DNA of 42,085 bases from contig JASGCX010000005.1 of the NCBI GenBank assembly GCA_030053925.1, positions 1 through 42,085 of the forward strand, in the 5' to 3' direction. Positions 1-42,085 of this stretch are shown one piece after another (position 1 is the stretch's first letter; every line of letters begins with the position of its first letter). The position numbers and the translations under genes were made by a program. This stretch comes from Flavobacterium sp. GTDB lineage: Bacteria; Bacteroidota; Bacteroidia; Chitinophagales; Chitinophagaceae. The notes below the pieces were generated by a model, which ran no database searches, was not told where the DNA came from, and saw only the letters and a list, made by a program, of their open reading frames with translations.

Positions 1-62
1 TTCGATAAATATAAAACGTAAAAAATCAAAAAATATTGAGTATGCTTAAAAAAAAAGGGTGA

Positions 63-419
63 GTAGTAACTATTGTTTCAATTATTTCTGAGTATTTAAT
101 GTTTTTATATAAACCAAACACTGAAAATATTCTTTCCCACACCGATAACACCCGTATTGCTTCTCACATTGAAGACATACTCAATATGATGGTGTATGAG
201 TTGTATTTTGAGGAGCATATGAAAGAGGTAGGTATAGATGTACTGCAATTTATAAATCCAAAACCTATTGATACATTAAAATCAGATAAAGAGAAAGTAG
301 AAGTAATACAAGATTTTTACGAATGGTATCAAAAGCCTGATAATGCAGTTAGGCAAAGGATGCTATTGGTAGATACTCGTAGCAAGGACATTATAGGTTT
401 AATCAATAAAAGTTTGTAA
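63..419 (+). pseudogene. C-terminal fragment of a type IIG (Eco57I-like) restriction-modification enzyme
   Basis: The open frame runs back to base 63, just after a stop at 60-62, although the first ATG is at 99. The encoded segment (IISEYLMFLY, then NMMVYELYFEEHMKE, then VRQRMLLVDTRSKDIIGLIN) resembles the extreme C-terminus of large Eco57I-type methylase/endonuclease proteins, where a MVYELYF-like helix follows the target-recognition part. Nothing before base 60 continues it in any frame within the window, and a run of nine A lies at about 49-57. I therefore read it as the tail of a gene that is broken here or lies mostly off the left edge. It cannot be an active enzyme by itself: no methylase or nuclease motif is present. 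The family call rests on recalled similarity only. Confidence 0.45.
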
Positions 420-436
420 GAAATAATTTAAAAAAT

Positions 437-676
437 ATGAGTAACATAAAATTATTTGAAAGCAAAAAAGTTCGTAGCCACTACGATGACAATAAAGAAA
501 TATGGTATTTCAGTATTGTAGATATAGTAGGCATTTTAACCGACCAACCTACCGTAGATAGGGCAAGAAACTACTGGAAAGTATTAAAAAACAGGCTAAA
601 AAAAGAAGGTAATGAGTCGGTTACAAACTGTAACCAACTGAAACTACAATCGTGTATAGTTTCGCAACATTGTTGA
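437..676 (+). pseudogene. Truncated Bro-N / DinD-like gene
   Basis: The first 68 residues ([18 protein letters not shown], then [17 protein letters not shown], then [27 protein letters not shown]) match the start of Bro-N domain proteins. These are phage-antirepressor-like or DNA-damage-inducible D-like proteins usually about 200-300 residues long. After LKLQS the expected continuation is lost and a chance tail of seven residues leads to a stop. The gene begins 17 bp after the restriction-enzyme fragment and shares its fate. An intact Bro-N protein would bind DNA or regulate prophage or defence genes; this fragment lacks the C-terminal half. The start ATG at 437 is the normal family start. 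Confidence 0.7.
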
Positions 677-797
677 TGGCATATTCTAGTTCTTGTGGCG
701 TAGCCCAAACGCAGCCACAAGGACTTGAAGGTAAAAAGTTAGATATTTTTATTTTACTATAAATAAAAATAGCAGGCAACAAGTTTACCATTCCAAT

Positions 798-1016
798 GCT
801 GTTACCAATGTAAATATTCGGTAGCAAATTCAGCGAAACCATCGGGCAACCAATGTAGAACTTTCTGCCCAATTTGGCACCTCTACCCAAACAGTTTCTA
901 AGTGGCGAAACAGAAATTTTTCTGCCGATGCTTACTATGTTCCTAAAACCATCTCGTATGCCTTAACAGAGATAGAAGCCTCACTAGTAAAGACTTTGAG
1001 AAGCACCATTGCTTAA
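798..1016 (+). pseudogene. IS481-like transposase N-terminal remnant
   Basis: Read from 798 the + strand gives AVTNVNIR, an in-frame TAG at 822-824, then QIQRNHRATNVELSAQFGT, STQTVSKWRNR, and a segment ending ALTEIEASLVKTLRSTIA before a stop at 1014-1016. This is the helix-turn-helix start of IS481-type integrase-core transposases (typically QIQ, then N-x-ELA-x-x-Y-x-x-S-x-x-TVxKWR-x-R, then P-x-x-I-x-YALSxLE). The catalytic DDE part is absent. The internal stop and missing rest mark it as dead. Between the Bro-N fragment and this remnant (677-797) I see only an 8-bp inverted repeat, CTTGTGGC/GCCACAAG (692-699 with 714-721). Confidence 0.6.
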
Positions 1017-1109
1017 ACCGGTCTTTACAAGCAATTGTCTCAGCACTCAGTATTAATCGTTAGTAAAAAAACGTAGCTGTTTTTACGGTAGGGATTGATG
1101 CCAACGATA

Positions 1110-1619
1110 TTATTTAGCCAATTGTAGCATTAGCGCATCTTCTATAGGTGCTTTTATACGTACAATGCTATCTACTTTGCTGTTGGGTATAGTCATAGAT
1201 AGTACATACTGCTGCACCTTCCAGGTATTGCCTTGTTTTATTACCACACCCGAGCCTCGGCATATTTTCATTTGTGTTTGTAGCAGTTCGTCAAACCAGC
1301 CAAAATCGCCTTTAGCATTTAGGTAAATGTGGCGCTCTAAGGCTTTAAAATTCCATGCTTTACCACGGTTGAAATAAGGCTTGGCCCATACCATAAACTG
1401 CTGTTTATCCCAGCGTTCTGTAGCATCGGTACCTATAAAAATAGCATCGCTTGTATAGAAGTTAAAGTAGGCCTGATAGTTGGCCTTGCCCGCTGCCACG
1501 TTAAAGCTATCTAGCATAGCCGCTATAAGTTGTTTGTCTTTTGCAGTATCATTTGTAGGTGTAAAACTGCTTACCGCAACAATGGTGCAGAGTAAGCATA
1601 AGGTGCATATTGCTTTCAT
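1110..1619 (-). CDS. Secreted NTF2-like (DUF4440/SnoaL-type) protein
   Basis: A 169-residue protein from the ATG at 1619. A longer in-frame reading exists upstream but has no signal sequence at its start. MKAICTLCLLCTIVAVSSFT is a signal peptide. The body (LDSFNVAAGKANYQAYFNFYTSDAIFIGTDATERW, and later a WKVQQYVLSMTIPNS strand) has the pattern of DUF4440/SnoaL-like NTF2 folds: an N-terminal helix, an AIFIGT strand, a short W/F-rich helix and a closing beta sheet. Such proteins are small periplasmic or secreted cone-shaped domains, often of unknown ligand. No catalytic residues can be assigned. It is divergent from the MerR-type regulator at 1819, with 199 bp between, so the two may share a control region. 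Confidence 0.65.
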   Translation of the reverse strand: MKAICTLCLLCTIVAVSSFTPTNDTAKDKQLIAAMLDSFNVAAGKANYQAYFNFYTSDAIFIGTDATERWDKQQFMVWAKPYFNRGKAWNFKALERHIYLNAKGDFGWFDELLQTQMKICRGSGVVIKQGNTWKVQQYVLSMTIPNSKVDSIVRIKAPIEDALMLQLAK

Positions 1620-1753
1620 GTATGGTGTGGTTTTAGTGTTAAAGTTAGTAAGATAGTCACACCTATGACACAGATGAAAAGTATTTGCGCTGATTTTTTT
1701 TACTTGCAAGTTTCAATAAGCAATGACGGTCCACGGTCTACGGACAACTCCCC

Positions 1754-1761
1754 TACCTTTG
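1754..1761 (+). promoter_or_regulatory. -7 element for the MerR-type gene
   Basis: TACCTTTG fits the Bacteroidota -7 consensus TAnnTTTG and lies 57 bp before the regulator's ATG at 1819. No TTG is seen at the usual -33 distance, so it is only moderately supported. Confidence 0.4.
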
Positions 1762-1818
1762 TGTCATCTCAAACAACCCAAGTTTAAACCTTTTCAAAAA
1801 ACTGTTGTTCTATTTCGC

Positions 1819-2697
1819 ATGAACGCCTTTACCATTAAAGATTTAGAGTTATTATCGGGCATAAAAGCTCATACCATTCGTATGTGGGAACAACGGTATG
1901 GTTTTTTAAAACCGCAGCGTACCGATACCAATATTCGCTATTATACTAACGATGAGCTAAAAACCCTACTCAACATTGCCCTACTAAACAAGTATGGGTT
2001 TAAAATTTCGCATATAGACCGTATGAGTTATCCTGAAATGAAGGATAAAATTGTAGCGCTATCGCAAATTGAGGCGCAGCAACAACGTGCTATTAACGAG
2101 TTAATTCACCACATGGTGGATATGAAAATAGAAGACTTTGAGGCACTTTTAGATACACATATTGTAGCTAGTGGCATAGAAAAAACCATCACACAAATTA
2201 TTTTCCCCTTTCTTGAGCGCATAGGTATTTTATGGTTAACCAATCATATTAACCCTGCACAAGAACATTTGGTTGCCAATCTTATTCGCCAAAAACTAAT
2301 TGTAGGTATTGAAGGTATAGGCACGCATATTACTAGCAATAAAACCATCTTGTTGTTTTTGCCAGAAGGTGAACACCACGAACTTGGCTTGCTTTTTATT
2401 TACTACCTGCTAAAAACAAGGGGCGTAAAAGTAATATACCTTGGTGCCAATGTACCACTAAAAGATGTAGCGTTTGTAGCCACCCTTAAAAAGCCTACCC
2501 ACCTATACACGCACCTTACAGCCGTGGCGCAAAACTTTAACTTCGACAAGTTTTTAGTAAACGCACACCACCACTTTTTTGATGGTAAACTAATTGTATC
2601 GGGCTTGCTTACGCAGCACTACAAAAAGAAAGTACCTAACAATATTGCGTTTAAAAAATCGCTTGGCGAAGTGATGGAATATTTAGCTACTTTATAA
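1819..2697 (+). CDS. MerR-family regulator with cobalamin-binding (CarH/LitR-like) domain
   Basis: A 292-residue transcription factor from the ATG at 1819; a longer frame begins at 1723 but its extra residues look unlike a protein. The N-terminus is a MerR winged helix (FTIKDLELLSGIKAHTIRMWEQRYG, then R, IRYYTNDEL). Residues 100-165 match the helical cobalamin-binding half, with W139, E149 and H150 in the W-x9-EH arrangement of adenosylcobalamin photoreceptors. Residues 185-190 (EHHELG) give the E-x-H-x-x-G motif whose His is the lower cobalt ligand. A Rossmann-like B12-binding domain follows, with VKVIYLGANVP. In CarH the residue after the Trp is His and acts as the upper ligand in the light state; here it is Leu. 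Known relatives repress carotenoid or stress genes in the dark. No carotenoid genes are in the window, so the target is unknown. Confidence 0.85.
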   Translation: MNAFTIKDLELLSGIKAHTIRMWEQRYGFLKPQRTDTNIRYYTNDELKTLLNIALLNKYGFKISHIDRMSYPEMKDKIVALSQIEAQQQRAINELIHHMVDMKIEDFEALLDTHIVASGIEKTITQIIFPFLERIGILWLTNHINPAQEHLVANLIRQKLIVGIEGIGTHITSNKTILLFLPEGEHHELGLLFIYYLLKTRGVKVIYLGANVPLKDVAFVATLKKPTHLYTHLTAVAQNFNFDKFLVNAHHHFFDGKLIVSGLLTQHYKKKVPNNIAFKKSLGEVMEYLATL

Positions 2698-2758
2698 ATT
2701 AATGGACTTATAAGGTATTAAGCAGTACTTGTAAGCGAGTTGGTTAAACCTTTTAAAG

Positions 2759-3270
2759 GTGTACTACTCTTATACTACATTACTACCATTGCCCCTACCA
2801 ACATCTACAATTATTAGCCATCATGGTTTTGCCGTGGTGGTATTACATACCAATATTCAGCAACACGCCCTACATGCTGCACAGCCTATTGCAGCAGGCG
2901 AAATAATTAGCTTATTTAATGCTAAAGAAACTGTTACAAGGCCTAGCTATCTTACCGTACAAGTTGGTATTGATAAGCATATTACGCTAATGCCCTAGTT
3001 TTTGCAATACATCAACCACAGTTGCAGCCCAATATATTTTTTGATACCACACCAATGCAGTTGGTATGTATAAAGCCTATAGCCGAGTGCGAAGAACTGT
3101 GTTTTTTCTACCAATCTACCCAGTGGCAAATGGACCAATCCTTTGTGTGTAACTGTGGTGCTGATAATTGTTTGCAATTAATACAAGGTGCAGTCTATCT
3201 TAGTAACAGTGCTATTGCCAAACATCGGTTTACCAATTTTATTACCCAACAACTTGCTGCTTGCAAATAG
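2759..3270 (+). pseudogene. Decayed SET-domain lysine methyltransferase
   Basis: The pieces of a small SET protein lie in order: an N-terminal part ending HITLMP, a TAG at 2996-2998, then in the same frame FLQYINHSC at 2999-3025, then after a one-base shift in the C run (about 3028-3030) PNIFFDTTPMQLVCIKPIAE, CEELCFFY, and a post-SET segment VCNCGADNCLQLIQGA, with the stop at 3268-3270. NHSCSPN is the SET motif that binds S-adenosylmethionine, EELxFFY contains the catalytic Tyr region, and CxCGxxxC is the post-SET zinc cluster. One nonsense change and one 1-base deletion are both needed to explain it, so it is a recent pseudogene unless both are sequencing errors. The nearest start is GTG at 2759. 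Confidence 0.75.
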
Positions 3271-3273
3271 CCA

Positions 3274-3730
3274 ATGCCAAATACCACAACACTTGCCTTA
3301 CCTGCCAATGCGTTACAGGTATGGGTGCTTGCGCCACATGTAATACCAACAATACTAACCTAAATTACTATTACAACTTTACCCAAAGCATTGCCACTTA
3401 CACATTGGTATTTGCACAGCTAGGTCCCAAGCTAGCAGTGGCAGCCTGTAACCCTGGCAAGCTATACCAATATTATTGCCCAAATAGCTCAAACACAAGC
3501 TAGTACTAGCATACAGCAAGTGGTGCTTAACCTTTGCGATGGTGATGAGGTAAATGACACACCCGGCTTAAGTGTAGTAAAATGGCAAGAGGTTTTTTTT
3601 ACTAGCAATATTGTAGGCAATTACATTTTAAAGTTTGTAACTGGTATAGATACCTTATGCTGTGCAGTGCCTTAGTGCTTTAAAAGATATTACAAGACGT
3701 ATTGAGTTGGATGAAGAAGAGGGCATTTAA
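3274..3730 (+). pseudogene. Decayed, internally deleted ATP-grasp (D-Ala-D-Ala ligase-like) gene
   Basis: It begins 3 bp after the SET pseudogene with MPNTTTLALPANALQVWVLAPH. A shift leads to NLNYYYNFTQSIATYTLVFAQLG in a second frame (about 3358-3426), and another to WQPVTLASYTNIIAQIAQTQ and VVLNLCDGDEVNDTPGLSVVKW in a third (about 3439-3590). The NLCDGDE-x-N-x-x-PG string is typical of the pre-ATP-grasp domain of D-Ala-D-Ala ligase-like proteins of Bacteroidota. After a further stop at 3673-3675 a last piece, ALKDITRRIELDEEEGI, ends at 3728-3730 and looks like an original C-terminus. The ATP-binding core is missing. At least two frameshifts, two stops and a large deletion are present. The family call is by recall. 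Confidence 0.55.
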
Positions 3731-3863
3731 GGCTGTGTGAAAAATAACTTTTTTCAGCATTTCTTTTGATTGCTTTTTTAGTGAATGGAGGTTGTTTAAG
3801 CCAATTTAAAAGCCTTTATTTATTTACGAATCAGCCTCTATATTTTTAGTGTATCTCTGTTTA

Positions 3864-4322
3864 TTACCAATTATTCATGTGTTCTTTTACTACACGTTCT
3901 GCATCTTTTGGTTTAGATGTTTGCCAGTTTTCGTCATATTTTACAAACCAACTAAGCCACATACTTCTAGATAAGCGCATGAGCAAAGGCTGCATAGCAA
4001 GCATTAAAAACGAATTAATGCCAAGCCACCAAAACAATCTGCTATCATTAATAGATACACCAATAATTACCCACCAAGCTACAAAAGTTGCTACCGAAAA
4101 AGCCACTGTTAAGGCATAGCTTACATAAGCAGTACCGTAGTAAAAACCTACTTCTATCTCGGTTAATTGCCCGCAAGTAGGGCACTGTTCATTCATTTTG
4201 GTATTATGCTTAAAATCGTAGGCATTTTTTGTAGTAAACAAGTAGCCTTTTCTGCAACGTGGGCATTTGTTTTGTAAAACGCTTAAAATGTAGTTGGGGG
4301 TATTTTTCAGTTGGTATGCCAT
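3864..4322 (-). CDS. DUF983 membrane protein
   Basis: 152 residues. The N-terminus holds two zinc-ribbon pairs (KCPRCRKG, about residues 19-26, and EQCPTCGQL, about 45-53), as usual for DUF983. Two hydrophobic helices follow, YVSYALTVAFSVATFVAWWV and WWLGINSFLMLAMQPLLM. The family is inner-membrane, common in Bacteroidota and Alphaproteobacteria, and without a defined function. Its length is normal. It is read in the same direction as murF and lies downstream of it after 74 bp, so the two could be co-transcribed. The stretch 3731-3863 on its 3' side holds no gene. Confidence 0.8.
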   Translation of the reverse strand: MAYQLKNTPNYILSVLQNKCPRCRKGYLFTTKNAYDFKHNTKMNEQCPTCGQLTEIEVGFYYGTAYVSYALTVAFSVATFVAWWVIIGVSINDSRLFWWLGINSFLMLAMQPLLMRLSRSMWLSWFVKYDENWQTSKPKDAERVVKEHMNNW

Positions 4323-4396
4323 GTGTGTAAAATTGAATGCAAGGTAGCTACATTTAGGCTTTGCATTTGCAACATTAGTTGCATAGCCATTTCAGT

Positions 4397-5674
4397 TTAT
4401 TGTAAAATTTTTTCCATAGCCATACTTCTAGAGCCTTTAATAAGCAGATACGCATTGTTAAAGCCTTGTTGAACAAACCATTTTTGCGCTTCTAACGCAC
4501 TATTAAAGTACACAAAAGGATGTTCAATCTTACTAAAATCGCCTCCTACCAATACTACATTAGCCCAGTTGTGTTGCTTAATAAGTGCTACAATAGCGGC
4601 ATGTTCTGCAATACTTTCTTCACCTAATTCCATCATACCACCAAGCATTAATATTTTGTTTGTTGATGGAAATTTTGCAAAGTTTTCTATGGCCGCTTTC
4701 ATACTAGTAGGGTTAGCATTGTAAGCGTCTAGTATAATATGGTTGCCGTTTTTTTCTATCATCTGCGAGCGGCTATTGCTTGGTGTATAGCTTTCAATTG
4801 CAGCTACAATTTTCTCATCGGGTACGTTAAAATATTTACCAATAGCCACCGCACATAACACATTTGGCAAGTTGTAATTACCTACAAGTTGTGTAGCAAT
4901 AGTAGCTTGCAACCCTTTAGTTACTGCAACTTTTAAGTAAGGTTCGCTTTGCAATGCAGCACCAATAATATCACCATTAGTAGTACTGTAAGTAAAACGT
5001 TTGGCAATGCCTTTACTCATATCTTGTAAGTAATCGTAATCGTTTAATATAAAAGCAACACCATTGTTGTTGCGTATAAAATTGTACAGCTCGCCTTTGC
5101 CCTTTCTTACACCTTCTACACCGCCAAAACCTTCTAAATGCGCTTTACCACAATTGGTTATAAGCCCATAGTTAGGCAAGGTATAAGTGCAATAGCTAGC
5201 TATTTCTTTTTGGTGATTTGCGCCCATTTCAATAACAGCCATTTCTGCATCTTTACCAATGTTTAATAGGGTTAGTGGCACACCAATATGATTGTTTAAG
5301 TTGCCTTGTGTAGTGTAGGTTTTATAGTGCGTTGCTAATACGGTACTTACTAATTCTTTAGTAGTGGTTTTTCCGTTACTGCCTGTAATAGCTATAAATG
5401 GAATTGTAAATTGCTCTCGGTGATGTTTAGCCAAGGCTTGCAATGTAGTTAGTGTGTCCTCTACAAGTATTAATCTATCATTGGTATTATTGCCTACTTG
5501 TTTATCTATTACAGCATACGCTGCACCAAGTTCTAGTGCTTTTTCTGCAAATAAGTTGCCATTGAAATTAGGCCCTTTTAATGCAAAAAAAATGTCTCCA
5601 TCTTTTAGCTTTCTAGTGTCTGTTTGTATAGATGAATGTTGAAGATATAGCTGATATAATTGTTCGATTGTCAT
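4397..5674 (-). CDS. murF: UDP-N-acetylmuramoyl-tripeptide--D-alanyl-D-alanine ligase
   Basis: MurF adds D-Ala-D-Ala to UDP-MurNAc-tripeptide, the last cytoplasmic step in building the peptidoglycan stem. I start it at the ATG at 5674 (MTIEQLYQLY), giving 425 residues, normal for Bacteroidota; an upstream ATG adds seven residues. The Mur ligase P-loop GSNGKTTT is at residues 98-105. Other family signs are GNLNNHIGVPLTLL, AVIEMGANHQKEI, TNCGKAHLEGFG, and DAYNANPTSMKAAI in the C-terminal domain. It follows gldJ on the same strand, an order I recall from other Bacteroidota. A hairpin terminator sits between them, so murF probably also has its own promoter in 5675-5727. Confidence 0.95.
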   Translation of the reverse strand: MTIEQLYQLYLQHSSIQTDTRKLKDGDIFFALKGPNFNGNLFAEKALELGAAYAVIDKQVGNNTNDRLILVEDTLTTLQALAKHHREQFTIPFIAITGSNGKTTTKELVSTVLATHYKTYTTQGNLNNHIGVPLTLLNIGKDAEMAVIEMGANHQKEIASYCTYTLPNYGLITNCGKAHLEGFGGVEGVRKGKGELYNFIRNNNGVAFILNDYDYLQDMSKGIAKRFTYSTTNGDIIGAALQSEPYLKVAVTKGLQATIATQLVGNYNLPNVLCAVAIGKYFNVPDEKIVAAIESYTPSNSRSQMIEKNGNHIILDAYNANPTSMKAAIENFAKFPSTNKILMLGGMMELGEESIAEHAAIVALIKQHNWANVVLVGGDFSKIEHPFVYFNSALEAQKWFVQQGFNNAYLLIKGSRSMAMEKILQ

Positions 5675-5727
5675 ACATAAAAATTGATAGTACAAAGTAA
5701 AGCGTTGCAGCAGTTACAAGGATAAAA

Positions 5728-5755
5728 AAACCACTCAAACTAAATTGAGTGGTTT
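5728..5755 (-). terminator. Rho-independent terminator after gldJ
   Basis: An 11-bp perfect stem (AAACCACTCAA with TTGAGTGGTTT) and a 6-base loop. On the minus strand it is followed by a run of T, as expected for the end of gldJ. The plus side is also T-rich, so it could work both ways. A smaller hairpin, TCTCGA/TCGAGA, lies at 5763-5779. Confidence 0.75.
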
Positions 5756-5801
5756 CCTTTTTTCTCGAATAAATCGAGATTACGCTGTATATACCTAAAC
5801 C

Positions 5802-7358
5802 TTATCTTCTTGGTTTTCTTTCTGGAAAGCTATTACCAGTTTTAATTTTAGCTTTTGTACCCTCCGATGCGCCTGTATGCGTCATGGCACAACGAAAACC
5901 GATGGTGCTACTGCTTTGATCTTCTTCTAAAAAACGTCTTGTACCTGGGCTTAACCAATATGGTCTATCATTCCAGCTACCGCCTTTAATAACTCTCGAT
6001 TTGTCTGAAATTAAAGTGGTAATACCGTACCCATAATTTGCACCACTTAAACTATCACCATCTAAATAGTTTAAGGCATACGCTTTTTGGTAGTTTCTAC
6101 GATTTTGCAAAATCGAATCGTTCTCTAATTTCATTTTAATTCTACCGAGGCTATCTCGCATATTGCCTTCGCCGCCACTTTTATCTATAGTTTTAAAAAC
6201 GTTACCACGAAATGGGTTTAAGTCGTCGCTTTCTAAACCTGTTAATGGTCTATATACATCGGCTACCCACTCGCTTACATTTCCACTCATATTGTAAATG
6301 CCAAAAGCGTTTGGTAAAAAACTTGTTACATGACTAGGAATTGCAGCGTTATCATTTAAACCACCAGCAACACCCATATTATCGCCACTACTACGCTTAA
6401 AGTTAGCTAAGAAAGCACCTTGATAAGCGCCTACTCTTGTAGAACGCAAGTTATCAAAACCGTCATTTTTCCAAGCATAGATTTGTTTATTAGCTACCAG
6501 TTCTTCACCACGTGTTTTATCACTCGCTTTCTTTTGTGGATTTTCCATTACATACCCATAAGCTGCGTATTCCCATTCTGCTTCGGTTGGCAAGCGATAT
6601 TCACCAAACAAAATACCATCTTCAAAACGCACCGTGGTTCTTGGTCTACCTTGCGCATCTTTTAGATTGCTTTTAGAAGTTGCAAGTTTACCAGGTTGTG
6701 CCTGATACTCGCCCATTAAGTAAGATTTGGTGTTAAAGTTTTCTTGACCACCGCCATTCATCTCTGTTTTAACGGCATTAGCATTTAAGTAGCCTTTTTT
6801 AATTAATTCTAGTTGGTTTACCCGGTCAGTTCTCCAAATACAGTAGTCTGTTGCTTGTTTCCAACTAACACCAACCACAGGGTAATAATTATAAGAAGGG
6901 TGACGGAAATAATACTCTACATAAGGTTCATTGTAAGCTAATTCGCTACGCCAAACCAATGTATCGGGCAATGCACCGTCAAGTACATTTTTGTATTGCT
7001 CATCGCTAAACGTATTTTCTAGCCAGTACAAATATTCACGGTAGTGTACGTTTGCAACTTCTGTTTTATCAATAAAAAAAGAACTTACTGTTATTCTCTT
7101 TTGAGTATTGTTAAACTCGGCCATTACATCTTCTTGAGCAACACCCATTGTAAATGTGCCACCTTCTACAAACAAAAGGCCTGGTGCAGTTTTTACGTCT
7201 TTAGGTTTAGGCACCGAAAAACCACCTAGTTTTTTGTCATTATAATTCCAACCAGTTGCTGTTGATTTGTTTGCATTTGTGCTGTCGTTACATGAGGCAA
7301 AAATACCTATTATAGCTGCCAATAAAACACAACACCTTACTCCTGTTAGCATGTTCAT
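5802..7358 (-). CDS. gldJ: GldJ-like gliding/type IX secretion lipoprotein
   Basis: A 518-residue lipoprotein: a hydrophobic leader ending FASC puts the lipidated Cys at residue 23. The rest is a formylglycine-generating-enzyme-like (FGE-sulfatase) domain, with VEGGTFTMG near residue 66, PVVGVSWKQATDYCIWR, YRLPTEAEWEYAA, YNMSGNVSEWVADVYRP and VIKGGSWNDRPYW, ending in STIGFRCAM. GldJ and its relative GldK share this fold without the enzymatic role. They sit at the outer membrane and are needed for type IX secretion and, in gliders, motility. The placement beside murF and divergent from porU supports GldJ over GldK. The two ATGs at 7358 and 7352 are both possible starts. Whether this organism glides cannot be told from the window. 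Confidence 0.9.
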   Translation of the reverse strand: MNMLTGVRCCVLLAAIIGIFASCNDSTNANKSTATGWNYNDKKLGGFSVPKPKDVKTAPGLLFVEGGTFTMGVAQEDVMAEFNNTQKRITVSSFFIDKTEVANVHYREYLYWLENTFSDEQYKNVLDGALPDTLVWRSELAYNEPYVEYYFRHPSYNYYPVVGVSWKQATDYCIWRTDRVNQLELIKKGYLNANAVKTEMNGGGQENFNTKSYLMGEYQAQPGKLATSKSNLKDAQGRPRTTVRFEDGILFGEYRLPTEAEWEYAAYGYVMENPQKKASDKTRGEELVANKQIYAWKNDGFDNLRSTRVGAYQGAFLANFKRSSGDNMGVAGGLNDNAAIPSHVTSFLPNAFGIYNMSGNVSEWVADVYRPLTGLESDDLNPFRGNVFKTIDKSGGEGNMRDSLGRIKMKLENDSILQNRRNYQKAYALNYLDGDSLSGANYGYGITTLISDKSRVIKGGSWNDRPYWLSPGTRRFLEEDQSSSTIGFRCAMTHTGASEGTKAKIKTGNSFPERKPRR

Positions 7359-7476
7359 GAGTGATAATTTAGATTCTGAAATAAAAAATTTGGGGTAGAA
7401 TTATATGCTTTATGCGAATATAGGAGATTTTAGATAAAATGTAAATTTAGGCCTTTCATACTAATTGTTATCAAAT

Positions 7477-7490
7477 CCCTAATTTTAGGG
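7477..7490. promoter_or_regulatory. Operator-like dyad between gldJ and porU
   Basis: CCCTAA and TTAGGG separated by two bases form a perfect 6-bp dyad in the 176-bp space between the divergent type IX genes. The position suits a regulator of both, but no factor is known and the stem is short. Confidence 0.3.
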
Positions 7491-7534
7491 TTGTTGGTTT
7501 TTTTTGGTGATAAAAGAACATCATTTTTGGCAAA

Positions 7535-10500
7535 ATGCGTACTCTAATTTTATTTTTTTTCATTTTTAACATTTTTTCTGCTGTAAAAACGGCTGCGCAA
7601 CGTGTATATACTACAAATTCGGTATTACAAACGGGCAATTTTTTAAAAATTGGCGTTACACAGGCAGGTATTTACAAAGTAGATATTGCATTTTTAAATA
7701 ACAACGGGTTATCGGGTGCAAATATTTCTTCAGCCGCTATAAAATTATATGGCAACGGCGGGCAAATGTTGAGCGAGAAAAATAATGGCTTCTACAACGA
7801 TGACTTAATTGAGAACGCCATTGAAGTAGTAGACGGTGGTGATGGCATTTTTAATAACAACGATTACTTTTTGTTTTACGCACCAGGACCAAACAGGTGG
7901 CTAGCAGATAGCACCAATAAATTATTTACCTACCAAAAAAATATTTACAGCGATACAGCTTATTATTTCATCACTATTGGTGGCAACGGCAAGCGCATTA
8001 ATACCAATAATTTTTTGGGCTTAGCCACACAAGCAGTTAGCATTTACAACTACCATTACCATTACGAAAATGATTTAGTAAATTTTTTAAACAGCGGTAA
8101 AGAATGGTATGGCGAAGAATTTAGCAATGTAAGTAGCAATAATTTAGTGAGAAGTTTTACCGTTGATGTTAATGGCTTGCCACTATCTGAACCAGTAAAT
8201 TTAATAACCAGTTTTGCAGGTAGAAGTGTGAATAGCAGTAGTACATTAACCCTAAAAGCTAATGGCAGTAATATTTCTACTATAACCATACCAAGCAACT
8301 CGGGTAATTTTTTAGATGTGTTTGCAGCAGAAGTTACTTCGCAAAATAGTTTTTTATCTACTGCGCCAAATGTCAATCTCAATATCAATTTTACCCCTGC
8401 CAATGCATCTGCACAAGCCTGGCTCAATTGGTTTGAAGTGCATTGCCGAACAGGAGTTATCATTCCATCAACTGGGCAATTGCTTTTTAGAGATTGGTTA
8501 AGTGTAGGCCCAAGTAATGTGGCCACTTTTACCATTAGCAACGCAACAAATAGCACTAGTGTTTGGGATGTTTCTAACATTTATCAACCACAAAAAATAA
8601 CAACAGTTTATGCCAATAATCAAGTAGCATTTACAAATGCTAGCCACACACTAAAAGAGTATATTGCTTTTAATAACACCAATTATTTTACACCAACAGC
8701 CATTGGTAAAATAGACAATCAAAACCTACATAATAGCAGCCCTGTTGACTATTTAATTATTACCCATACTACTCTTATTAATGAAGCAAAAAGGCTAGCA
8801 GTTTTTCATACACAGCAGCATGGCTACAAAGTAATGGTAGCAAGTACTGCACAAATTTTTAACGAGTTTGCAAGTGGTGCTAGCGACCCTACAGCCATTC
8901 GCAATTTTGTAAAAATGTATTACGACAAAGCAGGTGCAGATTCTACCAAAAGACCAAAGTATTTGCTACTATTTGGCAGTGCCTCATTTGACTATAAAAA
9001 TAGAATAGCTAATAATAACAACCTAGTACCTTGTTACGAAAATAATAACTCCATCAACCCGTTAGCTACTTATACATCGGATGACTTTTTTGGCTTGCTA
9101 GATGATGCAGATGACATTGCTAGCACAACCCCTGTAAGCCTACTAGATATTGGTATTGGCAGAATACCAGCAAGCACTATTGGCGAAGCCAAAATAATGG
9201 TTGACAAGATTATTAATTATCACAACAAGCAGTCATTAGGTGCATGGCGCAATACAGCCACATTTGTAGCAGATGATAAAGACAATAACACGCACTTAAA
9301 TGATGCTGAATTGATTTCTGCAAATGCGGCTGCGGTAAATGCAAACATCAACAAAAACAAAATTTACCTAGATGCTTTTAATGTAGTAAGCGGTAGCAGC
9401 GGCGCAAGATATCCCGACGTAAATACAGCAATCATTAATCAACTTTTTAGTGGCACTTTATTGTTTAACTATACAGGCCATGGCGGTTACCAACGCCTAG
9501 CCGATGAAGCTATATTTGATCAAGATGTTTTAAGCAAAATATCTAACGCTAACAAGCTGCCTTTATTTATTACTGCAACCTGCGATTTTGCTCCTTACGA
9601 CGATCCTACAAAAACATCTATTGGTGGCCAATTATTAACCCAAAACAATAACGGTGCAATTGCTTTAATGACAACCACTCGCCTTGTATTTGCATTTAGC
9701 AATAAAATCATCAACAACAATTATTTAACCATTGCGCTACAGCCAGATGCAACGGGTAAATATTTAACACTTGGCGAAGCGGTAAAACGTGCCAAAAACT
9801 TCACTTATCAAACATTTGCAGATATTACCAATAATAGAAAATTTACGCTACTTGGCGACCCCGCCATGCGCTTGGCTTTTCCAGAAAATAAGTTGCTAAT
9901 TACTACCATTAACAACCAACCAATTACCAACGCCGATACATTGAAAGCCCTTACTAAATACACATTTGGCGGCTTAGTTACCAATGCAAACGGCAATGCT
10001 TTAAGTAATTTTAATGGCACTGTAAATGCAGTTGTTTTTGACAAGCCGCAAACCATTACTACAAAAGGTAACAACCCAGCTAGCCCTGTTACTAGTTTTA
10101 GCCAACAAGCAAATTTTTTATACAAAGGCAAGGCAACCGTTAGCAATGGCAATTTTTATTTTTCGTGCATTATACCTAAAGACATTAATTACCAAGTAGG
10201 CCAAGGCAAAATAAGCCTATATGCAGATGATGGCAATACAATAGATGCGGCAGGCTATAACGCTAGTTTTTACATTGGCGGTAGCAGTAATACTAGCTTT
10301 AGCGATAAAGATGGCCCTACCGTAAAAGCCTACCTAAACGATGATAAGTTTGTAAATGGTGGTTTAACAAATGAGACACCTATTTTACTACTTAAACTAA
10401 AAGATTCTTCGGGCATTAATACCGTAGGCACAGGTATTGGCCATGATATAACCGCTATTGTAGATGGTGATGAAAAAAACAGTATCAAGCTGAATGATTA

Positions 10501-10963
10501 CTACGAAGCAGCTTTGAATAATTTTCAAGAAGGGCAAATTAGGTACCAACTTGCCACATTAAGCGAAGGCTTGCATACGCTAAAAATTAAAGCTTGGGAT
10601 GTTTTTAATAACTCAAGCGAAATAATTATAGAATTTACTGTGGCCAAAAAACAGCAATTGCAAATTAGTCACGTTTATAATTATCCAAACCCCTTTACCA
10701 GTAAAACCACTTTTTGGTTTGAGCATAATAAACCAGGCGAAAATTTGAATGTTTTAATCAACATTTTTAGTGTTACAGGCAAACTAGTACACCAAATAAA
10801 AAGCACCATAAATACAGTAGGAAATAGAAGCGCAGAAATAGAATGGGACGGAAAAGATAATTTTAGCAGCGAAAAAATTGGTAGAGGTGTCTATATCTAT
10901 CGTATTATTGTAACTTCAAACAGTGGCAAAGCAGAATCAACCCAAAAATTATATCTTCTTTAA
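7535..10963 (+). CDS. porU: Type IX secretion system sortase PorU
   Basis: PorU is the outer-membrane C25-family cysteine protease that cuts the C-terminal signal of type IX cargo and attaches it to anionic LPS. The 1142 residues start with a signal peptide ending at about AAQR. The gingipain-like catalytic domain lies in the middle: H649 in NYTGHGG and C683 in ITATCDFAPYDD form the expected dyad. The C-terminal part (VYNYPNPF, then ISVTGKLV, then W-DGKD and GVYIYRI) is the FlgD-like beta sandwich typical of PorU. Length is normal. porV follows after 105 bp, and gldJ is divergent, which together make a compact type IX locus. Confidence 0.95.
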   Translation: MRTLILFFFIFNIFSAVKTAAQRVYTTNSVLQTGNFLKIGVTQAGIYKVDIAFLNNNGLSGANISSAAIKLYGNGGQMLSEKNNGFYNDDLIENAIEVVDGGDGIFNNNDYFLFYAPGPNRWLADSTNKLFTYQKNIYSDTAYYFITIGGNGKRINTNNFLGLATQAVSIYNYHYHYENDLVNFLNSGKEWYGEEFSNVSSNNLVRSFTVDVNGLPLSEPVNLITSFAGRSVNSSSTLTLKANGSNISTITIPSNSGNFLDVFAAEVTSQNSFLSTAPNVNLNINFTPANASAQAWLNWFEVHCRTGVIIPSTGQLLFRDWLSVGPSNVATFTISNATNSTSVWDVSNIYQPQKITTVYANNQVAFTNASHTLKEYIAFNNTNYFTPTAIGKIDNQNLHNSSPVDYLIITHTTLINEAKRLAVFHTQQHGYKVMVASTAQIFNEFASGASDPTAIRNFVKMYYDKAGADSTKRPKYLLLFGSASFDYKNRIANNNNLVPCYENNNSINPLATYTSDDFFGLLDDADDIASTTPVSLLDIGIGRIPASTIGEAKIMVDKIINYHNKQSLGAWRNTATFVADDKDNNTHLNDAELISANAAAVNANINKNKIYLDAFNVVSGSSGARYPDVNTAIINQLFSGTLLFNYTGHGGYQRLADEAIFDQDVLSKISNANKLPLFITATCDFAPYDDPTKTSIGGQLLTQNNNGAIALMTTTRLVFAFSNKIINNNYLTIALQPDATGKYLTLGEAVKRAKNFTYQTFADITNNRKFTLLGDPAMRLAFPENKLLITTINNQPITNADTLKALTKYTFGGLVTNANGNALSNFNGTVNAVVFDKPQTITTKGNNPASPVTSFSQQANFLYKGKATVSNGNFYFSCIIPKDINYQVGQGKISLYADDGNTIDAAGYNASFYIGGSSNTSFSDKDGPTVKAYLNDDKFVNGGLTNETPILLLKLKDSSGINTVGTGIGHDITAIVDGDEKNSIKLNDYYEAALNNFQEGQIRYQLATLSEGLHTLKIKAWDVFNNSSEIIIEFTVAKKQQLQISHVYNYPNPFTSKTTFWFEHNKPGENLNVLINIFSVTGKLVHQIKSTINTVGNRSAEIEWDGKDNFSSEKIGRGVYIYRIIVTSNSGKAESTQKLYLL

Positions 10964-11068
10964 ATAGTGTTAATGGCGTAATTTATACCTAATTTGATTA
11001 CATTTAAAAGCAGTATTGCTAGCATGTAATTATTTTTTTATTTTAATACTATAAATTTAATCAGTTAG

Positions 11069-12235
11069 ATGAAAACTATCTCACTTAGAAAACTACTTTT
11101 CTTATTAGTAGCTTCTTTATCAATTGTTTTAGCCAAAGCTCAAAATGATCCTACGTTAAACGTTGTTAGTTCAGCCGTACCTTTTCTTCGTATTTCACCC
11201 GATGCAAGAGCTGGTGGCATGGGTGATGTAGGCATTGCAACCACACCTGATGCAAATGCAGGTTATTGGAATTTGGCAAAAACACCGTTTAACAAAGCAA
11301 AATCTGGCGTGAGTTTTACTTATACACCTTGGCTTAAAGATCTTGGCTTAAATGATGTGTACTTAGCTAGCGGTACCGGCTATTATAAATTAGATGATAA
11401 CCAAGCGTTTTCGGCTACACTGCGATATTTTAGCCTTGGCAATATTGAATTTACCGACTTTGCAGGTAATACTTTAAACAGCTTTCGTCCAAGAGAATTG
11501 GGGGTTGATGTTGGCTATTCTAGAAAATTAAAAGAAAACTTAAGCTTAGGTGCTGCATTCAGATACATAAGTAGTAGCCTAGCAAATGGTACTTTTAGCG
11601 GTGTTACTTACAAAACTGGTACTGCTATTGCATTAGATGTTTCGTTATTTCACGATGGTACTACCAAAGAAGGCGGTGGCTTTAATTATGGTATTGTATT
11701 ATCAAACCTAGGTTCAAAAATTGGCTACACAAACGATGCCAATAACAAAGACTACATACCCGCAAATTTGGGTATTGGTTTAGCCTACACAACGGTATTT
11801 GACGAAATCAATAAAGTAACTTTTGCACTAGATGCAAACAGATTACTAGTACCCACACCACCTTTAGCTACGGGCAATACTATTATTGATGAAGCATCGC
11901 TTGCAGAATATAGAAACAAAAGCGTTATTAGTAGCTATTTTTCATCGTTTGGCGATGCGGGTAGTTTTACAAACGAGTTAAAAAAGTTTCAGGTATCGCT
12001 TGGTGCAGAATATGTTTACAACGAGCAATTTGCACTTCGTGCAGGTTATTTTTACGAAAATATAAGCCAAGGCAACCGTAAATATTTCACATTTGGAGCA
12101 GGGTTAAAGTACAATGTTATTGGTATTAATTTTTCGTACTTGGTACCTTCGGGCCAAGGCGTTACACGTAATCCATTATCAAATACATTACGTTTTGGTA
12201 TTAGCTTCGATTTAGATGGCAATTCAGAGAATTAA
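11069..12235 (+). CDS. porV: Type IX secretion outer-membrane protein PorV (LptO)
   Basis: PorV is a FadL-like beta barrel that shuttles type IX substrates from the translocon to PorU. The protein has 388 residues, with a signal peptide ending LAKAQ. The first mature part, PFLRISPDARAGGMGDVGIATTPDANAGYWN, is the PorV hallmark plug region. Alternating beta strands run to an aromatic-containing C-terminal strand, LRFGISFDLD. It follows porU, its functional partner. A long hairpin at 12259-12310 separates it from ispF. Confidence 0.95.
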   Translation: MKTISLRKLLFLLVASLSIVLAKAQNDPTLNVVSSAVPFLRISPDARAGGMGDVGIATTPDANAGYWNLAKTPFNKAKSGVSFTYTPWLKDLGLNDVYLASGTGYYKLDDNQAFSATLRYFSLGNIEFTDFAGNTLNSFRPRELGVDVGYSRKLKENLSLGAAFRYISSSLANGTFSGVTYKTGTAIALDVSLFHDGTTKEGGGFNYGIVLSNLGSKIGYTNDANNKDYIPANLGIGLAYTTVFDEINKVTFALDANRLLVPTPPLATGNTIIDEASLAEYRNKSVISSYFSSFGDAGSFTNELKKFQVSLGAEYVYNEQFALRAGYFYENISQGNRKYFTFGAGLKYNVIGINFSYLVPSGQGVTRNPLSNTLRFGISFDLDGNSEN

Positions 12236-12258
12236 GTAGTCAAAAAAAATAAATAAAT

Positions 12259-12310
12259 TAAACCAATTGGCTGTTTCATGCTTAAAAGCTGGTGACAGCC
12301 AATTGGTTTA
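12259..12310. terminator. Long hairpin between porV and ispF
   Basis: A 16-bp perfect stem (TAAACCAATTGGCTGT with ACAGCCAATTGGTTTA) around a 20-base loop. On the plus strand no clear T-run follows (AAAACATG), while an A-rich stretch precedes it. It may end porV transcripts, mark processing, or be read from the other strand. Confidence 0.5.
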
Positions 12311-12324
12311 AAACATGTATTATT

Positions 12325-12804
12325 ATGAGAATAGGATTTGGTGTAGACTTTCATCAGCTTGTAGAAGGTAGAGATTTATGGATTGGCGGCATTAAAATTC
12401 CTCATACAAAAGGTGCACTTGGCCACAGCGATGCAGATGTGTTGCTACATGCTATTTGCGATGCGATGTTAGGCGCAGCATGTATGGGCGATATTGGTGT
12501 TCATTTTCCGGATACATCCGCAGATTTTAAGGATATTGATAGCAAAATTTTATTGAAGAAAAGCTACGATTTAATAACAGCAGAAGGCTATGAAATAGAA
12601 AATATAGACGCATCACTTTGCTTAGAAACACCAAAAATAAAGCCATACATTGCACAAATGCAGGCAACCATTGCTAACATTTTAAATCTTACTGTAAAAG
12701 ATATTTCAATTAAAGCAACTACTACCGAGAAGATGGGATTTGTGGGTAGACAAGAGGGGTTGACTGCGTATGCAAGTATTTTATTAAAAAATGCTTTGTC
12801 CTAA
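12325..12804 (+). CDS. ispF: 2-C-methyl-D-erythritol 2,4-cyclodiphosphate synthase
   Basis: IspF cyclises CDP-methylerythritol 2-phosphate in the MEP isoprenoid pathway. From the ATG at 12325 it has 159 residues, the family length. The zinc ligands are present: D8 and H10 in GVDFHQL, and H42 in DVLLHAICD. GHSDADVL, IGVHFPD and the C-terminal IKATTTEKMGFVGRQEG are all typical. A frame starting at GTG 12292 lies inside the hairpin and is not used. The gene starts just after that hairpin and reads alone; the next gene follows after at least 60 bp. Confidence 0.96.
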   Translation: MRIGFGVDFHQLVEGRDLWIGGIKIPHTKGALGHSDADVLLHAICDAMLGAACMGDIGVHFPDTSADFKDIDSKILLKKSYDLITAEGYEIENIDASLCLETPKIKPYIAQMQATIANILNLTVKDISIKATTTEKMGFVGRQEGLTAYASILLKNALS

Positions 12805-12809
12805 ATAAT

Positions 12810-12828
12810 ACACAAACTTTGTTTGTGT
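12810..12828. terminator. Short hairpin after ispF
   Basis: ACACAAAC and GTTTGTGT form an 8-bp stem with a TTT loop, six bases after the ispF stop. No T-run follows, so termination is uncertain. Confidence 0.35.
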
Positions 12829-12869
12829 CACATAATTTGGCTACTTTTGAACAATATAATTCTAAAAGC

Positions 12870-13595
12870 ATGCTAACTAAAGTTACTTCTAGTATATCTA
12901 TTATGGACAAGACTTTTAAGTCTATTAAGAATACATTTATACTGCCAATGAATTATGAATATCTTAGAGAGAAAGGCAATATAATTAATACCAATTTTAC
13001 GAAAAAACTTTTCGATATACTATTCTCAATGGTTTTAATGGTTTTGGTATTTAGTTGGTTGTTTCCTATCATAGCTTTAATCATCAAACTAACATCAAAA
13101 GGTCCTGTTTTCTTTCTACAAGATAGACACGGTGTGGGTAATGAAGTTTTTAAATGCATCAAGTTTCGTACAATGAAAACCGATTGTGAGCATTTAGACG
13201 AAAATGGTAAATTTAAACAAGCCCGTGTAAACGATGATCGTATCACTAAAATAGGCGCATTTTTAAGAAAAACAAGCTTAGATGAATTACCACAGTTTAT
13301 TAACGTATTAAAAGGCGATATGTCAATTGTAGGTCCAAGACCTCACGCAATTTTAATGAATGAAGAAGTAGAACAGCATATTGATGAATATAACCTAAGA
13401 CACCTTGTGAAACCTGGCATTACTGGTTTAGCGCAAGTAAATGGTAATAGGGGTGAAACTAAAGAAATAGAGATGTTGCAATCGAGAGTTGACTACGATT
13501 TAAGATACATTGAGGTTTGGAATAACACGCTTGACTTTCACATTGTAATTAAGACAGCGAAAAACTTGATAGTTGGCGAAGAGAACGCTTTTTAA
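12870..13595 (+). CDS. Initiating sugar transferase (WcaJ/EpsL-type polyprenyl-phosphate glycosylphosphotransferase)
   Basis: It transfers a sugar phosphate from a nucleotide sugar to undecaprenyl phosphate, starting an exopolysaccharide or glycan repeat at the inner membrane. There is one N-terminal membrane hairpin (LFDILFSMVLMVLVFSWLFP) and then the family's catalytic core: GPVFFLQDRHGVG, KCIKFRTMKTD, RKTSLDELPQF, KGDMSIVGPRP and PGITGLAQVNG. It is a short form (about 240 residues) without the N-terminal four-helix part of WcaJ. The start is unclear: ATGs at 12870 and 12903 are both usable, and the frame extends to a TTG in a hairpin at 12819. It converges, with a 4-bp overlap, on the exosortase pair, which suggests a surface-glycan role. 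Confidence 0.88.
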   Translation: MLTKVTSSISIMDKTFKSIKNTFILPMNYEYLREKGNIINTNFTKKLFDILFSMVLMVLVFSWLFPIIALIIKLTSKGPVFFLQDRHGVGNEVFKCIKFRTMKTDCEHLDENGKFKQARVNDDRITKIGAFLRKTSLDELPQFINVLKGDMSIVGPRPHAILMNEEVEQHIDEYNLRHLVKPGITGLAQVNGNRGETKEIEMLQSRVDYDLRYIEVWNNTLDFHIVIKTAKNLIVGEENAF

Positions 13596-14002
13596 GCACT
13601 CTTTTTTTTGGTCAGCTTTGTATAAATTATCAACAGCAATACATAAATAATTGGGCTAAAAAGCATCTGCTTTACAGACATAAATCTAAACTGCCCATTG
13701 TAACTATATTTGTAAATAAAGGCCTCAACAAAGGCAGCAATTAGCAAAAAAGCAATAGTTAAAATATAGGTAGCTTTCCAAATAGTTAGAGGCCATTTCT
13801 GTTGCAGATTTCTTAGGCCGAAATATCCTATAAAACCTACAGTTGTCACAATTCCCACCTCAAAAAAATTCTTAAAATCAGTAGTATTAGTTTGATAAGA
13901 TGGCTTATCGGAATACATTTGATTAACTATTGCAGGAACAGCTATTATAAGTAATAATGCAAGCCCTTGAGGTTGCAATAAAAAAGGTTTATTCTGTCTC
14001 AT
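13592..14002 (-). CDS. Exosortase-associated membrane protein
   Basis: A 136-residue protein with four predicted membrane helices (GLALLLIIAVPAIV, FFEVGIVTTVGFIGYFGL, TYILTIAFLLIAAFVEAFIY and MLFSPIIYVLLLIIYTKL) and a Lys-rich end. The ATG overlaps the end of the exosortase gene by 14 bp, so the two are translationally coupled. Small membrane proteins in this position are known next to Bacteroidota exosortases (I recall the name XrtX-associated membrane protein). Function unknown. No catalytic residues are visible. The last 4 bases overlap the end of the convergent sugar transferase. Confidence 0.6.
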   Translation of the reverse strand: MRQNKPFLLQPQGLALLLIIAVPAIVNQMYSDKPSYQTNTTDFKNFFEVGIVTTVGFIGYFGLRNLQQKWPLTIWKATYILTIAFLLIAAFVEAFIYKYSYNGQFRFMSVKQMLFSPIIYVLLLIIYTKLTKKKSA

Positions 14003-14567
14003 TATTCATACTCTTGTTTATGTAAAGTGCCCAACCAGCAAAAATGGCTATATATACCACCATTGCAAATAAATAGTGGTGCGCAAAATCTACGTATAAA
14101 CTTCCGTTCATATTTAGTATTGTCAACACAACACAACGTGCTATATTTAATACATAAATACCTAGTGTACCAAGCCCTATAAATAGTAACATTCTTTTCC
14201 AGTTACTAGGTAAGCAGATGATAAACAACATATACAATATATATAACTCTAGCGCATTACACGGATCCAAAATAGTGATAATTCTCTTGGCATCACCCCT
14301 AATGGTTATACCATAAAAATCGGCACTTGACCGCACAACAACTTCTGTACTAGTAAAATGTATTTTCGGATATATTAGTTGTAGCATTTGCTGCACATTA
14401 GTAGCAGTTTGCTGCGTTAATGGTACATCAAAAAAACGATGTGGCTTTATGTACAAATGGTAGGCAAGTTTCCAAATAAGAAAGCAAAGCAAGGCTTTTA
14501 AAAGAAAACTTCTCACAGCACTAGGTATATCTTGCCAATACTTTTTTAAGATGCTAATATTTGGCAT
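13989..14567 (-). CDS. Exosortase-family protein (Bacteroidota XrtX/XrtF-like)
   Basis: Exosortases are multi-pass inner-membrane cysteine transpeptidases that process C-terminal tails of exported proteins, usually alongside exopolysaccharide genes. The 192-residue form starts at ATG 14567 or the adjacent ATG 14570; the TTG at 14630 would overlap dut and is unlikely. Catalytic residues fit: C103 in DPCNALELY, R144 in NIARCVVLTILN, and H163/H164 in DFAHHYLFAMVVY. Hydrophobic helices surround them. Neighbours are a small membrane partner and an initiating sugar transferase. No candidate substrate with a sorting tail was recognised in the window. The subtype is by recall. Confidence 0.75.
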   Translation of the reverse strand: MPNISILKKYWQDIPSAVRSFLLKALLCFLIWKLAYHLYIKPHRFFDVPLTQQTATNVQQMLQLIYPKIHFTSTEVVVRSSADFYGITIRGDAKRIITILDPCNALELYILYMLFIICLPSNWKRMLLFIGLGTLGIYVLNIARCVVLTILNMNGSLYVDFAHHYLFAMVVYIAIFAGWALYINKSMNNETE

Positions 14568-14587
14568 CATGTTATATAAATTTCGTT

Positions 14588-14614
14588 CAAATATAGTGTG
14601 TAATACATTTTCAA
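14588..14614 (-). promoter_or_regulatory. Promoter for the exosortase operon
   Basis: On the minus strand TATATTTG (14588-14595) matches TAnnTTTG, and a TTG lies 16 bases upstream (14612-14614). The -7 box ends 17 or 20 bases before the two candidate ATGs. It supports the start near 14567 rather than 14630. Confidence 0.5.
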
Positions 14615-14617
14615 ACT

Positions 14618-14625
14618 TACTTTTG
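14618..14625 (+). promoter_or_regulatory. -7 element abutting the dut start
   Basis: TACTTTTG matches TAnnTTTG and ends 4 bases before the dut ATG, so the transcript should start at or next to the start codon. No -33 TTG is present at the standard distance. Confidence 0.4.
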
Positions 14626-14629
14626 CCCA

Positions 14630-15070
14630 ATGCAACTAAAAGTACCTATTATAAATACCTCTACCAACTACCTGCCAGTATATGCTACAAGTGGTTCATC
14701 GGGCATAGATATAAGCGCATTTATTACCGCCGCTATACAACTTGCACCTTTAGAAAGAACCTTAGTAGCTACTGGTTTATTTTTAGAAATTCCTGAAGGG
14801 TACGAAGCACAAATAAGACCAAGAAGTGGGCTTGCTTTAAAACAAGGTATTACTTGCTTAAATACACCAGGTACAATTGATGCCGACTATAGAGGCGAAA
14901 TAAAAGTAATACTCATTAATTTATCAAACGAAATACAAACCATTAATAACGGCGATAGAATTGCTCAAATGGTATTTCAAAAAGTAGAACAGGTAGAACT
15001 AGTATTGGTTGAAAATATTAACGAAACAGTAAGAGGTGTTGGCGGTTTTGGTAGCACTGGAAAACAATAA
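14630..15070 (+). CDS. dut: dUTP diphosphatase
   Basis: Dut hydrolyses dUTP to dUMP, keeping uracil out of DNA and feeding thymidylate synthesis. The 146-residue protein shows all five trimeric dUTPase motifs in order: SGIDISAF (1), [12 protein letters not shown] (2), [20 protein letters not shown] (3), GDRIAQMVF (4), and the C-terminal [10 protein letters not shown] loop (5). The start at 14630 is the only sensible one and gives a typical N-terminus. DUF4292 follows 9 bp later and EnvC soon after; the group reads as one operon. Confidence 0.97.
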
Positions 15071-15079
15071 CTTCGCATC

Positions 15080-15898
15080 ATGAAATATTTACTAGCTGTA
15101 GCAACTATTGCCACACTTGCATTTGCTTGCAAACCTGTAAAAAAGGTACAAATTATTAATGCTGCAATTAGCAAAAAAGATACCATACAAACAATTGTAA
15201 TAAAAGAAGCCGAAAAAGTAGATTCATCGGCAATTGTGAGAGATATTATGAGTAAAGTAGTAAAGAAAAAAATTGACTTTACCACTTTTAATGCTAAAAT
15301 AAAAGTTGACTACGAGGGGCAAGAAACTAGCCAAAAAGTTACTTGCCACTTAAGTATTAAAAAAGATAGTGCCATATTTGCAACAATATCTGTACCGCCT
15401 ATTGGTGTAGTAATGAAGGTTTTGGTAACTAACGATAGTGTTTTTTTAATAAACACTCGAAAGAATACCATTCAAAAACGTTCATTTGCCTATTTGCAAG
15501 AATCTACACAAATACCTTTTGATTTTTATACGCTACAAGATGTTTTAGTGGGTAATCCTATTTTTATTACATCAAATATTGTTTCGTACAAAGCCACAGA
15601 CAAACAGCTTTTGGTAAATATGGCGGGCAAAGTATTTAAACATTTAATAACCTTAGATAATGAAGATTTTAAGCCCACACATAGCAAACTTGACGATGTA
15701 GACCCTTTGCAAAACAGAACATGTGACATCACATTTAGTGAGTATGCCTTTAAAGATGGATTGCATTTTGCCACGTACAGAAGTATTTCTGTTTCGCAAA
15801 AATCTAAATTAGATATTTACTTAGATTTTAAAGATTATAAGTTTAATGAACCGTTAAAATATATGTTTTTGGTATCTAAAAATTACAAACGGCTATAA
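15080..15898 (+). CDS. DUF4292 lipoprotein
   Basis: A 272-residue protein with a lipoprotein leader (LAFAC, Cys at residue 17). The mature part (FTTFNAKIKVDYEGQ, then LSIKKDSAIFATISVPPIGVVMKVLVTNDSVFLIN, and a closing F-x-x-Y-K-F segment) fits DUF4292, a Bacteroidota family with a LolA/LolB-like beta fold. A role in outer-membrane lipoprotein or lipid handling is plausible by fold but unproven. It sits between dut and an EnvC-like gene, a grouping I recall from related genomes. Confidence 0.75.
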   Translation: MKYLLAVATIATLAFACKPVKKVQIINAAISKKDTIQTIVIKEAEKVDSSAIVRDIMSKVVKKKIDFTTFNAKIKVDYEGQETSQKVTCHLSIKKDSAIFATISVPPIGVVMKVLVTNDSVFLINTRKNTIQKRSFAYLQESTQIPFDFYTLQDVLVGNPIFITSNIVSYKATDKQLLVNMAGKVFKHLITLDNEDFKPTHSKLDDVDPLQNRTCDITFSEYAFKDGLHFATYRSISVSQKSKLDIYLDFKDYKFNEPLKYMFLVSKNYKRL

Positions 15899-15962
15899 TT
15901 TATTTTCCTTCGTTATGGTTTTAGAAATTTACCCTTGTTTTACGCTTTAAATGTTAAGTTGA

Positions 15963-17333
15963 ATGTTACAAAAAATGTTGCTGTTTTGGGGCTGTATTGT
16001 TTTCTCATTTAGTCTGCTAAATGCGCAGTCACGTGACGAATTACAAAAGCAGCAACAACAAATTCAGCGTGAAATTAATAATCTTAATAGCGAGTTAGCA
16101 TCTATTAAAGGCAATAAAAAAGCGGCCTTACGTGCCTATCAAGCGGTTCAAAACAAAATAAAAGCCCGTGAAAAACTCATCAATAATATTAGAAAAGACG
16201 TTAGAATACTAGATGAAACGCTTTTTTTAAACGAAAGAGAAATTTATAGGCTTAACAAAGAACTAGATACTTTAAAAATAAACTATGCTAAGAGTATTGT
16301 TTTTGCTTACAAAAACCGTGGCAGCAACGAGTATCTGAACTTTTTGTTTTCGGCTGAAAATTTTAATGATGCTATTAAACGTATGGCCTACTTAAAAAGC
16401 TATCGCCAAAATAGAGAAACACAGGCGCAAAACATTACCAAAACACAAGATTTACTAAAGCAAATAACTATTACGCTTGCTAATAATAAAAAAGAAAAAG
16501 CTAGCGCATTACAAAGCGAAAGCAGCCAATTGCAAGTTTTAGAGGTAGATAAAAAAGAAAAAGACCAAGCCGTATCTCAGCTTAAAGACCAAGAGAAAGA
16601 TATTACTGCGCAAATAATTAAACGTCAAAAGGAAAATCAAAAATTAGCCAATGCAGTAAAAGCTGCCATTAGACGAGAATTTGAAGAAGCAGTACGTAAA
16701 GAAAAAGAACGTTTAGCTAAACTAAAAGCAGCTACCATTGAAGAGCAAAAACGTGAAAAAGAGCGTTTGGATAAAGAAAGACAAGATGCTATTGCCAAAA
16801 ATAATGCAAAGAATAATGGCAACAAGCCTAAGCCCACCGATGCAACTACGGGTGTTGCTGTTACTAAACCTTTTGAACGAACTGAAAGTGTTTTTGAATC
16901 TACAAAAGAAGGCTTAACCATGAGCTTGAATTTTGAAAATAATAAAGGACAACTTCCTTGGCCAATAGATGGAGGTTCCGTAACAGGTGAATTTGGTATC
17001 TATAAAATACCTCGAAGCCAAATAAAGGTGAAGAATGAGGGGCTTATTATAACCAGTAATATTGGATCATCCATTAAATGTGTGGCAGATGGTGAGGTAA
17101 TTTCGGTGCAGGATGTTGAGGAGTATCAAGCCATTTTAGTAAAACATGGTAAATATTTTACCTTATACAATAGACTAGGTTCGGTAAATGTAAGCAAAGG
17201 GCAAAGGGTAAAAGCAGGAACAGTTTTGGGAAAAGTTGGTGCTAATTTTCAAAATGAGGGTGAATTTGAATTTCAAGTTATTACAGAGAAACAACAATAT
17301 CAAAACCCCCGAAACTGGTTAAAAAGGAAATAA
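15963..17333 (+). CDS. EnvC-like coiled-coil protein with degenerate LytM domain
   Basis: The 456-residue protein has a signal peptide (ending LLNAQS), a coiled coil from about 22 to 280 rich in Q, K, E and R, and a C-terminal M23/LytM fold (WPIDGGSVTGEFGIYK through NPRNWLKRK). The zinc site is lost: the first His/Asp region reads KNEGLII, the middle His of the LY-x-H-L type is Arg in LYNRLG, and the closing HxH is ExE in GEFEFQV. It should therefore not cut peptidoglycan itself. Like EnvC, it probably activates an N-acetylmuramoyl-L-alanine amidase at division. It is the last gene of the dut group, followed by a strong terminator. Confidence 0.88.
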   Translation: MLQKMLLFWGCIVFSFSLLNAQSRDELQKQQQQIQREINNLNSELASIKGNKKAALRAYQAVQNKIKAREKLINNIRKDVRILDETLFLNEREIYRLNKELDTLKINYAKSIVFAYKNRGSNEYLNFLFSAENFNDAIKRMAYLKSYRQNRETQAQNITKTQDLLKQITITLANNKKEKASALQSESSQLQVLEVDKKEKDQAVSQLKDQEKDITAQIIKRQKENQKLANAVKAAIRREFEEAVRKEKERLAKLKAATIEEQKREKERLDKERQDAIAKNNAKNNGNKPKPTDATTGVAVTKPFERTESVFESTKEGLTMSLNFENNKGQLPWPIDGGSVTGEFGIYKIPRSQIKVKNEGLIITSNIGSSIKCVADGEVISVQDVEEYQAILVKHGKYFTLYNRLGSVNVSKGQRVKAGTVLGKVGANFQNEGEFEFQVITEKQQYQNPRNWLKRK

Positions 17334-17336
17334 GCT

Positions 17337-17377
17337 AAAACAGCAAGGGTTCCAATAATTGAAACCCTTGCTGTTTT
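17337..17377. terminator. Bidirectional terminator between convergent genes
   Basis: AAAACAGCAAGGGTT pairs with AACCCTTGCTGTTTT, a 15-bp perfect stem with an 11-base loop. T-runs fit both directions: downstream of the EnvC-like gene on plus and of the nucleotidyltransferase on minus. Confidence 0.85.
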
Positions 17378-17397
17378 ATAATAAGTGTATTAAATAA

Positions 17398-18297
17398 TTA
17401 ACCCCAAAGGCTTGTAGGATATTCACCAGCATGTACCAAGGCATGTACACTCGCTTTTACACCCTCTGCATCTTCTTTGTAAGTAACGCCAAACCATTTT
17501 GAAGCTGTAGCTATTACTTCTACCTTACCTCTACCGCTTTTTATAAATTCATCGGCTATTTTAGGTATGTAAAACTCAGATTTTGGTACTGCAATTTGTG
17601 TATCAAGAAATATCTCAAACAGCTCTTCCGATAAGCCAACAAAGCTTTTACCCAAGCAAAAAAAGTTCATACTCACTTTTGTATCTGGCGATAAAGTTTT
17701 GGTGCCACCTTCAATATCTGCCACTATTTCAGCATCTTTTTTATAGATAGCTGTTGTTTCATCAATACCTACCAAGTTACCATTAGCGTCTATTTCACAT
17801 ACGCCTCTACTAACGCTACCGTTATCGCTTAGGGTATTTACTAAGCTATAACCAATTACGGCATATAAGTCATCTGCACATTTGGTGTTTAAAAATTCAG
17901 CCGCTTTTACAAAGCCATCTTTGCCATAAAAATCATCTGCATTAATTACTGCAAATGGGCCGTCAATTACTTCTTTGCAGCAAAGCAAGGCATGGCCAGT
18001 ACCCCATGGTTTTGTTCTATCAGCGGGAATTGTTCTACCGCCAATATAGCTATCTAGTTTTTGATACACATACACTGTTTCTATTTTACCAGCTAGCTTT
18101 GGTTCAAAACTGGCTTTAAATGAGTCGGCAAAATCTTCTCTAATAATAAAAATTACCTTGCCAAAGCCAGCTGCAATGGCATCGTATATCGAATAATCCA
18201 TAATGGTTTCGCCACTTAAACCAAAAGCTTCTACTTGTTTCATGCCGCCATATCTACTTGCCATGCCGGCTGCTAAAATTACTAAGGTTGGTTTCAT
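17398..18297 (-). CDS. Sugar-phosphate nucleotidyltransferase family protein
   Basis: A GT-A-fold NTP transferase of about 300 residues. The N-terminus LVILAAGMASRYGGMKQ is the nucleotide-binding signature, and NADDFYGKDGF carries the metal-binding Asp. W-G-T-GHALL is the usual sugar/nucleotide contact segment, and KWFGVTYKEDAEGVKASV forms the C-terminal part. Substrates of this subfamily are not fixed; it is common in Bacteroidota. Two ATGs, at 18303 and 18297, are equally possible; I take 18297 (MKPTLVILAAG). It ends at the shared terminator and is divergent from the PLP gene at 18461. Confidence 0.8.
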   Translation of the reverse strand: MKPTLVILAAGMASRYGGMKQVEAFGLSGETIMDYSIYDAIAAGFGKVIFIIREDFADSFKASFEPKLAGKIETVYVYQKLDSYIGGRTIPADRTKPWGTGHALLCCKEVIDGPFAVINADDFYGKDGFVKAAEFLNTKCADDLYAVIGYSLVNTLSDNGSVSRGVCEIDANGNLVGIDETTAIYKKDAEIVADIEGGTKTLSPDTKVSMNFFCLGKSFVGLSEELFEIFLDTQIAVPKSEFYIPKIADEFIKSGRGKVEVIATASKWFGVTYKEDAEGVKASVHALVHAGEYPTSLWG

Positions 18298-18460
18298 CTG
18301 CATACTTTATCTTTTAAATATATCCATAAATCAAATCTTCTTTGCTAGTATCAATTAGCTTGCTAGGTTTGAAGATATTTCATAAAATTCAATTTGAAAT
18401 TTGCGAATTTAATGTTTGTAGCAACAAAAGCCAGTATAACTTCATTAATTTTATACCACT

Positions 18461-19357
18461 ATGCAGTTTATTACATACAATAATGTTTACGTACAGCCAA
18501 TTGTAAATACATCTACCAAAAGCCCTATAACCCTTGATGTACTTAGGCTAGATAGATTGCACAATGTAGTAAGCGGCAACAAATGGTTTAAACTACAACT
18601 ACAAATTAAAGCCTGCCAGCAAGCCAATAAAACTACTATTGCCACTTTTGGCGGTGCATACTCAAACCATATTGTAGCCACTGCTTATGCTTGTAAATTA
18701 GAAGGTATAAACAGTGTAGGCATTATAAGAGGTGATGAAACAAAGCAACTCAATCATACATTACAGCAGGCACAAAGTCTGGGTATGCAGTTGCAATTTG
18801 TAAGTAGAACAGAATATGGTAATAAAGAACTGCTAAAACAAAGTTTACATTGTAATAATTGGTATTGGGTAAATGAAGGTGGCTATGCCGTACTTGGTGC
18901 CGAAGGTGTAACCGATGTGTACAAATGGATTGATGATAGCTACACGCACATTGCTTGCGCAACAGGCACTGGCACTACGATGGCAGGCTTAATAAAAGGT
19001 GCTGCACCACACCAACAAGTAATGGGCATTACTGCACTAAAAAAGCACGATAGTTTGCAGCAAGAAATTACACATTTGCTCACCACAAAAGAAGCCGAAA
19101 AATCATTTACCATTTTTAATGAGTACCATTTTGGTGGCTATGCCAAACACCCAAAAGCTTTACTAAATTGGATGAACCATCTTTACACCACGTACCAATT
19201 ACCTACCGATATTGTGTACACTTCTAAAATGCTATACGGTATTTTTAACCTAATAGAAAGTGGCTATTTTGCCAAAGGCAGTAAAATAATGGCCATACAC
19301 AGTGGTGGCTTGCAAGGCAATTTATCGCTGCCAAAAGGTAGTTTAGTATTTGATTAA
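18461..19357 (+). CDS. PLP-dependent D-cysteine desulfhydrase / ACC deaminase family enzyme
   Basis: A fold-type II PLP enzyme of 298 residues. SGNKWFKLQL holds the Lys that forms the Schiff base, TFGGAYSNHIVATAYAC is the substrate/phosphate loop, and CATGTGTTMAGLIKG binds the PLP phosphate. The C-terminal VYTSKMLYGIFNLIESG and IHSGGLQGN complete the active site. Members act on D-cysteine, ACC or related small amino acids; the exact substrate cannot be read from sequence. The spacing to the next gene is 25 bp, but that gene has its own promoter overlapping this 3' end. Confidence 0.85.
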   Translation: MQFITYNNVYVQPIVNTSTKSPITLDVLRLDRLHNVVSGNKWFKLQLQIKACQQANKTTIATFGGAYSNHIVATAYACKLEGINSVGIIRGDETKQLNHTLQQAQSLGMQLQFVSRTEYGNKELLKQSLHCNNWYWVNEGGYAVLGAEGVTDVYKWIDDSYTHIACATGTGTTMAGLIKGAAPHQQVMGITALKKHDSLQQEITHLLTTKEAEKSFTIFNEYHFGGYAKHPKALLNWMNHLYTTYQLPTDIVYTSKMLYGIFNLIESGYFAKGSKIMAIHSGGLQGNLSLPKGSLVFD

Positions 19358-19378
19358 TGGCTGCAAACTTTATATTTG
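19350..19378 (+). promoter_or_regulatory. TTG-N18-TATATTTG promoter, leaderless
   Basis: TTG at 19350-19352 and TATATTTG at 19371-19378 have consensus spacing. The box ends 4 bases before the ATG at 19383, which implies an mRNA with essentially no 5' leader. Confidence 0.65.
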
Positions 19379-19382
19379 ACCA

Positions 19383-20207
19383 ATGAAATTGTTTACCCCT
19401 CTATTTCTAATTGGTTTGTGGTGCTGCACAGCCGCAAATGCACAGGATACCTTACCTAAGTTTAGTGTAACAGATATTGGTAGAGATAAGATATTAGTTA
19501 GCTGGACCAATCCTTTTGCTAATTGTGTACAACTAGCGGTACAGCGCTCTTTTGATAGTACCAAGTACTTTAAAACCATTTATTCAGCGGCATCGCCAGA
19601 ACTGCCGCAAAATGGCTTTACAGATGCCAAAATGCCTGCGGGTGTAAAGGTGTACTACCGTATATTTTATGTACTAGAAGGTGGTGCTTATTTCTTCTCT
19701 GCATCTAAAACTATAAGCCCCAATAATAAGCCTAGTACCGCCACCGAACCTGTAAATGATATATCCAAAGTAAAAGACAATAAGCGCTACATAAAAATTT
19801 ATAACCGAGATAAACCTAGCGATGTAATTGAACTTGAAATAAGCCAATACAAGAAATACAAAGACTCTATTGCTACCAAAACTAAAGACACTATTTTTAA
19901 TGTAAGTGAAAATGCCATTATGGTTAGGCCTTATATACCTAAGCCTACCTGGAAGCCCTCTGTGTACATTTTTACCAATGCAAAAGGCAGTGTAGATATG
20001 CATTTTCCACAGGTGAAACTACACAAGTATAAAGTAGTTTTTTACGAAGAAGATGGTACAGAACTATACACAATAAAGCAAGTAAAAGAAGCAGACCTTA
20101 CCATAGATTATGGCAACTTTCCTCATGCAGGCTGGTACCACTTTGAAATTTATGAAGACGAGAAACTAAAAGAGAAGAATAAGTTTCAATTACAAAAGCT
20201 ATTCTAA
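19383..20207 (+). CDS. Secreted fibronectin type III-like protein, function unknown
   Basis: 274 residues with a clear signal peptide (LFLIGLWCCTAANAQ). Residues 25-110 look like one FN3-type beta sandwich: the ISWTNP-like KILVSWTNPF, VQRSFDSTKYF, and GVKVYYRIFYVLEGGAYFFS as the strand after the turn. A linker follows, and then a second beta-rich part (YIPKPTWKPSVYIFTNAKGSVDMHFP, and HKYKVVFYEEDG, TELYTIKQVKEADLTIDYGNF, GWYHFEIYEDE). No enzymatic motif is visible. It probably sits in the periplasm or at the outer membrane. The ATG at 19383 is fixed by the promoter just in front of it. Confidence 0.65.
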   Translation: MKLFTPLFLIGLWCCTAANAQDTLPKFSVTDIGRDKILVSWTNPFANCVQLAVQRSFDSTKYFKTIYSAASPELPQNGFTDAKMPAGVKVYYRIFYVLEGGAYFFSASKTISPNNKPSTATEPVNDISKVKDNKRYIKIYNRDKPSDVIELEISQYKKYKDSIATKTKDTIFNVSENAIMVRPYIPKPTWKPSVYIFTNAKGSVDMHFPQVKLHKYKVVFYEEDGTELYTIKQVKEADLTIDYGNFPHAGWYHFEIYEDEKLKEKNKFQLQKLF

Positions 20208-20216
20208 ACAAGTGTC

Positions 20217-20262
20217 TCGCAGATACCGCCTAAAGCAATTTAAAATGAAGCGTTATCTGCGA
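20217..20262. terminator. Hairpin between convergent genes
   Basis: TCGCAGATA pairs with TATCTGCGA, a 9-bp perfect stem with a 28-base loop, between the FN3-like gene and the RlmI-type gene. No long T-run adjoins it, so termination is weakly supported. Confidence 0.4.
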
Positions 20263-20270
20263 ATACTAAC

Positions 20271-21470
20271 TTATTTATTTGTTACTTCTACTATTAAGAA
20301 CTTTAAGTAGTTGGTATTTTCCATGCCCCAAATAATAGGATGGTCGCTGGCTTGTGCTTTAAATGTTACCTGCCGAATATACTTTTTAGTATCTTTTGCG
20401 GCAGACTCTATGGTTTGTAAAAACAAGCGAGTATTTACCAAATTGGTACAACTACTTGTAACCAAAAAGCCACCATCTTTTATCAGCTTCATACCACGCA
20501 GGTTAATTTCTTTATAGCCTGCAACAGCTTTATCTATGCTTTCTCTGCTTTTGGTAAATGCTGGAGGGTCTAGCATTACTACATCGTACAGTTTTTCTTC
20601 TTTATGCCATTGTCTTAGGGCATCAAAGGCATTTCTGGCTTCAAATTTACAAATACTATCTAAGCCATTTAAAGCCGCATTTTTATTGGCTTGTGCTACT
20701 GCTTGCTCGCTAATATCTATACCCAATACACTTTTAGCGCCGTAATGTGCTGCATGAATTTCAAACGTACCGGTATAGGTAAATGCACCCAATACATCGG
20801 CACCCTTTACAATGTTTTTAATGGCTTTACGATTGTCTTGTTGGTCTAAAAAATACCCTGTTTTCTGGCCATTTTCAATATCTACATGAAACTGTAATCC
20901 ATTCTCTTTGATGATGATATTAGTATCGAACGGTGCAGATAAAAAGCCCTTTTGCTGTTGCAAGCCTTCTAGTTCACGTACAGGTACATCGTTGCGCTCG
21001 TAAATACCTTTGGGGTTAAATATGCTTTGCAAAGCCGCTACAATAGCAGGTTTCCATTGATCTATACCATAGGCAATGGTTTGTATTACAAAGTAATCGT
21101 TGAACTTATCAATAATTAAGGCAGGTAAATAATCGGCTTCGCCAAATATTAAGCGGCAGTTTTCGGTATAGCCTATTTTTTGGCGGTACTGCCAAGCCTT
21201 CAATATTCGGTTGTAAAAAAACTGGTCGTTAATATCTTCACATTTGCGACTAAGAATACGCACCGCTATTTGCGATTGCTGGTTAATATAGCCTCTACCT
21301 GCATATTGGTTATCGAAGAAATGTACATCTACAATAGTACCTGATGCAACAGGTGTTTCTAACACTTTGCCATCTTCACCCACTATTTTCGCTATCTCAT
21401 TGCCATATACCCACGGATGCCCATTAGCTATGCGTGGCACAATCTTGCGCTTTAAAAACACTTTTATCAT
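20271..21470 (-). CDS. RlmI-type class I rRNA (cytosine-C5) methyltransferase
   Basis: The 399-residue protein has an N-terminal PUA domain (KVFLKRKIVPRIANGHPWVYGNEI), an EEHD-like middle region, and a C-terminal Rossmann methyltransferase. ADVLGAFTYTGTFEIHAAHYGA and VLGIDISEQAVAQA bind AdoMet; MLDPPAF is motif IV; TSSCTNLV carries the motif VI Cys. RlmI methylates C1962 of 23S rRNA in E. coli; the same position here is an inference. The gene is monocistronic, with its promoter abutting the ATG. Confidence 0.88.
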   Translation of the reverse strand: MIKVFLKRKIVPRIANGHPWVYGNEIAKIVGEDGKVLETPVASGTIVDVHFFDNQYAGRGYINQQSQIAVRILSRKCEDINDQFFYNRILKAWQYRQKIGYTENCRLIFGEADYLPALIIDKFNDYFVIQTIAYGIDQWKPAIVAALQSIFNPKGIYERNDVPVRELEGLQQQKGFLSAPFDTNIIIKENGLQFHVDIENGQKTGYFLDQQDNRKAIKNIVKGADVLGAFTYTGTFEIHAAHYGAKSVLGIDISEQAVAQANKNAALNGLDSICKFEARNAFDALRQWHKEEKLYDVVMLDPPAFTKSRESIDKAVAGYKEINLRGMKLIKDGGFLVTSSCTNLVNTRLFLQTIESAAKDTKKYIRQVTFKAQASDHPIIWGMENTNYLKFLIVEVTNK

Positions 21471-21474
21471 TGGG

Positions 21475-21502
21475 CAAATATAAAAGGATAATGCAGCCCC
21501 AA
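21475..21502 (-). promoter_or_regulatory. TTG-N17-TATATTTG promoter, leaderless
   Basis: On the minus strand TTG (21500-21502), 17 bases, then TATATTTG (21475-21482). The box ends 4 bases before the ATG at 21470, so the RlmI-type transcript should start at its start codon. Confidence 0.65.
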
Positions 21503-21758
21503 GCCCCTAAAGGAGAATTAATGTGCAATTAGCGATGAAGCGGTAGCGAGTAGGGCAAGATAGAAACACGGGTGATGCTGATTGAGTGGAGTGGCACTCA
21601 CTCGCTTTACAATAATAAATGCAATACGTAAAATCATTGATGTAAAGTTGCATCATCTATTACGATGTATTTTTTTGTAATAAAATGTATTAATAGTAAT
21701 CCAACTTTATACCCAATTCCCCCTCAAAATCCACCTATCCTACTATGCAAGCAACCCT
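21503..21758. other. Intergenic stretch without a gene
   Basis: No coding frame supported. It starts with an AAGCCCCTAAAGGAG string that resembles dispersed CCCCTAAAGGGG-type repeats common in Bacteroidota. It also has a GAGTG/CACTC short dyad (about 21574-21604), and then AT-rich sequence leading to the yidC promoter. Confidence 0.4.
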
Positions 21759-21766
21759 TACCTTTG
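21759..21766 (+). promoter_or_regulatory. -7 element for yidC
   Basis: TACCTTTG, followed by CGGC, is a strong match to TAnnTTTG, 21 bases before the yidC ATG. No TTG is seen at -33. Confidence 0.5.
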
Positions 21767-21787
21767 CGGCTCATTTAAAAAAGTGAC

Positions 21788-23644
21788 ATGAACTCGGATA
21801 AGAATACGGTAATTGGGATGGTGTTGTTAGCAATACTTTTCGCTGGCTTTTTTTATTTTACTAACAAACAACAACAGGCAAACCAAGATTACCAAAAACA
21901 AATAACAGATTCTACTGCAAAAATTGAAGCTGCTAAGGTAAAACCTGTTGATACTGTTGAACTAAAAAAATTAGATACTGCAAACAAACTAGCTGCGGCT
22001 GGTAGTTTTACTACGGCAGCCCTTGGTACCGAGCAATTAGTAACTGTAGAAAATGAAGTGATTAAAGCCACTTTTACCAATAAAGGTGGTGCCGTAAAAC
22101 AAGTAGAACTTAAAAACTACAAATCATCTTACAACAATAAACCTGTAGTACTTGGCGGCTCGGCTAAAGACAATATTAGCTACTCCATTAATACTGGTAA
22201 CAATGCCACTAGCCTAGTATCTAACCTTTACTTTAAGCCTTTGGCGGTGGTAAAAAACGCCGATGGTAGCCAAACCCTGAGCTTTAGTATTGCTGGTGGT
22301 AATGGCCAAGTTGTAACGCATGTGTACACCATTAAGCCTAATAATTACTTAATAGACTGGAACATTAATCTTACTGGTGCTGACCAATTGCTTACTAATG
22401 GCAACCTTAACATTACTTGGAACTGGCAAACAAAACAAGCTGAAAAAACAGCCATGTACGAGCGCCAAATGAGTAATATTTGCTTTAGCGAGGGTGGCGA
22501 TTTTGACTATATCTCTCAGAAAAAAGAACACAAGTTTGAAAAGCAAGGTCAATGGATAGGCGTGGTACAGCAGTTTTTTAATACCACCGTTATTGCTAAA
22601 AATGGCTTTAACAATGGTAATATTAACTGGACCCGCAGCTTAGATGAGGACACTACTAATACACTTGCTACGCTAAACAATACTAGCTTTAGCGTAACAG
22701 TACCTGCAGCCGCTACGGCTATTGTGCCTTTTGCCTTGTACTTTGGCCCTAACGACTATAAAACTTTACAGTCTGCCGCACCTAATATGGATAAGATTGT
22801 AAACCTTGGTAGAGATATGTATGCGTTTGTACGTCCTATAAACGTGTACATTATTAAAAACGTGTTTAACTTTTTTATCAGCTTTATTACTAATTATGGT
22901 TGGGCTATTTTAATGCTTACCTTATTTATTCGCTTGTTTACAGCACCATTAATGTATGGCAGTTATTTAAGCGGTGCAAAAATGAAAGCCCTTCGCCCAG
23001 AACTAGATGGCTTGAAAAAGAAATTTGGTGATGATAAACAAGGTTTTACCATGGAGCAAATGAAACTATTTAGAGAAGCTGGCGTAAACCCACTTGGTGG
23101 TTGCATACCTGGCCTGTTGCAAATTCCTATCTTCTTTGCATTGTATAGCTTCTTTAACTCTAACATCTCATTACGTAGTCAAAGCTTCTTGTGGAGTGAT
23201 GATTTATCGGCTTACGATGTAATTGCAAAATTACCTTTTTCTATTCCTTTAGGTTTTGGCGATCACATTAGCTTGTTTACCATTACAGCGGTACTTACAA
23301 ATTTTGCTATATCGTTGTACAATATGGGCAACACACCTACGCAGGATAATCCGGCCATGAAATACATGCCTTATATTTTCCCGTTTATGATGTTGTTCAT
23401 CTTTAACAGTTTACCATCGGCTTTAACCTGGTATTATACGGTATCTAACACCATTACATTACTGTTACAGTTTGTAATACAAACCTACATAATAGACCAC
23501 GATAAGATTTTGTCAAAAATACAAGAGTCACGTAGTAAGCCTAAGGTAAAAACCAAAAGCAAATGGCAAGAACGTTACGAGCAAGTAATGGAAAGCCAAA
23601 AGAAAGTACAAGAGTTAAAGAATAAAACTCAAAACAAAAAATAA
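21788..23644 (+). CDS. yidC: Membrane protein insertase YidC
   Basis: YidC inserts and folds inner-membrane proteins, alone or with SecYEG. The 618-residue length fits the Gram-negative form: a first membrane helix (VIGMVLLAILFAGFFYFTNK), a large periplasmic beta-sandwich (about 60-340), and the conserved five-helix insertase core. The core has the groove Arg in LFIRLFTAPLMYGSYLSGAKM, CIPGLLQIPIFFALYSFFN, and AMKYMPYIFPFMMLFIFNSLPSALTWYY. A Lys/Gln-rich tail ends the protein. The start follows AAGTGAC with no better ATG upstream. A terminator follows directly. Confidence 0.97.
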   Translation: MNSDKNTVIGMVLLAILFAGFFYFTNKQQQANQDYQKQITDSTAKIEAAKVKPVDTVELKKLDTANKLAAAGSFTTAALGTEQLVTVENEVIKATFTNKGGAVKQVELKNYKSSYNNKPVVLGGSAKDNISYSINTGNNATSLVSNLYFKPLAVVKNADGSQTLSFSIAGGNGQVVTHVYTIKPNNYLIDWNINLTGADQLLTNGNLNITWNWQTKQAEKTAMYERQMSNICFSEGGDFDYISQKKEHKFEKQGQWIGVVQQFFNTTVIAKNGFNNGNINWTRSLDEDTTNTLATLNNTSFSVTVPAAATAIVPFALYFGPNDYKTLQSAAPNMDKIVNLGRDMYAFVRPINVYIIKNVFNFFISFITNYGWAILMLTLFIRLFTAPLMYGSYLSGAKMKALRPELDGLKKKFGDDKQGFTMEQMKLFREAGVNPLGGCIPGLLQIPIFFALYSFFNSNISLRSQSFLWSDDLSAYDVIAKLPFSIPLGFGDHISLFTITAVLTNFAISLYNMGNTPTQDNPAMKYMPYIFPFMMLFIFNSLPSALTWYYTVSNTITLLLQFVIQTYIIDHDKILSKIQESRSKPKVKTKSKWQERYEQVMESQKKVQELKNKTQNKK

Positions 23645-23649
23645 GCTAA

Positions 23650-23676
23650 AAGCCTCGCCTAGTGCGGGGCTTTTTT
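23650..23676 (+). terminator. Rho-independent terminator after yidC
   Basis: AGCCTCGC and GCGGGGCT pair with one G-T wobble around a short loop and run into TTTTTT, five bases after the yidC stop. Confidence 0.85.
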
Positions 23677-23885
23677 ATGTAGCTACAAGCGAATATTGTA
23701 TGAAAGACATTAGTATTAAAAGTTTTAGCTGTTAAATTCCATCTATCATACTTAGGGAATTATCATAATCAATTACAACGCCTAAATTACAAAATATCAT
23801 CAATTGGCCAACCTGTTTTAAAGTGTACTATTTAAACTCTATCTTTTTTATCATCTAATAAAGCATAACAAATACAAATATTATG

Positions 23886-23933
23886 ACAAAAAACTTTGAC
23901 AAAAAGCCATACATTTTTGTCAAGGTTTTTTGT
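23886..23933. promoter_or_regulatory. 48-bp palindrome in front of the Fic gene (putative operator)
   Basis: Two 20-base arms, ACAAAAAACTTTGACAAAAA (23886-23905) and TTTTTGTCAAGGTTTTTTGT (23914-23933), are complementary except at one position and flank an 8-base centre. The right arm includes the TTG at 23917-23919 and ends one base before the -7 box. A dimeric or tetrameric repressor bound here would block the promoter. In the RNA it would form a hairpin only if transcription started further upstream. The rest of 23690-23885 holds no gene. Confidence 0.6.
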
Positions 23934-23934
23934 A

Positions 23935-23942
23935 TATCTTTG
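23935..23942 (+). promoter_or_regulatory. -7 element for the Fic gene
   Basis: TATCTTTG matches TAnnTTTG. It ends 14 bases before the ATG at 23957. The TTG 15 bases upstream lies in the palindrome's right arm. Confidence 0.55.
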
Positions 23943-23956
23943 AAAAAAATTTAAAA

Positions 23957-25126
23957 ATGAAACTACATAGAGAATATCCACATCTAGAATTTATTAAGAA
24001 GTGGGATTTTACTAAACGAGGGCTTATTGTAATAGGGCAATGTATTTCTTTGATAAAATCCATCAACAACACGCCTATCATGCCAACTCATTATACAGAA
24101 TTAATGAACGTTGCTTTAAAAAAAGGGGCTCAATCTACAACTGCAATTGAAGGTAATACCTTAAGCGATGATGAAATTTCAAATTTAATTGAAGGTAAAA
24201 AATTACCTGATAGTTTAGAGTATCAAGGAATTGAAGTACAAAATATTTTAGATGCGTTTAATGAATTACTTAGAGATACGGTTTATGAAAATAAGGAACA
24301 ATTAATTACACCAGAATTATTATTACGCTTTCATAAATTAGTTGGAAAAAACCTTGGTGAACATTTTGCGGCAATTCCAGGACATTTTAGAAACAGTGAT
24401 GTGATTGTGGGTAATTATAGATGCCCAGATTATAGGGATGTGCCAATTTTAGTAAACAAATATTGCGAATTTCTAAGAACAGAATTTAAGTATGAAAGTG
24501 GCGAACAGCAGTTTAGCGATGTATTTATTGAAGCGATTGTAGCTCATTTATATTTAGAGTGGATTCATCCATTTGGTGATGGAAATGGTAGAACTGGCAG
24601 ACTAGTGGAATTCTATATTTTATCCAGAGGTTGTAATCCCGATATAACATTACATATTTTATCTAATCATTACAATGCAACAAGAGCGGAATATTATAGA
24701 CAAATAGATAAGGCTTTTCAAAAAAGGGACTTGTCTGAATTTATAGAATATGCACTGATTGGATTTAGGGATGGATTACAAAAAACACTAGAAAAAATAC
24801 AGTCAAGTCAACTTATAATGACTTGGCAAAAATATATTTATGATAAATTTGATGGAGTAGAAATGGGGCAAAAAGAAGTGTTTAAGCGAAAAAGAAAATT
24901 TGCTTTACAGGTTCCGATTGACAAAAAATTCACAATAGAAGAAATTCCCAGCTTAAATATAGAATTAGCAAGGCTGTACTCTAATATTTCAGAACGTACA
25001 TTATTGAGAGATATAGAAGAACTGATGAGTTTAGATATATTAATAAAAGATGCAAATTATTATTCTGCAAACATTTCAACGGTGAAGCAAATGATAGCTA
25101 AAAGAAAGGGAGTTTCGTTTATATAA
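23957..25126 (+). CDS. Class II Fic (AMP transferase) protein with C-terminal winged helix
   Basis: Fic enzymes transfer AMP (or another phosphate group) to a hydroxyl on target proteins. From the ATG at 23957 the protein has 389 residues. The active-site motif HPFGDGNGRTGR spans H204-R215, all key residues kept. The inhibitory helix motif (S/T)xxxE(G/N) is at T61-G66 (TTAIEG), so it is a class II Fic whose E65 should hold the enzyme off. The flap strand lies near PGHFRNSDVIVGN. The C-terminal part (about 315-385; SERTLLRDIEELMSLDILIKD) looks like a winged helix, suggesting DNA binding and control of its own palindromic promoter. No separate antitoxin gene is present. It stands at the edge of the restriction-modification island. 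Confidence 0.9.
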   Translation: MKLHREYPHLEFIKKWDFTKRGLIVIGQCISLIKSINNTPIMPTHYTELMNVALKKGAQSTTAIEGNTLSDDEISNLIEGKKLPDSLEYQGIEVQNILDAFNELLRDTVYENKEQLITPELLLRFHKLVGKNLGEHFAAIPGHFRNSDVIVGNYRCPDYRDVPILVNKYCEFLRTEFKYESGEQQFSDVFIEAIVAHLYLEWIHPFGDGNGRTGRLVEFYILSRGCNPDITLHILSNHYNATRAEYYRQIDKAFQKRDLSEFIEYALIGFRDGLQKTLEKIQSSQLIMTWQKYIYDKFDGVEMGQKEVFKRKRKFALQVPIDKKFTIEEIPSLNIELARLYSNISERTLLRDIEELMSLDILIKDANYYSANISTVKQMIAKRKGVSFI

Positions 25127-25224
25127 AAAATAACGCAATTAATTGTTGCAACCTCTTAATGGTGCAAGTGTAAAATGTGATGCACTTAAAATGTTGATTG
25201 ATTTTCTAACCCTTAAAACATTTG

Positions 25225-25610
25225 GGCACTGTTTTAAAATGTATGCTGCGTTTTAAGCAGTATTTCGGTAATGAATATAAGCTTTAATAATTCCATAGTG
25301 CATATCATCTTTCTTTGAAAAGCAAACAGTTTCTCTACTTAATCGTTTTAAATGTGTTCTAAAATCTCTATTCTTTCTTTCAATATGTGTTGTCTTTCTT
25401 TTTGAGATAATGTGCTTCTCTTTTGGCATATACTTTTTTGTACTATTTCCATTCATCTGTGCAATATTTTTCAACTTCCAAATGACTTAGCTTCTTGAGT
25501 AATGCTTTACAACTTTTGTCATCTCTTTTACCAATTTGAAAGGCTAATTTTTTCATCGTTTCCTCGCCGTTTCTTGTATTTTATACTAGCATACATTTTA
25601 AAACAGTACC
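25225..25610 (-). mobile_element. Collapsed IS1-family element with intact terminal inverted repeats
   Basis: Near-perfect terminal repeats: the 20-base core ACTGTTTTAAAATGTATGCT at 25228-25247 is matched exactly by its complement at 25588-25607, with GG/CC ends at 25225 and 25610. Between them is only the last part of insB, so the 386-bp element is about half the usual IS1 length; insA and the start of insB are deleted. Flanking bases match poorly as a target duplication (6 of 9). The right end carries the stop codon of the adjacent methyltransferase. The stretch 25127-25224 between Fic and the element has no gene. Confidence 0.8.
25253..25556 (-). pseudogene. IS1-family InsB transposase remnant
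   Basis: From 25556 the minus strand reads MKKLAFQIGKRDDKS, CKALLKKLSHLEVEKYCTDEW, then a stop, a one-base shift, and MPKEKHIISKRKTTHIERKN and FRTHLKRLSRETVCFSKKDDMHYGIIKAYIHY. This is the C-terminal half of IS1 InsB (compare the typical SKRxTxxIERxNLxxRxxLxRLxRKxLxFSKS). A nonsense codon and a frameshift add to the internal deletion, so no transposase can be made. Confidence 0.8.
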
Positions 25611-26593
25611 AAAATTTTTCTAAGTGCATTTGCTACATGCCACATTAATACAGGTGGTACAGCATTGCCAATTGCTCTATATTGTCTATTCTCTGAAACT
25701 ATGTCTAACCTAAAACTTTCTGGAAATGATTGAATTCTTGCAGCCTCTCTTGGTGTTAATCTTCTATAGCGTTCATCAATCATCAAAACAGGGTCGGTAC
25801 CATTTAAGCTAACTTTTGCAAGATGTGAACTAATTGTGTTGCATGGCTGCTCTAAATCTTGTACTCTGCCTTTGTTCATTTTTTCACGAACTCTCAACAT
25901 TCCATCAACAGCTTTTTGACTAAAAAACCATTTATCATCTTTGTTTGCTTTTTTATCTATTACTTGTTTTAGTTTAATCTTTGAACCGTTTAAAGTATTT
26001 GGAAGTGGAAACCGAAAATTGAAATAGTCGTCGAAATCTCTGAACCCAACAATAAATACTCTTTCTCTTTTTTGCGGAATGCCAAATTCAGAGGAATTTA
26101 AAAGCCTATAATGAATATGATAACCTACGTTTTCAAATTCTTTTACAATCATTGGAAAAGCTTTGCCTCCATTTGCAGAAAGTAAACCCTTTACATTTTC
26201 TCCAATAAAAAAACGAGGTTGTTTTTCTTTTAAAACTTTAACCATTTCAAAAAACAATTTTCCACGTTCATCTTTATATCCTAATCTCGGCGGATTTTGA
26301 GCAATAATTGAAAATGATTGACAAGGAAATCCCCCTAATAAAATATCATGGTCAGGCAATTCACTTGCTACAATATCTCTTACATCCTTTAACTCACATT
26401 TATGTGAGAAATTGCTGTTATAAATTTGAGTTGCATAGCTATCATTGTCAGCAGCATAAACAACTTCAAATGGCAATTGGGGATATTGTTTTTCAAGGAA
26501 ATTAAAGTCTCCTTGAATTCCTAAATCCATGCCACCGCATCCACAAAATAGTGAGGCAACTTTTATTTTTTCCAAATTAGTAGCTTGGTCCAT
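25598..26593 (-). CDS. DNA (cytosine-5) methyltransferase (first of two)
   Basis: The 331-residue enzyme methylates cytosine C5 in a specific sequence, protecting it from the neighbouring nuclease. Motif I is VASLFCGCGGMDLG (11-25), motif IV GGFPCQSFS with catalytic C91, motif VI GENVKG (E132), motif VIII QKRERVFIVGF, motif IX RRLTPREAARIQSFPESF, and motif X AIGNAVPPVL. A target-recognition stretch lies between VIII and IX. Its start lies inside the end of the nuclease gene (31-bp overlap), so it is translated with it. Its last residues and stop come from the IS1 terminal repeat, so the native C-terminus was slightly altered. The sequence shares motifs but little else with the second methyltransferase, so target sites probably differ. 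Confidence 0.95.
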   Translation of the reverse strand: MDQATNLEKIKVASLFCGCGGMDLGIQGDFNFLEKQYPQLPFEVVYAADNDSYATQIYNSNFSHKCELKDVRDIVASELPDHDILLGGFPCQSFSIIAQNPPRLGYKDERGKLFFEMVKVLKEKQPRFFIGENVKGLLSANGGKAFPMIVKEFENVGYHIHYRLLNSSEFGIPQKRERVFIVGFRDFDDYFNFRFPLPNTLNGSKIKLKQVIDKKANKDDKWFFSQKAVDGMLRVREKMNKGRVQDLEQPCNTISSHLAKVSLNGTDPVLMIDERYRRLTPREAARIQSFPESFRLDIVSENRQYRAIGNAVPPVLMWHVANALRKILVLF

Positions 26594-27972
26594 TCTCCTG
26601 ATTTTTCGGTGAATATTATATCAGCTCCATTTCTGGGTGACATTTTAATAATATCGTTTTTGTAGTTTCCTACAGGGTCTTTTAAAATAAATAGTTTTCG
26701 TTCATGCTTACTAATCATTAAACGATAAACAAAATAGTTGTCTCGAAGAGTTTCCGCAGTCGACCATTCATTAGGGGTCAAATGGAAATTGTAAAAACCT
26801 AATGATTTACTACTAATAGTTGATTTAACTTCAATGTATCTCTTTTTAGCATCGAGCTCAACACTTTGAATATCGTAACCTACAGCAAATGAGGTTGGGA
26901 TTTTCTTAATAAGATGTATTAAATCTTCACGACCACCTTGCTTAACTCTCATGCTTTCGTGACCTACAATAAGATTTTCTCCAAAGTCCCCAATCTCTTT
27001 AGTGTGTTTAACATTATCAGGGTCAAAGGCTTCTTCTAAATCTGAAATTGCATTGGCGATTAATTGGCTATAATCATCTTCCTCAATCCCCAAATATTTA
27101 AGTACATCAGTTTTAAATAAGTTTTTCCCTAAATCAGTATTAACATAAGTGAACCAATGATCTTCAATTGGTTTTAAGACATTAACAGGAATGTCTGTTC
27201 CAAAGAGTATATCATATTCAGAAAACCATAGATTACTTTGTAAAAATGCAGTAATTGTTTCTCTGTCTCTCCAATTTATAAAATAGTTTGAGGCATGTTG
27301 AACTAATAAATCCGCAATCACCATATAGTCAAGAATATCACCTGCGTACCTAATAACATCACCTTGCCAATCTAAATCAATTTTATTATTGCGATTTTGC
27401 AAAATTCTTTCAACAACTTCATCAGGATTGCAGTTATCTCTTGTTACTCTTAGGTCATTATAAATAAAGTGTGTCGCTTCTGCTTTATTTAGTGAAAATC
27501 TATTGCCCGTAAGTTTTTCACCAGCTTCTAATACTTTCAAAAAATATTGGGCTGGTTTAAACTTTATGCCATTATCAATAACTTCTTTTAGTTTGTAAGA
27601 TTTGATATGTCCGCCAGGATATTGAAAATAAAAAAGGAAATACTTAAAGAATTGTACTAAGTCTTGCTCATTGGCAAGTTTTATTGCAATTTCACTAGCT
27701 TTAGAAATTTTGTTAATATTATCTTCTTCTATCAAACCAAACAGTGCCGCAATTTCTGTACGCCAGTTGTCTATAGTTTTATCATCTTTAGTTGCATTAC
27801 CAGTGTATAATCGTATTGCATTAAATAACTGCTCATTAAAATTGTCTAATGGCAGTGTATTTAATTTTGAAATTTCTGTTGAAACATACAAAAGCACATT
27901 CTCGATATCGTTTTTAAATCGAGGACGAACTTGATGAAGTCGAAAAAAATATTGTTCTTCTATTTTATACAT
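26563..27972 (-). CDS. Putative type II restriction endonuclease with DUF3883 / PD-(D/E)XK domain
   Basis: A 469-residue protein between the two methyltransferase genes. Residues 1-310 are mostly helical and not recognised; FSLNKAEATHFIYNDLRVTRD (159-179) may be a winged-helix-like DNA-reading part. Residues 325-440 resemble DUF3883, a PD-(D/E)XK nuclease fold: GDFGENLIVGHE (E332), GYDIQSV (D367) and RYIEVKST (E381, K383) supply the expected catalytic set. The ATG overlaps the end of the second methyltransferase by 8 bp, and its own end overlaps the first by 31 bp. That tight coupling, with m5C methyltransferases on both sides, makes a restriction role the best reading. The site and cutting pattern are unknown. 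Confidence 0.75.
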   Translation of the reverse strand: MYKIEEQYFFRLHQVRPRFKNDIENVLLYVSTEISKLNTLPLDNFNEQLFNAIRLYTGNATKDDKTIDNWRTEIAALFGLIEEDNINKISKASEIAIKLANEQDLVQFFKYFLFYFQYPGGHIKSYKLKEVIDNGIKFKPAQYFLKVLEAGEKLTGNRFSLNKAEATHFIYNDLRVTRDNCNPDEVVERILQNRNNKIDLDWQGDVIRYAGDILDYMVIADLLVQHASNYFINWRDRETITAFLQSNLWFSEYDILFGTDIPVNVLKPIEDHWFTYVNTDLGKNLFKTDVLKYLGIEEDDYSQLIANAISDLEEAFDPDNVKHTKEIGDFGENLIVGHESMRVKQGGREDLIHLIKKIPTSFAVGYDIQSVELDAKKRYIEVKSTISSKSLGFYNFHLTPNEWSTAETLRDNYFVYRLMISKHERKLFILKDPVGNYKNDIIKMSPRNGADIIFTEKSGEWTKLLIWKK

Positions 27973-29011
27973 CTAAATACTGTTTAAGTTGAATTGCTAA
28001 ATGTTTAGCTAATAAAGGCGGAACAGCATTTCCAACTTGTTTATACTGGCTTGTTTTACTTCCTAAGAAAATAAAACTATCTGGAAAAGATTGAATTCTT
28101 GCACTTTCCCTAACTGTTGGGATACGATTGTATTTGTAATGAAAATGGTGTCTGTGTCCTGTATCTATTGTGAAACTTGGTTTCTTACTATTTAGCCTTG
28201 TCCATGCAATATTTACATTTCTTGTTTTTTGTAAACTTAGTGGTAAGTTTTTATAGTTCCCTCCATCAGGAACCATAGAAATTATTTCAACCGTTTGTTC
28301 ACTATGGTTAGTTATTTCGTGGTTGAAAATACCTTTTGAACCTTTGCGAATGTCTTCTTGATATTTAGATTTTGGAATAACATTATATCCTGTTCCATCA
28401 GTTATTGATTTTTCTGGCAAGTCTGATATCGCTTCTTTGGCTGAAATTAATTCCTTGATTTGTGATGTAGGGAAGACAAATTCTTTATTATTCCTTATTC
28501 CTACAAAAAAAGCTCTTTTTCTGTTTTGAGGAACGCCATATTCAGAAGCCATTAAAACTTTATAAACGACTTTATAACCTAATTTTTCAAAGTCTTTGAT
28601 AATATTATCTTTTACAATGCCTTGCCCCATAGAAACAATATTAGGAACATTCTCCATTAAAAAAGCTTGTGGTTTATAAAATTCAACAAAACTCACAAAC
28701 GATTTATAAAGTTTATTCCGTTCATCATTTACAATTCTTTTTCCTGCTATTGAAAATCCTTGACATGGTGGACCACCTATTATTACATCAATGTCAGTGA
28801 CACCTGTTTTTTTACTTATTTGTTTGGGTGTTTCTATAAATAAATCAGCTACAATTCCTTTTGAATTCTTATGGCTGTTTTCAAAAGTTGCAATTGCATC
28901 TTTCCAATGGTCAATGCCTAAAACAACATCGTAACCAGCCTCAATAAAGCCATAAGAAAGTCCGCCACATCCTGAAAATAAATCTATAACCCTGTTCTTC
29001 TTTTTAATCAT
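27965..29011 (-). CDS. DNA (cytosine-5) methyltransferase (second of two, first in the operon)
   Basis: The 348-residue enzyme is complete: motif I VIDLFSGCGGLSYGF (8-22), motif IV GGPPCQGFS with C83, motif VI MENVPN (119-124), motif VIII PQNRKRAFFVG, motif IX PTVRESARIQSFPDSF and motif X QVGNAVPPLLAKHL. It is promoter-proximal, so methylation can precede nuclease synthesis after the operon enters a new cell. Two distinct m5C enzymes with one nuclease usually mean an asymmetric target with one methylase for each strand. The codon choice is AT-richer than in flanking core genes, consistent with acquisition. No Vsr repair gene or C-protein gene is present. Confidence 0.95.
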   Translation of the reverse strand: MIKKKNRVIDLFSGCGGLSYGFIEAGYDVVLGIDHWKDAIATFENSHKNSKGIVADLFIETPKQISKKTGVTDIDVIIGGPPCQGFSIAGKRIVNDERNKLYKSFVSFVEFYKPQAFLMENVPNIVSMGQGIVKDNIIKDFEKLGYKVVYKVLMASEYGVPQNRKRAFFVGIRNNKEFVFPTSQIKELISAKEAISDLPEKSITDGTGYNVIPKSKYQEDIRKGSKGIFNHEITNHSEQTVEIISMVPDGGNYKNLPLSLQKTRNVNIAWTRLNSKKPSFTIDTGHRHHFHYKYNRIPTVRESARIQSFPDSFIFLGSKTSQYKQVGNAVPPLLAKHLAIQLKQYLDV

Positions 29012-29119
29012 TTTTCCTCTGTGCTTTTATTTAATTTTCTTTTACTAGTTCTATATAATTTGCTTACCAAGTCTAGCTATATTAATTTCCCTAAGTTGAA
29101 AGTATTGGACTTATTTTTT

Positions 29120-29148
29120 CAAATTTAACTACTATTTAAACTTATCAA
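29120..29148 (-). promoter_or_regulatory. Promoter of the M-R-M operon
   Basis: On the minus strand TTG (29146-29148), 18 bases, and TAAATTTG (29120-29127) match the Bacteroidota consensus and spacing. A leader of about 100 bases precedes the ATG at 29011. Confidence 0.5.
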
Positions 29149-29177
29149 TAAATATGGTCTTAAAAATTACCCCACAA

Positions 29178-29211
29178 AAAAGCCGTTCCCTAAAATTAGA
29201 GAGCGGCTTTT
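29178..29211 (-). terminator. Terminator of the hypothetical gene at 29227-29928
   Basis: AAAAGCCGTTCCCT pairs with AGAGAGCGGCTTTT with one wobble and one mismatch. On the minus strand it runs into TTTTTT, 16 bases after the stop at 29227. It also shields the M-R-M operon from read-through. Confidence 0.75.
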
Positions 29212-29226
29212 GCTATCAGCTAATAC

Positions 29227-29928
29227 CTACGATAATTTGCCCGTAACAGTTACTATCAGTTCGTTACTTTCTTGCCCTATTTCTACATCGTCTTCTATGT
29301 AATAGGCTTTGTATTTCCAAATGGCGGTTTGCCCTGCGGCAGGTAGTGGGTATTCGTCTAAAAAATCTGGTTTGGTATCGGTATATGGCATACTGCCATA
29401 GCCTTTGCCATCACCTCTATCTACATAAATATGTACACCTTGGCGACCGCTCTTTTTCCAAATAATATTGGGCTTGCCTGCTTGCAATACCACATCAATG
29501 GTGGGTTTTACAGTATTAATATCTACCTCAGCAGCTTCTGCACCAAATACGCCTAAGTCTTTTAAAATGGTTTCGGTAGCCTTTGGGTTGCTTTTTATAC
29601 CTCGCACTTGCAATATCAATCTACCAAAAATATCGCCTAGTACGGGCGTGGTAAAAGTGGGCAATGCTGGCAGGGCAGGTAAGCTAGCAGTTATGGTTTC
29701 GCTGCCATCACGCAATTGATTTTTGTATGCAGTAACAGATTGCGAATACTTTTTAAATTTCTCTACACTGTTTACGGCTGCTTCGTAGTTGGCAGCATCT
29801 GCTTTAACCTGTGTAATAACTGCTGCACTTATGCCTAGCTCGGTAGCATGTTTCTCTAAGTTGGCTACATAGTTTTTAATAAATACAATTTTTCCCAAAT
29901 CGTCTAAAGGCAAATAATACTTTTTCAT
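29227..29928 (-). CDS. Hypothetical protein with C-terminal FN3-like domain
   Basis: 233 residues, no signal peptide. The N-terminal half is helical (LGKIVFIKNYVANLEKHATELGISAAVITQVKADAANYEAAV). A Pro/Ala/Leu-rich turn (LPALPALPTF) and a short helix lead to a C-terminal beta domain (IIWKKSGRQGVHIYVDRGDG, then TAIWKYKAYYIEDDVEIGQESNELIVTVTG) that looks like an FN3 sandwich. I recall similar hypothetical proteins in other Bacteroidota but no assigned function. It has its own terminator. It is followed on its 5' side by a tandem repeat region, and the pair may belong together. Confidence 0.65.
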   Translation of the reverse strand: MKKYYLPLDDLGKIVFIKNYVANLEKHATELGISAAVITQVKADAANYEAAVNSVEKFKKYSQSVTAYKNQLRDGSETITASLPALPALPTFTTPVLGDIFGRLILQVRGIKSNPKATETILKDLGVFGAEAAEVDINTVKPTIDVVLQAGKPNIIWKKSGRQGVHIYVDRGDGKGYGSMPYTDTKPDFLDEYPLPAAGQTAIWKYKAYYIEDDVEIGQESNELIVTVTGKLS

Positions 29929-30184
29929 AATTTTTTAAATTTAGATAGCTAAAATAAAAATTATCATTTTATACACTTTAGTAAAAATTGCTAAAAATAT
30001 GTTAATTATTGCCTTGCCATTTTGTTGCCTTTTGCAAGCATTTACAAAGCATGTTTTTGGTGGCAAAAGCCCAAAAAATGCCTTTTTAACCTGTAATAAT
30101 GCCCAAAAAATGGGTATTTGCTATGGTAGAAGCTATTATTTGCCCCAAGCAATGCCTAATTGTGTAGCAGCAATCATTGCTCGG

Positions 30185-30387
30185 CTTGGGGCAGTGGTTA
30201 AATATTTTAAGCAACGCTTGCTTGGGTTGAAGCAGTGATTGCCCGGTGTGTGGCAATGGTTAAAAATGTTGGGGCAATAATTAATTGAGCTAAAGCAGCA
30301 ATTGCTTGGCTTAGTGCAATGGTTAAATATTTTAAGCAATAGTTGCTGTGCATGAAGCAGGTGTTGCTCGGTTTAGAGCGGTGATTT
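30185..30387. repeat. Degenerate 62-bp tandem repeat
   Basis: Three units (30185-30246, 30247-30309, 30310-30371; 62, 63 and 62 bp) plus a partial fourth, each with GCAATGGTTAAATATTTTAA-like sequence followed by GCAATnnTTGC and AAGCAGTGnTTGCTCGG-like parts. Inside the units a roughly 21-bp sub-period starting GCA is visible. Short frames cross it on both strands but none looks like a protein. The surrounding 29929-30184 and 30388-30479 hold no gene. Confidence 0.65.
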
Positions 30388-30479
30388 ACATTCTAATACA
30401 TTACCAACTTTACACTCAAAAGTTCGGTAACAATGTGGGCAATTTTTTGTTTGTGATGTGGTATAGTTATTTTATTAAA

Positions 30480-30516
30480 AAGGGTTTATGCGTATCATTA
30501 ATACCCATAAACCCTT
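30480..30516 (-). terminator. Terminator of the TonB receptor gene
   Basis: AAGGGTTTATG and CATAAACCCTT form an 11-bp perfect stem with a 15-base loop. On the minus strand it is followed by TTTT, 23 bases after the stop at 30539. Confidence 0.8.
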
Positions 30517-30538
30517 ATCCTATTAAATTGTAAGTTCG

Positions 30539-32464
30539 TTACCAGTTTACAGTAACACCTAGGTTAAACAATGCAGGTAAAGCATTGTAACCAAGTACAT
30601 CAAAAAACTGTTTGTTGGTAATATTCTGAGCATCGGCAAATAGTTTTACTTGCTTGTTTATTTGGTAAGAGGCTGTTGCAGCCATTATAAAATAAGCATC
30701 CAAGCCTACATCGGCTTTTGCGTAGCCGCCTACATCTTTACGGTCGCTTACATATTTACCAGTTAAACTCACATACAACTTAGCTAAAGGTTGTACACCT
30801 ACCGTTAAGTTGGCTACATGCTTTGGCCTTCGCAATAAATAATTGTAAGTAACAGTGTCTTTATTAGTTACACGGTTTTGCGATGTTTCTTCACCTATAA
30901 GCAATGTGTAATTACCGGTAATAGTCAGTTTTTCAACTGGCTTTAGGGTTAGTTCGTACTCTAAGCCATTTACTTGTTGTTGAATGTAGTTGAAGTATTT
31001 AAACGTGATGTAGTTGTAATCTATACCATTATTTATCTTACGGTTAAAGTACACCAAACGAGTATTTACAAGTTTGTTTTGATATTGTACACCTGCCTCG
31101 TAGTTAATAGATTCTTCGGGCAATAATTTATTATTAAGGCTTAGTTGATACAAGCCTGGTGCTTTAAAACCAGTAGCAATGCTGCCAAAAATTCGCCAAT
31201 TATCATTAAAATTATAAGCAGGGTTAAAGGTATAAGTGTAGTTAAAATTGTAGCGACTATGTGTGTTTAATCTACCACCAAGTTCTACCGATAAATGCTT
31301 TTTGGCATCAATAAAACTTAGCGATGCATACATGCTTGTTTGGCTTACAGATGTATCTCTAAAAGTGCTGTTATATGACCCAAAAGATGATACACTTTTA
31401 TACGCACTATTGTAGCTACCATATCTATAATCTGCACCACTTAGCAAGTTAAAACCTGCGCCAAGTTTTACATTGGTATATAACTCTGCAAACTGGCTTG
31501 CAGCGTTATAATTGTTTAACGAAAAATATGTGGCACCTGCGGTGTAATTATCGTCGTACAAGCGTTTTAGCTTGGTGTATTGGTAATTGCCCACCAAGGT
31601 TACTACATCGTTTTTAAAGTTAAAACCAGCACCACTAATGGCACTTTTGTTATTAATGAAGTAGGCTTTTTTATCGGCAAATACACCAGCATCAATATCC
31701 GATTTGTATTGGCTAAACATGGTAAATGCTTTAAAGCTCAATTGTTGATTGGCTTGAAATTGTACCGTTGCATTTGCCACATTACCATTGTAACCATCTT
31801 TATCAAAATTACCAGTACCAGTAGCATCATTAGCACTGCTAATGCCGCTTGTGGTTAGCTTGGCATAGCGAGCTGTGTAGGTAAATTTATTTAGCTTACC
31901 ATACAACTGCACATTGGCTTTGTAGGTATTAAAGCTACCAGCAGTTAGGGTGGCTTTTCCTTCAAAAGGCTTGTTAATAGTGCTTTTCACGGTAATGATG
32001 TTTACCACACCAGCTACCGCATCGCTACCATACAAGGTACTTTGTGCGCCTTTACAAATTTCTATACGCTCAACATCGTTAATAGAAAACAAGTTCAAGT
32101 CGTAGTCATTGGTAATGGTACTTGGTTCATTTACAGGTATCCCATCAATCAGTATCAAGGTTCTACCAGCACTAGCACCACGCATGTACAAGGTTTGTAC
32201 GCTACCAGGGTTGTTAAAAGCGCCATTAATTACAAGGCCTGCTTGTTCGTTTAGCACTTGCGCTACCGATTTGCCAGTGTTTTGCTCAATTTGTGCTTTG
32301 GTAATTACAGTTACTACTTTACCCGTAGAATTTTGTTTTTGCGCCACTTTGTTGGCGGTAACAATTACATCGTTTAGCTGTTTGGTAGCAAGAGTGTCTT
32401 GCTGTGCAAGCAATACCGCTGCACTAAGCAATGTTGTTGAAAGGAGCGTTAATTTTTTGCTCAT
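30539..32464 (-). CDS. BtuB-like TonB-dependent receptor (cobalamin/corrinoid uptake)
   Basis: The 641-residue outer-membrane receptor has a signal peptide (LLSAAVLLAQ). A TonB box-like segment (LNDVIVTANK) leads into the plug domain: TGKVVTVITKAQIEQNTGKSVAQVLNEQAGL, MRGASAGRTLILIDGIPVNEP, and DVERIEICKGAQSTLYGSDAVAGVVNIIT. The 22-strand barrel follows, ending FNLGVTVNW with an aromatic last residue. It takes up a bulky ligand using TonB energy. A cobalamin riboswitch in its leader identifies the ligand as vitamin B12 or another corrinoid. It is a single gene: the next one downstream lies beyond a terminator. Confidence 0.92.
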   Translation of the reverse strand: MSKKLTLLSTTLLSAAVLLAQQDTLATKQLNDVIVTANKVAQKQNSTGKVVTVITKAQIEQNTGKSVAQVLNEQAGLVINGAFNNPGSVQTLYMRGASAGRTLILIDGIPVNEPSTITNDYDLNLFSINDVERIEICKGAQSTLYGSDAVAGVVNIITVKSTINKPFEGKATLTAGSFNTYKANVQLYGKLNKFTYTARYAKLTTSGISSANDATGTGNFDKDGYNGNVANATVQFQANQQLSFKAFTMFSQYKSDIDAGVFADKKAYFINNKSAISGAGFNFKNDVVTLVGNYQYTKLKRLYDDNYTAGATYFSLNNYNAASQFAELYTNVKLGAGFNLLSGADYRYGSYNSAYKSVSSFGSYNSTFRDTSVSQTSMYASLSFIDAKKHLSVELGGRLNTHSRYNFNYTYTFNPAYNFNDNWRIFGSIATGFKAPGLYQLSLNNKLLPEESINYEAGVQYQNKLVNTRLVYFNRKINNGIDYNYITFKYFNYIQQQVNGLEYELTLKPVEKLTITGNYTLLIGEETSQNRVTNKDTVTYNYLLRRPKHVANLTVGVQPLAKLYVSLTGKYVSDRKDVGGYAKADVGLDAYFIMAATASYQINKQVKLFADAQNITNKQFFDVLGYNALPALFNLGVTVNW

Positions 32465-32598
32465 TGTCTTTTAATTTTTAAAAGTGTAACAATGAGCTTT
32501 CAGGACAATAAAAAAACGGAGAAACATAAAGGGCCGTCTGCAGCAAGCCTTTTACATTCCATGCTTTTCACCCGAAAGCCGTGAATGATTTTGTAAAA

Positions 32599-33022
32599 GG
32601 CAGGTCTTCTGACTCGTTCTCTGCTAAAGCCTTCCCATTCTCTATTTGAACAGTGGCATCATTTTTAGCAGTGGTGAAAATGTAAAATGGTAAACGTCAA
32701 TTAATGTCTCACGTTTCAGGTTAAACATTGCACGTTAAACATTTCACGTTAAACATTTCACGTTAAACATTTCACGTTAAACATTTTACGTTAAACATTT
32801 CACGTTTCACATTTCACGTTAAACATTTCACATTTCACATTTAACGTTAAACATTTCACGTCTCACGTCTCACATTTCACGTTAAACATTTCACGTTTCA
32901 CATTTCACATTTCACGTCTCACATTTCACATTTCACGTCTCACATTTCACGTCTCACGTTATGAACTTACAGCTACGGGGATAGTTTTGGATTTTCACCA
33001 AATTCCCTTTTAATCTTGGGGC
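32599..33022 (-). ncRNA. Cobalamin riboswitch with a repeat-expanded variable arm
   Basis: Both halves of the B12 element are readable on the minus strand. The 5' half (33022 down to 32967) has AAAAGGGAA, GGTGAAAATCC, a CCCCG and GCTGTAA. The 3' half has GCCACTG (32657-32651), GGGAAGGC (about 32636-32629) and the B12 box AGTCAGAAGACCTGCC (32614-32599), an exact consensus match. The two are 309 bases apart where a variable stem of a few tens of bases is usual, and a heptamer array fills the gap. Downstream, a GACGG/CCGTT stem with a T-run (32540-32505) is a candidate terminator in the expression platform, and a longer CCTTTTACATTC/GAATG-TGTAAAAGG pairing (32550-32600) could be the alternative fold. 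Confidence 0.88.
32710..32961. repeat. Array of 36 heptamers in perfect phase
   Basis: 252 bp divide exactly into 36 seven-base units with no insertion or deletion. Plus-strand units are mainly CACGTTA, AACATTT, CACATTT, CACGTTT and CACGTCT, with a few single-base variants. The first part alternates CACGTTA/AACATTT (a 14-bp period). The second part mixes CACATTT and CACGTCT. It lies within the riboswitch transcript. Confidence 0.92.
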
Positions 33023-33563
33023 AAATGTTTTTGTAACAAGCGGCAGAAATACTATTCAACTTTGGTGTAGCCTGTGCCCAGTTAGCCAGGCATCTGCACT
33101 TGTACGTTTAGTACACTGTGCTGCTTTTATCAAAGCGTAGTAGTATTTACATTGCGTAAGGCTACAATATTTTTCACCTCTAGAACCAAATACAATGCAA
33201 ATGTGTAGGCTAGCTGCCTAATGCACAAATAAGGTTTTCAACAAAGTAGTAACGCAGCAACTAAGCAAGGGGGTAATTAGCAGGTGCATAGCATAAAGGC
33301 AGTTTTATAAAATTGCTGCTATACACCTACAAGCAGCCGCTTAACTGATGCGTATTAAAATACAGGTTTACACTGCCAACAGTGGGCGAAAATTGGATAA
33401 CTATGGTGTTGTAGATAATACCGAGTGCAGTGTGAGAACAGGAACCAAAGCGATGTAGGGGCGGGCCTATTGTCTGTTAACTATAAACTTTCTTCCTGCA
33501 CATTTTTCACTTTGAACTATTGATTACATTGCCGATAAATACTACAAACAAAACCATTACTAC
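33023..33563. other. Intergenic region upstream of the riboswitch
   Basis: No coding frame supported. It must hold the receptor promoter (minus strand), but no good TAnnTTTG box was found. An 11-bp stem with one mismatch (GGTGCATAGCA at 33283-33293 with TGCTATACACC at 33317-33327) encloses a second self-complementary tract, GCAGTTTTATAAAATTGC. It could be a terminator-less structured RNA or an operator. Confidence 0.4.
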
Positions 33564-34145
33564 ATGAAGCAATTGATTGTTTTTTTAGCCTTTAACGCCA
33601 TGGCAGTAACAGTATTTAGCCAAAAGATTAGTTATGATGTATCATTTGGTGTAGGCACAAGTAGTTTTATAATGCCAAAAACGGTGGGCGGTAGTACTAG
33701 CTACCAATCATCTGATAGCTATCAATTTGGTGTTAGTTATACAAGGCAGTTGCATCGTAATTTATGGCTTAACACAGGTGCCAGATGGCTGCATACTTTT
33801 GTTTTAACCACAGTTACCGAGTATTTAAGCAACAACATAACTAGCTATAGTTACAACTTTAATTTAGTAACCATCCCTTTGCAATTAAAGTACCATTGCA
33901 CCAAACATTTTATGGTACTTGGTGGTCCAATGATAGATGTAGATGTTAATAGTAATCGGGTTATTACTAATCAATCAGGCGTTGGGTTAGGGTTTGCTAT
34001 TGGCTATCAAGTAGCCCTTGGTAATACATTCAATATCATGTTATCACCTCATGTAGACCTACACAACAACTTTACCTTTAAAAAAACAAACACCACAAGT
34101 ACCATATTAGATGCTGGCATTAAGCTAGCCATTGGGTTTAAGTAG
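33564..34145 (+). CDS. Small outer-membrane beta-barrel protein
   Basis: 193 residues with a signal peptide (MKQLIVFLAFNAMAVTVFSQ). The mature part alternates hydrophobic residues in about eight strands (SYDVSFGVGTSSF, YQFGVSYTRQLHRNLWLNTGARW, FNLVTIPLQLKYHC, FAIGYQVALG, FNIMLSPHVD, LDAGIKLAIGFK), as in the eight-stranded OmpX/porin-like family of Bacteroidota. It would sit in the outer membrane. Ligand or role cannot be told. It stands alone; the next gene follows after 60 bp and has an unusual start. Confidence 0.7.
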   Translation: MKQLIVFLAFNAMAVTVFSQKISYDVSFGVGTSSFIMPKTVGGSTSYQSSDSYQFGVSYTRQLHRNLWLNTGARWLHTFVLTTVTEYLSNNITSYSYNFNLVTIPLQLKYHCTKHFMVLGGPMIDVDVNSNRVITNQSGVGLGFAIGYQVALGNTFNIMLSPHVDLHNNFTFKKTNTTSTILDAGIKLAIGFK

Positions 34146-34205
34146 AGATGTAAGAATTTGGAGTTTGAAATTTGAAATTCACTATTAGCTAATACCTATT
34201 AACCA

Positions 34206-34598
34206 TTGACAAACAGAAATAAGCATATAGCCATTACCATAGTGATTGCAACAGTTTGGCTTGCTAATGGACTTTTATGCAAAGTACTTAACCTAGTACC
34301 TAGGCACGAACTAATTGTTGCTCGCATTTTAGGCAAAAGCTATTCAAGACCATTAACCATACTTATTGGACTATCTGAAATAATAATAGCCATTTGGACA
34401 TTGACCAAGATTCAATTGAAGCTAAATGCTATTGCACAGATGGCCATAGTAGCAACCATGAACATGATAGAATTTATGCTTGCGCCCGACCTTTTATTGT
34501 GGGGCAAATTCAATGCTTTTTTCGCTTTCCTATTTATTTTAGTGGTTTACTACAACCAATTTGTATTGAACAAACAACTTAAACAAACATCAAACTAA
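34206..34598 (+). CDS. DoxX-like membrane protein
   Basis: 130 residues and four membrane helices (AITIVIATVWLANGLLCKVL, PLTILIGLSEIIIAIWTL, AIAQMAIVATMNMIEF, FNAFFAFLFILVVYYNQF), matching the DoxX-like family seen in Bacteroidota. The best start is TTG at 34206; the next ATG would remove most of the protein. Its TAA overlaps the ATG of the DUF2071 gene (TAATG), so the two are translationally coupled. Function unknown; some DoxX proteins take part in membrane redox complexes. Confidence 0.7.
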   Translation: MTNRNKHIAITIVIATVWLANGLLCKVLNLVPRHELIVARILGKSYSRPLTILIGLSEIIIAIWTLTKIQLKLNAIAQMAIVATMNMIEFMLAPDLLLWGKFNAFFAFLFILVVYYNQFVLNKQLKQTSN

Positions 34599-35332
34599 TG
34601 GAGTTTTTTAAAAACCATCCTTTTGCGGTAGAAGCATATTTTGAGAGTTCGTTGGTGTTTACTTTTGCCGTGGCAAAAGAGGAATTACAACACCTAATAC
34701 CCGAATGTTTAGAACTAGACACTTTTGAAGACAAATGGGCTTTTATAGCGGTAGCCATGGTGCAAACAAAAAACTTAAAACCCAAAGGTTTTCCTGCTTT
34801 TATGGGTAATGATTTTTTTCTTATTGGCTATCGCATTTTTGTGCGTTACACTAACAATGCGGGTAAAAGATTAAGGGGTTTATACATCCTAAAATCTGAG
34901 ACGAACAAAAAGAAAATGTTTTTTTTGGGAAATATATTCACGCATTACAACTACACTACTACCGATATTTTAAATACCACAGAGAATAATTTGCAAACCA
35001 TTCGCTCTACTAAATCAAAATTTGAGGTAGTGATAAACACAAAAGAAACCAACGCCCATCTTCCTGCCAATTCACCTTTTACCAATTGGAAAGATGCTAG
35101 AAGGTTTGCGGGACCACTGCCATTTACATTCACTTACAATACAACAAACAAAACGGTTTTAATTATTGAAGGTGTGCGAGAAAACTGGCAACCTAAACCA
35201 ATTGCAGTGAAAAGTTACTATTTTGAATTTTTAAAGTCGCTAAACCTGCAGCAGGTAGTGCTTGCAAATGCGTTTGAAATTAAGAATATTCCATACTATT
35301 GGAAAAAAGGAAAACTAGAGCAATGGACTTAA
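34598..35332 (+). CDS. DUF2071 (YqjF-like) protein
   Basis: 244 residues. The family is related in fold to acetoacetate decarboxylase, usually cytosolic and of unknown substrate. Visible family features are FTFAVAKEELQHLIPECLELDTFEDKWAFIAVAMVQTKN near the start, FFLIGYRIFVRYTNNAGKRLRGLYILKSETN in the middle, and a C-terminal IPYYWKKGKL. It is the second of four overlapping genes: TAATG junction with the DoxX-like gene, 10-bp overlap with the methyltransferase. Confidence 0.75.
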   Translation: MEFFKNHPFAVEAYFESSLVFTFAVAKEELQHLIPECLELDTFEDKWAFIAVAMVQTKNLKPKGFPAFMGNDFFLIGYRIFVRYTNNAGKRLRGLYILKSETNKKKMFFLGNIFTHYNYTTTDILNTTENNLQTIRSTKSKFEVVINTKETNAHLPANSPFTNWKDARRFAGPLPFTFTYNTTNKTVLIIEGVRENWQPKPIAVKSYYFEFLKSLNLQQVVLANAFEIKNIPYYWKKGKLEQWT

Positions 35333-36078
35333 AAAGAAAGCCCTTACAAGGTGTTGCTAATATCATTCGCTTTAACTGGCATTTTTACCTAGTTGCAGTT
35401 CTAGTGTTTGTTGGTTTCATTTATGCGCAACAATTACTACCAAAAGCATTACAATTATATGTTTTTTGGCTACTTGTATTAGCTATTGTAAATGTTGTCA
35501 TGTCACTGCTTGTTTCCTTTTATGTGTATGATATTTCAAACCTCTATCAGCTCAATTGGTTGCCAAATGCTAGCAACAAAAAAGTACTTAATATTCATGC
35601 AGGTTTCGATGAAACAAGTATGCTGATAAAGTGCAAATACCAACAAACAGCATTAACCATTTGCGATTTCTATAATCCTCAAAAACACACCGAAATATCT
35701 ATCAAACGAGCGAGGAAAGCATACCCACCAATACCTAACACCATTCATGTGGCAACTGAAAATTTACCATTTGAAAATAATAGTTTTGATGTTGTTGCAG
35801 TGATATTTTCAGCACATGAAATAAGAGACAAAGAAGAGCGAATTGAGTTTTTTAAAGAACTAGCTAGAGTAATAAAAGCGACAGGGCAAATTGTAATTAC
35901 AGAACACCTAAGAGACACCAACAACTTTCTTGCTTACGCTATTGGCTTTTTTCACTTTTATTCAAAAGCTAGCTGGTTAAGCACTTTTGCGCAAGCCAAC
36001 TTAACAGTAACTGCCGAAACAAAAACAACGCCTTTTGTAACCACATTTATACTAACAACTAATGGAAATTCACTTTAA
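35323..36078 (+). CDS. SAM-dependent methyltransferase with N-terminal membrane helices
   Basis: 251 residues from the ATG at 35323, which overlaps the previous gene by 10 bp. Two N-terminal membrane helices (FYLVAVLVFVGFIYAQQLL and LQLYVFWLLVLAIVNVVMSLLVSF) anchor a class I methyltransferase domain. VLNIHAGFDETS replaces the usual E/D-x-G-x-G-x-G loop 1 in a degenerate form. NLPFENNSFDVVAVIFSAHEIRD is the motif II/III region, and LARVIKATGQIVITEHLRDT resembles UbiE-type enzymes. The substrate may be a lipid given the membrane helices, which is an inference. Confidence 0.72.
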   Translation: MDLKRKPLQGVANIIRFNWHFYLVAVLVFVGFIYAQQLLPKALQLYVFWLLVLAIVNVVMSLLVSFYVYDISNLYQLNWLPNASNKKVLNIHAGFDETSMLIKCKYQQTALTICDFYNPQKHTEISIKRARKAYPPIPNTIHVATENLPFENNSFDVVAVIFSAHEIRDKEERIEFFKELARVIKATGQIVITEHLRDTNNFLAYAIGFFHFYSKASWLSTFAQANLTVTAETKTTPFVTTFILTTNGNSL

Positions 36079-36457
36079 AATAATAGGCATTATACTCATT
36101 GCGCTTGCCTTAGTACACGTTATATTTCCCAAATACTTTAACTGGCAAAAAGAACTGCAATCTTTAAGTTTAGTTAATAAACAAATCATGCTAGTTCATA
36201 CATTCTTTATTGCGCTTACTGTTTTTTTAATGGGCTTACTCTGTTTAACATCATCAACAGAACTGATTACAACCAAACTAGGTAAAACCATATCACTAGG
36301 GCTAGGTATTTTTTGGTCTATTAGATTGTTCATTCAATTCTTTGGCTATTCAGCAGCACTGTGGAAAGGAAAACCCTTCGAAACAATTGTGCACATTGTG
36401 TTTTCAATTCTTTGGATATACCTAAGTGGCATCTTTATTTGGGTAGGTGTGCATTGA
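36062..36457 (+). CDS. Small membrane protein, last gene of the four-gene operon
   Basis: 131 residues with four membrane helices (IIGIILIALALVHVIFP, LVHTFFIALTVFLMGLLCL, ISLGLGIFWSIRLFIQFF, IVHIVFSILWIYLSGIFIW). Its start overlaps the methyltransferase by 17 bp. Not recognised beyond this. The conserved-looking overlap pattern suggests that all four products work in one membrane process. The stretch 36458-36608 up to apbE holds no gene. Confidence 0.65.
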   Translation: MEIHFKIIGIILIALALVHVIFPKYFNWQKELQSLSLVNKQIMLVHTFFIALTVFLMGLLCLTSSTELITTKLGKTISLGLGIFWSIRLFIQFFGYSAALWKGKPFETIVHIVFSILWIYLSGIFIWVGVH

Positions 36458-36608
36458 TTTTATCTATTTATTGCGGCAGTCTTTTTTCTAGCTATGCTGC
36501 ACGCATCTTTAAAATATACACCCACTTGCAGCAATTACCTGTTTATTTGCAAGGGGCTAGCGTTCAGTAATATTGGCAGCCATCTATCACTTCATTTATT
36601 ATATAGCT

Positions 36609-37628
36609 ATGGCATCGGTAAGGCATTTACAAATGACATTCACTTTGCTGGCAATGGGGCTTTTGCTTACAAGCCAAGCGCAGGTATTGCGTAAGCGTAC
36701 TACATTGTTGATGGGTAGCAGGTTTGACATTACCATTGTAGCCAAAGATTCGGCAACCGCAGAACAGTATATTGACACAGTAATTGCAGAAGTACGTAGG
36801 ATAGAGTATTTAATATCTGACTGGAAAGCCGAAACCCAAATATCAGCCGTAAACCGCAATGCTGGCATAGCACCTGTAAGGGTAGACAGAGAAGTATTTG
36901 AACTTACCCAAAGGGGCATAGAATGGTCTTGGCGCACCAATGGTGCTTTTGATATAAGCTTTGCCGCAATGGATAGAATATGGCATTTTGATGGCTCTAT
37001 GACCGCTATGCCTACCCCCGAAGCTATAAAACAATCGGTAGCAAAAGTGGGCTATCAAAACATCATCTTAGACTCAATTAACACTACCATTTTTCTAAAG
37101 ATGCCCGGTATGAAGATAGGCTTTGGTGCCCTTGGCGAAGGCTATGCCGCCGACCAATGTAGAGCCATGATGCTGGCTAAAGGTGTACAAGCAGGCATTG
37201 TAAATGGCTCTGGCGATATGAGTACTTGGGGCAAGCAACCCAACGGTAAACATTGGAATATTGGCATTACCAATCCTGTACAGAAGAACAAACTATTAGG
37301 CATTGTACCATTAAAAGGTGGTTCAGTTACCACATCGGGTAGTTACGAGAAGTTTGTTGTGTTTAATGGTAAAAGATACTCGCACATTATTAACCCTGCT
37401 ACCGGCTATCCGGCTACTGGGCTATGCAGTGTTACGGTATTTGGCCCTAGTACTGAAATGTGTAACGGCTTTAGCACATCGCTGATGGTACTTGGTAAAG
37501 AAGCAGGCTTACAATTGATACATCAATACCCTGCTTATAGCTGCATTATGGTAGCAGATGATGGCAAAGTATATACCTCTAATAAGAAGATGTTGCTGGC
37601 AAATAAACGCTTAACATCTTCGCAATAA
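36609..37628 (+). CDS. apbE: FAD:protein FMN transferase
   Basis: ApbE covalently attaches FMN to a Thr in periplasmic or extracytosolic proteins, using FAD and Mg2+. From ATG 36609 the protein has 339 residues with a signal peptide (FTLLAMGLLLTSQAQ). Family motifs: TTLLMGSRFDITI, FDISFAAMDRIWHF, GFGALGEGYAADQCRAMM, NGSGDMSTWGKQP, SVTTSGSYEKF, YSHIINPATGYPA, and MCNGFSTSLMVLG. ATG 36633 is an alternative start. It converges on the DUF2271/PepSY operon, whose DUF2271 protein carries a fitting acceptor motif. Confidence 0.93.
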   Translation: MASVRHLQMTFTLLAMGLLLTSQAQVLRKRTTLLMGSRFDITIVAKDSATAEQYIDTVIAEVRRIEYLISDWKAETQISAVNRNAGIAPVRVDREVFELTQRGIEWSWRTNGAFDISFAAMDRIWHFDGSMTAMPTPEAIKQSVAKVGYQNIILDSINTTIFLKMPGMKIGFGALGEGYAADQCRAMMLAKGVQAGIVNGSGDMSTWGKQPNGKHWNIGITNPVQKNKLLGIVPLKGGSVTTSGSYEKFVVFNGKRYSHIINPATGYPATGLCSVTVFGPSTEMCNGFSTSLMVLGKEAGLQLIHQYPAYSCIMVADDGKVYTSNKKMLLANKRLTSSQ

Positions 37629-37675
37629 TTTTCTAAACTGCTACGCCCAAATCTTATAATTGTTTACATGTTTTA

Positions 37676-39871
37676 TCAATAGCAGTCAGTTAATATTTGC
37701 CCTTGTGCTTGGTAATATTGTAAAGCGTGGTTTGTATGCGCTGCGCAAATGGTAGCTAATATTTCTATTACACTTTGCTGCATAGCTAGCGAACCACACA
37801 ACATTAGTACGCCTTTACTATCTAAGGTATTAGCAATAAAATCTGCATCTGCCGCTAGCAAATTGGTTACATACTGTTGCTTGCCTTCACGAGAATAAGC
37901 CACTTGTATTTGTGCAAGCTGTTTGCTATCAATAGCAGCATTGATAGCTGTTTTGTACATGGCATAAGTTTGCTGCGTTCTACACCCAAAGTATAAGTGG
38001 TAAGCATTGTGTTTTGTATGTGCATCTATCATGCCTAAAAACGGTGCAATACCTGTACCGTTGGCAATCATTACCACAGTAGTTGCAGCACTAGGTACAT
38101 GAAAATGCGTGTTACTAATTACCCTTGCTTCAAGTGTATTGTTATTACTAAGTTGGTACAAAAATTTTGAGCCTAAACCATTGGGCAATTGCTTTACACT
38201 TAGTTGTATGTGCTTGCCTATTTTTCCAATAGAATACAAGCGTTCACGGTAATCTTTTGCAGGGTAAATGGCTAATAAATCGCCAGATGTAAAAGTGGCT
38301 TTGCCAATAGGTTTTAGCGTGATTAAAAATGGTTCATCTGCATGGCTGCTTGTTGTTTTGCTCACAACCTTAAAGCTTTGTAAACCCTTTGGTTGCAGGT
38401 GTAAATATGCTGGTAAATCTATTGCAGGCAGCCCCGCTTTCTCTGTCCAAGCATCTAACCATATTTTAAACTGGTCAGGCGACTTATCGTTTACCAAATG
38501 TACCTCAAGCATTGGTGCTGCCCAAGCTTGTGCAGCTAATAAAGCGTGTGCATCATACGCATATTTGCAATATTCAGGATACACCCTTGAGCCAAAACCA
38601 AGCACCGCAAATTGTATGTTTTGCTTTTGATGGTATTTGTAAAGTAAGGTTGCAAATTTGCTAGCATTAGTAGGTGCTTCGCCAAGCCCATAAGTAGCGG
38701 TAAGCACTAGTAAATGTTCTGCCTGTGCAAAAGGTTGATAGTTGTTTAGCTCGGTAATAAATACTTTTTTACCACTAGCTACCAACTGCTGGTAAATGGC
38801 ATTGGCAAAGCCAAATGTGCTACCATTTTCGCTGCCTACTAGTATAATGTATTGGCTGTTATTTGCGTTGAATTTATTTTTTACAATACCACTTCTACGC
38901 TTTAATGTAATAACAAAGCCAGAGTAAATAAAGTATAGAATATTGATAGAGGCTATGCCTAAAACAATGGCCCACAAAATACACTTTCTACCAGTATGCA
39001 CATCAAGGCTAAGGTTATTGATGAGTGCCGTAGTTGGGTAAGCGCTATTGCTTAAAATGTTGCCTGAAAATTGGTCTACAACGAGTTCTTTATCTTTTAG
39101 TTTTAAGGTGTAATAATCTTCAGGATCATCGGAGAAAGGATACTCAATTGTTTGTACATCTGCCAGTGGCGTACTATTAAAAATGGCAAAGTCTTTCAGG
39201 CTTTTTTTAGCACCATTGTCTAGCTTATTAAAGTCTATTTTATGGGTTATTTTTTGCGCTGCAAATACACCAAATTTTACCAACGATAAATAGACACCAG
39301 ATAAACTGATAATGATGATAGGCACTAATGACCAACGGCCAAGTAACACGTGAAAATATTGGGCTGAATGATCTTTAATTATTTTGGCAAAAAAGTACTT
39401 AAACCCACGCTGACGCTTAATTACCAAGATACTACCAGATAAGGCTATTAGCAGTAGCAACAAAGATGTTAGCCCCACAAAAAAACGGCCCGCTTCATGC
39501 AAAAACAACGACCTGTGCAAAGCTGTAACCCACTGAAAAAAATTGCTTTGCTTGCTTACTTTGCACAATGCAGCACCTGTAATAGGATGCACATAAACTT
39601 CTACATTTTTGCCAGCGCTATCGGTACCTTTTACAATTACAAATTGGTTGGCATCAACCGAAATTTCAGTAATGTTAGTGTATAATTTATTGATGGCAGG
39701 TAAAGCCTGTGCCAATGTAATTTGGTTAAAGCCATCTGCCTTGTAAGCAGGTAGTTTATTATTAATTGGCTCAACGGCTAATACAATGCCTGTAATAGCT
39801 GCAAGGGCTATAAAAATAAAAGAAGATACAGCCAAGGTTAGGTGGCTGTATCTCCATACAGAAATTGTCAT
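37676..39871 (-). CDS. PepSY-TM / flavodoxin / ferredoxin-NADP reductase fusion
   Basis: A 731-residue transmembrane redox protein from the ATG at 39871; the longer frame overlaps DUF2271. Residues 1-330 form a PepSY_TM unit with four helices (LTLAVSSFIFIALAAITGIVLA, FFVGLTSLLLLLIALSGSILVI, SLVPIIIISLSGVYLS, ILWAIVLGIASINILYFIYSGFVI) and His residues near helix ends (LHRSLFLHEAGR, YFHVLLGRWS, DVHTGRK) suited to haem. Next are a flavodoxin domain (ILVGSENGSTFGFANAIYQQL) and a sulfite-reductase/CPR-like FAD-NADPH module (RERLYSIGK, MIANGTGIAPFLGMI, YFGCRTQQTYAMY). It should move electrons from NADPH across the inner membrane, as proposed for siderophore-iron reductases. It lies 10 bp after DUF2271. 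Confidence 0.88.
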   Translation of the reverse strand: MTISVWRYSHLTLAVSSFIFIALAAITGIVLAVEPINNKLPAYKADGFNQITLAQALPAINKLYTNITEISVDANQFVIVKGTDSAGKNVEVYVHPITGAALCKVSKQSNFFQWVTALHRSLFLHEAGRFFVGLTSLLLLLIALSGSILVIKRQRGFKYFFAKIIKDHSAQYFHVLLGRWSLVPIIIISLSGVYLSLVKFGVFAAQKITHKIDFNKLDNGAKKSLKDFAIFNSTPLADVQTIEYPFSDDPEDYYTLKLKDKELVVDQFSGNILSNSAYPTTALINNLSLDVHTGRKCILWAIVLGIASINILYFIYSGFVITLKRRSGIVKNKFNANNSQYIILVGSENGSTFGFANAIYQQLVASGKKVFITELNNYQPFAQAEHLLVLTATYGLGEAPTNASKFATLLYKYHQKQNIQFAVLGFGSRVYPEYCKYAYDAHALLAAQAWAAPMLEVHLVNDKSPDQFKIWLDAWTEKAGLPAIDLPAYLHLQPKGLQSFKVVSKTTSSHADEPFLITLKPIGKATFTSGDLLAIYPAKDYRERLYSIGKIGKHIQLSVKQLPNGLGSKFLYQLSNNNTLEARVISNTHFHVPSAATTVVMIANGTGIAPFLGMIDAHTKHNAYHLYFGCRTQQTYAMYKTAINAAIDSKQLAQIQVAYSREGKQQYVTNLLAADADFIANTLDSKGVLMLCGSLAMQQSVIEILATICAAHTNHALQYYQAQGQILTDCY

Positions 39872-39881
39872 TGATATACTT

Positions 39882-40376
39882 TTAATTAGTTGCGCTAAAA
39901 CGTACATAGCGAATGTAGCCTGTACCATCGGTTTTACCATTTAAACCTTCGGTAGTTAATGGCACTTCAACATCTTTTTCGTAGTAAGTTTTATCTTCTA
40001 CCGATGTTTCAAAACGTAGTTTGTAGCCTGCATTTATTTTAGCAGTTTCTATTTCTATAACAGTAACGCTGCGGTCGCCATTAGTAACAGATGCACCTGT
40101 AATAGCACTGATATTGTTAGGCTTTTTTTTGTAGAAATTATGCCAAGACTTTAGGTTAGGATACCATTTTTTATCTGAGCCCATTACGTACAATGTTTTC
40201 TCGTAAGCGCCTTTGCTGTCTATTAGCGATACTACCATGTAAGCACCTTCGCCCATGTAATTGGTCATTTGCACCATACATTTATACTTAGTAGTTGCTA
40301 GTTTTTGTGCTACCGTTGCGCCTGTTATTATTAGGCAAAGTACTGTTGCCATTAATGCTTTAAAAGTTCGTGTCAT
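39882..40376 (-). CDS. DUF2271 periplasmic protein with ApbE-type flavinylation motif
   Basis: 164 residues with a signal peptide (LCLIITGATVAQ). The body (KCMVQMTNYMGEGAYMVVSLIDSKGAYEKTLYVMGSDKKWYPNLKSWHNFY and GYIRYVRFSATN) fits DUF2271. ITGASVT at residues 92-98 matches the (S/T)GA(S/T)x(S/T) site that ApbE modifies in NqrC and related proteins, pointing to FMN attached at T98. With ApbE and the PepSY-flavoreductase alongside, it is probably the periplasmic electron acceptor of the system. It lies 4 bp after the ankyrin gene, so they share an mRNA. Confidence 0.85.
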   Translation of the reverse strand: MTRTFKALMATVLCLIITGATVAQKLATTKYKCMVQMTNYMGEGAYMVVSLIDSKGAYEKTLYVMGSDKKWYPNLKSWHNFYKKKPNNISAITGASVTNGDRSVTVIEIETAKINAGYKLRFETSVEDKTYYEKDVEVPLTTEGLNGKTDGTGYIRYVRFSATN

Positions 40377-40380
40377 TTTG

Positions 40381-41901
40381 TTATTTTAGAAAATCTACTG
40401 AAATGTTATTTTTAGTTAAAAACTCGTTCTCTTTAGCAAGGTTGTAAGCAGTTTCATTAAAGTTGGTAGTGCTGTCTTTTTTAGCACCAATACTTAATAG
40501 ATACTTTAAAATGGTGTCGTCTTTAGCAACCATTGCTGCTTTAAGTAAAGGTGTTAAACCTTCTTTATTTTTTACGTTTACATCTACTTTTAATTGCTCA
40601 ATGCGTTTTAATAAACCGAGGTCGCTTTTATTAATAGCCAAGTGGTACAGTGTGTTACCATTTTTTTGCGGTGTAGCAATGTTAAAGCCATTGTTTTGCA
40701 ATACATTCATTTTGGCAGTAAAGGCATCTGTTATTGGTGCTGCTTGTTCTTGAGGCCTGCCGCCTTCTTGTTTACCACCAAAGGCTTGAGGGTTGTAAGA
40801 CAACAACCAATAGTAAGCAAGATTATTACCATCATTATCTACTGCATTTACATTGGCACCTTTTGTAATTAAGTATTGCATTAGTTCAGCCGAATTATTT
40901 CTTGTAGCCAAGGCTAATGCTGTAAGCCCTTTTTTATTGGCTTGATTGATATTTTTTACAGTGGTAGCTAAAAGGGCTACTGTAGCTGTATCTCTGTTAA
41001 AACCAGCGGCCAACATAAACGGTGTGTTACCCTCATTATCTGCTTGATTAACATCGGCACCTTTTGAAATAAAGTAACTAATAATGGGGCTTTCATTAGG
41101 CTTACGTGCAAGAGCATGTAAAGCATTTTCACCATTGGCATTTACGGCATTTGGTTTTATACCTAAGCTTTCTAAATACTGGTACACTTCTAGTTTTGTA
41201 GTACCGCTTCTACCGCCTTGTGCAGCCAATATCATGGCATTGTTGTTATACTTAACGCCTTTTTCTACAAGGGTTTTCATCAAATCAATATTACCAGTTT
41301 TTGCAACATAGTTAAAGGCTGTATTGCCTGCTGCATCTACATCTTGTAAGGTTAAGCCCTTTAAAATAAAATAGTTGGTTAAGGCAAAATCTTTATCGCT
41401 TACTATAGCTTGCAAAAGCAAACTAGCCCCTTCTTGGTTTTTTTGTTTTACATCTGAACCTGCTTTAATTAAAGCATCATACACTTTGGTATTTTGCTGA
41501 CCATTACTTGCTGCAAAAGACATGGCTGTAGCACTATGACTATCGATGATATTAACATCGGCACCTTTGCTAATTAAATATTCTACCACTTCTACATTGC
41601 CTCTTGCGGCAGCCCAAAAAATATAGGTTCTACCATCGTGTGTTAGCTTATTGGGTTCGTTGCCTTTTTGGTCAATTAAAAATTTGATAACATCTGCAGA
41701 AGCCTGATTATTGATAGCTAAAACAACAGGGTCGAACATATTTCTGTTAAACTCCGATGGATTGCTGCCCTCTGTAATTGCTGCTTTAACAGCTTCTAGG
41801 TTAGGATTATTTCGCCAGAAGGCTTGGTTCAGTAGGGTGTTCTTTTGTGCCTGAAGGCTTAATACAGCCAAGGTGAAAATGGTAACAAGACATTGTTTCA
41901 T
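40381..41901 (-). CDS. Secreted ankyrin-repeat protein
   Basis: 506 residues, with a signal peptide (MKQCLVTIFTLAVLSLQAQ) followed by about eleven ankyrin repeats across the whole protein, such as DGRTYIFWAAARGNVEVVEYLISKGADVN, NEGNTPFMLAAGFNRDTATVALL, NKKGLTALALATRNNSAELMQYLITKGANVN and NKEGLTPLLKAAMVAKDD. Ankyrin arrays bind other proteins. Being exported and first in the operon with DUF2271 and the PepSY reductase, it may be a periplasmic scaffold for that redox system (inference). The upstream 41902-42085 is AT-rich and should hold the operon promoter, but no good TAnnTTTG box was found. Confidence 0.88.
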   Translation of the reverse strand: MKQCLVTIFTLAVLSLQAQKNTLLNQAFWRNNPNLEAVKAAITEGSNPSEFNRNMFDPVVLAINNQASADVIKFLIDQKGNEPNKLTHDGRTYIFWAAARGNVEVVEYLISKGADVNIIDSHSATAMSFAASNGQQNTKVYDALIKAGSDVKQKNQEGASLLLQAIVSDKDFALTNYFILKGLTLQDVDAAGNTAFNYVAKTGNIDLMKTLVEKGVKYNNNAMILAAQGGRSGTTKLEVYQYLESLGIKPNAVNANGENALHALARKPNESPIISYFISKGADVNQADNEGNTPFMLAAGFNRDTATVALLATTVKNINQANKKGLTALALATRNNSAELMQYLITKGANVNAVDNDGNNLAYYWLLSYNPQAFGGKQEGGRPQEQAAPITDAFTAKMNVLQNNGFNIATPQKNGNTLYHLAINKSDLGLLKRIEQLKVDVNVKNKEGLTPLLKAAMVAKDDTILKYLLSIGAKKDSTTNFNETAYNLAKENEFLTKNNISVDFLK

Positions 41902-42085
41902 TAATGATGCTATTTTACTTACTAATACAATTGAGTTGTTAATTAACGCTAACTAATTAACAGGCCGCAAGATTATGCAAGCATGTGCGTAATAAGTGTA
42001 GCAATCGGTAAAAATGATTGCGAAATAGGGAAACGAGGAAAAATGGAATGTGATGCGTTTGAAAGTGTGAGCATAAAAAAAAGGT

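Follow-up and report, generated by a model that had tools for sequence, protein, structure and literature searches.

The nearest precedent that we found for the locus described here is the pneumococcal trp leader, in which a BOX element lies between two T-box riboswitches and the leader is thought to keep working (PMC3049150). There, as here, a dispersed repeat is lodged in a riboswitch leader; BOX lies outside each aptamer, whereas the repeats of our locus occupy the variable arms of a single aptamer. Intergenic heptamer direct repeats such as TAACTGA are described from Beggiatoaceae, Cyanobacteria and some Bacteroidetes (PMC4679880). These too are tandem 7-bp units scattered through a bacterial genome, but the unit of our locus differs (GTSANNN), has hairpin-forming inverted units and sits in a riboswitch arm.

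For cobalamin riboswitches, PMC10907184 assigns selectivity between two cobalamin forms to two peripheral domains, and the regions swapped in PMC9600662 (P2-L2 and the P6 accessory region) both carry inserts in our riboswitch. In the titles and abstract openings searched, a scope with most subscription journals outside it, we found no description of repeats inside a cobalamin riboswitch arm. With the RF00174 kissing-loop type bearing a P6 accessory region, the locus has in common the B12 box, P1, P3, P4, P6, P7, P13, L5–L13 and a place before a B12 receptor gene. It departs from that type in two arms lengthened by dispersed repeats, P2 (179 nt against a median of 29) and the P7-to-P10 stretch, which measures 310 nt here and does not exceed 157 nt in any of the other 106 riboswitches compared.

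A conserved riboswitch core upstream of a btuB-like gene

The element is, on sequence and covariation, a cobalamin riboswitch on the minus strand of the window (the whole 42,085-nt stretch of DNA that was analysed), 5′ of a BtuB-like receptor gene (Table 1). A position before such a gene had been proposed in a first-pass annotation, and a TonB-dependent receptor gene does lie downstream; among NCBIfam models it matches TonB-B12 best (E 6.5e-66, 223 bits, under the model cut-off of 599.7). Just 3′ of this gene is a second tandem repeat (30177–30376, period 62, 3.2 copies, 65% matches). Elsewhere in the window (25598–29011), a BpuJI-like restriction endonuclease gene stands between two C5 cytosine methylase genes, a probable restriction-modification system.

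Table 1 Features of the riboswitch locus, in order of window position
Feature	Position	Strand	Basis or remark
BtuB-like TonB-dependent receptor, 641 aa	30539..32464	-	Pfam barrel and plug domains
TGTAAAAGG, complementary to 32600-32592	32548..32556	-	Possible competitor for P1 3′ strand; putative switch
P13 hairpin, loop L13 CGGG 32574-32571	32563..32579	-	All alignment cells paired
P1 3′ strand: TACAA 32595-32591, GCC 32601-32599	32591..32601	-	End of B12 box; partner of TTGTA/GGT
B12 box region AGTCAGAAGACCTGCC	32599..32614	-	Carries 3′ strands of P6 and P3; 15/15 conserved positions
P7 3′ strand GAAC	32616..32619	-	Covariation alignment
P9, CTGCTAAA 32671-32664 with TTTAGCAG 32628-32621	32621..32671	-	Predicted probability 0.97
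P10, GCC 32657-32655 with GGC 32631-32629	Inside P9	-	Predicted probability 0.96
GCCACTG...GGGAAGGC	Enclosed by P9, 32621..32671	-	Sequence
P8 arm, 291 nt: array plus inverted units ACGTTTACCATTTTACATTTTCAC at 3′ end	32672..32962	-	Sequence, folding
Heptamer array, 36 units of YGTGARA type, 9/36 TGTTTAA	32707..32958	-	Repeat detection and unit listing
5′ core: P3 strand AGG 33008-33006, P4, L5 CCCCG 32980-32976, P6 strand 32972-32970, P7 strand GTTC 32966-32963	32963..33008	-	
Residual P2 base stem, 3′ side TTTGCCCCAAGA	33014..33025	-	9/11 pairs with 33184-33173, by eye
Copy of the ~114-nt dispersed repeat filling the P2 arm	33025..33140	-	E 6.4e-24 against a model of other copies
Residual P2 base stem, 5′ side TCTAGAGGTGAA	33173..33184	-	By eye
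P1 5′ strand: TTGTA 33195-33191, GGT 33187-33185	33185..33195	-	True 5′ edge of aptamer
TTTG just before P1	33198..33201	-	Conserved in relatives

The first-pass annotation had read both halves of a B12 aptamer and a B12 box at this place. Of the positions that 90% or more of 107 distinct riboswitches conserve, the window matches 16 of 16 in the 5′ core and 15 of 15 around the B12 box. The strand is as proposed: RF00174 matches the minus strand twice, once per half, at 33038–32842 (32.0 bits, cut-off 31.5) and at 32787–32582 (25.0 bits, under that cut-off). Going by the coordinates, each match must borrow array sequence for its missing half; in the first, the one whose alignment was inspected, a wrong 5′ strand is used, the 3′ half contains array sequence and the alignment, running from 33038, has many non-pairs in its 5′ helix. 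Of the two outcomes named beforehand as refuting the proposal, namely no cobalamin match even with the repeat removed, and related strains in which the repeat lies outside a complete riboswitch, neither turned up. Besides this element, a single cobalamin riboswitch was found in the genome (L094, G000:C25:44326-44527); it precedes a 386-aa open reading frame that by eye resembles the small subunit of class I ribonucleotide reductase.

We aligned the core of the window with those of 14 relatives, both inserts removed. Across these 15 sequences, standard pairs fill 93.9% of 477 cells (P1, P3, P4, P6, P7, P13 and L5–L13), against 28.8–45.9% when partners are slid by 1–3 columns. The covariation score is 0.235 versus 0.096 in shuffles, none of 500 shuffles scoring as high, and two-sided changes occur in 10 pairs versus 7.1 in shuffles (24 of 500 as high). 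P7, the helix that brackets the array, has two-sided changes in all four of its pairs. In L5–L13, P6 and almost all of P3 and P13 there is too little variation to lend covariation support; the kissing-loop complementarity CCCG/CGGG is present in 15 of 15 sequences and never varies. The outermost two pairs of P1 are poorly kept, being unpaired in six and nine of the 15. Within the window itself, every pair is standard in the eight helices tested, P1, P3, P4, P6 and P7 among them. The numbers P8–P10 are those that we take these helices to bear.

The 5′ edge of the aptamer

The first-pass annotation ended the element at 33022, which falls short: the 5′ strand of P1 lies farther out, with a second insert in between, and as read from the sequence both that annotation and Rfam place the 5′ end too late. 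Leaders of relatives open with TTTG, a GTA-type strand, TTGGTTC and then a short hairpin and AAAAGGGAA, and the window has a matching block, a 24-nt piece of which is a 96% match to the start of the riboswitch of a relative, G002. In 84 distinct riboswitches, the proposed P1 register pairs 62% of cells, and shifting it lowers this to 26–41%. At its two best positions it shows five and six pair types. The P2 distance given above runs from GGTT to AGGG, and its median comes from 91 riboswitches in which some of the longest distances to the core (L178, L227, L061) may be regex slips, L178 otherwise showing GGTT 22 nt before the core.

By regex, TTTG stands 7–13 nt before GG[TC][TC] in 91 of 107 riboswitches. 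We take the window's copy to be likely part of a promoter -7 element; no sigma-70-type site was found at this TTTG, and no terminator-like site in 32430–33560. The TGTAAAAGG region of the expression platform is largely conserved in the genus.

A heptamer array in the P8 arm

Between GCTGTAA and GCCACTG the sequence reads 309 bases, as the first-pass annotation had counted, and the 252-bp array that it described is there (36 units, minus strand, limits within 3 bp of those it gave). Its suggestion that the break falls in an arm known to vary also holds, the arm being P8 of the P6 accessory region. Distinct unit variants follow one another in order along the array. In the sister species (G009), whose BtuB is 81% identical and whose place as sister to the window has full support on the BtuB tree, the riboswitch has short arms at both P2 and P8, the P8 position holding a short hairpin (GGTTATTG/CAATAACC) between P7 and P9.

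Heptamers of this kind are widespread in the same genome. A four-unit pattern has 86 matches versus one for a reversed control, and a looser pattern 1,411 versus 98. The looser pattern was matched in all six relatives tried, although in one of them, G063, hardly over the control (156 versus 120). Among 15 arrays in 14 other loci of the genome, 13 have an open reading frame to their left, and eight of these 13 start no more than 36 nt from it. An opposite-strand frame of 95–325 aa overlaps 12 of the 15, the repeats leaving that strand stop-free; from these two counts, an intergenic site is likely though unproven. TGTTTAA units are absent from the 29 array stretches printed for these 14 loci.

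Predicted folding with the array in place

The first-pass annotation held that the core may still fold, and both the alignment above and the predictions agree with it. For the aptamer stretch 33010–32605 folded alone with its native array, predicted pairing probabilities are 0.87 for P4, 0.91 for P6 and 0.90 for P7 (P9 and P10, Table 1); these predictions exclude tertiary contacts and ligand. Only 0.44 pairs are expected between the arm and its outside, against a mean of 9.1 in 60 dinucleotide shuffles, one of which was as low, and P7 in the shuffles averages 0.36, four of 60 being at least as high as the native array. When 291-nt stretches from five other arrays of the genome were put in its place on either strand, P7 exceeded 0.5 in two of ten cases and was 0.17 or less in the other eight; the native arm reverse-complemented gave 0.08. 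As two of the ten substitutes keep P7 above 0.5 and four of the 60 shuffles equal or exceed it, the native array is not unique in this respect.

The arm itself folds well, with a z score of -6.3 against dinucleotide shuffles and -28.4 kcal/mol per 100 nt, where 11 other arrays on the same strand range from -1.6 to -20.3. We considered the TGTTTAA units as the sole source of this self-complementarity and rejected the idea: changing all nine to the usual TGTGAAA retains most of the energy of the arm (-73.4 of -82.6), which makes them only a partial source. The native array is thus predicted to fold on itself and spare P6 and P7. Folding of the whole 661-nt leader recovered almost no core, with the native array, with none or with any insert, so the core prediction is valid only for the stretch 33010–32605 alone.

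A dispersed repeat in the P2 arm

By sequence comparison, the two variable arms, P2 and P8, hold two unrelated repeat families. That in P2 is an element of about 114 nt. Residues on either side of it, TCTAGAGGTGAA and TTTGCCCCAAGA, can form nine of 11 pairs, which suggests that the P2 hairpin has kept its base. BLAST over 29 genomes placed the P2 insert at nine other sites in its own genome and at ten in G005, while a match in G002 covers the riboswitch start only. A model built from 17 copies (those of the window, L109 and L177 included), with 95 candidates scored per genome over 39 genomes, counts at least 91 copies in the genome of the window, at least 94 in G005 and at least 93 in G016, these largest counts being lower bounds because of the 95 candidates scored. 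Smaller numbers occur in G022 (54), G019 (22), G023 (21), G021 (7), G009 (5) and G010 (1), and this sequence-model search found none in 30 of the 39. Short, dispersed and in high copy number (at least 91 in its own genome), the element is in these respects MITE- or REP-like. In the 17 copies RNAalifold found no consensus RNA structure, and Rfam had no match for the element in the six loci tried, even at E values as high as 1, its single row being the cobalamin riboswitch of L109. G005 belongs to the same genus and has neither a cobalamin riboswitch nor a close BtuB relative, yet holds its many copies. A module like CTTTGCGTGAAA precedes several copies (L142, L147, L149, L151, L155), perhaps making a composite repeat.

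Searching 131 sequences (130 loci and the window) with a model built from the other copies only gave five matches at E up to 1. Besides the window's, copies lie in the P2 arm of the riboswitches L109 of G022 (3.9e-4) and L177 (1.5e-3); weaker matches in L190 and L222 are positioned outside that arm. A further candidate, in G016, was rejected, as the copy (G016:C1:2901207-2901291) lies just upstream of the btuB riboswitch promoter.

Recurrence in related riboswitches

When genome contigs were scanned with a BtuB alignment, 471 loci encoded a relative, of which the best 80 named ones are all from Bacteroidota by title or close kinship, many being titled Chitinophagaceae. A riboswitch was recognized by motif in 74 of these best 80 loci, plus the window; the full recurrence sample of 132 sequences reduced to the 107 distinct riboswitches used throughout. 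The P7-to-P10 stretch reaches 30 nt or more in 84 of the 107, and 11 of those 84 have significant 7-nt periodicity (a level that no more than 1% of 400 shuffles attained), where about one is expected; one of the 11, L207, is short and weak. Of ten stretches of at least 80 nt, nine are heptamer-based, the exception being L234. A seeming second arm of 316 nt, in L165, was discarded as a false regex start.

In most heptamer arms, GTSA recurs at seven-base intervals on the 5′ side, opposite TCAC on the 3′ side. Two-sided arms of this kind come from Niastella caeni, a Sediminibacterium MAG, a Ferruginibacter MAG and further MAGs, and a one-sided or degenerate pattern is seen in G025, L166 and two Longitalea. 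The fold z scores of nine heptamer arms besides the window's span -1.4 to -7.7, where 31 ordinary arms have a median of -1.7; L173 and L174, among the nine, fold no better than that median. On a BtuB tree of 71 proteins made by a quick method, with 18 of 68 branches open, the ten clear heptamer rows take a minimum of eight changes and the three P2-element rows take three, counts that cannot separate gain from loss.

At a stricter threshold, runs of period 7 are found in P8 in eight of 107 riboswitches (5.1 kb), 3′ of the B12 box in one (15 kb), upstream in five (36 kb, partly coding) and in neither the 60-nt P2 segment nor the P10–11 loop of any. Eight in P8 as against one after the box indicates that P8 is the preferred site of heptamers within the leader, the length of P8 itself being inflated by them. 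By eye, degenerate seven-base tracts such as CAAGTTACAGGTTTCAAG also lie between riboswitch and btuB in six loci of the same genus (L095, L097, L098, L101, L103, L104); in this tract region 3′ of the riboswitch a single locus is over the period-7 threshold.

Discussion

We consider that this is probably a working cobalamin riboswitch whose peripheral arms tolerate self-folding repeats that are mainly passengers, a reading built on sequence and predicted folding. A dispersed element of about 114 nt would have entered the P2 hairpin, and a heptamer array would have expanded in P8, within the P6 accessory region. A helix of the respective arm brackets each insert (the residual P2 stem and P7, in that order). 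With the P8 array folding as a long self-contained hairpin, as predicted, the four-way junction, the B12 box and the L5–L13 kissing loop could still form. B12 binding would then most likely still turn btuB down, and the inserts may have been kept as passengers because they do not misfold the core.

The first-pass annotation saw in the array a slip-prone tuner of vitamin uptake, slippage changing the number of units and thereby shifting folding time, RNA stability or ligand response, so that B12 uptake would vary. A long run of near-identical units within a regulatory RNA, and the recurrence of repeats in the P8 arm of relatives, both suit this idea, as does the loosened corrinoid selectivity that followed swaps of P2-L2 or the P6 accessory region in one riboswitch (PMC9600662). 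We judge it unlikely: the sister species does without an array, and since heptamers are dispersed genome-wide, one in a riboswitch needs no special function. That the inserts instead broke the switch and left btuB constitutive or off, the riboswitch now decaying, seems improbable. There are two large inserts, whole-leader folding fails to recover the core, and the Rfam score is 32 bits as against 78 for the genome's other cobalamin riboswitch and 96.5 for the sister's; but a broken switch should have lost some conserved features, unless the inserts are very recent, so a core intact at every conserved position of both halves, with every pair standard in the eight helices of the window, counts against decay, as does an expression platform conserved in the genus alignment.

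An array length or riboswitch placement produced by draft assembly would be a considerable surprise, even in a genome of 134 contigs with 3.5% contamination and for short tandem repeats, which are easily collapsed or stretched. The array sits on an 82.6-kb contig, its ordered variants speak for a real sequence (unit number could still be off), and heptamer arms appear in further assemblies, those of Niastella caeni and two Longitalea strains among them. The reading of a working switch with tolerant arms is the one that we carry forward. Were it true, it would show how dispersed repeats can join a structured regulatory RNA without destroying it, and would supply natural pairs with and without an insert for probing the role of peripheral arms in B12 riboswitches. 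Since Rfam here reports the element in two pieces and with a misplaced 5′ end, long-armed riboswitches may be under-counted.

More tentatively, and rather doubtfully at present, the cobalamin riboswitch of Chitinophagaceae and their kin may repeatedly recruit self-complementary repeats as replaceable peripheral domains, heptamers as a P8 stem and the ~114-nt element as a P2 arm. The gain, expansion and loss of repeats would then be an ordinary route to a new B12-switch periphery, perhaps with altered corrinoid selectivity or folding kinetics.
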